DNA from: Billgrantia ethanolica
Lineage (GTDB): Bacteria; Pseudomonadota; Gammaproteobacteria; Pseudomonadales; Halomonadaceae
Assembly: GCF_021404305.1 (NCBI RefSeq)
Contig: NZ_JABFTX010000004.1
Location: forward strand, 620,001-684,000
Length of the DNA: 64,000 nucleotides
Direction: 5' to 3'
The position numbers and the translations under genes were made by a program. The notes under the pieces were generated by a model. The model did not search any database, had not been told where the DNA came from, and was given only the letters and a program-made list of their open reading frames with translations. Of the stretch, positions 1-64,000 are shown one piece after another. Position 1 is the first letter of the stretch, and each line of letters opens with the position of its first letter.

Positions 1-1589
1 GCGGAGCGGAAGTGCTCGCGGACCAGCGCCAGCAGGCCCTGGGTCGAGGCATCGAACTCCTGGCTGCGCTCGTCGATGCGCTCGCTGATCTCGCCGGCGA
101 TGCGCTTGCCCAGTTGAACCCCCCACTGATCGAAGGAGTTGATGTTCCAGATCACCCCCTGCACGAACACCTTGTGCTCGTAGAGCGCGATCAGCGCGCC
201 GAGGTTGCGCGGCGTCAACTCATCGAGCAGCAGCACGCTGGAGGGGCGGTTACCGGGGCAGCTGTAGGGGTCGAGCTGGCTGCCCTCCTGACTGCCCATC
301 ATGAAGGCGTTGGCCTGGGCCAGCATGTTGGTGAGCAGGGCGAAGTGGTGCTCCTCGACGCCGGGCTCGGGCTTGAGCGAGGCGATGAAGTCGATGGGCA
401 CGTAGCGGGTGCCCTGGTGCAACAGCTGGAAGAAGGCGTGCTGGCCGTTGGAGCCGGTCTGGCCCCAGACGATGGGCCCGGTCTTGTAGTTCACCGGGTG
501 GCCGAAGATGTCCACCGACTTGCCGTTGGACTCCATGTCGAGCTGCTGCAGGAAGGCCGGCAGCTGATGCAGCGCCTGATCGTAGGGCACGATGGCCTGG
601 GTCTCGGCGCCGAGGAAGTTGATGTACCAGATGCCGATCAGCGCCATCAGCACCGGCATGTTGCGGGCGTTGGGGGCCTCGATGAAGTGCTGATCCATGG
701 CGTAGGCGCCCTCGAGCATCTCCATGAAGCCATCGAAGCCGATGGAGAGCGCGATGGGCAGGCCGATGGAGGACCACATCGAGTAGCGTCCGCCGACCCA
801 GGCCCAGAACTCGAACACGTTCTCCTCGCGGATGCCGAACTCCATGGCCGCCTTGCGGTTGGTCGAGGCGGCGACGAAGTGAGCGCCCACGTCGGCGCCC
901 TCACCGGCATTGTCGAGGAACCAGCGGCGGGCGGTCTTGGCGTTGAGCAGCGTCTCCTGAGTAGAGAAGGTCTTGGTCGAGACGATGAACAGCGTGGTGG
1001 CCGGGTCGAGTCGCTTGAGCACCTTCTGGATGTGGGTGCCGTCGACGTTGGAGACGAAGTGGAAATTTAGCTCGGCGTGGCGGTACTTGAGCAGCGCCCG
1101 GCAGGCCATGTTGGGGCCGAGGTCCGAGCCGCCGATGCCGATGTTGACCACGTCCTTGATGCGCTCGCCGCTGTAGCCGCGCCACTCGCCGCTGCGCACC
1201 GCCTCGGAGAACTGGCGGATCTGCTCACGGGTGCGCTGGATCTCGGGCATCACGTCCTTGCCGTCGACCATCAGCGGGCCCTCGCCGAGGTTGCGCAGCG
1301 CGGTGTGCAGTACCGGACGGTCCTCGGTGACGTTGATGATGTCGCCGGAGAACATCTGGGCGCGGCGCTGCACCAGCGCCGAGTGATCGGCCAGCTCGAG
1401 CAGCTTGGCCAGCACCGCCTCGGAGACGTGATGCTTGGAGTAGTCGAGGAACAGCCCGCCGACGCGCAGGCTCATCTTGTCGAAGCGCTGCGGGTCGGCG
1501 GCGAAATAATCGCTGATACGGTCGTGGGCGGTGGCCTGATGCAGCCGCTGGAGTGCCTGCCAGGTGACGCTGCGGGTCAGATGAAACAT
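1..1589 (-). CDS. pgi: glucose-6-phosphate isomerase, 3' end cut by window
   Basis: Interconverts glucose 6-phosphate and fructose 6-phosphate in the cytoplasm. 529 codons are visible and the family is about 550 residues, so only the last 20 or so are missing. Residues 151-159 read GIGGSDLGP, the family signature. Further on come a GQTGSNGQHAFFQLLHQG signature block and FDQWGVQLGK near the C-terminus. The ATG at 1589 follows a GAGG ribosome site. It lies 40 bases after mgsA and is the third gene of a pyk-mgsA-pgi minus-strand run, so it is probably co-transcribed with them. Identity is certain. Confidence 0.97.
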   Translation of the reverse strand, partial: MFHLTRSVTWQALQRLHQATAHDRISDYFAADPQRFDKMSLRVGGLFLDYSKHHVSEAVLAKLLELADHSALVQRRAQMFSGDIINVTEDRPVLHTALRNLGEGPLMVDGKDVMPEIQRTREQIRQFSEAVRSGEWRGYSGERIKDVVNIGIGGSDLGPNMACRALLKYRHAELNFHFVSNVDGTHIQKVLKRLDPATTLFIVSTKTFSTQETLLNAKTARRWFLDNAGEGADVGAHFVAASTNRKAAMEFGIREENVFEFWAWVGGRYSMWSSIGLPIALSIGFDGFMEMLEGAYAMDQHFIEAPNARNMPVLMALIGIWYINFLGAETQAIVPYDQALHQLPAFLQQLDMESNGKSVDIFGHPVNYKTGPIVWGQTGSNGQHAFFQLLHQGTRYVPIDFIASLKPEPGVEEHHFALLTNMLAQANAFMMGSQEGSQLDPYSCPGNRPSSVLLLDELTPRNLGALIALYEHKVFVQGVIWNINSFDQWGVQLGKRIAGEISERIDERSQEFDASTQGLLALVREHFRS

Positions 1590-1629
1590 GGTTTCCTCGC
1601 ACGTGCGGGCGCGGCCCGCCATCTCGTTA

Positions 1630-2106
1630 TCAGGGGTTGCGTGAGGCCACCCAGGCCTCGGCGTCGGGAATGGCCATCTCGTAGGACTGGTCGAGCCAGG
1701 GCGAGCTGGCCAGGAAGTCGGCGCTGGCCGCATTGCACGCCACCGGTACGTTCCACAGCGCCGCCAGGCGCAGCAGCGCCTTGACGTCCGGGTCGTGGGG
1801 CTGGGGGGCGAAGGGGTCCCAGAAGAAGACCAGCAGGTCTAGGCGCTGTTCGGTGATGCGCGCGCCGATCTGCTGGTCGCCGCCGAGCGGACCGCTCATC
1901 AAGCCTTCCACTTCGAGCCCGAGGCTGGCCGAGAGGCGCCCGGCCGTGGTGCCGGTGCCGACCAGCTCATGCTTGGCCAGGGTGTCGCGCCAGCGTGCGG
2001 CCCATTCCAATAGTTCTGCCTTCTTGCCGTCGTGGGCGATCAGGGCGATGCGCTTGCGTGCCGGCAGGGTGCGGCGAACGCTGCGCTGGGGGCGGCTGTC
2101 GGTCAT
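1630..2106 (-). CDS. mgsA: methylglyoxal synthase
   Basis: Converts dihydroxyacetone phosphate to methylglyoxal and phosphate, a bypass of lower glycolysis used when phosphate is short. 158 residues, close to the usual 150. Residues 52-60 (GTTAGRLSA) and the block [12 protein letters not shown] with the probable catalytic Asp77 are family hallmarks, followed by FFWDPF and a conserved [10 protein letters not shown]. The ATG overlaps the pyk stop by four bases (ATGA), which indicates translational coupling. Sitting between pyk and pgi places it in a glycolytic operon. Confidence 0.95.
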
Positions 2107-3566
2107 GGCTGGCCTACCTCGAGTATCTTCAGGGTATTGGTTCCACCGTGGGCGTTCATGTGATCGCCTCGGGTCAGAATGACATGATCCCCCGGTTCGG
2201 CAATCCCCTGTTGCACCAGCAGCGCCAGCGCCCGGTCGTTGAGCTCGCTGGCCGCCATCGCGCTGGTGTCGAACGGCAGCGAGACCACCCCGCGGTAGAG
2301 CGCCATGCGGCGCTGAGCGATGGGGCTGTGGGCCAGCCCGACGATGGGCAGCCCCGAACGGATGCGCGAGGCGATCAGCGGGGTGTAGCCGGTCGAGGTC
2401 ATGCAGGCGATGGCGGCCACCCCGGTAAGGTGGTTGGCGGCGTACATGGCGGAGAGCGCGATGGTCTCGTCGATACGCGAGAAGCCCTCGTGAATGCGGT
2501 GCCCCGACTCCTGGGCCACACGCTCGCGCTCGGCGCCCAGACACACCCGACGTATCGCTTCGAGGGTCTCCACCGGGTAGTCGCCGGCGGCGGTCTCGGC
2601 GGAGAGCATTACCGCGTCGGTGCCGTCGAGCACGGCGTTGGCGACGTCGAATACCTCGGCGCGGGTGGGCAGCGGTGAGGAGATCATCGACTCCATCATC
2701 TGCGTCGCGGTGATCACCGCGCGGTTGAGGGTGCGGGCACGCTTGATGATACGTTTCTGCATGCCGATCAGCTTCTCGTCGCCGATCTCCACGCCGAGAT
2801 CGCCACGCGCCACCATCACCGCCTCGCTGGCCTCGATGATGCCGTTGAGGGTGTCGTCGTCGGCCACCGCCTCGGCGCGCTCGAGCTTGGCCACCAGGCC
2901 GATCTCCTTGCCCGCTTCGCCGAGCAGGCGACGCGCTTCGCGCATGTCCTCGGCGTGGCGCGGGAAGGAGACGGCGAGATAGTCGACGCCGATCTCGATG
3001 GCGGTCTCGAGGTCGGCCTTGTCCTTGTCGGTGAGCGCCGGAGCCGAGAGCCCGCCGCCCTGCTTGTTGATGCCCTTGTTGTTGGAGAGTTTGCCGCCGG
3101 TGACCACGACGGTATGGACCTGCTGCCCCTCGATGCGCTCGACGTCGAGCACCAGGCGGCCGTCGTCGAGCAGCAGGCGGTCGCCGGGAGCGACGTCGTC
3201 GATCAGCTGCTTGTAGTCGCAGCCGACGCGGCTGGCGTCGCCGGCATCGCTGTCCAGCGCCATGTCGAGGACGAAGGGCTGGCCCTCGGTAAGCGTCACG
3301 GCGCCGTCGCGAAAGCGGGCGATACGGATCTTGGGCCCCTGCAGGTCGCCGAGGGCGGCCACGCTCCTGCCCAGGCGGTCGGCGATCTGACGCACGGCGA
3401 TCAGCCGGCGGCGATGGTCGGCGGCGCTGCCATGGGAGAAGTTGAGGCGCACCACGTCGACGCCGGTGCGGATCATCGCCTCCAGCACGCCCTCACGGTC
3501 GCTGGCCGGGCCCAGGGTGGCGACGATCTTGGTGCGGCGGATGGGTGTGTGCGGTGGCTTCGGCAT
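2103..3566 (-). CDS. pyk: pyruvate kinase
   Basis: Makes pyruvate and ATP from phosphoenolpyruvate and ADP. 487 residues, normal for the family. The N-terminus [13 protein letters not shown] and VRLNFSHG bind substrate and cation, and VAKLERAEA carries a conserved lysine. The TATQMMESM block precedes [20 protein letters not shown], the family signature region. The reading frame stays open further upstream, but ATG 3566 is chosen because an AGGAGG site sits just before it and homologues begin there. First gene of pyk-mgsA-pgi and divergent from gap. A HexR-like palindrome lies 60-75 bases upstream. Confidence 0.96.
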
Positions 3567-3918
3567 GTCGTAGCGCCTCCTGAAGGAAGGGGATGTCGTT
3601 AAGCTACAACAATATCGGTTCTGCGGTAAGTTTACTACATGTCGTTGCGATGGGGGATGTGTACTCCATGGCTGGTCACGCTTGATTATCCTGCTAAGCA
3701 GCAAAGCCATGGCGGAATGGCTGCCGATTGCGATGAATCGATTCATCATAATGCTTATGTTGTAAAGTTACTAAAAAACCCTTGAGTCTGTCGCCGTCCT
3801 GCGCCACATTGTGGGTATTGCCATGAGCCGTGGGCCTGCGCGTATTCCACCCAGTGAGCACGACCTCCGCCAATCGGCTCGACTCCATACCGACAGAACA
3901 CTTACGGAGGAACGAACC
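3567..3918. promoter_or_regulatory. divergent pyk/gap control region
   Basis: These 352 bases separate two divergently transcribed glycolytic genes and hold no credible gene. They are AT-richer than their surroundings. I see a 15-base imperfect palindrome (listed separately) near the pyk side. On the gap side there is an ACGGAGG ribosome site at 3904-3910. No convincing sigma-70 pair could be assigned for either gene. Confidence 0.6.
3625..3639. promoter_or_regulatory. HexR-like operator candidate
   Basis: On the minus strand this reads TGTAGTAAACTTACC, matching 11 of 15 positions of the HexR consensus as I remember it (TGTAATTAAATTACA). HexR controls zwf, edd, gap and pyk genes in gammaproteobacteria, so a site between pyk and gap fits. 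The site is imperfect and the call rests on memory of the consensus. Confidence 0.4.
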
Positions 3919-4941
3919 ATGACGCTCAAGATCGCCATCAACGGATTCGGCCGCATCGGCCGCAATGTGCTGCGCGCTCTGTACGAGAACGGCTATCGCA
4001 ATCAGGTCCAGATCGTCGCCATCAACGACCTGGGTGATCCCGCGCTCAACGCCCACCTGCTGCGCCACGACACCGTGCACGGCCATTTTCCGTTCAAGGT
4101 GGAGCACGACGAGGAGAGCCTCAGCGTGGACGGCGATCGCATTGCCATCTTCTCCCAGCGCGATCCGGCCACACTGCCGTGGAAGACGCTGGGCGTGGAC
4201 CTGGTGATGGAGTGCACCGGTCTGTTCACCAAGCGTGAGGACGCCGCCAAGCATCTCGAGGCGGGGGCCAAGCGCGTGCTCATCTCGGCGCCGAGCCCGG
4301 ATGCCGACGCCACCATCGTGTTCGGGGTTAACGAGCACGTGCTGAAGCCCGAGCACAAGGTGGTCTCCAACGCCTCCTGCACCACCAACTGCCTGGCGCC
4401 GGTGGCCAAGGCGCTCAATGACACGGTGGGCATCGAGAATGGCCTGATGACCACGGTGCACGCCTACACCAACGACCAGAATCTCTCCGACGTCTACCAC
4501 AGCGACCCCTACCGGGCGCGCAGTGCCACCCACTCGATGATCCCGACCAAGACTGGCGCTGCCGCCGCGGTGGGGCTGGTGCTGCCGGAACTGAAGGGCA
4601 AGTTCGACGGCCTGGCGGTGAGGGTACCGGTGATCAACGTCTCGCTGGTGGATCTGGTATTCACCGCCGGGCGCGATACCAGCAGAGAAGAGATCAACGA
4701 GATCCTCGCCAAGGCCGCCGAGGCATCCCCGGTGCTGGCGGTGAATGCTCAGCCGCTGGTGTCCATCGACTTCAACCACGACGCCAACTCCTCCACCTTC
4801 GACAGCAACCACACCCGGGTAAACGGTCGCCTGGTCAAGGTGATGGCCTGGTACGACAACGAGTGGGGCTTCTCCAACCGCATGCTCGACACGGCGCTGT
4901 CCATGCATGCCGCGGGTGACGCCAAGCGCGAAGCGGCCTGA
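3919..4941 (+). CDS. gap: glyceraldehyde-3-phosphate dehydrogenase, type I
   Basis: Oxidises glyceraldehyde 3-phosphate to 1,3-bisphosphoglycerate with NAD, in glycolysis or the lower Entner-Doudoroff route. 340 residues. The Rossmann motif [10 protein letters not shown] is at residues 7-16. The catalytic cysteine is Cys154 in SNASCTTNC, with His181 in the following THP-like block (TTVHAYTND). The C-terminal [12 protein letters not shown] is typical. The open frame extends upstream, but the ATG at 3919 has an ACGGAGG site and matches homologues. It stands alone and divergent from pyk. Confidence 0.96.
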
Positions 4942-4975
4942 CGCGTCGATACGGACCGAGTGGCCGGAACCGTGC

Positions 4976-5003
4976 GCGCCGGAGCGAATCTTCGCTCCGG
5001 CGC
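4976..5003 (+). terminator. hairpin after gap
   Basis: A 12-bp perfect stem (GCGCCGGAGCGA with its complement) closes a 4-base loop 35 bases after gap. The following bases (TCGTTCATG) are not a clear T run, so it may be a weak terminator or only an mRNA-stabilising hairpin. Confidence 0.45.
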
Positions 5004-5107
5004 TCGTTCATGTGGGCTTCACTTGTCCACCGCTTCGCTTCGCTTGGCTTGTCACCGGGGCCATTGACTATGCTGGAAAGGTACATCCATGGATCGGGAG
5101 GTATGTG

Positions 5108-5353
5108 ATGAAGCGCTTTGGAATGCGTAGCGCCCTGGTGGTCTTTGCCGCATCGCTGATGCTGGGCTTGGCGGGCTGCGGTACCGGTACCGGCGAGCGG
5201 GCTGCCAGCGGTGCCGGCGTTGGTGCGGCCGTCGGCGGTGCCGCCGGTGCTGCCACGGGAGGCAGCGTGGTGCGGGGAGCCGCCATTGGGGCCGGCGCGG
5301 GTGCCGTGACCGGTGCAGCGACCGACGAGGACGATATCGACCTCAGCGATTGA
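5108..5353 (+). CDS. small glycine-zipper lipoprotein
   Basis: 81 residues. A basic start (MKRFGMR), a hydrophobic stretch and a lipobox LAGC with Cys24 indicate a lipoprotein anchored in the envelope. The mature part is Gly/Ala-rich with repeats such as GAGVGAAVGGAAGAATGG, resembling glycine-zipper domains of small outer-membrane lipoproteins, and ends in an acidic tail (DEDDIDLSD). A GGGAGG site precedes the ATG by 7 bases. The frame is open further upstream, but that part has no signal sequence. Function unknown. It is followed by an intrinsic terminator. Confidence 0.8.
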   Translation: MKRFGMRSALVVFAASLMLGLAGCGTGTGERAASGAGVGAAVGGAAGAATGGSVVRGAAIGAGAGAVTGAATDEDDIDLSD

Positions 5354-5383
5354 TGTCGCTGCCGTCAGGCAACGACCGATGGG

Positions 5384-5412
5384 CCGCGCATGCGAGCATG
5401 CGCGGTCTTTTC
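5384..5412 (+). terminator. intrinsic terminator after the small lipoprotein gene
   Basis: CCGCGCATGC pairs with GCATGCGCGG across a very short loop and is followed by TCTTTTCG. It sits between the lipoprotein gene and the oppositely transcribed aspartate kinase. Confidence 0.65.
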
Positions 5413-5425
5413 GCCTCTGCTGGCC

Positions 5426-6730
5426 TTACTCGGGGATGTGCCAGGTCTCCGGGCACTCTCGGCTGCGGAACAATCGCTGGGCGGTGGTGGCGTTGCGGCG
5501 CTCGGCAAGCGATTCGCGTCCTTCGCTGAGGAAATCCAGCATGCCGGGCCGGGGGTGGCGCACGGTGAGCAGTGTCAGTGCGTCCTCGCGGTCGACCTCG
5601 TAGTCGCCCCGCAGGGACTCGATGAGGGGCTCGAGCCGCTCGGGCTTGTCGTCGAGGCAGAAGGCGAAGCGCATGGCGCCGCTGTCGACCAGGTTGGCGT
5701 GAAGGCCGGCCTTCACCAGGCGGCCGAGAATGTCGTGCTGGCGCGGCTCGTCCATGAAGGAGAAGTCGCGCGGTCTCACCTCCACCCACACCTGCGCTTC
5801 GCGCAGGATGCAGCTGGCCACGTCGCTGTCGAAGCGCCGCTCGGCGTCGATGACGGTGGGTTCGGCATCGGGCGTCTCGAAGGAGCGCACCGTCAGCGGA
5901 ATCGACTTCTCCTGCAGCGGCCCCAGGGTCTTGGGGTGGATCACCTTGGCGCCGTGCCAGGCCAGCTCGGTGGCCTCGGCGTAGGAGATTCGCTCGAGCT
6001 GTACGGCGTTGTCGAAGCGCCGTGGGTCGGCGTTGAACAGCCCGGTGACGTCCTTCCAGATCACCACCTCGCGGGCATCCAGGCAGTGGGCGAAGATCGC
6101 CGCGCTGAAGTCCGAGCCCTCGCGGCCCAGGGTGGTAGCCTCGCCCTCCGCGGTGCCGCCGATGAAGCCCTGGGTCAGGATCACCCGGTCGCTGCCCGCC
6201 AGGCGCTGGCGTACGGTCTCGGCGGTGGTGGACCAGTCGAGGTTGGCGGCCTGATGGTAGGCGTCGGTGCGCACCAGTTCGCGGGCGTCGTGCCAGTCGG
6301 TGGCGATGTCGTTGTGGTTGAGCCAGGCCGCGACGATGGTGGTGGAGATCAGCTCGCCGTAGCACACGGTCTGGTCGTAGTGCTTGGCATGGTCGCTGTC
6401 GCGATGCCGGCGATGCTGGGCGTCGAGTTCGTCGAACAGGGCGTCGACGTATTCGCGCGGTGAGTCGGCGGCGTCGCCGAACAGCGCCTCGATCGCCTCG
6501 CGGTGCTCGGTCTGCAGGGCCTCGAAGCAGCGGCGGTACTCGTCGCCCTGCGTCCCGCCCTCGCCGCGGGCGGCGGCCAGCAGCGCTTCCAGCTTGTTGG
6601 TGGTCTTGCCCATGGCCGAGACCACCACGACCAGCGGGCGGTCGCGATGCCGCTCGAGCAGCGGGGTCAGGTGGCGTATCGCATCGGCATCCTTGATCGA
6701 GGCGCCGCCGAACTTGAATACGGTCGTCAT
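5426..6730 (-). CDS. aspartate kinase
   Basis: Phosphorylates L-aspartate to aspartyl phosphate, the first step toward aspartate semialdehyde. 434 residues. The start TVFKFGGASIKD is the ATP/aspartate-binding KFGG motif, VVVVSAMGKTTN follows, and the REGSDFSA block is the kinase core. The last 140 or so residues look like an ACT-type regulatory region. It is a monofunctional kinase without a homoserine dehydrogenase part. Start ATG 6730 is preceded by GGGAG. It lies just downstream of two genes whose pathway consumes aspartate semialdehyde, but a terminator separates them. The exact kinase class and feedback behaviour cannot be told by eye. Confidence 0.88.
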   Translation of the reverse strand: MTTVFKFGGASIKDADAIRHLTPLLERHRDRPLVVVVSAMGKTTNKLEALLAAARGEGGTQGDEYRRCFEALQTEHREAIEALFGDAADSPREYVDALFDELDAQHRRHRDSDHAKHYDQTVCYGELISTTIVAAWLNHNDIATDWHDARELVRTDAYHQAANLDWSTTAETVRQRLAGSDRVILTQGFIGGTAEGEATTLGREGSDFSAAIFAHCLDAREVVIWKDVTGLFNADPRRFDNAVQLERISYAEATELAWHGAKVIHPKTLGPLQEKSIPLTVRSFETPDAEPTVIDAERRFDSDVASCILREAQVWVEVRPRDFSFMDEPRQHDILGRLVKAGLHANLVDSGAMRFAFCLDDKPERLEPLIESLRGDYEVDREDALTLLTVRHPRPGMLDFLSEGRESLAERRNATTAQRLFRSRECPETWHIPE

Positions 6731-6835
6731 GTCGGGCTCTCCCTGTCTGGTGACGTCGTGCCCTACACCATGGGTCATAACGGCGGCCAGTGAAAGGGGA
6801 GCCCGCCGCGCCGTGCAAGTGGCGGTGCAGATACG

Positions 6836-6856
6836 AAAAAAGCCCCCGCAGGGGCT
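6836..6856 (-). terminator. intrinsic terminator after nspC
   Basis: On the minus strand, AGCCCCTGCGGGGGCT followed by TTTTTT. It separates the nspC transcript from the downstream aspartate kinase. Confidence 0.85.
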
Positions 6857-6875
6857 CTCTTCGTGCAGCGGTGTC

Positions 6876-8036
6876 TCAACTCAACCGCTGCATGTAGTCC
6901 TCGTAACCGAAGGTCTTCACCGTGCGTACCTCGCGGCTGCGCTCGTCGACCCGGCAGATCGACGGCAAACGAATGCCGTTGAAGGTGGTGGTCTTGACCA
7001 TGGTGTAGTGGGCCATGTCGGTGAACACCAGGCGGTCGCCGATGGCCAGCGGCTGGTCGAACGAGTAGCGGCCGATCACATCGCCGGCCAGGCAGGTGGT
7101 GCCACCCAGGCGATAGGTGAAGGGTTTCTCGCCCGGCTCGCCGGCGCCAATGATGTGCGGGCGGTAGGGCATCTCCAGCACGTCCGGCATGTGCGCCGTG
7201 GCCGAGGTATCGAGGATGAGGTTGGGACCATCGTTTTCGACGATATCGAGCACCGAGCACACCAGGTAGCCGGTATTCAGCGCGATTGCCTCGCCCGGCT
7301 CCAGGTAGACGATGAGGTGAGGATGACGCTCGCGGAAGCCGCGAATCACCCGCACCAGCCGCTCGATGTCGTAATCGGCGCGGGTGATGTGATGGCCGCC
7401 GCCGAAGTTGACCCAGCGGAGCCCGGCCAGGTACTGACCGAACTTCGCCTCGAACGCCGCCAGGGTCTCCTCCAGGGCGTCGCTGTTCTGCTCGCACAGG
7501 GTGTGAAAGTGCAGTCCCTCGAGCCCTTCCAGGTCGCCCTCGGCGAGATCCGACACCCGCGTGCCGAGCCGTGAGCCCGGCGCGCAGGGATCGTAGAGCG
7601 GTACCGCGCCGGTGGAGTGCTCGGGGTTCACTCGCAAGCCGCAGGAGACCTGGCGCGGCGCCGCCGCGACGGTCTCGCGGAAGCGGCGCCACTGCCCCGG
7701 GGAGTTGAAGCTGATGTGGTCGGCGTACTGCAGCACCACCGCCATCTCCTCGGGGGTGAAGGCCGGCGAATAGACGTGCACCTCGCCACCGAAGGTCTCC
7801 GCGCCCAGTCGCGCCTCGTCCTGCCCGCTGGCGGTGGTGCCCACCAGGTACTGGCTGACCAGCGGGAAGGTGTCCCACATGGCGAAGCCCTTCAGCGCCA
7901 GCAGGATCCTTGCGCCGCTCGCCTCCTGGACCTGCCGCAGCAGCTCCAGGTTCTTGCGCAGCAGCGCGTCGTCGACCACGTAGGCCGGCGACGGACAGGC
8001 GTGGATGTCGAAGTCGGGGCTCGTCATGCTACTCAT
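6876..8036 (-). CDS. nspC: carboxynorspermidine/carboxyspermidine decarboxylase
   Basis: A PLP enzyme of the alanine racemase-like fold III group that decarboxylates carboxy(nor)spermidine to (nor)spermidine. 386 residues. The PLP lysine is probably Lys49 in LLALKGFA. NFGGGHHITR and YLEPGEAI bind the cofactor phosphate, and GGTTCLAGD carries the conserved active-site cysteine. The start at 8036 overlaps the stop of the upstream dehydrogenase as ATGA. A second in-frame ATG at 8027 is possible. With that dehydrogenase it forms the carboxyspermidine branch of polyamine synthesis. A terminator follows. Confidence 0.93.
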   Translation of the reverse strand: MSSMTSPDFDIHACPSPAYVVDDALLRKNLELLRQVQEASGARILLALKGFAMWDTFPLVSQYLVGTTASGQDEARLGAETFGGEVHVYSPAFTPEEMAVVLQYADHISFNSPGQWRRFRETVAAAPRQVSCGLRVNPEHSTGAVPLYDPCAPGSRLGTRVSDLAEGDLEGLEGLHFHTLCEQNSDALEETLAAFEAKFGQYLAGLRWVNFGGGHHITRADYDIERLVRVIRGFRERHPHLIVYLEPGEAIALNTGYLVCSVLDIVENDGPNLILDTSATAHMPDVLEMPYRPHIIGAGEPGEKPFTYRLGGTTCLAGDVIGRYSFDQPLAIGDRLVFTDMAHYTMVKTTTFNGIRLPSICRVDERSREVRTVKTFGYEDYMQRLS

Positions 8037-9232
8037 GCCAGCGGGTCGTGCTCCGGGTCGAGCTCGACCACTTGCCACGGCAGGCCCATGTCGCCGATGC
8101 GCGCCATGAAGGGGTCGGGATCAAGCTGCTCGACGTTGAATACGCCCGCGCCCTTCCAGATGCCTTCCAGCATCAGCATGGCGCCGGTCACCGCCGGCAC
8201 GCCGGTGGTGTAGGAGATCGCCTGGGACTTGACCTCGCGGTAGCAGGCCTCATGGTCGCAGATGTTGTAGATGTACACCTTGCGCCGCTTGCCGTCCTTG
8301 ATGCCGTCGGCAATGATGCCGATGTTGGTCTTGCCCTTGGTGCGCGGGCCCAGCGAGGCCGGGTCGGGCAGCACCGCCTTGAGGAACTCCAGCGGGGCGA
8401 TCCTGGTGCCGCCCACTTCGATCGGCTCGATGCTGGTCATGCCGACGTTCTCGAGCACCTTGAGGTGGGTGATGTACTTCTCGGAGAAGGTCATCCAGAA
8501 GCGAATGCGCTCCAGCCCCTTGATGTTCTGGCTGAGCGACTCGAGCTCCTCGTGGTAGAGCAGGTAGATGTCCTTCTCGCCGATGCCGTCGAAGTCGAAC
8601 TTGCGCTTCACCGCCAGCGGGTCGGTCTCCTTCCACTCGCCCTTCTCCCAGTAGCGACCCTTCGCGGTGATCTCGCGAATGTTGATCTCCGGGTTGAAGT
8701 TGGTGGCGAAGGGGTAGCCGTGGTCGCCGCCGTTGGCATCGAGGATATCGATGCGGTGGATCTCGTCGAACAGGTTCTTCTGGGCGTAGGCGCAGTAGAT
8801 GTTGGTCATGCCCGGGTCGAAGCCGCAGCCCAGGGTGGCCATGTTGCCGGCCTTGACGTAGCGGTCGTGAAAGGCCCACTGCTCCTTGTACTCGAACTTG
8901 GCCTCATCCGGGTGCTCGTAGTTGGCCGTGTCGAGGTAGGGCACGCCGGTCTTGAGGCACGCCTCCATGATGGTCAGGTCCTGATAGGGCAGGGCCACGT
9001 GGATCAGCACGTCCGGCTTGAACGACTCGATGAGCGCGACCAGGTCGTCGACGCTGTCGGCATCCACCTGGGCGGTCTGGATCGGGCGATCCAGTTGGGC
9101 GGCGATGGCCTTGCACTTCGCTTCGTTGCGGCTGGCCAGGCAGATCTCGCTGAACACTTCGGGGTGCTGGGCACACTTGTGGGTGACAACGCCTCCGACG
9201 CCACCGGCGCCGATAATCAGGACTTTGCTCAT
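8033..9232 (-). CDS. carboxynorspermidine/carboxyspermidine dehydrogenase
   Basis: Reductively condenses aspartate semialdehyde with a diamine (diaminopropane or putrescine) using NADPH, giving carboxynorspermidine or carboxyspermidine. 399 residues. The N-terminus KVLIIGAGGVGGVVTHK is a Rossmann motif. GCGFDPGMTNIYCAY and DANGGDHGYPFATNF match the saccharopine dehydrogenase-like family. The GAGAGG site before ATG 9232 sets the start, although the frame is open upstream. It is the first gene of a two-gene unit with nspC. Which diamine is used cannot be read from sequence. Confidence 0.92.
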   Translation of the reverse strand: MSKVLIIGAGGVGGVVTHKCAQHPEVFSEICLASRNEAKCKAIAAQLDRPIQTAQVDADSVDDLVALIESFKPDVLIHVALPYQDLTIMEACLKTGVPYLDTANYEHPDEAKFEYKEQWAFHDRYVKAGNMATLGCGFDPGMTNIYCAYAQKNLFDEIHRIDILDANGGDHGYPFATNFNPEINIREITAKGRYWEKGEWKETDPLAVKRKFDFDGIGEKDIYLLYHEELESLSQNIKGLERIRFWMTFSEKYITHLKVLENVGMTSIEPIEVGGTRIAPLEFLKAVLPDPASLGPRTKGKTNIGIIADGIKDGKRRKVYIYNICDHEACYREVKSQAISYTTGVPAVTGAMLMLEGIWKGAGVFNVEQLDPDPFMARIGDMGLPWQVVELDPEHDPLA

Positions 9233-9549
9233 GGGCCTCTCGAATCCAGATCGGGGATGTGTATGAAAGCGTAGGGTCTTATCGGTGTTTCGGCCATCTC
9301 GTATGCCCGTGCCCGATGCCACCCCGGTCTCGCTCGTCGCTTGCGCGCTGATGATGGCCCCCAGCGAAGCCGGGGGCAAGTGATTTTGTCATGGCGCGTT
9401 AGACCAAAGAAGGGGGTGGGTCGGCTCGGCGCCCATGAATAGTGGGGCGTTTTGGCATTATTTCTCGTCTATAACCTGCGTTATGAATCTCTATATAAGC
9501 TTGTGTTTTAGTATTGCGCGGAATCAACCATAAGCCGGAGAGGCAGAGC
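9233..9549. promoter_or_regulatory. divergent control region, dehydrogenase / Crp-Fnr gene
   Basis: 317 bases without a credible gene. The half nearest the regulator gene is AT-rich (TATAAC near 9470, TATATAAGC near 9493) and probably holds the promoters, but no clean -35/-10 pair could be fixed. No perfect FNR or CRP palindrome is visible. Confidence 0.5.
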
Positions 9550-10293
9550 GTGACCCTACTGGACAGTATAGTGATGCAGGGCTTGGGCAGACACGGCGCT
9601 TTGACGGCAGAAGAGAAGACCCTGCTGCTTAACCTGGAACTCAATCCCAGACGAGCCATCGCCGGCGAGGTGCTGTGGCAGGAGAGTGCGGACGTGGACC
9701 TGTTCTGCGTGGTCAAGGAGGGCTGGGCCTACTCCTACCGCAACCTCGGCAACGGCTCGATGCAGATTCTCAAGGTCTATCTGCCCGGCGACATCATCGG
9801 CATGCGGGACTTCGGCTTCGCGCGCCGGCTGGCGGGTGTCGCGATGATCAACGATGGTGTGATCAGTCCCTTCACGCATCAGCAGCTGTTCGAACTCATC
9901 GGCCGCTCGCCGGCGCTGGCCGCGAGCATCATCGCCACGGTCGTGCGCCAGCAGGCGATGCTCACCGAGCGGCTGGTCTATCTCGGTCGCTACGCTGCTC
10001 ACGAACGGCTGGCGCATTTCCTCTACGAGCTCTATCTGCGCTTGAAGCGGATCGGGGCGGTGGCGGAAAACGGTTTCCAGATGCCGCTCTCCCAGGAGCA
10101 GATCGGCGATGCGCTGGGGCTGAGCGCCGTGCACGTGAGCCGCACCTTCTCCATGCTGCGCGACGAAGGGCTGGTGGTACGCGACCGCCAGCATGTGGTG
10201 CTGCTCGATCCGCAGGCGCTGGCGCGGCTGGTCGAGTTCAACGACACCTATATCGACGAAACGCTATCCCCGGCGTTTCACAGTTTTCATTAG
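9550..10293 (+). CDS. Crp/Fnr-family transcriptional regulator
   Basis: 247 residues. An N-terminal cyclic-nucleotide-binding-like beta-roll (about residues 25-125) is followed by a dimer helix and a Crp-type helix-turn-helix (LSQEQIGDALGLSAVHVSRTFSML). The N-terminus lacks the cysteine cluster that holds the FNR iron-sulfur centre. It is therefore probably not an oxygen-sensing FNR, and it also differs from CRP. GTG 9550 is chosen because GGAGAGG lies just before it. It stands alone and ends at a bidirectional terminator shared with ssrA. Ligand and targets are unknown. Confidence 0.85.
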   Translation: MTLLDSIVMQGLGRHGALTAEEKTLLLNLELNPRRAIAGEVLWQESADVDLFCVVKEGWAYSYRNLGNGSMQILKVYLPGDIIGMRDFGFARRLAGVAMINDGVISPFTHQQLFELIGRSPALAASIIATVVRQQAMLTERLVYLGRYAAHERLAHFLYELYLRLKRIGAVAENGFQMPLSQEQIGDALGLSAVHVSRTFSMLRDEGLVVRDRQHVVLLDPQALARLVEFNDTYIDETLSPAFHSFH

Positions 10294-10384
10294 CCCCAGA
10301 CTTTCATTGGCTCCAGGCTCCTCGCTGGCACCATGCTGCGTTGGCGGCGAGAGCGGCCGGCGTTGGGAAAGGTACGGCAGAAAC

Positions 10385-10414
10385 GAAAAAAGCACCCCGT
10401 GGGGTGCTTTTTTC
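10385..10414. terminator. bidirectional terminator between Crp/Fnr gene and ssrA
   Basis: A nearly perfect palindrome: GAAAAAAGCACCCC and its complement around a GT centre, giving six T bases after the stem on either strand. Confidence 0.92.
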
Positions 10415-10423
10415 GTACTCGAT

Positions 10424-10803
10424 TGGTGGAGGCGGCGGGGATCGAACCCGCGTCCGCCGACACTCGCTCTTCGGCTCTACATGCTTAGGTCCGTTTTTTG
10501 ATTTAACGCATCTGGCTCCAACGGGCAGGATCCAGCTACGCGATTCCTCTAAAGTTTAGCGATTGGCGAGAGGACACCACCAACCGCGATCCCATCAGTC
10601 TTGGCTCATATCCCCTCCGCGATGAATGGGCACATCGCTTTGGGGCCGGACTAGAAGCTAACAGCTATTAAGCTGCCAGCGCGCCCTGAGCGTAGTTGTC
10701 GTCGTTTGCGACTATTTAGTCGTGATGTTGGATTTACGAGATACATCACGCTCTCGGCATGCACCTAGGAGGTTGTCATCGGCGTCGAAGCCATGTCGCC
10801 CCC
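10424..10803 (-). ncRNA. ssrA: transfer-messenger RNA
   Basis: Rescues stalled ribosomes together with SmpB. 380 nt. The 5' end GGGGGCG pairs with CGCCUCC just before the encoded ACCA end, forming a 7-bp acceptor stem with one G-U pair. The T arm GGTTCGATCC is present. The tag reading frame runs from 10709 down to 10668 and encodes ANDDNYAQGALAA followed by TAA TAG. smpB lies upstream on the same strand, 123 bases away. Confidence 0.97.
10668..10709 (-). other. tmRNA tag reading frame
   Basis: Resume codon GCA, then AACGACGACAACTACGCTC and on to GCAGCT and TAA. It encodes the 13-residue proteolysis tag ANDDNYAQGALAA. The LAA end is the signal recognised by ClpXP. The extra QGA insert relative to the Pseudomonas tag ANDDNYALAA is typical of Halomonas relatives. 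Confidence 0.95.
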
Positions 10804-10814
10804 GTAGCAGTCCC

Positions 10815-10844
10815 ATCTTACCAGCATGGGTACGTCTATGACAC
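10815..10844 (-). promoter_or_regulatory. possible ssrA promoter
   Basis: On the minus strand a TAAGAT -10 (10815-10820) has a poor TGTCAT-like -35 about 17 bases upstream. The predicted start falls a few bases before the tmRNA 5' end, as expected for a short leader. Confidence 0.4.
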
Positions 10845-10926
10845 CTGTTGGCAGGGCTGGTTCCCTCGCTTCCCCGATTCTTGCCGTTTTCGGGGAGCCA
10901 ATCGACATCTCTTGCGGTAAGACGCC

Positions 10927-11418
10927 TCAGGCCTTGGTATGTTCCCGCATGATCCGGCCCTTCTGCCGCTGCCAGTCGCGGTCCTTTTCGGTGGCACGCT
11001 TGTCGTGCAGCTTCTTGCCCGTCACCAGGGCCAGCTCGCACTTCACTTTGTTGCCTTTCCAGTAGAGTTTGAGCGGCACGCAGGTGTGGCCTTTCTCCTG
11101 GGAGCGCGAGAAGATCTTGGCGATCTCCTTGCGGTGCAGCAGCAATTTGCGAGTGCGGGACGGATCGGCGATCTCGTGGGTGCTGGCGGTATTGAGCGGG
11201 GTGATGTGGCTACCCAGCAGCCAGGCCTCGCCATCCTTTATCAGGATGTAGGTGTCGGTGAGCTGGGCCTTGCCGGCGCGCAGGCTCTTCACCTCCCAGC
11301 CGGCCAGCACCAGGCCGGCCTCGAAGGTCTCGTCGATGTGATACTCGAAGCGAGCTTTCTTGTTCTGGGCGATGACGCCGCCGCCAGGGCCCTTGCCCTT
11401 GCCTTTCTTGTCGGCCAT
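10927..11418 (-). CDS. smpB: SsrA-binding protein SmpB
   Basis: Binds the tRNA-like part of tmRNA and delivers it to stalled ribosomes. 163 residues. The OB-fold core contains [32 protein letters not shown] and [14 protein letters not shown]. The lysine/arginine-rich tail ([19 protein letters not shown]) is the part that enters the empty mRNA channel. The AAGAGG site before ATG 11418 sets the start. It is adjacent to ssrA on the same strand. Confidence 0.97.
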
Positions 11419-11545
11419 GGAACCTCTTGTCACGTTCTGCTGATGGCACGCCTCCTTCGATATGAGGGGAAGCGTGTTACCATTCAAGGCATGAAATAAC
11501 CGCTCATGATACGCCCTGGGCACTGTGAAGTCAGCGGAGAGCTCA

Positions 11546-11980
11546 ATGCCAATGGTCAATCGGTCCGCCCTGGTGCGGCACACCCCTCAGGACATGTTCG
11601 AACTGGTCAACGACTTCGAGCGCTATCCGGAATTCCTGCCCGGCTGTCGGCGGGCGCGGCTGCTCGAGCGCGACGACTCGCACCTGATCGGTGAAATGAC
11701 CCTGGGGCGGGCGGGTATCGAGCAGAGTTTCACCACGCGTAACGACCTGATCGAGCCCGAGCGCATCGAAATGTCGCTGGTCAGCGGCCCCTTCAAGCGT
11801 CTGCGTGGGCGCTGGCTGTTCCTGCCGATGGGCGAGGGCGCCTGCAAGGTCTGCCTCGAGCTGGAGTTCGAGTTCGCCAACCGGCTGCTGGGCATGGCCT
11901 TCGGCAAGCTGTTCCAGCAGGTTGCCGGCCAACTGGTGGACTCCTTCACGCGTCGCGCCGACGAGCTGTACGGGCGCTGA
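11546..11980 (+). CDS. ratA: RatA-like START-fold protein
   Basis: 144 residues of the polyketide cyclase/Coq10 (START-like) family. In E. coli the homologue is called RatA, reported to bind the 50S subunit, and relatives act as Coq10-type ubiquinone chaperones. [30 protein letters not shown] is the typical start region, and the C-terminal helix [16 protein letters not shown] is conserved. ATG 11546 is chosen from the GGAGAG site and homologue ends; an ATG at 11552 is possible. Divergent from smpB, and rnfH follows at once. Confidence 0.9.
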
Positions 11981-11981
11981 G

Positions 11982-12269
11982 GTGGCGCTTCAGGTAGAGG
12001 TCGCCTTCGCGCTGCCCGAGCGGCAGCGCATCGTGACGCTGGAGGTGCCCGCGGGCACCACGGCGCGCCAGGCAGTCGCTCTGGCCGAGCTGGAGCGGCA
12101 CTTCCCGGAACTGCCGGCGACGCACTTCGCCACGGCGGATCTGGGCATCTTCGGTCAGCTGCTGCGCGACCCCGATAACCATCGCCTGCGTGCCGGCGAT
12201 CGGGTCGAGGTCTATCGCCCTCTCGAGATCGACCCCAAGGAGGCGCGGCTCCGGCGCGCCGGGCGTTAA
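11982..12269 (+). CDS. rnfH: RnfH/RatB family ubiquitin-like protein
   Basis: 95 residues starting with GTG one base after the ratA stop, so translation is likely coupled. The sequence LQVEVAFALPERQRIVTLEVPAGTTARQAV with ADLGIFGQLL and LRAGDRVEVYRPL is a beta-grasp (ubiquitin-like) fold of the UPF0125 family. Its molecular role is not established. It ends 18 bases before the convergent bamE stop. Confidence 0.88.
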   Translation: MALQVEVAFALPERQRIVTLEVPAGTTARQAVALAELERHFPELPATHFATADLGIFGQLLRDPDNHRLRAGDRVEVYRPLEIDPKEARLRRAGR

Positions 12270-12287
12270 CCCGGCTGCGCGTTCGCG

Positions 12288-12773
12288 TTACTGTGCCAGC
12301 GGCTCGGTGGTTGCCGGCTCACCGCCCTGGGGCAGCGTGCCGCCGGCATCGGGTGCTGCCTCGGGAGCGGCTTCCGGCTGGGTGGCCGGCAGTTCGCCCA
12401 TGGGGTCGGCGCCCTCGATGGCTGGGCCGACACCGTTCTGCGGCCGCAGTTCGATATCCCCGGAGAAGTCGCCCTCACGCTGCACGTTGACCAGGCGCTC
12501 ACCGTCGAAGGTCAGCGTGACCCGGCGCTGCTGCACGCCGCCGTAGGCTTCGTCGAGGCGGAACACGTAGTCCCACTGGTTGGCATTGAAGGGCGCTTCC
12601 AGCAGCGGGCGGCCCATCACGTCGACGACCTGGGTGCGGCTCATGCCGGGCTGGAGCTGCTGCACCATGCCCTCGGTGATGTAGTTGCCCTGGGGCAGAT
12701 CCCGCTTGTAGACGCAGCCGCTGACCACGGTCAGGGCGATGACGAGGGGTATGGTTTTGATCAGCTTTTGCAT
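12288..12773 (-). CDS. bamE: outer-membrane assembly lipoprotein BamE
   Basis: A small lipoprotein of the BAM complex that inserts beta-barrel proteins. 161 residues. The signal peptide ends in the lipobox VSGC with Cys20. The core QGNYITEGMVQQLQPGMSRTQVVDVMGRPLL and WDYVFRLDE match BamE. After the core there is a roughly 50-residue Pro/Ala/Glu-rich tail that E. coli BamE lacks. The ribosome site is weak. It is divergent from fur with 72 bases between, a classical arrangement. Confidence 0.93.
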   Translation of the reverse strand: MQKLIKTIPLVIALTVVSGCVYKRDLPQGNYITEGMVQQLQPGMSRTQVVDVMGRPLLEAPFNANQWDYVFRLDEAYGGVQQRRVTLTFDGERLVNVQREGDFSGDIELRPQNGVGPAIEGADPMGELPATQPEAAPEAAPDAGGTLPQGGEPATTEPLAQ

Positions 12774-12845
12774 TTGTGTCCGTTCTTCACTATCGTGGAT
12801 TCGGTCGATCATACCCGACCCTACCTGATACTGCGAAGAGCGAAC

Positions 12846-13292
12846 ATGGCCGACCAGAACCATGAACTGCGCAAGGCAGGCCTGAAGGTCACCTTGCCCC
12901 GAGTCAAGATCCTGCAGATCCTCGAGAATGCCACGGGTCAGCATCACCTGAGCGCCGAGGATGTCTACAAGACCCTGCTGGAAGCCGGAGAGGACGTCGG
13001 TCTGGCGACCGTTTATCGCGTGCTGACCCAGTTCGAGTCGGCGGGCCTGGTGATTCGTCACAATTTCGACGGCGGCCATGCCGTGTTCGAAATCTCCCAG
13101 GAGGAGCACCATGACCACATGGTGTGCCTCGATAGCGGCGAGATCATCGAATTCTTCGACGAGACCATCGAGCGGCGCCAGCAGGAGATCGCCGAGGAGC
13201 ACGGCTTCGAGCTGGTCGATCACGCCCTGGTGCTCTACGTGCGCCCACGTGGTTCCAATGCCACTCGTCAGGACGGCACGCCGCGAAAATAA
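12846..13292 (+). CDS. fur: ferric uptake regulator Fur
   Basis: Iron-responsive repressor. 148 residues with an N-terminal winged helix (DVGLATVYRVLTQFESAGLV) and a dimerisation domain with the metal motif HHDHMVC (His88-Cys94). The second cysteine of the usual CxxC is a serine here (CLDS) and the C-terminal cysteine pair is absent. This resembles the one-cysteine Fur of Pseudomonas and suggests that the structural zinc of E. coli Fur is not bound. The open frame extends upstream, but ATG 12846 fits homologues. Confidence 0.95.
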   Translation: MADQNHELRKAGLKVTLPRVKILQILENATGQHHLSAEDVYKTLLEAGEDVGLATVYRVLTQFESAGLVIRHNFDGGHAVFEISQEEHHDHMVCLDSGEIIEFFDETIERRQQEIAEEHGFELVDHALVLYVRPRGSNATRQDGTPRK

Positions 13293-13321
13293 GCGACCCG
13301 CTATCAAAGCTTAGTGATAAT

Positions 13322-13352
13322 GCGGCCCCGATCATCGATCGGGGCCGCTTTG
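13322..13352 (+). terminator. terminator between fur and recN
   Basis: GCGGCCCCGATC and its perfect complement around an ATC loop, followed by TTTGCTTT. It serves fur; on the other strand the tail is less T-rich. Confidence 0.85.
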
Positions 13353-13389
13353 CTTTACCTTGCGTCAACCGGTCGCAGGCAGTGGGCCC

Positions 13390-15066
13390 TCAGTGCGACG
13401 CACCCTGCTGGCTGGCATCCAGCATCTCGCGAGCGTGCGCCAGAGTGCGGTCGGAGAGGTTCACCCCGCCCAGCATGCGCGCCAGTTCGCTGACCCGACC
13501 GGCCTCGTCGAGCAGCGCCATGCGGGTCAGGGTGGTGTCGCGCTTGGCCTGCTTCTCGATGTGCAGATGGTGGTGCGCCTGCGCCGCCACCTGGGGCAGG
13601 TGGGTCACGGTCATCACCTGGCCCTGCTCGCCCAGCCGGCGCAGCAGTTGACCGACGATCTCGGCGGTGGCGCCGGAGATACCCACGTCGACTTCGTCGA
13701 ATACCAGGCTGGGGATGGTCGAGTGGCGCGCGGCGACCACCTGGATCGCCAGGCTGATACGCGACAATTCGCCGCCCGAGGCGACCTTGGCCAGCGGGCG
13801 CGGCGGCTGGCCGGGATTGGCGCTGATCAGAAAGCGCACCTCCTCCATGCCGTCGGCCAGCGGGCTCTGGCGCGGCGCGACTTCCACCTCGAAGCGCGCC
13901 TTGCCCATGGCCAGGAAGGCGAGCTGCTCCTGCACCGCCTTGCCGAATCTGGCTGCCGCCTGTTGGCGGGAGTCACCCACCCGCCGCGCCTGCTCGCGCC
14001 AGCGGTCGCGAAGATTCTCGACCTCGGCGCGAAGTGCCTCGAGGTCGTGTTCGCCGCCCTCCAGGCCCTCCAGCTCAGCCTGCAGCCGGCGGTGCAGGGA
14101 AGGTAGTTCCTCGGGCATGACGTGATGCTTGCGGGCGATGCGATGCACCTCGCCCAGACGCGACTCGACCCAGGCCAGGCGCTCCGGGTCCAGCTCGGTA
14201 GCGTCGGCGAAGCGGTGTAGTTCGCGCACCGCCTCCTCGACCTGGATGCGCGCCTCGCCCAGCATGGCGAGGATCTCGGCCAGTGCGCCGCGGTCGCTGC
14301 CCGGCAGCGGATCGAGCCGATGCATCGCTTGGTTGAGCAGGGTCAATACGCCGCCTTCGTCGTTGTCGCAGCATTCGGCGGCGTGCTGCGCCTCGCGCAG
14401 CGTCTCCTCGGCGTGGGCGAGCTGTTCCTGCTCGTGCTCCAGGGTGGTGAGCTCCTCGTCGCCCAGTGCCAGTAAGTCGAGCTCCTCGACCTGGTAGCGC
14501 AGTAGCTGGCGGCGTGCCTGCACCTCGTCGCCGCTCTCGGTCAGCTGCTTCAGGCGTTTGCGGGTCGCCTGCCAGCGGCGGAACGTCTCGCTGAGTTCGT
14601 TCACCGCGGCGCGGTTGCCGGCGAAGTCGTCGAGCAGACGCAGATGGGTCTCCTCGCGCAGCAGTAACTGGTGGGCATGTTGGCCGTGGATCTCGACCAA
14701 GTGCTCGCCCAGCGCCTTGAGATCGGCCACCGTGGCCGGCTGGCCGTTGATCCATGCCTTGGAGCGGCCGCTGGCGGTCACCACCCGGCGCAGCAGGCAG
14801 TCGTCGTCGGGCAGCTCGCGCTCCGTGAGCCAGGTGCGGGCGGCGGGCAGGGCGGCGATGTCGAAGCGCGCCGAGAGATCGGCGCGCTCGCAGCCGTGGC
14901 GTACGCTGGCGGCGTCGCTGCGCTCGCCCAGGCACAGCCCCAGGGCGCCGAGCAGGATCGACTTGCCGGCGCCGGTCTCGCCGGTGATGGCGGTCATGCC
15001 ACCGGCAAGCTCCAGATCGAGTGTATCGACGATGGCGTAATCGCGAATGGCAAGCTGAGTCAGCAT
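13390..15066 (-). CDS. recN: DNA repair ATPase RecN
   Basis: An SMC-like ATPase for double-strand break repair. 558 residues. Walker A is GETGAGKS at residues 29-36, a long coiled-coil middle is rich in Glu, Arg and Leu (about 165-370), and the ABC signature VASGGELSR is followed by Walker B LVFDEVDVGISG. The GGGAGG site before ATG 15066 sets the start. A LexA-like box 52 bases upstream suggests SOS control, as known for recN in other bacteria. Confidence 0.97.
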   Translation of the reverse strand: MLTQLAIRDYAIVDTLDLELAGGMTAITGETGAGKSILLGALGLCLGERSDAASVRHGCERADLSARFDIAALPAARTWLTERELPDDDCLLRRVVTASGRSKAWINGQPATVADLKALGEHLVEIHGQHAHQLLLREETHLRLLDDFAGNRAAVNELSETFRRWQATRKRLKQLTESGDEVQARRQLLRYQVEELDLLALGDEELTTLEHEQEQLAHAEETLREAQHAAECCDNDEGGVLTLLNQAMHRLDPLPGSDRGALAEILAMLGEARIQVEEAVRELHRFADATELDPERLAWVESRLGEVHRIARKHHVMPEELPSLHRRLQAELEGLEGGEHDLEALRAEVENLRDRWREQARRVGDSRQQAAARFGKAVQEQLAFLAMGKARFEVEVAPRQSPLADGMEEVRFLISANPGQPPRPLAKVASGGELSRISLAIQVVAARHSTIPSLVFDEVDVGISGATAEIVGQLLRRLGEQGQVMTVTHLPQVAAQAHHHLHIEKQAKRDTTLTRMALLDEAGRVSELARMLGGVNLSDRTLAHAREMLDASQQGASH

Positions 15067-15117
15067 GGGACCTCCCGGCGGCCGGTATCCTGGTGAGCTG
15101 GATATCCATACACGTTA

Positions 15118-15133
15118 TTGCGTTTTTATACAG
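15118..15133 (-). promoter_or_regulatory. LexA-box candidate upstream of recN
   Basis: On the minus strand CTGTATAAAAACGCAA resembles the SOS box CTG(TA)nCAG, with a perfect left half and a degenerate right half. Its place just before recN supports it. Confidence 0.5.
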
Positions 15134-15193
15134 TAGTCGAGGTTCGCTCACAACACATGTGCAAGCCAGACCCCTAACGTTAAGGCCCGATCA

Positions 15194-15222
15194 CTTGAGT
15201 TTGTGGCGAAGACCCCCATATA
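15194..15222 (+). promoter_or_regulatory. sigma-32 heat-shock promoter of grpE
   Basis: CTTGAGT at 15194-15200, a 13-base spacer, then CCCCATATA at 15214-15222. This is nearly the full heat-shock consensus (CTTGAAA - 13 to 17 - CCCCATNT). The start would fall about 75 bases before grpE. Confidence 0.88.
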
Positions 15223-15301
15223 GGCCGCAGACCTTACAAGGCATTCGCCGATTCGAAATCTTTCCGGCCTCGCTGGGCCGGTGTTGCTTCAGGAGATGCG
15301 C

Positions 15302-15931
15302 ATGGCTAAAGAACCCCAGACCCCGCTTGACGACGAGCTGGCGCGGCGCGAGGAAGAGGCCCGGCCGAAGCCGCTGGAAGGCGAGCTGGACGATGCGGCC
15401 AGCCTCGTTGAGAACGCTGCCGCGGCGTCCGAGGAGCCGGCGGAGGTGAGCGACAACCCCGAGGCCGACATGCTGGCAGCCCAGGTCGAGGAGCTGGAGC
15501 AGAGCCTGGCGGAGGCCAAGGATCAGGCGCTGCGCGCCGCCGCCGAAGCGCAGAACGTGCGGCGTCGCGCCGAGCAGGAGGCCGAGAAGGCGCGTAAGTT
15601 CGCCCTGGAGCGCTTCGTCAAGGAGCTGCTGCCGGTGGTCGACAGCCTGGAGAAGGCGCTGGACGCCATGGGTGAGGACGCCAGCGACGTTCACCGTGAG
15701 GGCGTGGCCATGACGCTGAAGATGCAGCAGGACGTGCTGGCCAAGTTCGGCGTCGAAACGGTCGAGCCGGCCGGCGAGCCGTTCGACCCGCAGTTCCACG
15801 AGGCGATGGCCATGGTGCCGAACCCCGAGCTCGAGCCCAACAGCGTGATGGAAGTGATCCAGAAGGGCTACCTGCTCAACGGACGCCTGGTGCGCCCGGC
15901 CATGGTAGTGGTCAGTCAGGCCGCCGGCTGA
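15302..15931 (+). CDS. grpE: nucleotide exchange factor GrpE
   Basis: Releases ADP from DnaK. 209 residues. The N-terminal 50 residues are acidic and disordered-looking. A long coiled coil ([34 protein letters not shown]) leads to the globular beta domain, with conserved [14 protein letters not shown] and [22 protein letters not shown] at 15291-15295 abuts an ATG at 15296, so the ATG at 15302 is the better start. First gene of grpE-dnaK-dnaJ. Confidence 0.96.
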
Positions 15932-15959
15932 GGCCTAGCGAATGAAAACGGGGGCGGGG

Positions 15960-15988
15960 CTTGAAAAGCCACCCGACGCCCCCAGATA
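15960..15988 (+). promoter_or_regulatory. second sigma-32 promoter, in front of dnaK
   Basis: CTTGAAA at 15960-15966, a 13-base spacer, then CCCCAGATA at 15980-15988. It differs from the consensus -10 at one base. It would let dnaK-dnaJ be induced independently of grpE. Confidence 0.75.
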
Positions 15989-16052
15989 GACGTCAACCGC
16001 GGCAATCGCCGCAGCGATGGATTCAAGGCAAACGAATTTTCGAGGATTTCCT

Positions 16053-17984
<1,932 letters not shown>

Positions 17985-18009
17985 TCGCCAAGGCGATGCC
18001 ACGGACGAC

Positions 18010-18040
18010 GGTAGCGCGGGGGGACGACTCCCGCGCTGCC
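18010..18040 (+). other. hairpin between dnaK and dnaJ
   Basis: GGTAGCGCGGG pairs with CCCGCGCTGCC across a 9-base loop. With only GTTTCC after it, it may be a partial terminator or a processing/stability element that lowers dnaJ relative to dnaK. Confidence 0.45.
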
Positions 18041-18089
18041 GTTTCCGCGGATCGGGCAGCACTGCCTAGACCAGGAGGCGCATGGACCC

Positions 18090-19241
18090 ATGTCCAAACG
18101 CGATTATTACGAGGTGCTCGGCGTCGAGCGAGGGGCCGACACCAAAGATATCAAGAAGGCCTACCGACGGCTGGCGCAGAAGTACCATCCGGACCGCAAT
18201 CCGGATGACGACAAGGCCGCCGAGAAGTTTCGCGAGGTCTCCGAGGCCTACGAGATCCTCTCCGACAGCGAGAAGCGTGCCGCCTACGACCAGTTCGGCC
18301 ATGCCGGGGTAGACGGACAGGCCGGAGGTTTCGGCGCCGGCGGCTTCGGCGGTGCGGGTGCCGGCGGCTTCAGCGACATCTTCGGCGACGTGTTCGGCGA
18401 CATCTTCGGTGGCGGCGGCGGCCGGCGCAGTCCCCATGCGCCGCAGCGCGGCAGCGACCTGCGCTACAACCTCGAGCTCGATCTCGAAAGCGCGGTGGCC
18501 GGCACCACGGTGGACATTCGCGTGCCGCGTCACGTGGAGTGTAGCCGCTGCGACGGCGAGGGCGCCGAGCCGGGCTCCACCAAGGAGACCTGCCCCACCT
18601 GTAACGGGCTAGGCCAGGTGCGCATGCAGCAGGGCTTCTTCGCCGTGCAGCAGACCTGCCCCACCTGTCACGGCAGCGGCGTGCACATCAAGGTGCCGTG
18701 TCACAAGTGTCACGGCGAGGGCCGCGTGCGTGAGACCCGCACCCTGTCGGTGAAGATTCCCGCCGGGGTCGATACCGGCGACCGCATTCGTCTCAACGGC
18801 GAGGGCGAGTCCGGCATCAACGGCGGTCCGCCCGGCGATCTCTACGTGCAGGTGGCGATCAAGCCGCACCGTATCTTCCAGCGCGACGGCAAGCATCTGC
18901 AGTGCGAGGTGCCGATCAACTTCGTCGACGCTGCGCTGGGCGGCGAGCTCGAAGTGCCCACCCTGGACGGCCGGGTCAAGCTCAAGATCCCGCCCGAGAC
19001 CCAGACCGGCAAGCTGTTCCGCCTGCGTGGCAAGGGCGTCAAGCCGGTACGCGGCGGTCCGCCCGGCGACCTGCTGTGCAAGGTGGTGGTGGAGACCCCG
19101 GTCAACCTCAGCGAAGAGCAGAAGGCCCTGCTACGCCAGTTCCAGGAGAGCCTGGGGGGCAGCAACAGCGCCCACCACTCGCCCAAGAAGAGCGGCTTCT
19201 TCGACGGCGTGAAGAAGTTCTTCGAGGACATGAAGCCGTAA
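18090..19241 (+). CDS. dnaJ: co-chaperone DnaJ
   Basis: Stimulates DnaK ATPase and presents substrates. 383 residues. The J domain has His33-Pro34-Asp35, then a Gly/Phe-rich stretch ([16 protein letters not shown]). Four zinc-finger repeats follow ([32 protein letters not shown]), then the C-terminal substrate domains. An AGGAGG site lies 11 bases before ATG 18090. A nearer ATG at 18082 is in another frame. Confidence 0.98.
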
Positions 19242-19258
19242 GGCGGAACTGCGCCATG

Positions 19259-19295
19259 AAAGCCCCCGAGCCCTGGCGGTGTCGGGGGCTTTTGC
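19259..19295 (+). terminator. terminator after dnaJ
   Basis: AAAGCCCCCGA pairs with TCGGGGGCTTT across a 12-base loop, and the T tail ends in GC. It closes the grpE-dnaK-dnaJ unit. Confidence 0.8.
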
Positions 19296-19416
19296 ATTTT
19301 CAGTGTGGTCGGTTCCTTCGAACCCAACGTTCCGCCCGGTGCTGCGCATCGGGGCTGGCGCCAACCCGCTCCGGCGTCTTAGTCTGTTGGCTCAGATACG
19401 AAGGGAGATCGTTGCT

Positions 19417-19698
19417 ATGCCGATGTCGCGTGCGGTGATCGCTACCGAGTCCGGGGCGAGGGTGATGAACCGGCTGTGCAAGCACTGGGCGCACAAGCTG
19501 GAGGTGGAGCAGGGTGAGGAGCAGAGTCGCGTGGCGTTCGAGGGCGGCTCCTGCGTCATGCGCGTCGAGCCGGGCAAGCTGCTGGTGGCCATCGAGGCGC
19601 TGGACGATGAGGTGCTCGACCGCCTGGAGGGCGTGGTGGATTCCCACCTGCAGCGCATGGCGGGCGACGAGGAACTGGCCATCGTCTGGGAAAATTGA
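19417..19698 (+). CDS. DUF2218 family protein
   Basis: 93 residues resembling the DUF2218 family (SRAVIATESGARVMNRLCKHWAHKLEV ... GGSCVMRVEPGKLLVAIEALDDEVLDRLEGVVDSHL). Function unknown. Homologues in other bacteria are often near iron-uptake genes, which is not the case here. Cytosolic, no signal sequence. AGGGAG precedes ATG 19417. Its TGA overlaps the TTG start of the next gene, so the two are probably translated together. Confidence 0.8.
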   Translation: MPMSRAVIATESGARVMNRLCKHWAHKLEVEQGEEQSRVAFEGGSCVMRVEPGKLLVAIEALDDEVLDRLEGVVDSHLQRMAGDEELAIVWEN

Positions 19699-20609
19699 GC
19701 ACCCCGCCGTCGCCCCGCCTGGCCCACCTCGGCATGCTGCTGTGGGCTCTGCTGGTGGGGCTGTCGTTTCCCGCCGTGGGGCTGATGAGCGAGCTGCCGC
19801 CGCTCTCGCTCACCGCGCTACGTTTCGCCATCGCCTGTGCCGGGCTGTGGTGGCTGGCGCGGCGCTCGTCCGACTTCCTGCCCACCTGGCGGCTGCTGCC
19901 GCTCTACACGCTGATGGGGCTGTGTCTGGCCGGCTTCTTCGGTGCCATGTTCTGGGCCGCCCATCACGCCACCGCGCTCTCCATGGCCACCCTCTACGTC
20001 ACCGTGCCGCTGCTGGCCTACCTGCTGGGGCTGGGGTTCCGCGTCGAGCGACTGGGCTGGCAGCTGCCGGCCATCCTCGCGCTGGGCGCCGCCGGGGCAT
20101 TGGCGCTCGCCTTCGCCGAGGCCCGCAGCCACGGTGAAGGCATGCGGGTGGGGATCGGCGAGGCGGTGTTCTTCTTCGGCTGCGTGGCGTCGGCGCTCTA
20201 TCCGGTGCTGAGCAAGTGGGGGCTGGCGCGGGAGTGGTTGCCCGAGTCGGCGGCGGTACGCACCTTCTGGAGTCTGGGGCTTGGCGGGATCGCCATCGGC
20301 CTGCTGGGGCTCGCCATCGAGCCGGCTACCCACCTCGTCGCCATGCGCTGGCAGGATCTGGCCCTGGTGGTCTATCTCGGGCTCTTCTCCAGCGCGCTCA
20401 CCTTCTGGCTGATGCAGCGTGCCACGGCGGTGCTCACACCGGGAGCCGTGACCGCCTACGGCTACATGGTGCCCTTCGTCTCCATGCTACTGCTGTTCGT
20501 TACCGCCCCCGAGCAGCTCGGCTGGCACTGGCTGCCGGGCAGCGCGCTGGTGCTCGCCGCCATCGGGCTGCTGCTGCGTCAGGACGGCAAGGCGGCCCAA
20601 GAGCGTTAA
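19695..20609 (+). CDS. EamA/DMT-family inner-membrane transporter
   Basis: 304 residues with about ten hydrophobic helices in two EamA-like halves (MLLWALLVGLSFPAVGLM ... and IGEAVFFFGCVASALYPVLSKWG ...). Such proteins export amino acids or other small metabolites; the substrate cannot be told. The start is probably TTG 19695, which overlaps the DUF2218 stop as TTGA; an ATG at 19734 is the alternative. Its TAA overlaps the stop of the convergent gene. Confidence 0.85.
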   Translation: MSTPPSPRLAHLGMLLWALLVGLSFPAVGLMSELPPLSLTALRFAIACAGLWWLARRSSDFLPTWRLLPLYTLMGLCLAGFFGAMFWAAHHATALSMATLYVTVPLLAYLLGLGFRVERLGWQLPAILALGAAGALALAFAEARSHGEGMRVGIGEAVFFFGCVASALYPVLSKWGLAREWLPESAAVRTFWSLGLGGIAIGLLGLAIEPATHLVAMRWQDLALVVYLGLFSSALTFWLMQRATAVLTPGAVTAYGYMVPFVSMLLLFVTAPEQLGWHWLPGSALVLAAIGLLLRQDGKAAQER

Positions 20610-22570
20610 TCCAGCTCCTCGGTGTCCGGTTCACTGCCTGGTGTGGCGGACAGCCGCGGAAAGTGGCGGCGAATCTCGGCGTAGAGCTCGCTCACGTCCG
20701 CCACGTGACGGCGCGAGAAGTGGAACGGCACCAGCTGGCCGACCCCGGCCGCGGCGGCGATCTCACCGCAGGCGCGGGCGGTCAGATGGCCGGTGCGCCG
20801 GGCCTGCTCGGCCTGGTCTTCACGAAACGAAGCCTCGCAGAACAGCACCTCGGCGCCGTGGGCAAGCGCACACAGGCGCTTGCGGTTCTCCGGTGTGTCG
20901 CCGAAGTCGGTGGCATAGACCAGGCGCTGGCCCGGCTGCGCGAACAGCAGTTGCTCGGCCAACCCGGCGACGGGCTGACGGCTGCCGTCGGGCAGGGTGA
21001 TCTCGCCTGCGTCGCCGCCTTCCTGCGCGCGCTGCTTGAGCTCGCCGAGCCAGGGGCCGGGCGCCCAGCCGTGTGCGTTCAGGCGCTCCTTGCGCACCTT
21101 GAGCTGGGTCGCCGGCTCATAGGCGAAGGCCAGTACCGGGGTGCCATGATCCAGCGTGGCGGCGCGCACGCGAAAACCGGGCTCGGCGTGGATCACGTCG
21201 CCATCCACCTCGCATGGGGAGAGCACCTGCATCGGCTGGCCGGCGACGAGCCGATAGTGGGCCAGGCGTTCACCGTGCAGCTCGAAGACCTCGAAGCGAG
21301 GCGCCTTCTGCTCGACCCGGTCCCACAGGATGCCGCGCAGAAAGCCGTCCAGGTGAGCGGCGAGTCCGGGCGGGCCGTAGACCCGGCAGGCCGAGTAGTC
21401 GCCGATGCGTGAGCGCAGCAGCCACAGGAAACCGCCGATGTGGTCGACATGGGCATGGCTGATGAACACGTCGCTGATCTGGTGGGCCAGCCGCGCCGGC
21501 AGCCGGCCGGGGTCGCCCAGGTCGAACAGCAGGCTGCGCTTGCGGTGGCGCAGGCGCAGATGCAGCAGCGGATCGCCGAACACGCCGTTGACCAGCGTGG
21601 CGCGCAGGCCATCGAGGCGCAGCGTCGGGCGGGGGCCGGTGGCGCTCTCCTGAGGAGTGTACGAGAGCGCCGGCGCTTCACCGGATGCGGTCGAGGAGCG
21701 AGGATGAGGGCGCGCCGTGCCGAGCTGTCCTTCGGCGCTGCGCCGGGCATCGCGAATCACCAGGGTACGCGGCGTGCCCGTCAGGGGCGGCGTGCGCACG
21801 CTGAGCCGATCCCCCACCAGAGCCAACACTTCGCCCATGGCCAGGGTCGCCCCGCCGGCATCGAGCAGGCCGATCTGACGCCCTGGCCAGGCATGAGGCG
21901 CGCCGCCGGGCGGCGGGGCGCCGACGAAGGTCAGCGCCGACAGCTCGAGTTCCCGCATCTCGGCGCTGTCGAGATAAGCATCCCAGGCGTCGGTGCGCCA
22001 CTGGCGGCGCAGCTGTTTGCCGGGGTGGCGCGCCTGAGGGTGCGCGGGCAGGTTCAGCGTTGCCAGGCCGAGGGCGGCGCGCTCATGCGGATACGGGTCG
22101 CGCTCCTGCGCCGGCGCCAGGCGTACCACGGCACTCACCCGGCCGGCGCCGACCAGTGCCGGCAGCAGCTCGGCACCGCCGATACCGCGCTCCACGCCGG
22201 GGGCGTCGATGACCAGCGGCGTCGCGTCGAGCCGTGCGACCATGCGGCGTACGGCGTCTGTCAGCGGCAGGCGGAAGCGGGCGCTGTCGAGGGTGGCGAG
22301 CGCCTCGATGGCCTCCAGCTGCCACTCGCCCAAGCGCTCATCCCAGTGCCCCAGGCATACGGCACCGGGCGGGCCGAAGCCGGGCAGGCCGGGGTCGGCG
22401 GCCAGGCAGCGGCACACCTGGCCGCGTTCGGCCAGGGCTGCCGCCGCACTTCGCGCCAGGGTGCTCTTGCCGCTGCCGGGCGGGCCGGTGAGCAGCACGC
22501 GCGGATGACGTTCGAGCAGCTCTAGCAGGGCGGCTGCGCGGGTGGTATCGGGCGGCATCGACTCAGACAT
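20606..22570 (-). CDS. fusion: Clp1-like P-loop domain + RNase Z-like nuclease
   Basis: 654 residues with two parts. Residues 24-160 are a P-loop NTPase: Walker A GPPGSGKST (29-37), a LAADPGLPGFGPPG block (57-70) and Walker B-like LVIDAPGV (119-126), in the style of Clp1/Grc3 RNA 5'-kinases. A Clp1-like middle follows (to about 275), then a short linker. Residues 315-640 are a metallo-beta-lactamase nuclease of RNase Z type: DVFISHAHVDHIGG (His372, His374, Asp376, His377), His475, Asp555 in YATDFGDT and His617 in FHFSRRH. All RNase Z metal ligands appear present. The likely role is RNA end processing or repair; no biochemistry is known to me. An AAGGAAC site precedes ATG 22570. Confidence 0.82.
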   Translation of the reverse strand: MSESMPPDTTRAAALLELLERHPRVLLTGPPGSGKSTLARSAAAALAERGQVCRCLAADPGLPGFGPPGAVCLGHWDERLGEWQLEAIEALATLDSARFRLPLTDAVRRMVARLDATPLVIDAPGVERGIGGAELLPALVGAGRVSAVVRLAPAQERDPYPHERAALGLATLNLPAHPQARHPGKQLRRQWRTDAWDAYLDSAEMRELELSALTFVGAPPPGGAPHAWPGRQIGLLDAGGATLAMGEVLALVGDRLSVRTPPLTGTPRTLVIRDARRSAEGQLGTARPHPRSSTASGEAPALSYTPQESATGPRPTLRLDGLRATLVNGVFGDPLLHLRLRHRKRSLLFDLGDPGRLPARLAHQISDVFISHAHVDHIGGFLWLLRSRIGDYSACRVYGPPGLAAHLDGFLRGILWDRVEQKAPRFEVFELHGERLAHYRLVAGQPMQVLSPCEVDGDVIHAEPGFRVRAATLDHGTPVLAFAYEPATQLKVRKERLNAHGWAPGPWLGELKQRAQEGGDAGEITLPDGSRQPVAGLAEQLLFAQPGQRLVYATDFGDTPENRKRLCALAHGAEVLFCEASFREDQAEQARRTGHLTARACGEIAAAAGVGQLVPFHFSRRHVADVSELYAEIRRHFPRLSATPGSEPDTEELD

Positions 22571-22582
22571 GGCGTTCCTTGA

Positions 22583-23509
<927 letters not shown>

Positions 23510-23588
23510 AGGGGTGGTCGAGAAGGGCAGAATCCTGTAACATCTCCAAAATTTTGGCCGGGCGCCTGAAAACAGCAGTCCAACTGCG

Positions 23589-23632
23589 CGCTTGTTGCGT
23601 GGCCAGCCCCGAGCAAACAGAGACAACAAGCG
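23589..23632 (+). promoter_or_regulatory. possible antiterminator hairpin, carA leader
   Basis: CGCTTGTTG (23589-23597) is the exact complement of CAACAAGCG (23624-23632). The second arm overlaps the first arm of the terminator that begins at 23628, so the two structures exclude each other, as in transcription attenuation. Confidence 0.5.
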
Positions 23633-23670
23633 GGATGAAACCGGTTCCATCGGCTTCGTCCCGCTTTTTT
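23628..23670 (+). terminator. terminator between dapB and carA
   Basis: AAGCGGGATGAAACCG pairs with CGGCTTCGTCCCGCTT with two mismatches and is followed by six T bases. It either ends the dapB transcript or acts as the carAB attenuator. Confidence 0.82.
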
Positions 23671-23749
23671 ACGAGCCAAATCTGTCGCCGCGACGATAGC
23701 CGCCGAGCCTGCGCCCCTCAGGCTCGCACCAGCATGGGAGGACCTTGTC

Positions 23750-24910
23750 TTGAACAGCCCCGCATTGAGCAGACCCGCGATATTGGCCCTGGAAGACGGC
23801 AGTGTGTTTCACGGCACCGCCATCGGCGCCGATGGGCAAACCAGCGGCGAGGTGGTGTTCAATACGGCCATGACCGGCTATCAGGAGATCCTCACCGACC
23901 TCTCCTACACCCGACAGATCGTGACCCTGACCTACCCGCACATCGGTAACACCGGCGTCAACGCCGAAGACGTCGAGTCGGGCTCGATCGCCGCCGCCGG
24001 CCTGGTGATCCGCGACCTGCCGCTCATCGCCAGCAACTTCCGCTCCGAGCAGTCGCTCTCCGACTACCTCAAGAGCCAGAACGTGCTCGGCATCGCCGAC
24101 ATCGACACCCGCCGTCTGACCCGCATCCTGCGCGACAAGGGTGCCCAGAACGGCGCCATCCTGGCGGGGCGGGAGGCCGAGGGCGAAGACGCCGTCGAGC
24201 GTGCGCTGGCCGCGGCGCGGGCGTTCCCCGGGCTCAAGGGCATGGACCTGGCCAAGGAAGTCAGCTGCAAGCAGGCCTACGAGTGGAACGAGGCAGAGTG
24301 GGTGCTGGGCCAGGGTAACGCCGATGCCAGTGGCAGCGAGCGCCCCTTCCACGTGGTGGTCTACGACTACGGCGTAAAGTACAACATCCTGCGCATGCTG
24401 GCCTCCCGCGGCTGCCGCCTCACCGTGGTGCCGGCGCAGACCCCGGCCAGCGACGTGCTGGCGCGCAATCCGGACGGCATTCTGCTGGCCAACGGCCCCG
24501 GCGACCCCGCGCCCTGCGACTACGCCATCAAGGCGATCCAGGAGCTCCTCGAGACCAACGTGCCGGTGTTCGGCATCTGCCTCGGTCACCAGCTGCTGGC
24601 GCTGGCCGCCGGTGCCAAGACGGTGAAGATGAACCACGGCCACCACGGCGCCAACCACCCGGTGCAGGACCTCGACAGCGGCCACGTGATGATCACCAGC
24701 CAGAACCACGGCTTCGCCGTCGACGAGGCGAGCCTGCCGGGCAACGTGCGCGCCATTCACCGTTCGCTGTTCGACGGCACGCTGCAGGGCATCGAGCTGA
24801 CCGATCGCCCGGCCTTCAGCTTCCAGGGGCACCCGGAAGCGAGCCCCGGACCGCGCGACGTGTCGCCGCTGTTCGACCGCTTCGTGACGATGATGCGTGA
24901 GCGCCGCTGA
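23750..24910 (+). CDS. carA: carbamoyl-phosphate synthase, small subunit
   Basis: Glutamine amidotransferase subunit that supplies ammonia to CarB for arginine and pyrimidine synthesis. 386 residues. The N-terminal domain begins [12 protein letters not shown]. The class I amidotransferase has the nucleophile in [12 protein letters not shown], and the His/Glu pair in [11 protein letters not shown]. The start is TTG at 23750, placed by GGGAGG at 23736-23741; no ATG gives a full N-terminus. carB follows 57 bases on. Confidence 0.96.
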
Positions 24911-24967
24911 GCGGCGCCGCCTTCGTCTTATCGCCTGCTTTCAACGAATCCAGCCGCGGGAACCGAC

Positions 24968-28194
<3,227 letters not shown>

Positions 28195-28198
<4 letters not shown>

Positions 28199-28671
28199 AC
28201 AAGGTCCCGATGACCGTTGCCGGCGAAGCACGCCTGCGCAAGGAACTCGAGGAGCTCAAGAGCGAGGCGCGCCCCAAGGTGATCGCAGCAATCGCCGAGG
28301 CGCGTGAGCATGGCGATCTCAAGGAGAACGCCGAGTACCATGCGGCGCGTGAGCAGCAGGGCTTCATCGAGGGGCGTATCCAGGAGATCGAGAGCAAGCT
28401 CTCCAACGCCCAGGTGATCGACGTGGCCAAGCTGCCGCAAACCGGCAAGGTGATCTTCGGCGTCACCGTGGAGCTGATCAACCTCGGCAGCGACGAGGAG
28501 GTGAGCTACCAGATCGTCGGCGAGGACGAGGCCGACATCAAGGCCGGCAAGATCTCCGTCACCTCGCCCATTGCCCGTGCCCTGATCGGCAAGGAGGAGG
28601 GCGACGTGGTGGTGGTCAGCACGCCGGGCGGTGAGGTCGAGTACGAGATTTCCAGCGTCGAGCATCGCTGA
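28195..28671 (+). CDS. greA: transcript cleavage factor GreA
   Basis: Rescues backtracked RNA polymerase by stimulating transcript cleavage. 158 residues. An N-terminal coiled coil ([44 protein letters not shown]) carries the conserved acidic tip, followed by the FKBP-like domain. The ATG overlaps the carB stop (ATGA), with GCAGGAGC upstream. The carAB-greA order is shared with other gammaproteobacteria. Confidence 0.97.
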
Positions 28672-28703
28672 GCCAAGCCGAGCTCAACCCGGTACGAAGA
28701 AAA

Positions 28704-28737
28704 AGCCCGCGACATCATGTCGCGGGCTTGTTTTTTG
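28704..28737. terminator. bidirectional terminator between greA and yhbY
   Basis: AGCCCGCGACAT and its complement ATGTCGCGGGCT around a C, with TGTTTTTT on the plus side and TTTTTCTT on the minus side. Confidence 0.9.
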
Positions 28738-28780
28738 GGCTCTGGCTCCTTTGGGCCTTCCGGCGGCTTGCCGGTGGGTC

Positions 28781-29107
28781 TCAGTGCCGGCCGTGGTGGT
28801 TCTCGAAGCGCTTGATGTTGGAGAGCTTCGGGTTGGCCTGGGGGCTCTTGCGGTAGAGCAGCGCCATCTTGCCGATGGTCTGCACGCGCTCGGCGCCGCT
28901 GGCCGCCAACAGCTCCTCGAGCATGGCGGCGCGGTCGTCGCGCTCCGGCAGGGCCAGCTTCACCTTGATCAGTTCGTGATCGGCGAGCGCCCGGTCGAGT
29001 TCCGCCAGCACGCCCTCGGAGACACCGTTCTCCGACACTGTCACCACCGGGTTGAGATGGTGGCCGATGCTGCGAAATGCTTTCTTTTGTGCCTGTGACA
29101 AGCTCAT
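28781..29107 (-). CDS. yhbY: YhbY-family RNA-binding protein
   Basis: 108 residues of the CRS1-YhbY (CRM) fold, associated with pre-50S ribosome assembly. [50 protein letters not shown] and the conserved [10 protein letters not shown] are typical. The ribosome site is weak. ATG 29107 is set by homology (the open frame runs 23 codons further). It is divergent from rlmE, the usual arrangement. Confidence 0.93.
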
Positions 29108-29271
29108 GGTATCTTGCGTCTTCCCGGTTGCGCGTAACCTGTCATGGTACGGTGAAATGTGCGCCGGCGAAAGCATGGCAAGGCCCGGTGGGCCCTCGTC
29201 CAGCTCTGCATCACAACGAACCGGGCCGGCATGTCTGCGCTTCGCTCGGCGTCTTCAGTCAAGGTGATCGT

Positions 29272-29982
29272 GTGGCTCGATCCACTTCCTCGTCCCGCAA
29301 CGGCGCATCCGATGGCTCGCGCCGCCAGCAGCCTGGTGCCAGCAAAGGCGGTGCCGGCAAGAGCAGTGCCAGCAAGAGCAGCGCCGGCTGGCTCAAGGAG
29401 CACTTCGACGACCGCTTCGTCCAGCAGAGCTGGCAGGACGGCTATCGCTCCCGTGCCAGCTACAAGCTGCTGGCGCTCGACGAGAAGGACCGGCTGTTCA
29501 AGCCCGGCATGAGCGTGATCGACCTGGGCGCGGCCCCGGGCGGCTGGAGTCAGGTGGCGGCCGACCGCGTAAGCCCCGACGGGGTGGTGATCGCCTCGGA
29601 CATCCTCGAGATGGATGCCCTGGCCGGCGTCGAGTTCATTCAGGGCGACTTCACTGAGGAAGCCGTGCTGGAGGCGATACTCGCCGCCCTCGACGGCAGG
29701 CCGGTGGACCTTGTGATGTCCGACATGGCCCCCAATATGAGCGGTATGAGCGCCATCGACCAGCCCCAGGCCATGTACCTGGTGGAGCTGGCGTTGGACC
29801 TGGCGCGCCAGACCCTGCGCCCCGGCGGCCGCTTCCTGGCCAAGGTGTTCCAGGGCGAGGGCTTCGATGCCTACCTGCAGGAGCTGCGTCAGAGCTTTAC
29901 CAAGGTGGTGACACGCAAGCCGGAGGCGTCCCGCGCCCGTTCGCGCGAGGTCTACCTGCTGGCAGACGGATTTCGGGGCTGA
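29272..29982 (+). CDS. rlmE: 23S rRNA (uridine-2'-O)-methyltransferase RlmE
   Basis: Methylates U2552 of 23S rRNA late in 50S assembly and is heat-induced in E. coli. 236 residues, about 27 more than in E. coli. The SAM motif [13 protein letters not shown], the catalytic DMAPNMSG and [10 protein letters not shown] are present. The surplus is a Ser/Gly/Lys-rich low-complexity N-terminus before the conserved core [20 protein letters not shown] 29272 has an AAGGTGA site; a later start is possible. ftsH follows. Confidence 0.93.
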
Positions 29983-30206
29983 GCCGCGGCTCGGCCCGAC
30001 GACACGAGCCAGGGTGCGGCGCCGCCGGTCCTGGGCGATCGATAATAGCTATAGACTAATAGCGCGATGGCCAGACATGGCCGCCCAACTGTGCCACAGT
30101 GTGGGATGGTGCGGGTACGGCCCGCGAGGCGGAACATGGCCTCTCCATTCGTGGTCTTAAAGCCAGGCATCGTTGGCCGAGAGTAGCTTGCAATGAGGGT
30201 AGTCCC

Positions 30207-32228
<2,022 letters not shown>

Positions 32229-32244
32229 ACCGCGATGCCGACAC

Positions 32245-32268
32245 AGGCGCCCCACCGGGGCGCCTTTG
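32245..32268 (+). terminator. hairpin between ftsH and folP
   Basis: AGGCGCCCC pairs with GGGGCGCCT around ACC, followed by TTG only. Probably a weak terminator that allows read-through into folP. Confidence 0.5.
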
Positions 32269-32311
32269 CCGTGGGGCGACCTGACGCGACCCATGTCACA
32301 GGATGCATGAC

Positions 32312-33178
32312 ATGACAGATTCTCCTTCAGCGATTTGGCTGCCGTGTGGGCGGCATCGACTGGATCTCTCCTACCCCCGCGTGATGGGGATTCTCAACGT
32401 CACTCCCGACTCTTTCTCCGACGGCGGCCGCCATGTCGCCATCGACGATGCCCTGCGTCACGCCGAGCGCATGCTGGCGGAGGGCGCGGCGATCATCGAC
32501 GTGGGAGGCGAATCGACTCGTCCCGGTTCGCAGCCGGTGGCCACCCAGGAGGAGCTGGACCGCGTGGCGCCGGTGGTCGAGCGGCTGGTGTGCGAACTCG
32601 ATGCGCTGGTGTCGGTGGATACCAGCAATCCCGACGTCATGCGCGAGGCCGCTCAACTCGGTGCCGGCATGCTCAACGACGTGCGCGCTCTGCAGCGCGA
32701 GGGCGCGCTGGAGGCGGCGATCGGCACCGGCCTGCCGGTGTGCCTGATGCATATGCAGGGCGAGCCTCACGAGATGCAGCAGGCGCCTCACTACGATGAG
32801 CCCATCGAGGAGGCGGTGGCCGGCTTCCTCGCCGCCCGGGTGGCGGCCTGCGAGGCCGCCGGGCTGCGACGCGAGCGGCTGCTGCTCGACCCCGGTTTCG
32901 GCTTCGGCAAGACCGTGGAACACAATCTGCGCCTGCTCAACCGCATGGAGCGGCTGGCTGACATGGAGCTGCCGCTGCTGGTGGGCATGTCGCGCAAGAG
33001 CATGATCGGCAAGGTGCTGGGTCGGCCGGTGGAGGAGCGTCTGCCCGGCGGGCTGGCGCTGGCGTCGCTGGCGATCGAGCGCGGTGCGCGTATCCTGCGC
33101 GTCCATGACGTTGGCCCTGCCATGGATGCGGTGAACATGACTTGGGCCGTGCTTAGGGAAGGCTGCGAGAATGACTAG
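32312..33178 (+). CDS. folP: dihydropteroate synthase
   Basis: Joins p-aminobenzoate to the pterin pyrophosphate in folate synthesis; the sulfonamide target. 288 residues. The signatures [16 protein letters not shown] and [14 protein letters not shown] are intact, as is [17 protein letters not shown] 32312 is preferred over 32303 because AGGA is correctly spaced only for the later one. The end overlaps the glmM start by 8 bases. The ftsH-folP-glmM order is as in E. coli. Confidence 0.97.
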
Positions 33179-34520
33179 AAAATACTTTGGTACGGATGGC
33201 ATTCGTGGGACGGTGGGCGAGTATCCCATCACACCGGATTTCATGCTCAAGCTGGGCTGGGCCGTGGGGCGGGTGCTGGCCCGTGAGTCGGGGCGCGCTC
33301 GCGTGCTGATCGGCAAAGACACGCGCATCTCGGGCTACATGTTCGAATCGGCGCTGGAGGCGGGCCTCTCCGCCGCCGGCGTCGACGTGGCGCTGCTCGG
33401 CCCGATGCCCACCCCGGCCATCGCCTATCTCACGCGTACCTTCCGTGCCGATGCCGGCATCGTCATCTCGGCATCCCACAACCCCTTTGCCGACAACGGC
33501 ATCAAGTTCTTCTCCACCGAGGGCACCAAGCTCGCCGATGAGCTCGAAGAGCGTATCGAGGCGATGCTGGACGAGCCGCTGACCACGGTGGCGGCGGACA
33601 AGCTGGGTAAGGCGATGCGCATCGACGACGCTGCCGGTCGCTACATCGAATTCTGCAAGTCGACCATTCCCAACCGGGTCAGCCTTCACGGGCTGCGCAT
33701 GGTGCTCGACTGTGCCCACGGCGCCACCTATCACATCGCCCCCAGCGTGTTCCGCGAGCTGGGCGCCGAGGTCAGCCTGGTCGGGGCCAGCCCCGACGGT
33801 CTCAACATCAACCGCGACGTCGGTTCCACTTCGCCGGCCACCCTGCGGGCGGCGGTGATCCAGCAGAGCGCCGATCTGGGTATCGCTTTCGACGGTGACG
33901 GCGACAGGGTGTTGATGGTCGATGCCGACGGTCGAGAGATCGATGGCGACGACATTCTTTACCTGATTGCCCTCGACCGGCATCAGCGCGGCCAGCTGGT
34001 GGGTGGCGTGGTCGGCACCCTGATGACCAACTTCGGTCTGGCCATGGCGCTCGAGAACATGGGCATTCCCTTCGAGCGCGCCAAGGTCGGCGACCGCTAC
34101 GTGGTCGAGCGCCTGTTGGCCAACGATTGGCAACTGGGCGGCGAGTCGTCCGGCCACATCGTCTGTGCCGACGTACAGAGTACCGGCGACGGTATCGTCT
34201 CGGCGCTGCAGGTGCTGGCGATCATGATCAGCGAAGGCAAGCCTCTGCACGCGCTGCTCGCCGGCTTGGAGAAGGTGCCGCAGGTGCTGGTCAACGTGCG
34301 CCTGACCCCGGGCAGCGATGCCAAGGCGCTGATGGCGAGCCCGGCCGTCAAGGATGCCGTGGCCGAGGCGGAGGCGGAGCTGGGCGACGAAGGACGCGTA
34401 CTGCTGCGCCCTTCGGGCACCGAGCCGCTGATTCGCGTGATGGTCGAAGGGCGGGCGCACCTCGACGTCGAGGGGTTGGCGCAGCGCCTGGCCGCTCAGG
34501 TCGAGGGAGAGTTGGGTTGA
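33171..34520 (+). CDS. glmM: phosphoglucosamine mutase
   Basis: Converts glucosamine 6-phosphate to glucosamine 1-phosphate for cell-wall precursor synthesis. 449 residues. The N-terminus [12 protein letters not shown], the phosphoserine loop [17 protein letters not shown], the metal loop DGDGDR and the C-terminal [15 protein letters not shown] are all conserved. A GGGAAGG site lies 8 bases before the ATG. It overlaps folP, so the two are coupled. Confidence 0.97.
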
Positions 34521-34592
34521 CAACCGCCGCAACGGTTGTCTTGACTAGGCACCTCCTATACCATTTCGCTCCACTTTGAAAGAGGACGCAGC

Positions 34593-35342
34593 ATGCGCAC
34601 GCCGCTGATTGCCGGGAACTGGAAGATGAACGGTTCGGCCGCGCTGGTCGAGGAGTTCGGACATCGTTTCGCCGAAAAGTCGCTCCCGGCGTCGCTGGAC
34701 GTGGTCATTCTGCCGCCTTTTCCCTATCTGGACGCGGCGCGACGTGCCTTCGAGGGCACGCCGATCCGCCTGGGGGCGCAGACCCTGAACCCGCTGCACT
34801 CCGGTGCACGCACCGGCGAGGTGAGCGGGCGCATGCTCAAGGAGTTCGGCGTGGAGTTCGCCCTGGCGGGCCACTCCGAGCGTCGTCAGCTCTATCGTGA
34901 GGACGACGAGGCCGTGCTCGATCGGCTGCTGGCCGCGCTGAACGTGGGGATCACCCCGATTCTGTGCGTGGGCGAGACGCTGGAAGAGCGCGATGCCGGC
35001 AAGACCATGGAAGTGGTGCTGCGCCAGGTGGGCTATGTGATGGCCCGGCTGGAGCCCGATCAGCGTGAGCGTGTCGTCATCGCCTACGAGCCGGTCTGGG
35101 CGATCGGTACCGGGCGTACGGCGACGCCCGAGCAGGCCCAGGAGGTCATGGCCGGTATACGCGACTATCAGGCCGGCTATGATCGCGCTCTGGCGGCGGG
35201 CCTGCGTCTGCTCTACGGCGGCAGCATGAATGCCGACAACGCGGCTGAGCTGCTGGCTCAGCCCGACATCGACGGCGGCCTGGTGGGCGGTGCTTCGCTC
35301 AAGGTCGACGATTTCCTAGCCATTTGTCAGTCAGCAGGTTGA
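34593..35342 (+). CDS. tpiA: triosephosphate isomerase
   Basis: Interconverts dihydroxyacetone phosphate and glyceraldehyde 3-phosphate. 249 residues. AGNWKMNG holds the catalytic lysine, GHSERR the histidine and AYEPVWAIGTG the glutamate, and the phosphate loop LLYGGSMN is near the end. An AGAGGA site precedes ATG 34593. It lies between glmM and secG in a long same-strand run. In many gammaproteobacteria this spot is also held by tpiA. Confidence 0.97.
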   Translation: MRTPLIAGNWKMNGSAALVEEFGHRFAEKSLPASLDVVILPPFPYLDAARRAFEGTPIRLGAQTLNPLHSGARTGEVSGRMLKEFGVEFALAGHSERRQLYREDDEAVLDRLLAALNVGITPILCVGETLEERDAGKTMEVVLRQVGYVMARLEPDQRERVVIAYEPVWAIGTGRTATPEQAQEVMAGIRDYQAGYDRALAAGLRLLYGGSMNADNAAELLAQPDIDGGLVGGASLKVDDFLAICQSAG

Positions 35343-35346
35343 ACTC

Positions 35347-35706
35347 ATGCAAGTTGCCATTCTCATGATCCATGTGGCGATTGCCGTCGCCCTGGTCGTT
35401 CTCATCCTGCTTCAGCAGGGCAAGGGCGCCGAAGCCGGTGCCGCCTTCGGTGGCGGCGCCTCGCAGACCGTATTCGGCTCGCGCGGGACCGGCGGTTTTC
35501 TGTCACGCACTACGGCGGTGTTGGCCGCGGCCTTCTTTGCCACTTCGCTGACCCTGGCCTACTTCGCTACCCAGGCCGGGCAGGCGCCGGAAGCGGGTAT
35601 TCCCGATTCGCGCCTCATCGAACAGCAGCGCGGCTTGCCGACGCTTGACGATGAAGCCCGCGACGTGGATAATACCGCGCCAGTGCTGGAGGAAAGCGAC
35701 GGCTGA
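35347..35706 (+). CDS. secG: protein translocase subunit SecG
   Basis: Small inner-membrane partner of SecYE. 119 residues with two hydrophobic segments (VAILMIHVAIAVALVVLILLQ and TTAVLAAAFFATSLTLAYFA) separated by the conserved Gly-rich loop with GGGASQTVFGSRG. The C-terminus is acidic and variable. It starts 4 bases after tpiA and ends 24 bases before tRNA-Leu, so the tRNA is probably on the same transcript. Confidence 0.95.
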   Translation: MQVAILMIHVAIAVALVVLILLQQGKGAEAGAAFGGGASQTVFGSRGTGGFLSRTTAVLAAAFFATSLTLAYFATQAGQAPEAGIPDSRLIEQQRGLPTLDDEARDVDNTAPVLEESDG

Positions 35707-35730
35707 GTCGCGCTTCCGGCAGTCAAGCAA

Positions 35731-35817
35731 GCCGAAGTGGTGGAATTGGTAGACACGCTATCTTGAGGGGGTAGTGACCTTACGGTCGTGCGGGTTCAAG
35801 TCCCGCCTTCGGCACCA
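35731..35817 (+). tRNA. tRNA-Leu (GAG)
   Basis: 87 nt with encoded CCA. The acceptor GCCGAAG pairs with CTTCGGC, and the D arm TGGTGGAATTGGTAGACAC is leucine-type. The anticodon loop TTGAGGG gives GAG. There is a long variable arm, and the T arm is CGGGTTCAAGTCCCG. It lies in the secG to tRNA-fMet region as in other gammaproteobacteria. Confidence 0.98.
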
Positions 35818-35909
35818 TCTGAAACGCTGCGAGCCCATTGGGGTCGTGAGTCGTCAGAAGCAGGATTGGCACCAGGAAGATTGCAGGTCCGTGTCTAGCG
35901 CAAGTCTCC

Positions 35910-35938
35910 TTGACGCAAGCGCTTTTCGCGCCTACAAT
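35910..35938 (+). promoter_or_regulatory. sigma-70 promoter of the tRNA-fMet operon
   Basis: TTGACG at 35910-35915, a 17-base spacer, and TACAAT at 35933-35938. The start would fall about 10 bases before tRNA-fMet, after a GC-rich discriminator (CGCCGACC), a feature typical of stringently controlled stable-RNA promoters. Confidence 0.85.
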
Positions 35939-35954
35939 CGCCGACCTGGAATGT

Positions 35955-36031
<77 letters not shown>

Positions 36032-36099
36032 TTTTCAGCCAAGTGTTCCTATAAGGGATGCAGAGTGGCGAAAGTGGTACTACAGGTTTCTTGTGAAAG

Positions 36100-36125
36100 G
36101 CCCCTTCCTGCGAAGGGGCTTTTTG
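36100..36125 (+). terminator. terminator between tRNA-fMet and rimP
   Basis: GCCCCTTC pairs with GAAGGGGC around CTGC, followed by TTTTTG. Probably partial, since rimP-nusA would otherwise need its own promoter, which I cannot see clearly. Confidence 0.75.
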
Positions 36126-36245
36126 TTAGCAGCTTACTGCCGGCATGGGTCGGCAGTGCTTATCCGGGCAACGCCAATCAGCCACCTAGCTTTCCTGTTC
36201 ACTCCCGGCCAGGTGCCTGATGCAACGGCTGTAGGAGCTTTCTCT

Positions 36246-36707
36246 GTGGCACTCAAGGACGCTGCGCTGCATGCGCTGATCGAACCGGTGGTCACCGCCA
36301 TGGGTTTCGAGCTCTGGGGCATCGAGTATCGCCCTCAGGGCAAGCACTCCCAGTTGGTGATCTACATTGATCATGCCGACGGTGTGAGCGTGGACCACTG
36401 CGCCGACGTGAGTCGTCAGGTCAGTGCCGTGCTCGACGTGGAGGATCCCATTCCGGGCGAGTATCGCCTGGAGGTGTCGTCACCGGGGATGGATCGTCCG
36501 CTGTATACCCTTGATCAGTTCGCTCGCTACGCTGGGCACGAGGTGGCACTGAAGCTGCGCGTGGCCTTCGACGGACGGCGCAAGTTCCAGGGGTTGCTGA
36601 CCGGTATCGAGGAAGACGAGGTCTTGCTGCAGCTCGACGGCGAGGAATACTGCTTTCCCATCGAAAGCATCGATCAGGCACGGGTAGTCCCGCGATTCGA
36701 GGACTGA
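36246..36707 (+). CDS. rimP: ribosome maturation factor RimP
   Basis: Needed for 30S subunit assembly. 153 residues. [21 protein letters not shown] and the conserved [14 protein letters not shown] are family hallmarks. The start is GTG 36246, with TAGGAGC 8 bases ahead; the frame is open upstream, but that part lacks homology. It is first of the rimP-nusA-infB-rbfA-truB run. Confidence 0.95.
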
Positions 36708-36759
36708 GGCGCAGGCCAGGTTCGGTGCACAAGAACAGGTTTTCTGGCGAGGCAAAGGC

Positions 36760-38253
36760 ATGAGTAAAGAAATTCTGATGGTCGTCGATGCGATCTCAAA
36801 CGAGAAGGGCGTACCCCGCCAAGTGATCTTCGAGGCGGTTGAGGCGGCGCTGGCCAGCGCGTCACGCAAGCGCTTCGAAAATCGCGAGGTCAGCGTGCGC
36901 GTGCACATCGATCGTCAAACGGGCGACTACGAAACCTTCCGCCGCTGGGAAGTGGTGGAGGACGACGAGTTCGAGAACCCCGACGCCGAGATCAAGGAAT
37001 CCTTCGCCGCACGTCGCGAGCCGCCGCTCAAGCTGGGTGACGTGGTCGAGGAGCAGATCGAGAATGCCGCCTTCGGTCGCATCGCCGCCCAGACCGCCAA
37101 ACAGGTCATCGTGCAGAAGGTGCGCGAGGCCGAGCGTGCCGAGGTGGTACGGCAGTACGCCGAGCGCGAAGGCGAGCTGGTTGCCGGCATTGTCAAGAAG
37201 ACCACTCGCGACGGCCTGATCATCGACCTGGGCGACAACGCCGAGGCGTTCCTGCCGCGCAGCGAGATGATTCCCGGCGAGCGCTACCGCATGAACGATC
37301 GTGTTCGCGCGCTGCTGCTCAAGGTCGACGCCGAGGCGCGTGGCGCCCAGCTGATCCTGTCGCGCACCTGCCCGGAGCTGATCATCGAGCTGTTCAAGAT
37401 CGAGGTGCCGGAGATCGCCGAGCAGCTCATCGAGATCAAGGGTGCGGCACGCGATCCTGGCTCACGGGCCAAGATCGCGGTCAAGACCAACGACCGTCGC
37501 ATCGATCCGGTCGGTGCCTGCGTCGGCATGCGCGGCTCACGCGTTCAGGCGGTGTCGAGTGAGCTGCAGAACGAGCGGGTCGACATCATCCTGTGGGACG
37601 ACAATCCCGCTCAGCTGGTGATCAACGCCATGGCGCCGGCCGATGTTGGCTCGATCCTGGTCGATGAGGATGCGCATGCCATGGACGTGGCCGTGGCCGA
37701 GGACAACCTAGCCCAGGCCATCGGTCGCAGTGGTCAGAACGTGCGTCTGGCTTCCGAGCTCACCGGCTGGCGGATCAACGTCATGACCGAGAGCGAGGCG
37801 GAAGACAAGCGCGAGCAGGAAATCGACAGTCTGGTCGAGAACTTCATTCAGCATCTGGAGATCGAGGACGACCTCGCCCGGCTGCTGGTGGAAGAGGGTT
37901 TCACCACGCTGGAAGAGATCGCCTACGTGCCCCTCGAGGAGATGCTCGAGATCGAGGAGCTCGACGAAGAACTGGTGGAAGAGCTGCGTGCCCGCGCCAA
38001 GGACGAGCTGTTGACGTTGGCCATCGCCTCCGAAGAGGAACTCGACGGTGCACAGCCGGCCGACGACCTGCTGGAGATGGATGGCATGGAGCGTCATCTG
38101 GCCTTCATCCTGGCCAGCCGGGGCATCGTTACCATGGAGGATCTCGCCGAGCAGTCCGTCGACGACTTGATGGACATCGAGGGCATGGACGAGGAGCGCG
38201 CTGCAGCACTGATCATGACTGCCCGTGCGCCCTGGTTCGAGAACGAACAGTAA
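36760..38253 (+). CDS. nusA: transcription termination/antitermination factor NusA
   Basis: Binds RNA polymerase and modulates pausing, termination and antitermination. 497 residues. An N-terminal polymerase-binding domain is followed by an S1 domain ([24 protein letters not shown]), two KH domains ([15 protein letters not shown]), and two acidic C-terminal repeats of helix-hairpin-helix type (residues about 365-425 and 440-490). It sits between rimP and infB, as usual. Confidence 0.98.
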
Positions 38254-38280
38254 ACGGGTCACGGGCTGAGGAGGGTCGAG

Positions 38281-40818
38281 ATGTCGGAAATGACCGTTAA
38301 GGATTTTGCAGCGAAGGTTGGGCGCGACGTGCCCCGCCTGCTGGAACAGATGAAAGAAGCCGGGCTCGAGCACAAGTCGGAGGGCGACGCTGTGTCCGAG
38401 GAGGACAAGCGCAAGCTGCTCGACTACTTGACCAAGAGCCATGGCGGCGCCGGTGCCGGCGCGCGCAATCGCATCACGCTGACGCGCAAGACGCGCAGCA
38501 AGATCAAGACCGGCGAGCGTGGCAAGACCATCGAGGTGCAGGTGCGCAAGAAGCGTACCTACGTCAAGCGTGCGGAAGAGGAAGAGGCGCCCAAGGCGGA
38601 GCCGGTGGAAGAGAGCGGGCCGCGCCAGCTGGTAGGCGACATGGCCGATTCCCAGGCCAAGCGCGAGGCCGAGCAGGCCGAGCAAGCCAAGGCGCGCGCC
38701 GCCGAGCAGGCCGCCAGCGCAGAGGCCGCCAAGGCCGAAGCTGCCGAGGCCGCTCAAGCCGCCAAGGCTGAAGCGCCCAAGATGGCGGTGCCCGAACTGG
38801 TGGAGCCGGAAGAAGAACCGGCTGCCCAGCCCGAGCCGCCAGCGCCGCCCAAGGAAGGCCGTACCGACCGTCGTACCGCGCCGCCCAAGAAGGCCTCGGC
38901 CAAGAAGGGTCGTCACGACCGCGATGACGACGACCGTGGCGATCGCGAAGAGCGTCGCCGTGGCGGCGGCAAGAAGGTCAAGCGCGCCGAGCGTCGCGGC
39001 GGCCGCCGTGGTTCCGGCCAGAGCGGCGGTGGCAAGCACGGCTTCCAGAAGCCGACGCAGCCGATCGTGCGTGAGGTTACCATCCCCGAGTCGATCAGCG
39101 TTGCCGAGCTGGCAGACAAGATGTCGATCAAGGCGAACGAGGTCATCAAGACCATGTTCACCATGGGTGCGGCGGTGACCATCAACCAGACCATCGATCA
39201 GGACACCGCGGCCATCGTGGTCGAGGAGATGGGCCATAAGCCCAAGCTGATCAAGGACGATGCACTCGAGACCGAGATGCTCGAAGGCATCTCCTACGAG
39301 GGCGAGGAGATCACCCGTTCGCCGGTGGTGACCGTGATGGGTCACGTCGACCACGGCAAGACCTCGCTGCTCGATTACATCCGCAAGGCCAAGGTGGCCA
39401 CCGGTGAAGCCGGCGGCATCACCCAGCACATCGGCGCCTACCACGTCGAGGACGAGCACGGCGGCGTGACCTTCCTCGATACCCCGGGTCACGCGGCGTT
39501 CACCGCCATGCGTGCGCGCGGCGCCAAGGCGACCGACGTGGTCATCCTGGTGGTGGCGGCTGACGACGGCGTCATGCCCCAGACCATCGAGGCGATCGAG
39601 CACTCCAAGGCGGCCGAGGTGCCCATGGTGGTGGCGGTCAACAAGATCGACAAGCCGGCGGCCGACCCGGATCGGGTCAAGAACGAGCTGTCCCAGCACG
39701 GCGTGATCTCCGAGGAGTGGGGTGGCGACACCCAGTTCGTGCATGTCTCGGCCAAGAGCGGCGAAGGCATCGAGGATCTGCTGGAGGCGATCCAGCTGGT
39801 TTCCGAGGTGCTCGAGCTCAAGGCCGTGCCGGAAGCGCCCGGCAAGGGCGTAGTGGTCGAGTCGCGCCTCGACCGTGGTCGCGGCCCGGTGGCCACCGTG
39901 CTGGTCCAGAACGGTACCCTGAAGAAGGGCGACATCGTGCTGGCCGGCCTGCACTACGGCCGCGTGCGCGCCCTGACCAACGAGCTCGGTCAGCAGGTCG
40001 ACTCGGCGGGTCCCGCCATGCCGGTGGAGATTCAGGGTCTCGACGGCACCCCGGATGCCGGTGACGACTTCATGGTCGTGGCCGATGAGAAGAAGGCCCG
40101 CGAGGTCGCCAACTTCCGTCAGGGCAAGTACCGCGAGGTGCGTCTGGCGCGTCAGCAGAAGGCCAAGCTGGAGAACATGTTCAGCCAGATGGGCCAGGAC
40201 GAAGTGGCCAAGGTCAACATCGTGCTCAAGGCCGACGTGCAGGGCTCGCTGGAAGCGATCAAGGGCGCTCTCGAGGAGCTCTCCACCGACGAGGTGCAGG
40301 TCTCCGTGGTCTCCTCCGGTGTGGGCGGCATCACCGGCACCGACGCCAACCTGGCGCTGGCCTCCGAGGCCATCGTGGTCGGCTTCAACGTGCGTGCCGA
40401 CGCCGCCGCTCGCGAGATCATCGAGCGCGAAGGGCTGGATCTGCGCTACTACAGCGTCATCTACCAGCTGATCGACGAGGTCAAGCAGGCCATGAGCGGC
40501 ATGCTGGCACCGGAGTGGAAGGAAGAGATCGTCGGCGTGGCCGAGGTTCGCGATGTCTTCCGCGCGCCCAAGATCGGCGCCGTGGCCGGCTGCATGGTGG
40601 TCGAGGGTACCGTCTTCCGTAACAAGAAGATCCGCGTGCTGCGCGACAACGTCGTCATCTACGAGGGCGAGCTCGAATCGCTGCGCCGCTTCAAGGACGA
40701 CGTGCAGGAAGTGCGCAGCGGCATGGAGTGCGGTATCGGCGTCAAGAACTACAACGACGTCCAGGTCGGCGACAAGATCGAGGTCTTCGACCAGGTCAAG
40801 GTCGAGCGGACGCTGTAA
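38281..40818 (+). CDS. infB: translation initiation factor IF-2
   Basis: GTPase that places fMet-tRNA on the 30S subunit. 845 residues. IF2_N ([25 protein letters not shown]), a long Ala/Glu/Lys/Arg-rich linker (about 55-260), a second IF2_N-like module, then the G domain with [14 protein letters not shown] and NKID, and C-terminal domains. A GAGGAGG site precedes ATG 38281. Confidence 0.98.
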
Positions 40819-40836
40819 TCGCAGCGGGAGTTGAGC

Positions 40837-41253
40837 ATGCGCGAGTTCAAGCGTACCGACCGGGTCGGCGATCAGATGCAGAAGGAGCTGGCCGTACTGA
40901 TCCAGCGTGAGGTCAAGGACCCGCGCCTGGGCATGGTCACCGTCAGCGGGGTCACGGTCAGCCGTGACCTGGGCTACGCCGATGTCTACGTGACCCTGCT
41001 GGGCGAGGACAGTCCCGAGCGCATCAAGGAGAACCTCAAGGTCCTCAAGCAGGCGGCGGGCTTCCTGCGCAGTCAGATCGCCCGGCGCATCAAGCTGCGT
41101 CACGTGCCGGAGCTGCGCTTTCACTACGACGAGAGCGTGGTGCGTGGCCAGCGGCTCTCCTCGCTGATCGACGAGGCCGTCTCCAGCGATCGTGCGCGTC
41201 ACGACGATGACGAGCACGGCCCGGACGGCAGCGACGAAGGAGAGCGCGGCTGA
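40837..41253 (+). CDS. rbfA: ribosome-binding factor A
   Basis: Late 30S maturation factor and cold-adaptation protein. 138 residues of KH-like fold: [38 protein letters not shown] and [20 protein letters not shown]. An acidic tail follows ([16 protein letters not shown]). GGGAG is spaced 6 bases from ATG 40837, better than for TTG 40831. The last base of its stop is the first of the truB start codon. Confidence 0.96.
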
Positions 41254-42167
41254 TGGCGAGGCGCCGTCGCGGCCTGCCGGTCAACGGCGTGCTGCTGCTC
41301 GACAAGCCCAAGGGCGCGTCGAGCAATCATGCCCTGCAGCGGGTACGACGCCTGCTGCAGGCGCAGAAGGCGGGCCATACCGGCACGCTGGATCCGATGG
41401 CCACCGGGCTGCTGCCGGTGTGCCTCGGCGAGGCGACCAAGTTCTCGGCACACCTGCTCGAGGCCGACAAGGTCTATCGCACCCGGGTTCAACTGGGTGC
41501 GGTGACCGACACCGGCGACGCCGAAGGCGAGGTGATCGAGCGCTGCGCGGTGCCATCGCTGACGGCGGCGGACGTCGAGCGTGTGCTCGAGCGCTTTCGC
41601 GGCGAGATCGAGCAGACGCCACCGATGTACTCGGCGCTCAAGCATCAGGGGCGCAAGCTCTACGAACTGGCCCGCGAGGGCAAGAGCGTCGAGCGTGCAG
41701 TGCGTCGCGTGACGGTGTATGATGCCCGGCTGCTTGCCTTCGAGGGCGATGCCTTCGAGCTGGAAGTCCGGGTCAGCAAGGGCACCTACGTGCGTACCCT
41801 GGCCGAGGACATCGGTCGGGCGCTCGGCAGTGGGGCGCACATCACTGCCCTGCGGCGGCTGGCCACCGGCCCTTTCGGCACGGAGGGCATGCTGCCCATC
41901 GAGGCGCTGGAGGCGCTGTCGGATCAGGATGAGCGAGAAGCTGTGCTGCTGCCGGTCGACGTGCTGGTGGCGCATCTGCCCAAGCTCATCGTCGACGAAA
42001 GTGCCAGGCAGCGGCTCGTGCACGGCCAGGCGGCAAGCGTCGATGCCGGCGGCGAGCCGGCCGGCAAGCTGACGAGACTCTACTGCGGCGAGACCTTCAT
42101 CGGGCTCGGCGTGGTGACGGGGCCACAGGAGGTGGCGCCGAAGCGGCTGCTCACGGCAGCCGATTGA
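41253..42167 (+). CDS. truB: tRNA pseudouridine-55 synthase TruB
   Basis: Makes pseudouridine 55 in the T loop of tRNAs. 304 residues. The catalytic aspartate is Asp47 in [15 protein letters not shown], and [13 protein letters not shown] is conserved, with a C-terminal PUA-like domain. Its ATG overlaps the rbfA stop by one base (TGATG). Confidence 0.97.
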
Positions 42168-42189
42168 GGGATGGCGCGAGCGCCGTCCC
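42168..42189 (+). other. hairpin between truB and rpsO
   Basis: GGGATGGCG pairs with CGCCGTCCC around CGAG, directly after the truB stop, with no T tail. It may limit read-through or mark an RNase cleavage region. Confidence 0.4.
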
Positions 42190-42270
42190 GCAAGGAGAGA
42201 CGCCCGAGACTGCAAATATGCGTGGTCTCACACATTCACGTTTCAGGCATATTGCTTACTGGAGAAACAG

Positions 42271-42540
42271 ATGGCACTTACCGCTGAACAGAAGGCCGAG
42301 ATCGTCAAGGAATTCGCCCGTGGCGACAACGATACCGGTTCCCCCGAGGTTCAGGTGGCCCTGCTGAGCGCCAACATCGACGGCCTGCAGGATCACTTCA
42401 AGACCAACAAGCAGGATCACCACTCCCGTCGTGGCCTGATCCGCATGGTCAACCAGCGCCGCAAGCTGCTGGACTACCTGAAGCGCAAGGACCTGGCGCG
42501 CTATCAGGCATTGATCCAGCGCCTCGGCCTGCGTCGTTAA
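42271..42540 (+). CDS. rpsO: 30S ribosomal protein S15
   Basis: Primary 16S rRNA-binding protein. 89 residues, exact family length. [34 protein letters not shown] and [30 protein letters not shown] are typical. A TGGAGAA site precedes the ATG. A strong terminator follows, then pnp; in E. coli S15 represses its own translation. Confidence 0.98.
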
Positions 42541-42552
42541 ACGACGCGAAGC

Positions 42553-42600
42553 TGGAAACGAAACGGGCAGCCCCATGGGGCTGCCCGTTTTGCGTTTCCA
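42553..42600 (+). terminator. terminator after rpsO, extended stem
   Basis: A perfect inner stem AAACGGGCAGCCCC / GGGGCTGCCCGTTT around AT, extended on the outside by TGGAAACG / CGTTTCCA. The long duplex could also be an RNase III substrate that controls pnp. Confidence 0.9.
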
Positions 42601-42709
42601 GGGGTGAAATCGGTGGTATAGGTGGCTCTCGCGCGCGTCAACCCCTAAAATGGTCGCCGAGTCAAAAACGACCCATACATGAAGTAGAGACAAGTTGAAG
42701 GAAGTCGCC

Positions 42710-44842
42710 GTGAATCCGGTCAAGAAAACGTTTCAGTACGGTCGCAGCACCGTCACCCTGGAAACCGGGCGCATCGCCCGCCAAGCCACCGGTGCCGTCA
42801 TGGTCACCATGGACGACACCGTGGTGCTGTGCACCGTGGTGGCCCGCAAGGACACCAAGCCCGGGCAGGATTTCTTCCCGCTCTCCGTGCACTATCAGGA
42901 GAAGACCTACGCGGTGGGCAAGATCCCCGGCGGCTTCTTCAAGCGTGAAGGGCGTCCCACCGAGAAGGAAACCCTCACCTCGCGACTGATCGACCGCCCC
43001 ATCCGTCCGCTGTTCCCCAAGGGGTTCATGAACGAGGTGCAGGTCATCTGTACGGTGCTCTCCACCGACCGCAACCATGACCCGGACATCGCCGCCATGC
43101 TCGGCACATCGGCGGCGCTGGCGATTTCCGGCGTACCGTTCAACGGCCCCATCGGCGCCGCCCGCGTGGGCTTCGACGAGGAGAAGGGCTACTTCCTCAA
43201 CCCCACCGTGGAAGAGCTGGCCAGCTCCGAGCTGGACATGGTGGTGGCCGGCACCGAGAAGGCCGTGCTGATGGTCGAGTCCGAGGCCGACGAGCTGCTC
43301 GAGGACGAGATGCTGGGCGCCGTGCTCTACGGCCACCAGGAGATGCAGGTCGCCATCCGCGCCATCAACGAGCTGGTCGCCGAGGCCGGCAAGCCCAAGT
43401 GGGACTGGCAGCCCGCGCCCGAGAACACCGCGCTCAAGCAGGCGCTGGCGACGGCCTTCGAAGTCAAGGTCGGCGAAGCCTATCGCATCACCGACAAGAT
43501 GGCGCGTCAGGATGCGCTGGCCGCGCTCAAGGAGCAGGCGCTCGAGCAGCTGGCCGGTGAGGAAGAGGGCAAGTTCGACGCCGACGAGGTGAAGGGTGCC
43601 TTCGCCGGTCTCGAGAAGCGCGTGGTGCGTAGCCGAGTGGTCAAGGGCGAGCCGCGCATCGACGGTCGCGACCACAAGACCGTGCGGCCGCTGGCCATCG
43701 AGGTGGGCAGCCTGCCCAAGACTCATGGTTCGGCGATCTTCACCCGCGGCGAGACTCAGGCTATCGTCATTGCCACCTTGGGCACTCTGCGCGACGCCCA
43801 GCTGATCGAATCGCTGGAAGGCGAACGCAAGGATCGCTTCCTGCTGCACTACAACTTCCCCCCCTACAGCGTGGGCGAGGCCGGCTTCATGGGCGGACCC
43901 AAGCGTCGCGAGATCGGTCATGGCCGTCTGGCGCGTCGCGGCGTCCAGGCCATGCTGCCCGACGAGGCGGATTTCCCCTACACCATTCGCGTGGTCTCCG
44001 AGATCACCGAGTCCAACGGCTCCAGCTCGATGGCATCGGTGTGCGGTTCGTCGCTGGCCCTGATGGATGCCGGTGTGCCGATGAAGGCGCCGGTGGCGGG
44101 TATTGCCATGGGTCTGGTGAAGGATGAGAACGGCTTTGCCGTGCTTACCGACATCCTCGGCGACGAAGACCACCTTGGCGACATGGACTTCAAGGTGGCC
44201 GGCAGCGCCGCCGGTGTCACCGCGCTGCAGATGGACATCAAGATCGAGGGCATCAACGAGGAGATCATGGAGATCGCCCTGCAGCAGGCCAACGAGGCCC
44301 GTCTGCACATCCTCGAGCAGATGAACACGGTGATCGCCCAGAGCCGTTCCGAAGTCTCCGAGAACGCGCCTTCCATGGCCACCATCAAGATCGACCCGGA
44401 GAAGATCCGCGACGTCATCGGCAAGGGCGGTGCCACCATCCGCAAGATCTGCGAGGATACCGGCGCGTCCATCGACCTGGACGACGACGGCACCGTGCGC
44501 ATCTACGCCGAGGACAAGGCGGCGGCCAAGAAGGCCATCGACATCGTGCTGTCGATCACCGCCGAAGCCGAGATCGGCAAGCTCTACCGCGGCAAGGTGG
44601 TGCGCATCGCCGACTTCGGCGCCTTCGTCAACATCATGCCGGGTACCGACGGCCTGGTGCACATCTCGCAGATCGTGCCCGAGCGGGTCAACGACGTGCG
44701 TGACTTCCTCAACGAGGGTGACGAAGTGGTGGTCAAGGTGCTCGACATCGACAACCGCAACCGTGTGAAGCTCACCATCAAGGAGATCAGCGCGGAAGAG
44801 AAGGCTGCCTTCGAAGCCGCCGAGGCAGAGGTCGCGGTGTAA
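42710..44842 (+). CDS. pnp: polynucleotide phosphorylase
   Basis: 3'-5' phosphorolytic exoribonuclease of the degradosome. 710 residues. Two RNase PH-like cores ([19 protein letters not shown] and the second with [13 protein letters not shown] and [18 protein letters not shown]), then a KH domain ([20 protein letters not shown]) and an S1 domain ([28 protein letters not shown]). GTG 42710 is placed by AAGGAA 6 bases before. Confidence 0.97.
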
Positions 44843-44865
44843 GCACTACTCGACGCCGAAACGCG

Positions 44866-44905
44866 AACCGCCCCCATGGCCTGGCCATGGGGGCGGTTTT
44901 TTTTT
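44866..44905 (+). terminator. terminator after pnp
   Basis: AACCGCCCCCATGGC pairs perfectly with GCCATGGGGGCGGTT around a CTG loop, with a run of nine T bases. It acts only in the plus direction. Confidence 0.93.
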
Positions 44906-44920
44906 GACGCCGCGGCTTTA

Positions 44921-46096
44921 TTATCTCTCGATTGCCAGGGCAACGCCTTGGCCACCGCCAATACACAGCGTGGCCAGACCCTTCTTGGCGTCACGGGCGA
45001 TCATCTCGTGCAGCAGTGACACCAGCACGCGGCAGCCGGAGGCGCCGATGGGGTGCCCCAGGGCGATGGCGCCGCCGTTGACGTTGACCTTGGAGGTGTC
45101 CCAGCCGAGCTCCTTGTTGACCGACAGCGCCTGGGCGGCGAAGGCCTCGTTGGCCTCGACCAGGTCGAGGTCGTCCAGGCTCCAGCCGGCCTTCTCCAGA
45201 CAGCGGCGGGTAGCCGGTGCCGGGCCGATGCCCATGATCGCCGGGTCGACGCCGGCGTTGGAGTAGGCCACGATGCGGGCAAGCGGCTCGAGGCCGAGCT
45301 CGCGGGCCTTGTCAGCGGAACACAGCATCACCGCAGCGGCGCCGTCGTTGATCGAGGAGGCGTTGCCGGCGGTGATGGTACCGTCCTTCTTGAACGCGGG
45401 GCGCATGCCGGCGAGCTTGTCGGCGCTCACTTCGCGCGGGTTCTCGTCGGTGTCGAACACCACCGGATCACCCTTGCGCTGGGGGATCTCCACCGGCACG
45501 ATCTGGCCCTTGAAGCGGCCTTCCCTGATGGCGGCGGCGGCCTTCTGCTGCGAGGCGGCGGCGAACTCGTCCATCTCCTCACGGGTGATGCCGTATTTCT
45601 CGGCCAGGTTCTCGGCGGTGATGCCCATGTGGTAGTCGTTGAAGGCGTCCCACAGGCCGTCGTGCACCATGGTGTCGATGGCCTTCCAGTCACCCATGCG
45701 CTGGCCGTTGCGCGAGTTGGGCAGCACGTGGGGCGAGGCCGACATGTTCTCCTGGCCGCCGGCAATGATCAGCTCGGCGTCGCCGCAGCGAATCGCCTGC
45801 GTCGCCAGGTGCAGAGCCTTGAGGCCCGAGCCACACACCTTGTTGATTGTCATGGCGGGCACGGCGGCGGGCAGGCCGGCCTTGATGGCAGCTTGACGGG
45901 CCGGGTTCTGGCCCACGCCGGCGGTCAGTACCTGACCGAGCAATACCTCGTCTACCTGCTCCGGGGCCACACCGGTGGTGGCCAGTATGTCCTTGATTAC
46001 CAGCGCACCGAGGTCGCTGGCGGCGATACCGGAAAGTGAGCCCCCGAATGCGCCGATGGCGGTACGGCGGGCGGCAACGATCACCACGTCTTGCAT
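44921..46096 (-). CDS. acetyl-CoA acetyltransferase (thiolase)
   Basis: Condenses two acetyl-CoA to acetoacetyl-CoA or the reverse. 391 residues. The acyl-accepting cysteine is Cys88 in [30 protein letters not shown] and the second cysteine in CIGGGQGVA are present. The biosynthetic type (PhaA/AtoB) fits best, and Halomonas strains make polyhydroxybutyrate, but no pha gene is in the window. ATG 46096 is 7 bases after GGGAG; 46102 is too close. Downstream of panD on the same strand. Confidence 0.92.
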
Positions 46097-46216
46097 TGTC
46101 ATTCTCCCGAGTCGTTCACTGGCGTCAGCCCGACCAGCATAGGCGACTATTGTGCAGCGCGGCAATCCCCCCGCTGACGTGACGGTTCACGATACTGCCG
46201 CGAGTCACCCACCCGA

Positions 46217-46597
46217 TCAGGCGAACTGGACGGGAATGGCGTTGCTGGTGTGGCTGACGGTGTTACCTTCCTGCAGGTAGACGAGGCGTGGCTGGTGGTG
46301 CTCCAGTTCGGCCTCGCTGTAATGAGCATAGCTGCAAATGATCACGCGGTCGCCGGGGCCGGCGAGATGCGCGGCGGCACCGTTGATGGAGATGACCCTG
46401 GAGCCCTCTTCGGCACGAATGGCGTAGGTGGTGAAGCGCTGGCCGTTTTCGACGTTGTAGATCTGGATCTGCTCATTCTCGCGAATGCCGGACATGTCCA
46501 GCAGCTCACCGTCGATGGCACAGGAGCCTTCATAGTTGAGCACGGCATGAGTGACGCGGGCCATGTGCAGCTTGGCCTTGAGCATGATGGTGAACAT
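46217..46597 (-). CDS. panD: aspartate 1-decarboxylase
   Basis: Pyruvoyl enzyme making beta-alanine from aspartate for pantothenate. 126 residues. Self-cleavage occurs at Gly24-Ser25 in YEGSC, and Ser25 becomes the pyruvoyl group. [24 protein letters not shown] and the conserved tyrosine region are typical. GGAGG lies before ATG 46597. It completes panB-panC-panD on one strand, so pantothenate genes are together here. Confidence 0.97.
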
Positions 46598-46633
46598 GCG
46601 GGGTATTACCTCCGGATAGCGCTGGGAACCGCC

Positions 46634-47482
46634 TCAGTGCGGCAGGGTCAGGGTCAGATTGTCGATCAGGCGGGTCTTGCCCAGGCGTGCGGCGACGAGC
46701 AGCACGGCCTCGCGGGTGGTGGCATTCACCGCCGCCAAGTCGTTGCTGCGAAGCTCCAAATAGTCGGGCTCGAAGCCGGCCACCCGCAGCCGGGCCAGCC
46801 CCGTCTCGAGGGTCGCCTCGATCGGCGCGCCGGCTTCCAGGGCTTCGCGCAGGGCGATGAGGGTGCGCTGCAGCTCCGCTGCCGTGGCGCGCTCGCGGGC
46901 ATCGAGATAGCCGTTGCGTGAGGAGAGCGCCAGCCCGTCCTCGGCGCGCACGATGGGTACGCCAACGATCTCGATGGGGAAGTGCAGATCCGTAACCAGT
47001 TTGCGGATCACCGCCAACTGCTGGTAGTCCTTCTCGCCGAAGCAGGCCACATCGGGCTGCACGAGGTTGAAGAGTATGGCAACCACGGTGGCGACGCCGT
47101 CGAAGTGGCCGGGGCGCGAGCCGCCGCAAAGCCCTTCGCTGACCACCGGCACACTCACCTGGGCGAGGCCCTGCAGGCCGTGAGGATAGAGGGTGGCATC
47201 GCTGGGCGCGAACAGCAGGTCGCACCCGGCGGCCTCGAGCTTGGCCTGGTCGTCGGCGAGGGTGCGGGGATAGGCATCCAGATCCTCGCCGGCGCCGAAC
47301 TGCAACGGATTGACGAAGATGGTGGCAACCACTACGTCGGCATGACGCCTGGCGCTCTCCACCAAGGACAGGTGGCCGGCGTGAAGGTTGCCCATGGTTG
47401 GCACCAGTCCGATGCGCTGCCCGCGTCGGCGATACTCACCGAGTGCCTCACGCAGCGCCGGAATGTCTCGCAGAGTACGCAT
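46634..47482 (-). CDS. panC: pantothenate synthetase
   Basis: Joins pantoate and beta-alanine with ATP. 282 residues. The HIGH-like motif is in PTMGNLHAGHLSLV, with FVNPLQF, GEKDYQQL and ALSSRNGYL further on. Two in-frame ATGs exist (47488, 47482); AGGAG is spaced correctly for 47482. It lies 58 bases after panB and 36 before panD. Confidence 0.96.
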   Translation of the reverse strand: MRTLRDIPALREALGEYRRRGQRIGLVPTMGNLHAGHLSLVESARRHADVVVATIFVNPLQFGAGEDLDAYPRTLADDQAKLEAAGCDLLFAPSDATLYPHGLQGLAQVSVPVVSEGLCGGSRPGHFDGVATVVAILFNLVQPDVACFGEKDYQQLAVIRKLVTDLHFPIEIVGVPIVRAEDGLALSSRNGYLDARERATAAELQRTLIALREALEAGAPIEATLETGLARLRVAGFEPDYLELRSNDLAAVNATTREAVLLVAARLGKTRLIDNLTLTLPH

Positions 47483-47513
47483 CGGCATGACTCCTGGAAG
47501 GAAAGCGCAGTAT

Positions 47514-47555
47514 CAGAAGCTGTGTTTCAGAAGCTCAGTTTCAGAAGCTATGCTC
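47514..47555. repeat. 14-base tandem repeat, three copies, at the panB end
   Basis: Units begin CAGAAGCT at 47514, 47528 and 47542, with the pattern CAGAAGCTNNGTTT; the third unit differs in its last bases. On the coding strand each unit contains AGCTTCTGA, which is the Ser-Phe-stop of panB. The repeat therefore copied the last codons of the gene into the spacer. Confidence 0.85.
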
Positions 47556-48332
47556 CTTGGCCGGAAAGCGGCGTGCCTTGACCGCTTCGTGGTAGCGCCG
47601 GAACGCATCGGGGATGTCGTCGGCCTCGGCCATGAAGTTCTTGACGAAGCGCGGCGTGCGCCCATGAGTGACGCCCAGCACGTCATGCATGACCAGGATC
47701 TGACCATCGGTGTCGGGGCCGGCGCCGATACCGATCACCGGTACGTCGAGGGCCTCGGTGACGGCGCGGCCGAGGCTGGCCGGTACGCACTCCAGCAGAA
47801 TCACCGAGGCGCCGGCCTCGGCCAGGGTGCGGGCATCCTCGAGGATCTGCGCCGCCCGTTCGGCATCGCGCCCCTGCACCTTGTAGCCGCCCAACTGATG
47901 CACGGTCTGCGGCGTCAGGCCCAGATGGGCACAAACGGGAACGCCGCGGCGCGTCAGCTCACGGATGCCTTCGGCCATCCAGGCTTCGCCCTCTACCTTG
48001 ACCAGCTCGGCACCGGCACGCATCAGTTCGCCGGCGTCGTTGAGCATGCGTTCGGTAGTGGCGTTGCTCATGAAGGGCAGATCGACCATCAGCAGGCTGG
48101 CGCCCTTGGCGCGCGCCACGCAGCGGGTGTGGTAGCAGATGTCGTCGAGGGTCACCGGCAGCGTGCTGTCATGCCCCTGCAGCACCATGCCCAGGGAGTC
48201 GCCGACCAGCAGGACCTCGATACCCGACTCGGCTGCGGTGCGGGCGAAGGTGGCATCGTAGGCGGTCAGGCAGCTGAAGGTTTCTCCAGCGCGCTTGCAG
48301 GCCTGCAGTGTGCTTAGCGTGACGGTTTTCAT
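47541..48332 (-). CDS. panB: 3-methyl-2-oxobutanoate hydroxymethyltransferase
   Basis: First committed step of pantothenate synthesis, making ketopantoate. 263 residues. LTAYDATFARTAAESGIEVLLVGDSLGMVLQGHDSTLPVT is the N-terminal signature. LECVPASL holds the catalytic glutamate, and GIGAGPDTDGQILVMHD is conserved. A GAGAG site precedes ATG 48332. Its last three codons (Ser-Phe-stop) belong to a tandem repeat. Confidence 0.96.
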   Translation of the reverse strand: MKTVTLSTLQACKRAGETFSCLTAYDATFARTAAESGIEVLLVGDSLGMVLQGHDSTLPVTLDDICYHTRCVARAKGASLLMVDLPFMSNATTERMLNDAGELMRAGAELVKVEGEAWMAEGIRELTRRGVPVCAHLGLTPQTVHQLGGYKVQGRDAERAAQILEDARTLAEAGASVILLECVPASLGRAVTEALDVPVIGIGAGPDTDGQILVMHDVLGVTHGRTPRFVKNFMAEADDIPDAFRRYHEAVKARRFPAKEHSF

Positions 48333-48396
48333 GGCGTGCTCTCGTTGTGTCTCGGGCGAGCGGTCTGGAGCCGCCTGCACCAATGCTGCGCATGAT

Positions 48397-48433
48397 TGTT
48401 ACCAGAATAAGGCAGTCGTGTCGACTGGTAACA
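48397..48433. promoter_or_regulatory. inverted repeat TGTTACC / GGTAACA upstream of panB
   Basis: TGTTACCAG at 48397-48405 and CTGGTAACA at 48425-48433 are exact complements with 19 bases between. The same heptamers occur upstream of the crcZ-like promoter. This could be a shared protein site or a long-loop hairpin after folK. Confidence 0.45.
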
Positions 48434-48452
48434 CTTGGCCGCTCACTCAGCG

Positions 48453-48947
48453 CTACTCAGGTAACACTTCAATCTCATCGCTCGTCGCAAGAGCGCTGGC
48501 CAGAGTCGCCACAGGGCGGCCATCCGGCAGCTGCAATGATGGCGCAAGCTCGGCGAGCGGCAGCAGGACGAAGCAGCGCACGGTCATCTCGGGGTGCGGT
48601 ACCCGCAGGCGCGGCAATTCCAATTGCTCGTCACCGTACAGTAGCAGGTCGAGGTCGAGCGTGCGGGGTCCCCAGTGACGCCGGCGCACCCGGCCATGGC
48701 GCTGTTCCAGGGCCTGCAGCTGGTCGAGCAGGGCGAGAGGGGACAGACGGGTACGCAGGTGGGCGACGGCATTGATGAAGTCGGGCTGGTCCTGTGGACC
48801 GAGCGGCCGACTGACGTACAGCCGCGAGGCGTCGACACGCTCGGTCAGCGGCAGTGTGCCGAGCGCTTCGAGCGCCAGGCGCACCTGGGCGATGGGGTCT
48901 TCGAGATTGCTGCCCAGCCCGACATAGACGTCGACGAGAGGCGTCAT
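48453..48947 (-). CDS. folK: hydroxymethyldihydropterin pyrophosphokinase
   Basis: Transfers pyrophosphate from ATP to the pterin before FolP acts. 164 residues. YVGLGSNLEDP, the RHWGPRTLDLDLLLYGD signature and VPHPEMTVRCFVLLPLAE are complete. The ATG overlaps the pcnB stop (ATGA), so it is translated with pcnB. Same order as Pseudomonas pcnB-folK-panB. Confidence 0.97.
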   Translation of the reverse strand: MTPLVDVYVGLGSNLEDPIAQVRLALEALGTLPLTERVDASRLYVSRPLGPQDQPDFINAVAHLRTRLSPLALLDQLQALEQRHGRVRRRHWGPRTLDLDLLLYGDEQLELPRLRVPHPEMTVRCFVLLPLAELAPSLQLPDGRPVATLASALATSDEIEVLPE

Positions 48948-50344
48948 GAGGGGCCGGAGGAGCTGCGCCGACGCCGTTTGCGCGGGCGCCGACGGCGCGA
49001 GTCGCTACCGCCGGGTCCGGCATCGGCACCGGCCTTGTCGAGCAGACGCCGCTGCTCGTGCTCGTCGCCTTCCTGGTAAGCGGTCCACCATTCGCCCAGT
49101 CCCGCCTCGATCTCGCCGGCGGCTTCACGCAGCAGCAGGAAGTCGTAGGCGGCACGGAAGCGCGGATGCTCGCGGGTCTGCAGGGCGCGCTTGCCGCGCC
49201 GCTGAGGCAGGCGCTGCTGCAGGTCCCAGATGTCGCGCATCGGCATGCTGAAGCGCTTGGGAATGGAGATGTGCTGCAGCTGGCGCGACAGGACCTGCTG
49301 CGAGGCCAGCTGCAGCGCCGGAACGGGAGGCATGCCGTCGGCTTGTAGTGCGGCCTGGCGGCGCTGCACGGGCCCCCACAGCAGGGCGGCGAAGAGAAAC
49401 GCCGGCGTGACCGGGCGCTCCTCGTGGATGCGCTTGTCAGTGCTGGCCAGGGCGTGCTCGATGAGCGGCTCGGCCCAGGGCTGCTCCACCATCGCCTCGT
49501 CGGTCTCTGGGAAGAGCATGGCGAACAGGCCATAATGGCGCAGCAGGCGGAAGGTCGCCACGCCATGGCCGGCCATGAACAGCTTGAGTACCTCATCGAA
49601 CAGTCGTGCCGGCGGAATCTGCAGCAGCAGCGGTGCCAGCTTCTCGATCGGCGCTTCCGAATCGGCGGCAATCTGGAAGTCCAGCTTGGCGGCGAAGCGA
49701 ACCGCGCGCAGCATGCGTACCGGGTCCTCGCGGTAGCGCACGGCCGGATCGCCGATCAGTCGCAGGGTGCGTGACTCGATGTCACGCATGCCGTCGGCAA
49801 AGTCATGAATCGAGAAGTCGGCGATGCTGTAATAGAGGGCATTGACGGTGAAGTCGCGGCGAATGGCGTCTTCCTGAATGCTGCCCCAAACGTTGTCGCG
49901 CAGCAGCAGGCCGTGTTCCGACTGCTGGGCCACGTGATCGTCATGGTCGTCGTTGTGGGTGCCGCGGAAGGTGGTGACCTCGATCACCTCGCGGCCGAAG
50001 CGCACGTGCACGATGCGAAAGCGGCGGCCGATGATGCGCGAGTTGCGGAACAGCTCGCGTACCTGTTCGGGGGTCGCATCGGTGGCGACATCGAAGTCCT
50101 TGGGCATCTTGCCCAGCAGCGAATCGCGAATGCAGCCGCCAACCAGATAGGCTTCGAACCCGGCATTGTGCAGGCGATAGAGCACCTTGAGCGCCGGCTC
50201 GCTGAAGTGCTGACGCGACACGGGGTGCTGATCACGGGGGATGATTCGAGGGCCTGCGTGCCCCCCTGAGGCATCCTGGGGGCCGAAAAGTGTCCTGAAA
50301 TGCGCGCCAGGGCTCTGCAGAAAGCGGGTAAATCCTTTGAACAT
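48944..50344 (-). CDS. pcnB: poly(A) polymerase I
   Basis: Adds 3' poly(A) tails to RNA and marks it for decay. 466 residues. The nucleotidyltransferase motif EAYLVGGCIRDSLLG (Gly69, Gly70) is followed by KDFDV (Asp83, Asp85). RRFRIVHVRFGREVIEVTTFRG and DDAIRRDFTVNALYY-type blocks identify PcnB rather than a CCA enzyme. The C-terminus is very Arg/Lys-rich. The ribosome site is weak; ATG 50344 is chosen by homology. It has its own promoter after the crcZ terminator. Confidence 0.95.
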   Translation of the reverse strand: MFKGFTRFLQSPGAHFRTLFGPQDASGGHAGPRIIPRDQHPVSRQHFSEPALKVLYRLHNAGFEAYLVGGCIRDSLLGKMPKDFDVATDATPEQVRELFRNSRIIGRRFRIVHVRFGREVIEVTTFRGTHNDDHDDHVAQQSEHGLLLRDNVWGSIQEDAIRRDFTVNALYYSIADFSIHDFADGMRDIESRTLRLIGDPAVRYREDPVRMLRAVRFAAKLDFQIAADSEAPIEKLAPLLLQIPPARLFDEVLKLFMAGHGVATFRLLRHYGLFAMLFPETDEAMVEQPWAEPLIEHALASTDKRIHEERPVTPAFLFAALLWGPVQRRQAALQADGMPPVPALQLASQQVLSRQLQHISIPKRFSMPMRDIWDLQQRLPQRRGKRALQTREHPRFRAAYDFLLLREAAGEIEAGLGEWWTAYQEGDEHEQRRLLDKAGADAGPGGSDSRRRRPRKRRRRSSSGPS

Positions 50345-50380
50345 GCGGCGATATCGACTCGCGGTGTGCGAAAGTACTAG

Positions 50381-50408
50381 AGTGTAGCGGACCGCCGACA
50401 CCTTGCAA
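50381..50408 (-). promoter_or_regulatory. sigma-70 promoter of pcnB
   Basis: On the minus strand TTGCAA (50403-50408), a 16-base spacer, and TACACT (50381-50386). It lies between the crcZ terminator and pcnB, giving a leader of about 30 bases. Confidence 0.7.
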
Positions 50409-50449
50409 AGCGGCGTGCGGATTCCATGTGAACTTATCGCAGCGGAAGC

Positions 50450-50956
50450 AAGCAAAAGAGGAGGCCCGCGGGCCTCCTCTCACAAGCAAAGGTGATGCTG
50501 CGTCCTTGCGGCTGTTTCTTCTTCGTGATGGCGCATCGCCTTGAATACGCACCACAGTCACCAAGCGTCACAGGCAAACAGTGTTGTTGTGATTGTTGAC
50601 GTTCCTGGTTATGCGACCGCCTCGTATTCAAAACAATAATCCAACCACGACGGCATGGAAGATATGCCTCCCTTCGGCTTGTTGGCATTGTTGCCGAAGG
50701 TGCGCGTTTGCGGCCGTTGTTCTTGTTGTGGGCCGGGGTTGGCGCGTCGCGTCCTGATGGATCCGGTGCTTCGCTCGGTCTTGTTGTTGTTGCAGTCGAA
50801 GCGAAGGGCGGCGTTCTCCGGAGCGTCTTGTTGTTGTTGCCCCTCGCCGCGTCTCTATCCACAGCCTGCCATTGTTGTTGTTGGCGCAGGCCCTGCTCCC
50901 CCGATGCCTTGTTGTTGTTGTTGACTCGGGATGCAGCCGGATATTGTTTTTCTTGC
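50450..50956 (-). ncRNA. crcZ: CrcZ-like catabolite-repression small RNA
   Basis: About 500 nt from a sigma-54 promoter to an intrinsic terminator, lying between cbrB and pcnB exactly as crcZ does in Pseudomonas. The transcript has at least five A-rich motifs: AACAACAACAA types opposite 50909-50923, 50872-50883, 50828-50839 and 50781-50792, and AACAAGAACAA opposite 50717-50728. Variants occur near 50681-50693, 50584-50598 and at the 5' end (50944-50955). Most sit in loops of GC stems. Such CA motifs bind Hfq (with Crc), so the RNA would sequester Hfq and relieve catabolite repression. Function is inferred from family and context. Confidence 0.87.
50452..50480 (-). terminator. terminator of the CrcZ-like RNA
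   Basis: On the minus strand AGAGGAGGCCCG / CGGGCCTCCTCT, a perfect palindromic stem, followed by TTTTGCTTGCTT. It separates the sRNA from the pcnB promoter. Confidence 0.85.
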
Positions 50957-50964
50957 CATGAATG

Positions 50965-50983
50965 TTGCACGGCATGTGCCAAG
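50965..50983 (-). promoter_or_regulatory. sigma-54 promoter of the CrcZ-like RNA
   Basis: On the minus strand TTGGCACATGCCGTGCAA: a -24 TGGCAC and a -12 TGCA with exactly ten bases between the GG and GC doublets, matching TGGCAC-N5-TTGCA. The start is expected near 50956. CbrB, the adjacent regulator, is a sigma-54 activator. Confidence 0.87.
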
Positions 50984-51054
50984 GTTTCTTTAATCCATAC
51001 AAAACAGGGGTTTATTTTGTCGCCTCGAATGCGGTCCGGCATGCCATGGCGAAT

Positions 51055-51107
51055 GTGTTACCCCGGGTGCGCCATGAGGGGGCAGGTTCTGGGTGGGAAG
51101 GTAACAC
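51055..51107. promoter_or_regulatory. candidate CbrB upstream activator site
   Basis: GTGTTACC at 51055-51062 and GGTAACAC at 51100-51107 form an exact 8-base inverted repeat with 37 bases between. It lies about 75-130 bases upstream of the sigma-54 promoter, the usual distance for an enhancer-binding protein. Confidence 0.55.
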
Positions 51108-51133
51108 CTGGTGCATGAGCACATGGAAGGGCA

Positions 51134-51169
51134 CAAAAAAGCGCCTCGGCGAAGCCGCACGAGACGCTT
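51134..51169 (-). terminator. terminator after cbrB
   Basis: On the minus strand AGCGTCTCGTGCGGC pairs with GCCGAGGCGCT (with a bulge) around TTC, then TTTTTTG. It ends the cbrXAB transcript so that the downstream sRNA depends on its own promoter. Confidence 0.8.
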
Positions 51170-51199
51170 GGACATTAGTCGTAGAAAGGGGCGGGGCGG

Positions 51200-52591
51200 T
51201 CAGGCGCTGCTGCGGCGGGCCTGCTTCTTGCGCGGGATGCCCAGGCGTTGACGCCGCTCCCACAGGCACTTGCGGCTGATGCCGAGTTTCTGGGCCAGCT
51301 CCGTCTCGCTCATGTGATCCTGATGCTCGAGCACGAAGTGCTGGAAGTAGTCCTCCAGCGACAGGTCCTCTTCGGCGTCCAGCGCTTCGCTCTCGACCTG
51401 GGCGGTGGCCGGCTGGGATTCGACGATGGTGCGGGGCGCCGATGCCAGGCTCGGCCTGAGGCCCAGGTCGTCGGGATGAATGAGATGGCCCTCGGCAAGG
51501 ATCACGCCGCGTTCGAGCGCGTTCTCCAGTTCCCGCACGTTGCCGGGCCAGGGGTAGTCGTGTATCTCGCGCCGCGCCGCTCGCGACAGGCGCAAGCCAT
51601 CCCGATGGTGGCGCTGGCAGGCTTTCTCCAGCAGCACGTCGGCGATCAGCAGGATGTCGTCCTCGCGCTCGCGCAGCGGCGGCAGGTCGATCTGCATCAC
51701 GTTGAGCCGGTAGTAGAGATCGAGGCGGAACTCGCCGGTCTTCGACAGTGCGCGCAGGTCGCGATGCGTGGCGGCGATCAGCCGGACGTCGACATGGCGG
51801 GTCTCCACCGAACCGATACGGCGGATCTCGCCCTCCTGCAGCACGCGCAGCAGGCGGGCCTGGGCGTCCAGCGGCAGCTCGCCGATCTCGTCGAGAAACA
51901 GCGTGCCGCCATCGGCGGCTTCGACCAGACCGGTACGGGCGGCACTGGCGCCGGTGAAGGCACCCTTCTCGTGGCCGAACAGCTCCGACTCGATCAGGGT
52001 TTCGGGGATGGCTGCGCAGTTGACGCAGATGAGCGGGGCGTGGGCGCGCTGGCTCTGCTGGTGGATGGCGCGCGCGACCAGCTCCTTGCCGGTTCCCGAC
52101 TCGCCCTGGATCAGCACGGTGACGTCGGCCGGGGCAGTCTTGCGAATACGGGTATAGACCGCCTGCATTGCCGCGCACTCGCCGATCATCGGCTGGCGCG
52201 TGCCGCCGGCATCGGTGATGTCGGGAGGGGTGGTACTGTGTGTCGACCGCTGGTGGAGCACCCGGGCCACGGTTTCCAGCAGCTCGTCATGGTCGAAGGG
52301 CTTGGCCACGTAATCCACGGCGCCCTGCTTGAGTGCCTCTACCGCGGAGCGCATGCTGGCATAGCTGGTCATGATCAGCACCGGGGCCGGTGCGGCGTGC
52401 TCGATCAGGTCGGTACCGGGTTCGCCGGGCAGGCGCAGGTCGCTGATCACCAGATCGAAGCCGCGCGGCTCGAGCGCCAGCGCCTCGTCCACGCAGCCGG
52501 CCTCGCTCACCTGGTAGTCGTGACGCTCCAGCAGCCGGCGCAGTGCGGTGCGGATGATGGCTTCGTCTTCAACGATCAGAATCCGGCTCAT
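51200..52591 (-). CDS. cbrB: sigma-54-dependent response regulator CbrB
   Basis: Activates carbon/nitrogen utilisation genes and the CrcZ RNA. 463 residues. The receiver domain has Asp51 in VISDLRLPG. The AAA+ domain has Walker A GESGTGKE (163-170) and the sigma-54 contact GAFTGA (210-215). A Fis-type helix-turn-helix ends the protein ([25 protein letters not shown]). Very like Pseudomonas CbrB at both ends. It overlaps cbrA by 23 bases. ATG 52591 fits homologues; ATG 52606 is an alternative, but GAGAGG touches it. Confidence 0.95.
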
Positions 52592-55526
52592 CGGTATGTT
52601 CACCATCCTCTCGTTCGGTGGGCAGCCACAGACAGATGCGGGTGCCCCGCTCAGCCCCGGGGGGCGGCGATTCGATCTCTATCCTGCCATGATGCTCGGC
52701 CACGATGCTGTAGACCAATGGCAGACCGAGCCCAGTGCCTTCGCCCGGTGGCTTGGTGGTGGTGAAGGGCTCGAAGAGGTGCTCGCGAACCCGGTCGTCG
52801 AGCCCATGTCCCTCGTCGGTCACGGTGACCTTCACCGTGTCGCCATCCAGCTCGGCATCGATCTCCACCTTGCCGCCAGGTTCGCTGGCATCCCGTGCGT
52901 TGCTCAGCAGATTGATCATCACCTGCTGCAGCCGCTGGGTGTCGCCGAGCACCTTCAACTCGGCAGGACAGTGATTGCGGTACCTGACATCCTCGCCCGA
53001 GCGTGCCAGCCGGATCAAGTGCAGCGCCTCGTCGGCGATGGCGGCAATGGAGACCGGCGCCAGGGTGGTGTCCTTCACATGACGCCCACCGTGGGCGAAA
53101 CCCACCAGTGAACTGACGATGCGCGAGATGCGGTCGGTCAGCTGCTGTATCTGCTGAGCGGTTTCCAGCACTTCGGGATCATCGGTGTCATAGCGCAGGT
53201 TCTGGGCCAGCGAGGAGATACCGGTCACCGGATTGCCGATCTCGTGGGCCACCCCGGCCGCCAACTGACCGATCGAGGCCAGCCGGGCGGCATGCACCAG
53301 CTCGTCTTCGAGCCACTTCATCTCGCTGTGGTCCTCGACCAGGATCACGGTGCCGCCGCGCACGTCGTCGTCGGCCTGCAGCTCGGCGCGATGGAAGGTC
53401 AGGAAGCGGGTGTTGCCGCGTAGCTCTACCGGCTGCTTGTAGAGGTGGTCGTTGGGCTCGACCAGGGCGCGGCCCAGTAGCTCGGACCAGGGCGCCGGCA
53501 GGCCGTCGCGTCTGGCTCCCACGACGCTGCCGCCGTCGATGCCGGAGAGCTCGGCCAGGGCATCGTTCCACATCAAGAGCTCGTCATCGACGCCGAAGGC
53601 ACATAGGCCCACCGGCAGGCGGGTGAGGATGCGCCGATGATAGCGGCGCAGGCCGTCGAGCTCGCGGGCCAGGCCGGTGAGCCGCGAGCGGTAGGCCTCG
53701 AGCCGGCTTTCGACGAAGTGGATGTCGTCGGTGGGCTCCTGGCCGCTGCGGCGATAGGGTAGGTAGCGGTCGACGATGTCCTGGGCTACCGAGGGCCCCA
53801 TCAGGCCGGAGAGGTTGGCCTGGATACGGTCGCGCAGCCGGCGCAGGGCATAGGGGCGGCCATCCAGCGGCGACATGCCGAGGTCGGTCAGGGCGCGCTC
53901 CACCTCACGCTGGGCGACCTCCTCGCCCAGCGCCTGGGCCAGCGGCTGCTTGAACTCCTCGCCGGTGGCGGCCAGCAGTTGCATGCGCTTGGGCCGGATC
54001 ACGGCATCCACCGAACAGGCTTCGGCAGCCGCGCGCTCGCCCTCCGAGGTACGCGTGGCCAGCGAGACGATGATGAAGACGAGCGCGTTGAGCGCCAGCG
54101 ACACCAGGGTGACCACGTACCAGTCCGGTTCGCCGTCGAGCAGCTCGAGCCCCGGTGGGATCAGGATCAGGGTGGGCAGGCCGGTGAGCAGCGGCAGCCA
54201 CAGGCCGACGAGCCAGATGACGACGCCGACGACCAGCCCCGAGACCATGCCCTTGCGGTTGGCCCCGGGCCAGTAGAGCAGTGCCAGCAGCCCCGGCAGA
54301 CACTGGGCCATGCCGACGAAGGCGGCCAGCGCCAGGGTGGTCAGGTCGTGGTTGACGCCGACCGTACGATAGAACAGCCAGCCGCTGAGAATCACCGCGG
54401 CCATCAGCGCCCGGCGCAGCCAGCGCAGCCAGCGGTAGAGGTTGGGCTGGGCCTCGGGCGGGTGGGCCACCAGCAGCACGTGGTTGAGAATCATGCCGGA
54501 CAGCGCCATGGCGATGATGACCATGGTGCCGCTGCTGGCGGCCAGGCCGGCCAGGAACGCCAGTGCCTGGACCCAGAAGGCGTCGGAGAGACCGAAGGCC
54601 AGATAGGCGGCGCCCACCAGTTCGTGGCTGCCCAGCCGCTGGCCCGCCCACAGGATCAGCGGTACCGGAATCGCCATCAACAGCAGGAACAGCGGCAGCG
54701 ACCAGCTCGCCTGCAGCAGGGTGTGCCGCGACAGGGTCTCGGCGAAGGTGATGTGGAAGATGTGCGGCATCAGCAGCGCGGCGGCGAAGAACAGCAGCAG
54801 CAGGGTGCGCCAGTGGGCGGCATCCGGCTGCACCACGCCGGCCTGGTAGAGCTGGCCGGGGCCGTCGAGCCAGTGCTGCAGGTCGGCGGGGCCATCGAAG
54901 ACGACGAACAGGGCGATGGCGCCCAGTGCCAGCATGGCGAAGAGCTTGACCACCGAGGTCAGGGCGATGACCGCCAGCAGGGTATCGTGCCGCGCCGGGC
55001 CCTTGCCGTGGCGGGCGCCGAAGATCATCGCGAACAGTGCGATCAGGGCGCACAGCGCCAGGGCGAGCAGCGACGGTGAGGCGGTGCCGGTCATCAGGAA
55101 GATGGCATCGCCCAAGGTCTGCACCTGCAGCGCCAGCAGAGGCATCACCGCCAGCAGGCTGATCACCGTGATCATGGTGCCGACCCAGCGCGAGCGGAAG
55201 CGGAAGGCGAACAGGTCGGCCAGCGAGGCGAGCTGGTGGGTACGGGTCATGCGCTGGATGGGCACCAGCAGTACCGGGGCCAGCAGAAAGGCGCCGGCCA
55301 CGCCCAGGTAATAGGCGAGATAGCCGTAGCCCGAGCTCGAGGCCAGCTCCAGGCTGCCGTAGATCGCCCAGGCGCTGGCATAGACGCCCAGCGCCAGGGT
55401 GTAGACGGCCGGATGACGGGTCACGCGGCGGCTCAGCCAGCCCCGCTCCACCGCCAGGGCGCAGAGAAACATCAGCAGCAGGAAGCCGGTACCGAGGGCG
55501 AACACGCTGACCAGGCTAGCGTTCAT
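52569..55526 (-). CDS. cbrA: sensor kinase CbrA with transporter domain
   Basis: 985 residues. The first 500 or so are a sodium/solute symporter-like membrane domain with about 13 helices. A linker and PAS region follow (about 560-730), then the phospho-accepting His761 in [12 protein letters not shown], and an ATPase domain ([27 protein letters not shown]). It is thought to sense or transport an amino acid such as histidine and to phosphorylate CbrB. It overlaps cbrX at its start and cbrB at its end. Confidence 0.95.
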
Positions 55527-55692
55527 CGAGCTTCCTCTTCTGCTCCAGCCACAGCGTCAGGGCGATCAGTACGCCCCAGATGACGAAGGGGCGGTACCAG
55601 GCGACTCCGGGGCTCGACCAGCCGCTCATCAGCAGCGGCGACAGCAGATAGCCGGCCAGAACCAGGAACAGCATGATGCGATAGACGTACAT
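55516..55692 (-). CDS. cbrX: small membrane protein CbrX
   Basis: 58 residues: MYVYRIMLFLVLAGYLLSPL and on to [27 protein letters not shown]. Two hydrophobic segments with a basic C-terminus suggest a small inner-membrane protein. GAGGAG lies just before ATG 55692, and its stop is 11 bases inside cbrA, so the two are coupled. In Pseudomonas a similar small ORF called cbrX precedes cbrA. Its function is not known to me. Confidence 0.85.
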   Translation of the reverse strand: MYVYRIMLFLVLAGYLLSPLLMSGWSSPGVAWYRPFVIWGVLIALTLWLEQKRKLDER

Positions 55693-55701
55693 GGGCGCTC
55701 C

Positions 55702-56580
55702 TCACTCCTGGCGGTGGGCCTCGGGGCGGATTCGGCTCGGTTCCCAGTGGTCGATGGCCCAGGCCAGCTGCTCTGGCACCGGCACCGTGTCCAGTTCGGC
55801 GGGCGGCGCCTGGTCGAGTGCCGCCAGGGCGCGGTACAGCAGCGGCCGTACGGCGCTCTCCTCGCACGGCAGCGCCGGGGCCAGATTCTGCTTGGAGAGC
55901 TTCTGGCCGTCGCGATTGACGATCAAGGGCAGGTGCAGATAGCGCGGCTCGGCCAACTCCAGCGCCTGCTGCAGCTGGCGCTGCCAGGGCGTGTTGTCGA
56001 GCAGGTCGAAGCCGCGAACGATATCCGTGATGCCCTGATCGGCGTCGTCGACTACCACCGCCAGCTGGTAGGCCCACAGGCCGTCCTTGCGCTTGAGCAC
56101 CACGTCGCCGAGCTCGGCCGGATCGAAGCGCTGCTCGCCGAACAGGCGGTCCTGCCATACCACCGGACGCAGGCCGAGGTCGCTGCGCAGGCGCCAGGCA
56201 AGCGGCTTGTCCGGTTCGCGCGGACCTTCACGGCACCAGCCGGGGTAGACCGAAAAGTCACGCCACTGCTTGCGCGAGCAGCTACAGGGATAGGCCAGCC
56301 CCAGCGCCTCGAGCCGCTCCAGTGCCGCAGCATAAGCCGAGTCGCGTGAGTGTTGCCACAGCACGGGACCGTCCCAGTGCAGGCCGAACGCCTCGAGCTG
56401 GCGCAGGATGGTATCGGCGGCTCCTGCGGGGCAGCGCGGCGGGTCGATGTCCTCGATGCGTACGAGCCACTCGCCGCCGGCCCGGCGCGCATCGAGAAAG
56501 CTGGCCAGGGCGGCGATCAGCGAACCGAAGTGCAGGGCGCCCGAGGGGGTCGGGGCGAAGCGACCGCGATAACCGGTCAT
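55702..56580 (-). CDS. gluQ: glutamyl-Q tRNA(Asp) synthetase
   Basis: Attaches glutamate to queuosine of tRNA-Asp. 292 residues, lacking the anticodon-binding half of glutamyl-tRNA synthetase. GRFAPTPSGALHFGSL is the HIGH region, SRKQWRDFSVYPGWCREG includes zinc ligands with CSCS before it, and the KMSKS-like motif is KLSKQN. GGGAG precedes ATG 56580. The dksA-gluQ-cbrA order is conserved with Pseudomonas. Confidence 0.95.
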   Translation of the reverse strand: MTGYRGRFAPTPSGALHFGSLIAALASFLDARRAGGEWLVRIEDIDPPRCPAGAADTILRQLEAFGLHWDGPVLWQHSRDSAYAAALERLEALGLAYPCSCSRKQWRDFSVYPGWCREGPREPDKPLAWRLRSDLGLRPVVWQDRLFGEQRFDPAELGDVVLKRKDGLWAYQLAVVVDDADQGITDIVRGFDLLDNTPWQRQLQQALELAEPRYLHLPLIVNRDGQKLSKQNLAPALPCEESAVRPLLYRALAALDQAPPAELDTVPVPEQLAWAIDHWEPSRIRPEAHRQE

Positions 56581-56612
56581 GACGCGCTCCCGGAGACGAT
56601 GGCCGACATGCG

Positions 56613-56636
56613 AACGGGCACCCAGGGGTGCCCGTT
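56613..56636 (-). other. hairpin between dksA and gluQ
   Basis: AACGGGCACCC pairs with GGGTGCCCGTT around a very short loop, with no T tail on the minus strand. It could attenuate gluQ, as described for the E. coli dksA-gluQ pair. Confidence 0.5.
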
Positions 56637-56667
56637 GCGAAGTGACGCGACCCACACGCTAGGGACC

Positions 56668-57105
56668 TCAGCCGCCGAGCTGCTTTTCCTTGAGTTCGGC
56701 CAGGGTCTTGCAGTCGACGCACAGCGTAGCGGTGGGGCGAGCCTCCAGCCGGCGGATGCCGATCTCGACGCCGCACGCCTCGCAGTAGCCGTAGTCTTCC
56801 TCGTCGATCTTCTCGAGAGTCTCGTTGATCTTCTTGAGCAGCTTGCGCTCGCGATCGCGGGTCCGCAGCTCCAGGCTGAACCCCTCTTCCTGGGTGGCCC
56901 GGTCCGCAGGGTCGGCGTAGTTGTTCGCCTCTTCCTGCAGGTGGCGCACGGTGCGATCGACTTCTTCCATGAGCTCCTGTTTCCAGCCCAGCAGGATCTG
57001 TCGGAAGTGCTCAAGCTGCTGCTCGTTCATGTACTCTTCACCCGGTGCCGACTCGTACGGGGTGAATTTTTTGGGCGCTTCCGTTTTCTTGTCTGCTACT
57101 GGCAT
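56668..57105 (-). CDS. dksA: RNA polymerase-binding factor DksA
   Basis: Acts with ppGpp at rRNA and amino-acid promoters. 145 residues. The coiled coil includes the tip DPADRATQEE, with the acidic residues that reach the polymerase channel. The zinc finger is CEAC ... CVDC. A GAGGCAG site precedes ATG 57105. It heads the gluQ-cbrXAB region. Confidence 0.97.
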   Translation of the reverse strand: MPVADKKTEAPKKFTPYESAPGEEYMNEQQLEHFRQILLGWKQELMEEVDRTVRHLQEEANNYADPADRATQEEGFSLELRTRDRERKLLKKINETLEKIDEEDYGYCEACGVEIGIRRLEARPTATLCVDCKTLAELKEKQLGG

Positions 57106-57334
57106 GGGACTGCCTCATTACTTGAGTGACTGCTGATCAATACCCGCCGCAACCTGGTGCAAGGTATCTCACGCCAAAGGCATGCTTGTTTATCGGATAT
57201 TGGCCAACTTTGCAATACCTGGCAGCAACGCCTGGCATCCCCAGGTGAGTCAAATCAATGGTATGGTTTTTTGACCGTTGGAACGGAAAAAGTGCCCAAC
57301 GTCGGCCATCTATCTTGTGTTTTAGGAGTTCGCC

Positions 57335-58495
57335 ATGTCGTGGAATCCGCGCGTTGATCGCGTCGCCCCCTTTCGTGTGATGAGCCTGCTGGAGGCCGCT
57401 CAGGCGCGCGAGGCAGCCGGCCACGACGTCATCCATCTCGAGGTGGGCGAGCCCGACTTCGCCACTCCCGAGCCGGTGGTGGCGGCCGGGCAGGCGGCGC
57501 TCGCCGCAGGGCACACGCGCTACAGCCCGGCGGCGGGGTTGCCGGCCCTGCGCGAGGCGATTGCCGGCCACTACGGCGAGCATTTCGGTGCCGACATCGA
57601 CCCCAGGCGGATTCTGGTCACGCCTGGGGCTTCCGGGGCGCTGCTGCTGGCCAGTCAACTGCTGGTCGGGCCCGGCGACCGGGTGCTGATGGCCGACCCC
57701 AACTACCCCTGCAACCGCCACTTCATGGCGCTGGCGGGGGCCGAGGTGGATACCGTGACCATCGGCCCGGAGAGCGGCTGGCAGCTCGATGCCAGCCTCG
57801 TCGCGCAGCACTGGCAAGAGGCGACCCGGCTGGCGATGCTCGCCACGCCGTCCAACCCCACCGGCCATATGCTCGATGCGGGACAGTTGAAGGCGGTGGC
57901 CGACACGGTGGCCGAGCGCGGCGGCCACCTGCTGGTGGATGAGATCTACCAAGGGCTCAGCTACGACATCGCGCCGCTATCGGTGGCCTCGCTGAGCAGG
58001 GATGCCTTCGTGGTCAACAGCTTCTCCAAGTATTTCGGCATGACCGGCTGGCGTCTGGGCTGGCTGCTGGCGCCGCAGGAGGCCGTGGAGCCACTGACCC
58101 GACTGGCGCAGAACGTCTTTCTGGCGGCCCCCACCCCGGCCCAGCATGCGGCGCTGGCCGCCTTCACCCCCGAGTGCCGGGAGCTGCTCGAAGCACGCCG
58201 CCGCGAACTCGGCCGCCGCCGCGATGCGCTGCTGGCCGGGCTCGCCCGTCTGGGGCTGGCGCCCTCGCTGCCACCCCAGGGGGCCTTCTACCTGTGGCTC
58301 GACATCTCGCGCTACAGCCGCGACAGCCAGGCGTTCTGTCAGCGCCTGCTGGAAGAGGAGAATGTCGCCATCACCCCCGGCATCGACTTTGCCGTGGCGG
58401 GCGGCGAGCACCACGTGCGCATCGCCTTCACCACCGGGGTCGAGCGTCTGGAAGAGGCGGTGAGCCGGCTTGAACGTTTCCTGGCGCGACGGTAG
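57335..58495 (+). CDS. class I PLP aminotransferase
   Basis: 386 residues of the aspartate aminotransferase fold. The PLP lysine is Lys232 in VVNSFSKYFGMTGWRLGW. TPSNPTG, VDEIYQGLSYD and the C-terminal arginine in HHVRIAFTTG complete the site. Such proteins transaminate aspartate, aromatic or methionine-pathway amino acids, and the substrate cannot be fixed here. TAGGAG precedes the ATG. It is divergent from dksA, and sfsA follows by 8 bases. Confidence 0.9.
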   Translation: MSWNPRVDRVAPFRVMSLLEAAQAREAAGHDVIHLEVGEPDFATPEPVVAAGQAALAAGHTRYSPAAGLPALREAIAGHYGEHFGADIDPRRILVTPGASGALLLASQLLVGPGDRVLMADPNYPCNRHFMALAGAEVDTVTIGPESGWQLDASLVAQHWQEATRLAMLATPSNPTGHMLDAGQLKAVADTVAERGGHLLVDEIYQGLSYDIAPLSVASLSRDAFVVNSFSKYFGMTGWRLGWLLAPQEAVEPLTRLAQNVFLAAPTPAQHAALAAFTPECRELLEARRRELGRRRDALLAGLARLGLAPSLPPQGAFYLWLDISRYSRDSQAFCQRLLEEENVAITPGIDFAVAGGEHHVRIAFTTGVERLEEAVSRLERFLARR

Positions 58496-58503
58496 GCGGC
58501 GAG

Positions 58504-59262
58504 ATGCACTATCCCCAACTGGTTCCCGGCGTGCTGCTGCGCCGCTACAAGCGCTTCCTGGCCGACGTGCGCCTCGACGACGGCCGCGAGGTGGTGGCCC
58601 ACTGCCCCAATACTGGCTCGATGCGGGCGGTCAACGTGCCCGGCTGCCGGGTGTGGCTGGCCGCGAGCGACAATCCGGCGCGCAAGCTGGCCTGGACCTG
58701 GGAGCTGATCGAGCTGACCCAGCCCGACGGCAGCGTGGCGCTGGCGTCGGTGCATACCGGGCGCACCAATCGCATCGTCGAGGAGGCGCTGGCAGGGGGG
58801 CGAATTGCCGCGCTGGCCGGCTATGCCGCACTCCGGCGCGAGGCCAAGGTGGAGGGCGCGCGGATCGACTTTCGCCTCGACGACCCCGAGCTCGGCTGCG
58901 CCTTCGTCGAGGTCAAGCAGGTCACGCTCAAGGAGGAGGACGGCCACGGTTACTTTCCCGATGCGGTGAGCGAGCGCGGCCGCAAGCACCTGCTGGCACT
59001 GGCGGCCCTGGCCGAGCAGGGGCAGCGTGCGGTGCTGCTGTTCTGCGTCGCCCACGACGGCATTCGCGATGTGGCGCCGGCGGCACACCTCGACCCGGCC
59101 TATGCCGCCACGCTCAAGGCCGTGGCGGCGCAGGGGGTGGAAGTGCTGGCCTACGGCTGCGAGTTCGGCTGGCGCGAGGAGCGACCGGTGTCGGTGGCGT
59201 TGGGTGGCCGGCTTGCGGTGTCACTCACTCGCCAAGTGAATATTGCCCTCGGCGTCGATTGA
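58504..59262 (+). CDS. sfsA: SfsA family protein
   Basis: 252 residues. In E. coli the protein is linked to sugar fermentation and binds DNA; the fold resembles nucleases. VAHCPNTGSMRAVNVPG, DFRLDD and AFVEVKQVTLKEEDGHGYFPDAVSERGRKHL are conserved. Its true activity is uncertain. It probably shares an mRNA with the aminotransferase gene. Its last 42 bases overlap the end of the opposite-strand Rieske gene. Confidence 0.93.
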   Translation: MHYPQLVPGVLLRRYKRFLADVRLDDGREVVAHCPNTGSMRAVNVPGCRVWLAASDNPARKLAWTWELIELTQPDGSVALASVHTGRTNRIVEEALAGGRIAALAGYAALRREAKVEGARIDFRLDDPELGCAFVEVKQVTLKEEDGHGYFPDAVSERGRKHLLALAALAEQGQRAVLLFCVAHDGIRDVAPAAHLDPAYAATLKAVAAQGVEVLAYGCEFGWREERPVSVALGGRLAVSLTRQVNIALGVD

Positions 59263-59550
59263 GACCGCCAGCGGCTCCAGGAAGCGGCCCTGGCAGGGGC
59301 CGAACACGCACTCGCCGCTTTCCGGCAGGAACAGCGCGCCGTGCATGCCGCACTGGATCAGTTCGCCGCTCGCTTCGAGAAACTCGCCATCCGGCAGGTT
59401 GAGCGGCACCTGCTGGTGCGGACAGCGGTTGACGAAGGCGCTGACCCGGCCGTGAACGCGCACCAGGAAGGCGTGGCGCCCGTCGGGCAGCGCCACGCCC
59501 CGTGAAGGCGAGGTGTCGAACTGCGCCAGGTGGGCAATGGGCTGGGACAT
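59221..59550 (-). CDS. Rieske [2Fe-2S] ferredoxin-like protein
   Basis: 109 residues forming a single Rieske domain: CPHQ (Cys43, His45) and CGMHGALF (Cys67, His70) bind the cluster. It resembles NirD/ferredoxin components that supply electrons to other enzymes; the partner is unknown. The start (ATG 59550) follows the stop of the DUF4426 gene by 4 bases with only a weak ribosome site, so it may be coupled. The last 42 bases are antisense to the end of sfsA. Confidence 0.88.
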   Translation of the reverse strand: MSQPIAHLAQFDTSPSRGVALPDGRHAFLVRVHGRVSAFVNRCPHQQVPLNLPDGEFLEASGELIQCGMHGALFLPESGECVFGPCQGRFLEPLAVSIDAEGNIHLASE

Positions 59551-59554
59551 GGGC

Positions 59555-60022
59555 TCAGCGGTCGATATGGAAGCGCTGGACGAAGCCCACCTCGGCCGGC
59601 TCCCGGTTACGGTCGTAGCGCACTTCCAAGTCGAAGCGCATGGGCTCGTCGTCGCGGATGCGGAACACCGCCACCTGCGACTGGGTATTGCCCTCACGCA
59701 GGGTGCGGAACTCCAGCGGCGTGCGATTCTGTCCCTGCAGCTCCCCGACCGTACCGCTGACCGGCGCGTTGACCGGTCGCAGCTCGCCCTCGACCTCTTC
59801 CAGCACGCTGACGTTGAGCAGCGCCATGGCCGGACTGCGCTGGATGCCGTGGGCCTCGGCTACGGCGGCGGGCAGGAAGTCGGTGCTCACCGCGCTGTAG
59901 TGGATCTGGTAGTTGCCGACCTGCTCGTATTGCTGGGCCTGCGCCGACAGCGACAGCAGGCCCAGCGCCAGCAGCAGGCCGGCGGCAAGGTGACGAAGCG
60001 GCAGGATGCGATGGCTCGACAT
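59555..60022 (-). CDS. DUF4426 periplasmic protein
   Basis: 155 residues. A signal peptide (HLAAGLLLALGLLSLSAQA, cleavage near residue 29) points to the periplasm. The mature part, including QVGNYQIHYSAVSTDFLP and FRIRDDEPMRFDLEVRYDR, matches the DUF4426 family, which often lies next to metW-metX in Pseudomonas relatives. Function unknown. AAGGAGAG precedes ATG 60022. It lies 58 bases after metW. Confidence 0.85.
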   Translation of the reverse strand: MSSHRILPLRHLAAGLLLALGLLSLSAQAQQYEQVGNYQIHYSAVSTDFLPAAVAEAHGIQRSPAMALLNVSVLEEVEGELRPVNAPVSGTVGELQGQNRTPLEFRTLREGNTQSQVAVFRIRDDEPMRFDLEVRYDRNREPAEVGFVQRFHIDR

Positions 60023-60080
60023 GGCACTCTCTCCTTGAAATGGCGGGCCTGCCTTGAAATGGCGGGCCCGCGGCTCGGCC

Positions 60081-60686
60081 TCAGCGGCGATCCTTACGTG
60101 CGACGCGAAAGATCGCGATCTCGCCGAACAGGTTGGGCCGCAGCCGGGTGGCCCAGTGGCCCTCGTGATCGCCGATGCCCACGGCACGGTCGGTGATGTG
60201 TAGCCCCTTCTCGCGACACAGGTGCTCGAAGTCGTTGAAGGTCGAGAGATGGATGTTGGGCGTATCGTACCAGGCATGGGGCAGCGACTTGGAGACCGGC
60301 ATGTAGCCGCGAATGCCCAGGTGCACCCGGTGGCGCCAGTAGGCGAAGTTGGGGAAGGTGATGATGCACTCGTTGGCCACCCGCAGCATCTCGTCGAGCA
60401 TGCGGTCGGGGCGGCGCAGGGCCTGCAGCGCCTGGGTCATGACCACCAGGTCGTAGGTGTCGTCCTCGAAGTGGACCAGCCCCTCGTCGAGGTTCTGCTC
60501 GATGACGTTGACGCCCTTGGCGATACAGGCCGTGATGCCGGCCGGGTCGATCTCCAGGCCGTAGCCGGTGACGCCCTTGTCGCGCGCCAGGGCTTCGAGC
60601 AGGGTGCCGTCGCCGCAGGCCAGGTCGAGAATGTGGGCTCCCTCGGGCACCCAGCGATGAATCAACTCCAGGTCGGCGCGCATCAT
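60081..60686 (-). CDS. metW: MetW, methionine biosynthesis protein
   Basis: 201 residues of the SAM-methyltransferase fold. [16 protein letters not shown] is the nucleotide motif, and [22 protein letters not shown] and [31 protein letters not shown] are typical. MetW works with MetX and is needed for its activity in several bacteria. The ATG at 60686 overlaps the metX stop (ATGA). GGAGGAG precedes it. Confidence 0.94.
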
Positions 60687-61840
60687 GCGGTCTCCTCCAG
60701 GCCCAGCTCGCGGGCGACGCGAGACATGAAGGCGGCGAACACCGCCTGGTAGCGCGGTTCCGGCAGCAGGAAGGCGTCGTGGCCGTGGGGCGAGTCGATG
60801 TTGACGTAGCTCACCCGCTTGCCGGCGCGAATCAGGGCATTGGCCAGCTCGCGGGAGCGCGACGGCGGGAAGCGCCAGTCGCTGGTGAAGCTCACCACCA
60901 GGAACGGACACTGACAGGGAGCGACGGCTTCGGCCAGCACGCCGCCGTGCTCCGCCGCCGGGTCGAAGTAGTCCAGCGCCTTGGTCATCAGCAGGTAGGT
61001 GTTGGCGTCGAAGGCGGTGGAGAAGGTGTCGCCCTGGTAGCGCAGGTAGGACTCGACCTGAAACTCCACGTCATAGCCGAAGTTGAGGTCCTCGCTGCGC
61101 AGGTCGCGGCCGAACTTGCTGCCCATGGCGTCTTCCGAGAGGTAGGTGATGTGCCCCACCATGCGCGCCAGCTTGAGGCCGCGCCGGGGGGCGGTGCCGT
61201 GCTCGGCGTACCAGCCGTCGTGGAAGTCCGGGTCGGAGCGGATCGCCTGGCGAGCCACCTCGTTGAAGGCGATGTTCTGCGCCGAGAGCTTGGGCGTGGC
61301 GGCGATGATCACCGCGTTGGCGACCCGCTCGGGATAGAGGCGGGTCCACTGCAGCACCTGCATGCCGCCGAGGCTGCCGCCGATGGCGGCGGCGAAGCGC
61401 TCGATGCCCAGGCGATCGGCCAGGCGCGCCTGGCTGTGCACCCAGTCGCTCACCGTGACCATGGGGAAGTCGGGCCCCCACTGGCGGCCGGTGGCGGGGT
61501 TGGTGCTGATCGGCCCAGTGCTGCCGTGACAGCCGCCCAGGTTGTTCAGCGACACCACGAAGAAGCGATTGGTGTCGATCGACTTGCCCGGGCCGATATG
61601 GGCGTCCCACCAGCCGGGCTTGCGCTCGTCGGCGTCATGGTAGCCGGCGGCATGGTGGTGTCCCGACAGGGCATGGCAGATGAGTACCGCATTGGAACGC
61701 TCGGCGTTGAGCGTGCCATAGGTCTCGTAGACGAGGTCGTAGGCGGGTAGGGTTCTGCCGCAGGCCAGGGCCAGGGGGTCGTCGAAGTGCGCCGTCTGCG
61801 GCGTCACCAGGCCGACCGAGTCATCGGGAAGCTCGGGCAT
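60683..61840 (-). CDS. metX: homoserine O-acyltransferase MetX
   Basis: Acylates homoserine in the methionine pathway. 385 residues of alpha/beta-hydrolase fold. The nucleophile is Ser156 in [10 protein letters not shown], and the catalytic Asp and His are in SDWRF and [10 protein letters not shown]. In gammaproteobacteria with metW the enzyme usually uses succinyl-CoA, but sequence alone does not settle succinyl versus acetyl. Upstream of metW, on the same strand as yggT and proC. Confidence 0.95.
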
Positions 61841-61890
61841 CTTGTCGTTCTATGTCCAGTCGTTGAGGTCGGTCACGGCGACAGTGTGGT

Positions 61891-62481
61891 TCACAGCCCC
61901 ACCAGAGCGCCGGCGATACCGGCGGCACGGGTCAGCGCGCCTACCACGATACCATCGACGATGCTGATGGCGATGAACACCACGATCGGCGACAGGTCGA
62001 TCATGCCCAGCGGCGGGATGACCTTGCGCACCGGCGCCATGATCGGCTCCACCAGCTGCATCACCAGCAGCGCCCCGGGATGGCTGGCGTTGGGCGCGAC
62101 CCAGCTCAGGATGATCATCACGATCAGGGCGAAGAAGTAGATTTTCAGGATGGCGTTGGCGATGGCCGCAATGGCGCCGATCGCCACCTGGGTGATCGGT
62201 GGCATGCCGATACCGGCGATCTGCAGAATCACCACGATGCTGACCGCCTTGAGCACGAAGGCCGCGGCCAGGGTGGCCATGTCGAAGCGTCCCATCACCG
62301 GGCCGAGAAAGCCCTGGAAGGGGCGCACCACCGGCTGGGTGATCTTCACCACCGACTGGCTGATGGGGTTGTAGTAGTCGGCCTGGGATGCCTGCAGCAG
62401 GAAGCGCAGCATCATCAGGAACAGGTAGATGTTGATCAGGGTGTTGACCAGCAGCAGGCCGGCATTTCCCATTTGGCCCAT
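61891..62481 (-). CDS. yggT: YggT family membrane protein
   Basis: 196 residues with two YggT repeats, each with two hydrophobic helices and the conserved SQSVVKITQPVVRPFQ and VEPIMAPVRKVIPP blocks. It is an integral inner-membrane protein whose function is unclear (linked to osmotic stress and division in some bacteria). GGAGGAG precedes ATG 62481. The yggS-proC-yggT-metX order is conserved. Confidence 0.93.
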   Translation of the reverse strand: MGQMGNAGLLLVNTLINIYLFLMMLRFLLQASQADYYNPISQSVVKITQPVVRPFQGFLGPVMGRFDMATLAAAFVLKAVSIVVILQIAGIGMPPITQVAIGAIAAIANAILKIYFFALIVMIILSWVAPNASHPGALLVMQLVEPIMAPVRKVIPPLGMIDLSPIVVFIAISIVDGIVVGALTRAAGIAGALVGL

Positions 62482-62555
62482 GTGGGCTCCTCCATGTCGT
62501 CGAGATGGCCGCTCCATCGGCGGGAGCGGCCTGAAAGACTATCGTTGGCCGAAGA

Positions 62556-63380
62556 CTATCGTTGGCCGAGCTCTTCGGCCATCTCACGTGCGCGGGCGGC
62601 GCAGGCATCCATGGCGTCGGCCACGATGCCGCGCAGGCCGGCCTGCTCCATGTGCTCCACGGCACGCTCGGTGGTGCCGCCGGGAGACATCACGTTGCGC
62701 TTGAGACGGTCCGGGGTGAGCTCGCTCTGCTGTGCCATGCGCGCCGCGCCGAGTGCCGTCTGGATCGCCAGGCGCCGCGCCGTCTCGGCCGGCAGGCCGA
62801 GCTTGACGCCGGCTTCTTCCATGGCTTCGAACATCAGGAAGAAGTAGGCCGGGCCGCTGCCGGAAACGGCGGTCACGGCATCCAGCAGCGCTTCCTGCTC
62901 GACCCACTCGACCAGGCCCACGGCCTCGAGCAGCTCGGCGGCCTGGGCGCGCTGCTCGTCGCTCACTTCGGCAGTGGCGTACAGGCCGGCGGCGCCGGCG
63001 CCGACCAGTGACGGCGTATTGGGCATGCAGCGCACCAGCGGCAGGCCGCCGCCCATCCAGGTCTGCAGCGACTCGGCGGTGAGTCCCGCCGCCACCGAGA
63101 TGATCAGCGGGCGCTGGCGCTGCAGGGTGTCGCGCAGCCCTTCACAGACCTCGCGCATGACCTGAGGCTTCACCGCCAGCACCACGATGTCGGCGTCACG
63201 CACTGCGGCCTGGTTGTCGGTGTTGGTGCGAATGCCGTAGCGCTCGTGCACCGGCGCCAGGAAGGCATCGCTGGGCGAGGTGGCGGTGATGGCGGTGGCC
63301 GGGTGGCCGTTGTCGATCATACCGCCGATGATGGCGCTGGCCATGTTGCCTGCGCCGATGAAGGTGACTCTGCTGGCCAT
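62556..63380 (-). CDS. proC: pyrroline-5-carboxylate reductase
   Basis: Last step of proline synthesis. 274 residues. The Rossmann motif TFIGAGNMASAIIGGM is at the start, VSAVSGSGPAYFFLM-type sequence is present, and the C-terminal signature LKRNVMSPGGTTERAVEHM is complete. AAGGAC precedes ATG 63380. In a halophile proline is also a compatible solute. It lies between yggS and yggT. Confidence 0.97.
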   Translation of the reverse strand: MASRVTFIGAGNMASAIIGGMIDNGHPATAITATSPSDAFLAPVHERYGIRTNTDNQAAVRDADIVVLAVKPQVMREVCEGLRDTLQRQRPLIISVAAGLTAESLQTWMGGGLPLVRCMPNTPSLVGAGAAGLYATAEVSDEQRAQAAELLEAVGLVEWVEQEALLDAVTAVSGSGPAYFFLMFEAMEEAGVKLGLPAETARRLAIQTALGAARMAQQSELTPDRLKRNVMSPGGTTERAVEHMEQAGLRGIVADAMDACAARAREMAEELGQR

Positions 63381-63437
63381 TGCGATGTGTCCTTCTTCTG
63401 TTATCCAGCGACCGGCCACGTGCCGGTGCGAGTGCGT

Positions 63438-64000
63438 CTAGCGACGCGATGTGTTCCGTGCGCCGAAAATGGCCGTGCCCAGTCGTACCAAAGTGGCGCC
63501 TTCGAGAATGGCGGCTTCCAGGTCGTCGCTCATGCCCATCGACAGGGTGTCCAGCGGGGCCTCGGGGAAGCGCTGCCGCAGTGCTTCCATAGCCTGGCGC
63601 AGGCGTGCCAACGGGGCTCGCTGCTCGGCCAGGGTTGCCGCCGGGGCCGGAATGGCCATCAGCCCGCGCAGACGCAAGCGTGGCAGTGAAACGATCGCTT
63701 GCGCCAGGCTTTCCAGTTCGTCGAAGGCCACCCCCGACTTGCTGGCCTCATCGCTGACGTTGACCTGAAGGCAGACCTCGAGCGGGCCCAGTGCCTCGGG
63801 GCGCTGGTCGTTCAAGCGCCGGGCGATCTTCTCGCGGTCGACGCTGTGCACCCAGTCGAAATGCTCGGCCACGGCGCGGGTCTTGTTGGCCTGCAGTGGG
63901 CCGATGAAATGCCACACGATGCTTTTCAGGTCAGCCAGTTCGGCCTGCTTCTCCAGCGCTTCCTGGACGTAGTTCTCGCCGAATTCCCGTTGGCCGAGCT
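63438..64000 (-). CDS. yggS: PLP homeostasis protein YggS, 5' end cut
   Basis: Binds pyridoxal phosphate and balances vitamin B6 and amino-acid pools. 186 C-terminal residues are visible. FGENYVQEALEK, WHFIGPLQANKTRAV, LQVNVSDEASKSG, LRGLMAIPA and SMGMSDDLEAAILEGATLVRLGTAIFG are family blocks. The N-terminal PLP lysine lies outside the window. It is upstream of proC on the same strand. Confidence 0.95.
   Translation of the reverse strand, partial: LGQREFGENYVQEALEKQAELADLKSIVWHFIGPLQANKTRAVAEHFDWVHSVDREKIARRLNDQRPEALGPLEVCLQVNVSDEASKSGVAFDELESLAQAIVSLPRLRLRGLMAIPAPAATLAEQRAPLARLRQAMEALRQRFPEAPLDTLSMGMSDDLEAAILEGATLVRLGTAIFGARNTSRR

Follow-up and report, generated by a model that had tools for sequence, protein, structure and literature searches.

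The window, by which we mean the whole stretch of 64,000 nucleotides analysed here, encodes a protein of 654 residues in which a Clp1/Grc3-like P-loop domain is joined to an RNase Z-like nuclease. We predict, with a probability of roughly 0.6, that this fusion is a two-domain enzyme that acts on RNA ends, most likely those of broken or misprocessed tRNA or tRNA-like fragments.

Two domains in one reading frame

The preliminary description had proposed a single chain, and the ORF bears this out: it has an ATG start and both halves lie in one frame. The gene is situated between a convergent EamA transporter gene and a divergent, presumably dapB-like gene, and it therefore looks monocistronic. 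Residues 486-530 of the protein cover what is presumably the RNase Z arm. The features are as follows.

20606 to 22570, minus strand: fusion gene, 654 residues (ORF with ATG start; whole-length homologues; two halves in frame at 76/80 loci)
21716 to 22570, minus strand: N half, residues 1-285, Clp1/Grc3-like P-loop domain and the beta domain that follows it
22463 to 22486, minus strand: Walker A GPPGSGKS, residues 29-36 (Lys35 in 56/57 alignment rows, one gap)
22394 to 22396, minus strand: Asp59, the Walker B Asp position (57/57 rows; pairs with Grc3 DPGQPEFSPPG)
22193 to 22207, minus strand: clasp position DAPGV, residues 122-126, without Trp (NTPGW in Grc3; from alignment)
21995 to 22009, minus strand: lid-like RxxxR, residues 188-192 (R188 in 56/57 rows, R192 in 57/57)
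21626 to 21715, minus strand: linker, residues 286-315 (low pLDDT confidence at 292-307)
20645 to 21625, minus strand: C half, residues 316-642, RNase Z-like nuclease of metallo-beta-lactamase fold
21440 to 21457, minus strand: metal-binding motif HAHVDH, residues 372-377 (His372, His374, Asp376 and His377 each in 57/57 rows)
20981 to 21115, minus strand: region aligned by sequence with the RNase Z arm / GP motif, residues 486-530 (alignment to 1y44, 2cbn)
20720 to 21148, minus strand: span of the remaining ligand and catalytic positions His475, Asp555, His595 and His617 (each in 57/57 rows)
19695 to 20609, plus strand: EamA transporter, convergent neighbour, overlapping the end of the fusion gene by 4 bases (ORF)
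22583 to 23509, plus strand: presumed dapB-like ORF, divergent neighbour, start approximate

Elsewhere in the window there is a tmRNA gene at 10424-10803, with the tag ANDDNYAQGALAA, and a ribosomal S15 leader at 42202-42327.

The C half matches Lactamase_B_2 at 62.7 bits (cut-off 27), its predicted structure contains the RNase Z fold, and its top structural match is a complex of RNase Z with precursor tRNA. The motif SHAHVDHIGG together with His475, Asp555 and His617, on which the preliminary description had based an RNase Z assignment, is present where it was placed, and profile and fold both identify the half as RNase Z-type. All motif counts given here come from an alignment of 57 rows that reaches down to 43% identity. 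Within it the metal ligands (HxHxDH, His, Asp, His) are each found in 57/57 rows; note that Asp555 is matched to the ligand Asp of RNase Z by profile alignment, whereas another alignment matches Asp558 (54/57 rows). In the GP motif and arm region, G505 and K512 are kept in 57/57 rows and P506 in 53/57. The C half therefore shares with RNase Z / RNase BN (PDB 1y44, 4gcw, 2cbn) and with PRK02126 the fold, the metal ligands, His595, Glu579 and the GP motif; it differs from RNase Z in carrying ATD for SGD at the Asp ligand, in having a P-loop domain attached, and in missing both curated RNase Z cut-offs (TIGR02651, 97.4 versus 292.95 bits; PRK02126, 276.7 versus 315). These missed cut-offs count against our reading. 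Note that 47 canonical RNase Z copies of Halomonadaceae (237-283 bits) likewise fall under the TIGR02651 cut-off of 293.

We also considered that the protein might not act on RNA but combine a small-substrate kinase with a phosphodiesterase whose substrate is a small molecule or an AMPylated protein. NF041851, a model of cyclic-nucleotide phosphodiesterases, matches 57/57 rows at E <= 0.001, with the window protein at 36.1 bits, far under the cut-off of 400, and RNase Z itself is reported to be a deAMPylase (PMC12663964). The conservation of the arm region and GP motif, the structural match to the complex with precursor tRNA and the Rtc genes found beside the fusion (see below) all argue against such an enzyme, which we consider improbable.

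Motifs of the kinase-like half

For the N half the top Pfam match is CLP1_P (PF16575), at 48.9 bits against a gathering cut-off of 26.6, and CLP1_P is the sole family matched by 22/22 N halves at E <= 0.001. Given also the Walker A at residues 29-36, the Clp1-like P-loop part that had been proposed is confirmed, and the unrelated GTPase or transport ATPase family that had been named as the contrary outcome did not appear. By structural matching of the predicted structure, in which the arrangement of the domains is unsure (pTM 0.63), a Clp1 fold covers the P-loop and C-terminal domains of this half. The whole fold and the Walker A are as in the RNA 5'-kinases Grc3/Nol9 and Clp1 (PDB 6of2, 8puw, 4ohv, 8hmy), as are the Walker B Asp within a DPGxPxFxxPG frame, the PG of the clasp and the pair of Arg residues in the lid region. 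Unlike these kinases, the fusion has no clasp Trp and almost no Walker B Gln, and it is joined to a nuclease of another family.

The sequence VIDAPG had previously been read as Walker B-like. When aligned with a profile lacking the P-loop, VIDAPG pairs with the Grc3 clasp NTPGW and ADPGxPxFGxPG with Grc3 DLDPGQPEFSPPG; VIDAPG is therefore misassigned as Walker B, and the Walker B Asp is D59. Asp59, R98, R100, E134 and R192 are each conserved in 57/57 rows. By comparison, the Walker B Gln occurs in 1/57 rows only (P0068). At the clasp the PG is kept and Trp is found in 0/57 rows, the position being occupied by Val (43), Leu (12), Met (1) or Ala (1). The lid-region pair is spaced RxxxR rather than the RxxxxR of active kinases, for which PMC6777427 gives Walker B [D/E]hhQ, clasp [T/S/L]xGW and lid RxxxxR. 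A homologue from an Acidobacteria MAG (L126) keeps Asp59 and has no recognisable Walker A.

The half lacks two residues found in the motifs of active Clp1 kinases, and 5'-kinase activity is not supported in the form first put forward. The missing residues count against our reading, as does the faster rate at which the N half evolves. Specifically, dN/dS between the window and 11 Halomonadaceae loci is below 1 for both halves in 11/11 comparisons, ranging from 0.26 to 0.64 for the N half and from 0.14 to 0.37 for the C half; both halves are thus constrained, the C half more so.

The main rival to our reading draws on the same observations: the C half would be an RNase Z-like nuclease and the N half a regulatory pseudo-kinase that binds ATP and RNA and gates or positions the nuclease, with no transfer of phosphate. 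PMC10598085 reports Clp1 proteins that lack kinase activity and ties this to motif changes, those of the clasp above all, which agrees with the missing clasp Trp and Walker B Gln; the N half's faster evolution and the nesting of stand-alone nuclease halves among Halomonadaceae fusions (see below) point the same way. However, the conservation of Lys35, Asp59, R98, R100, E134 and R192 is as strict as that of the nuclease residues and suggests that a chemical step is carried out. We think a pseudo-kinase possible, at clearly less than even odds.

Among bacteria, a Clp1-family protein with kinase activity has been described from Thermus scotoductus (Saito et al. 2019, PMC6777427); it differs from the fusion in that it is a stand-alone protein of ~27 kDa in which 3/4 motifs are well kept. 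The same paper calls Clp1-type proteins extremely rare in bacteria (14/1,543 species). The words metallo, lactamase and RNase Z are absent from the main text of that paper, whose 149 bacterial proteins could include fusions. In the titles and abstract openings of the open-licence literature we found no description of the fusion. The RNA-repair survey of Burroughs and Aravind may mention it.

Spread of the fusion and apparent loss of its N half

A whole-length search returned 1333 proteins at E <= 0.001. Among the best 120 of these, 119 align over at least 91% of the query, P0021 (75%) being the exception, and CLP1_P is listed for 119, all but the partial record P0059; among the matches listed, the closest are 91-93% identical, one of them from Halomonas sp. 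MCCC 1A11062. In a sample consisting of the best 80 of 140 loci, the two halves are in one frame at 76 (L126 counted in). At the other four, the match starts at a contig end (L069, L088), the frame closes early (L107), or a stand-alone nuclease half is encoded (L123). The tree places fusions under four phylum labels, namely Pseudomonadota, Nitrospinota, Thermodesulfobacteriota and Acidobacteriota. The phylogenetic spread, which had been left for a survey, thus extends to several bacterial groups, and misassembly as the source of the fusion is ruled out by the 76/80 loci. That three Halomonadaceae proteins manage without an N half would fit a chance fusion or assembly artefact with no joint function, but retention of the fusion at 76 of the best 80 loci over four phylum labels makes this already disfavoured explanation very improbable.

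CLP1_P was detected in 5/398 genomes of the phylum (a tally that may be low, with 8 candidates scored per genome), and all five cases are fusions (G000, G042, G236, G327, and G006, in which the fusion is split over two contigs), a result that favours our reading. Against it, Clp1-type proteins are not bound to the fusion: the gammaproteobacterial genome G888 encodes a distant stand-alone one (L217, 1230-2657) with the motifs DADIGQ and NTPG, which keeps GQ after the Walker B Asp (3 candidates were scored per genome in this survey, so its tally may be low). When the N half was used as the query, four proteins were returned: P0021 and P0241 have both Pfam domains, and P0242 and P0243 are truncated. 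Close N halves without a nuclease were thus seen as truncated pieces only. P0121 and P0242 present the two halves as separate frames on 5171-long contigs and look like one broken fusion gene.

Across 151 Halomonadaceae genomes, a full canonical RNase Z is present in 47 and the fusion in 13, and the two never occur together (kinship ignored), which we count in favour of our reading; the canonical copies cluster in other genera than the fusion. At the thresholds used, 87/151 lack both the fusion and any RNase Z, canonical or solo; the function is therefore dispensable, a further point against our reading.

The tree, a quick one built from 93 C halves and with 34/86 inner branches open, unites 14 stand-alone relatives in a single clade (support 100). 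This clade has a long branch (1.19) and groups with the Halomonadaceae fusions (support 96); either the clade also descends from a fusion or the long branch misleads. Three stand-alone proteins of Halomonadaceae nest at three places among the fusions of that family, so the N half seems to have been lost in three lines, another point against our reading. P0122, read by eye, has a fusion-like start that runs directly into the linker, which indicates loss of the N half; P0123 is the stand-alone nuclease half at the same chromosomal place (L123), where tblastn found no trace of an N half. P0125 also appears as a short form.

RNA-repair neighbours and the host genome

Rtc genes neighbour the fusion in a few genomes. 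In Photobacterium marinum (L108) and at L180 (by tblastn), RtcA is the next gene upstream and has the same orientation as the fusion; in a Methylococcaceae locus (L095) it adjoins the fusion divergently. RtcB is the next gene upstream in P. proteolyticum (L117; 38 bases by ORF ends); in P. obscurum (L112) it is 1.4 kb upstream, with an opposite-strand ORF in between. These neighbours score 238 and 269 bits for RtcA (Pfam RTC) and 425 bits for RtcB. In Photobacterium alginatilyticum (L111), relatives of which have the full-length gene, the upstream RtcB match is just 55 residues long (7681-7845). In the tree, L108 and L111 belong to one clade, and L095 and L180 fall together in another with L100, which has no Rtc gene; the Rtc neighbours are thus in two clades. 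They were found near 4 of the best 80 loci (Halomonadaceae 0/28, others 4/52), a low number that speaks against our reading, and in 1/13 loci of a class sample (L175-L187), several of which repeat records of the 80. In its favour, they were found at 0/14 loci of relatives consisting of the C half only (L190-L203; flanks to ~8 kb, shorter at contig ends). PMC7790460 reports that tRNA fragments induce the Salmonella rtcBA operon, which fits these neighbours. The fusion is a different enzyme from RtcA and RtcB.

Other neighbours recur. In Nitrosomonas and gammaproteobacterial MAGs, a gene for a CheR-type methyltransferase adjoins the fusion in several orientations (L086, L089, L125, L073) or lies within 4 kb (L090, L092), and in Nitrosomonas a Macro-domain gene lies upstream (~0.4 kb in L090 and L092; 3.2 kb in L101).

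The host genome is estimated to be 99.99% complete. TIGR02651 matches the fusion and, weakly (32.8 bits), a generic 268-residue protein of metallo-beta-lactamase fold, so the search for a separate RNase Z, advised in the preliminary description, yielded no other relative by this model; CLP1_P matched once. All 58/58 tRNA genes found encode CCA (two within the window, plus sets of 30/30 and 26/26). RNase Z maturation is thus not required to make way for CCA addition, and we count this in favour of a role on damaged RNA ends. Searches for RtcB, RtcA and the RNA_ligase family gave no match in the host genome, which encodes one 2_5_RNA_ligase2 protein; ligation there is thus unsupported, which weighs against our reading.

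Proposed action on RNA ends

Favouring action on RNA ends are also the strong predicted assignment of both folds, the assignment of families by profile, the invariance of the metal ligands and Asp59 with near-invariance of Lys35, and the retained arm region. From its family, fold and ligands, the C half would bind RNA via an RNase Z-type arm and cut 3' extensions by a two-metal mechanism, leaving a 3'-OH. With less assurance, the N half would bind ATP and probably phosphorylate a 5'-OH, on the same RNA or on a partner fragment. RNase Z by itself leaves a 3'-OH and a 5'-phosphate, so a kinase is not needed for its own cut; what the kinase-like half would act on instead are 5'-OH ends left by ribotoxins or by nucleases other than this one. 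A damaged RNA would thereby have its two ends reset. It would be repaired in cells that have RtcA/RtcB or another ligase; where none was found, as in the host genome, decay or CCA rebuilding, rather than sealing, would follow. Of the suggestion that the protein processes, heals or repairs tRNA ends, the general idea gains indirect support from the Rtc neighbours in two clades and the 58/58 CCA-encoding genes; the kinase step as stated does not.

Las1-Grc3, which processes pre-rRNA, consists of two chains, and its nuclease is of a different fold. To judge from entry titles (PDB 8puw, 7y18), that complex, like the fusion, pairs a Clp1-type domain with an endonuclease; the fusion does so in one chain and with an RNase Z-type nuclease. 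A fully fledged counterpart of Las1-Grc3, in which one chain repairs broken tRNA by converting 5'-OH to 5'-phosphate and trimming the 3' end with its RNase Z half, is a tentative proposal that we think rather unlikely to hold in full.

What an RNase Z would do in a genome with CCA encoded in every tRNA gene is puzzling. Here, in several lineages of bacteria, such a nuclease domain and a Clp1-type domain are conserved as one chain, and in two clades genes for RNA repair lie next to it. The Halomonadaceae that have the nuclease half alone offer a ready-made comparison. If the N half is a pseudo-kinase, the protein would be a natural ATP-gated RNase Z; if it is active, the fusion would show in compact form how the healing of 5' and 3' ends can be coupled, and would give RNase Z a role beyond tRNA maturation that can be tested.
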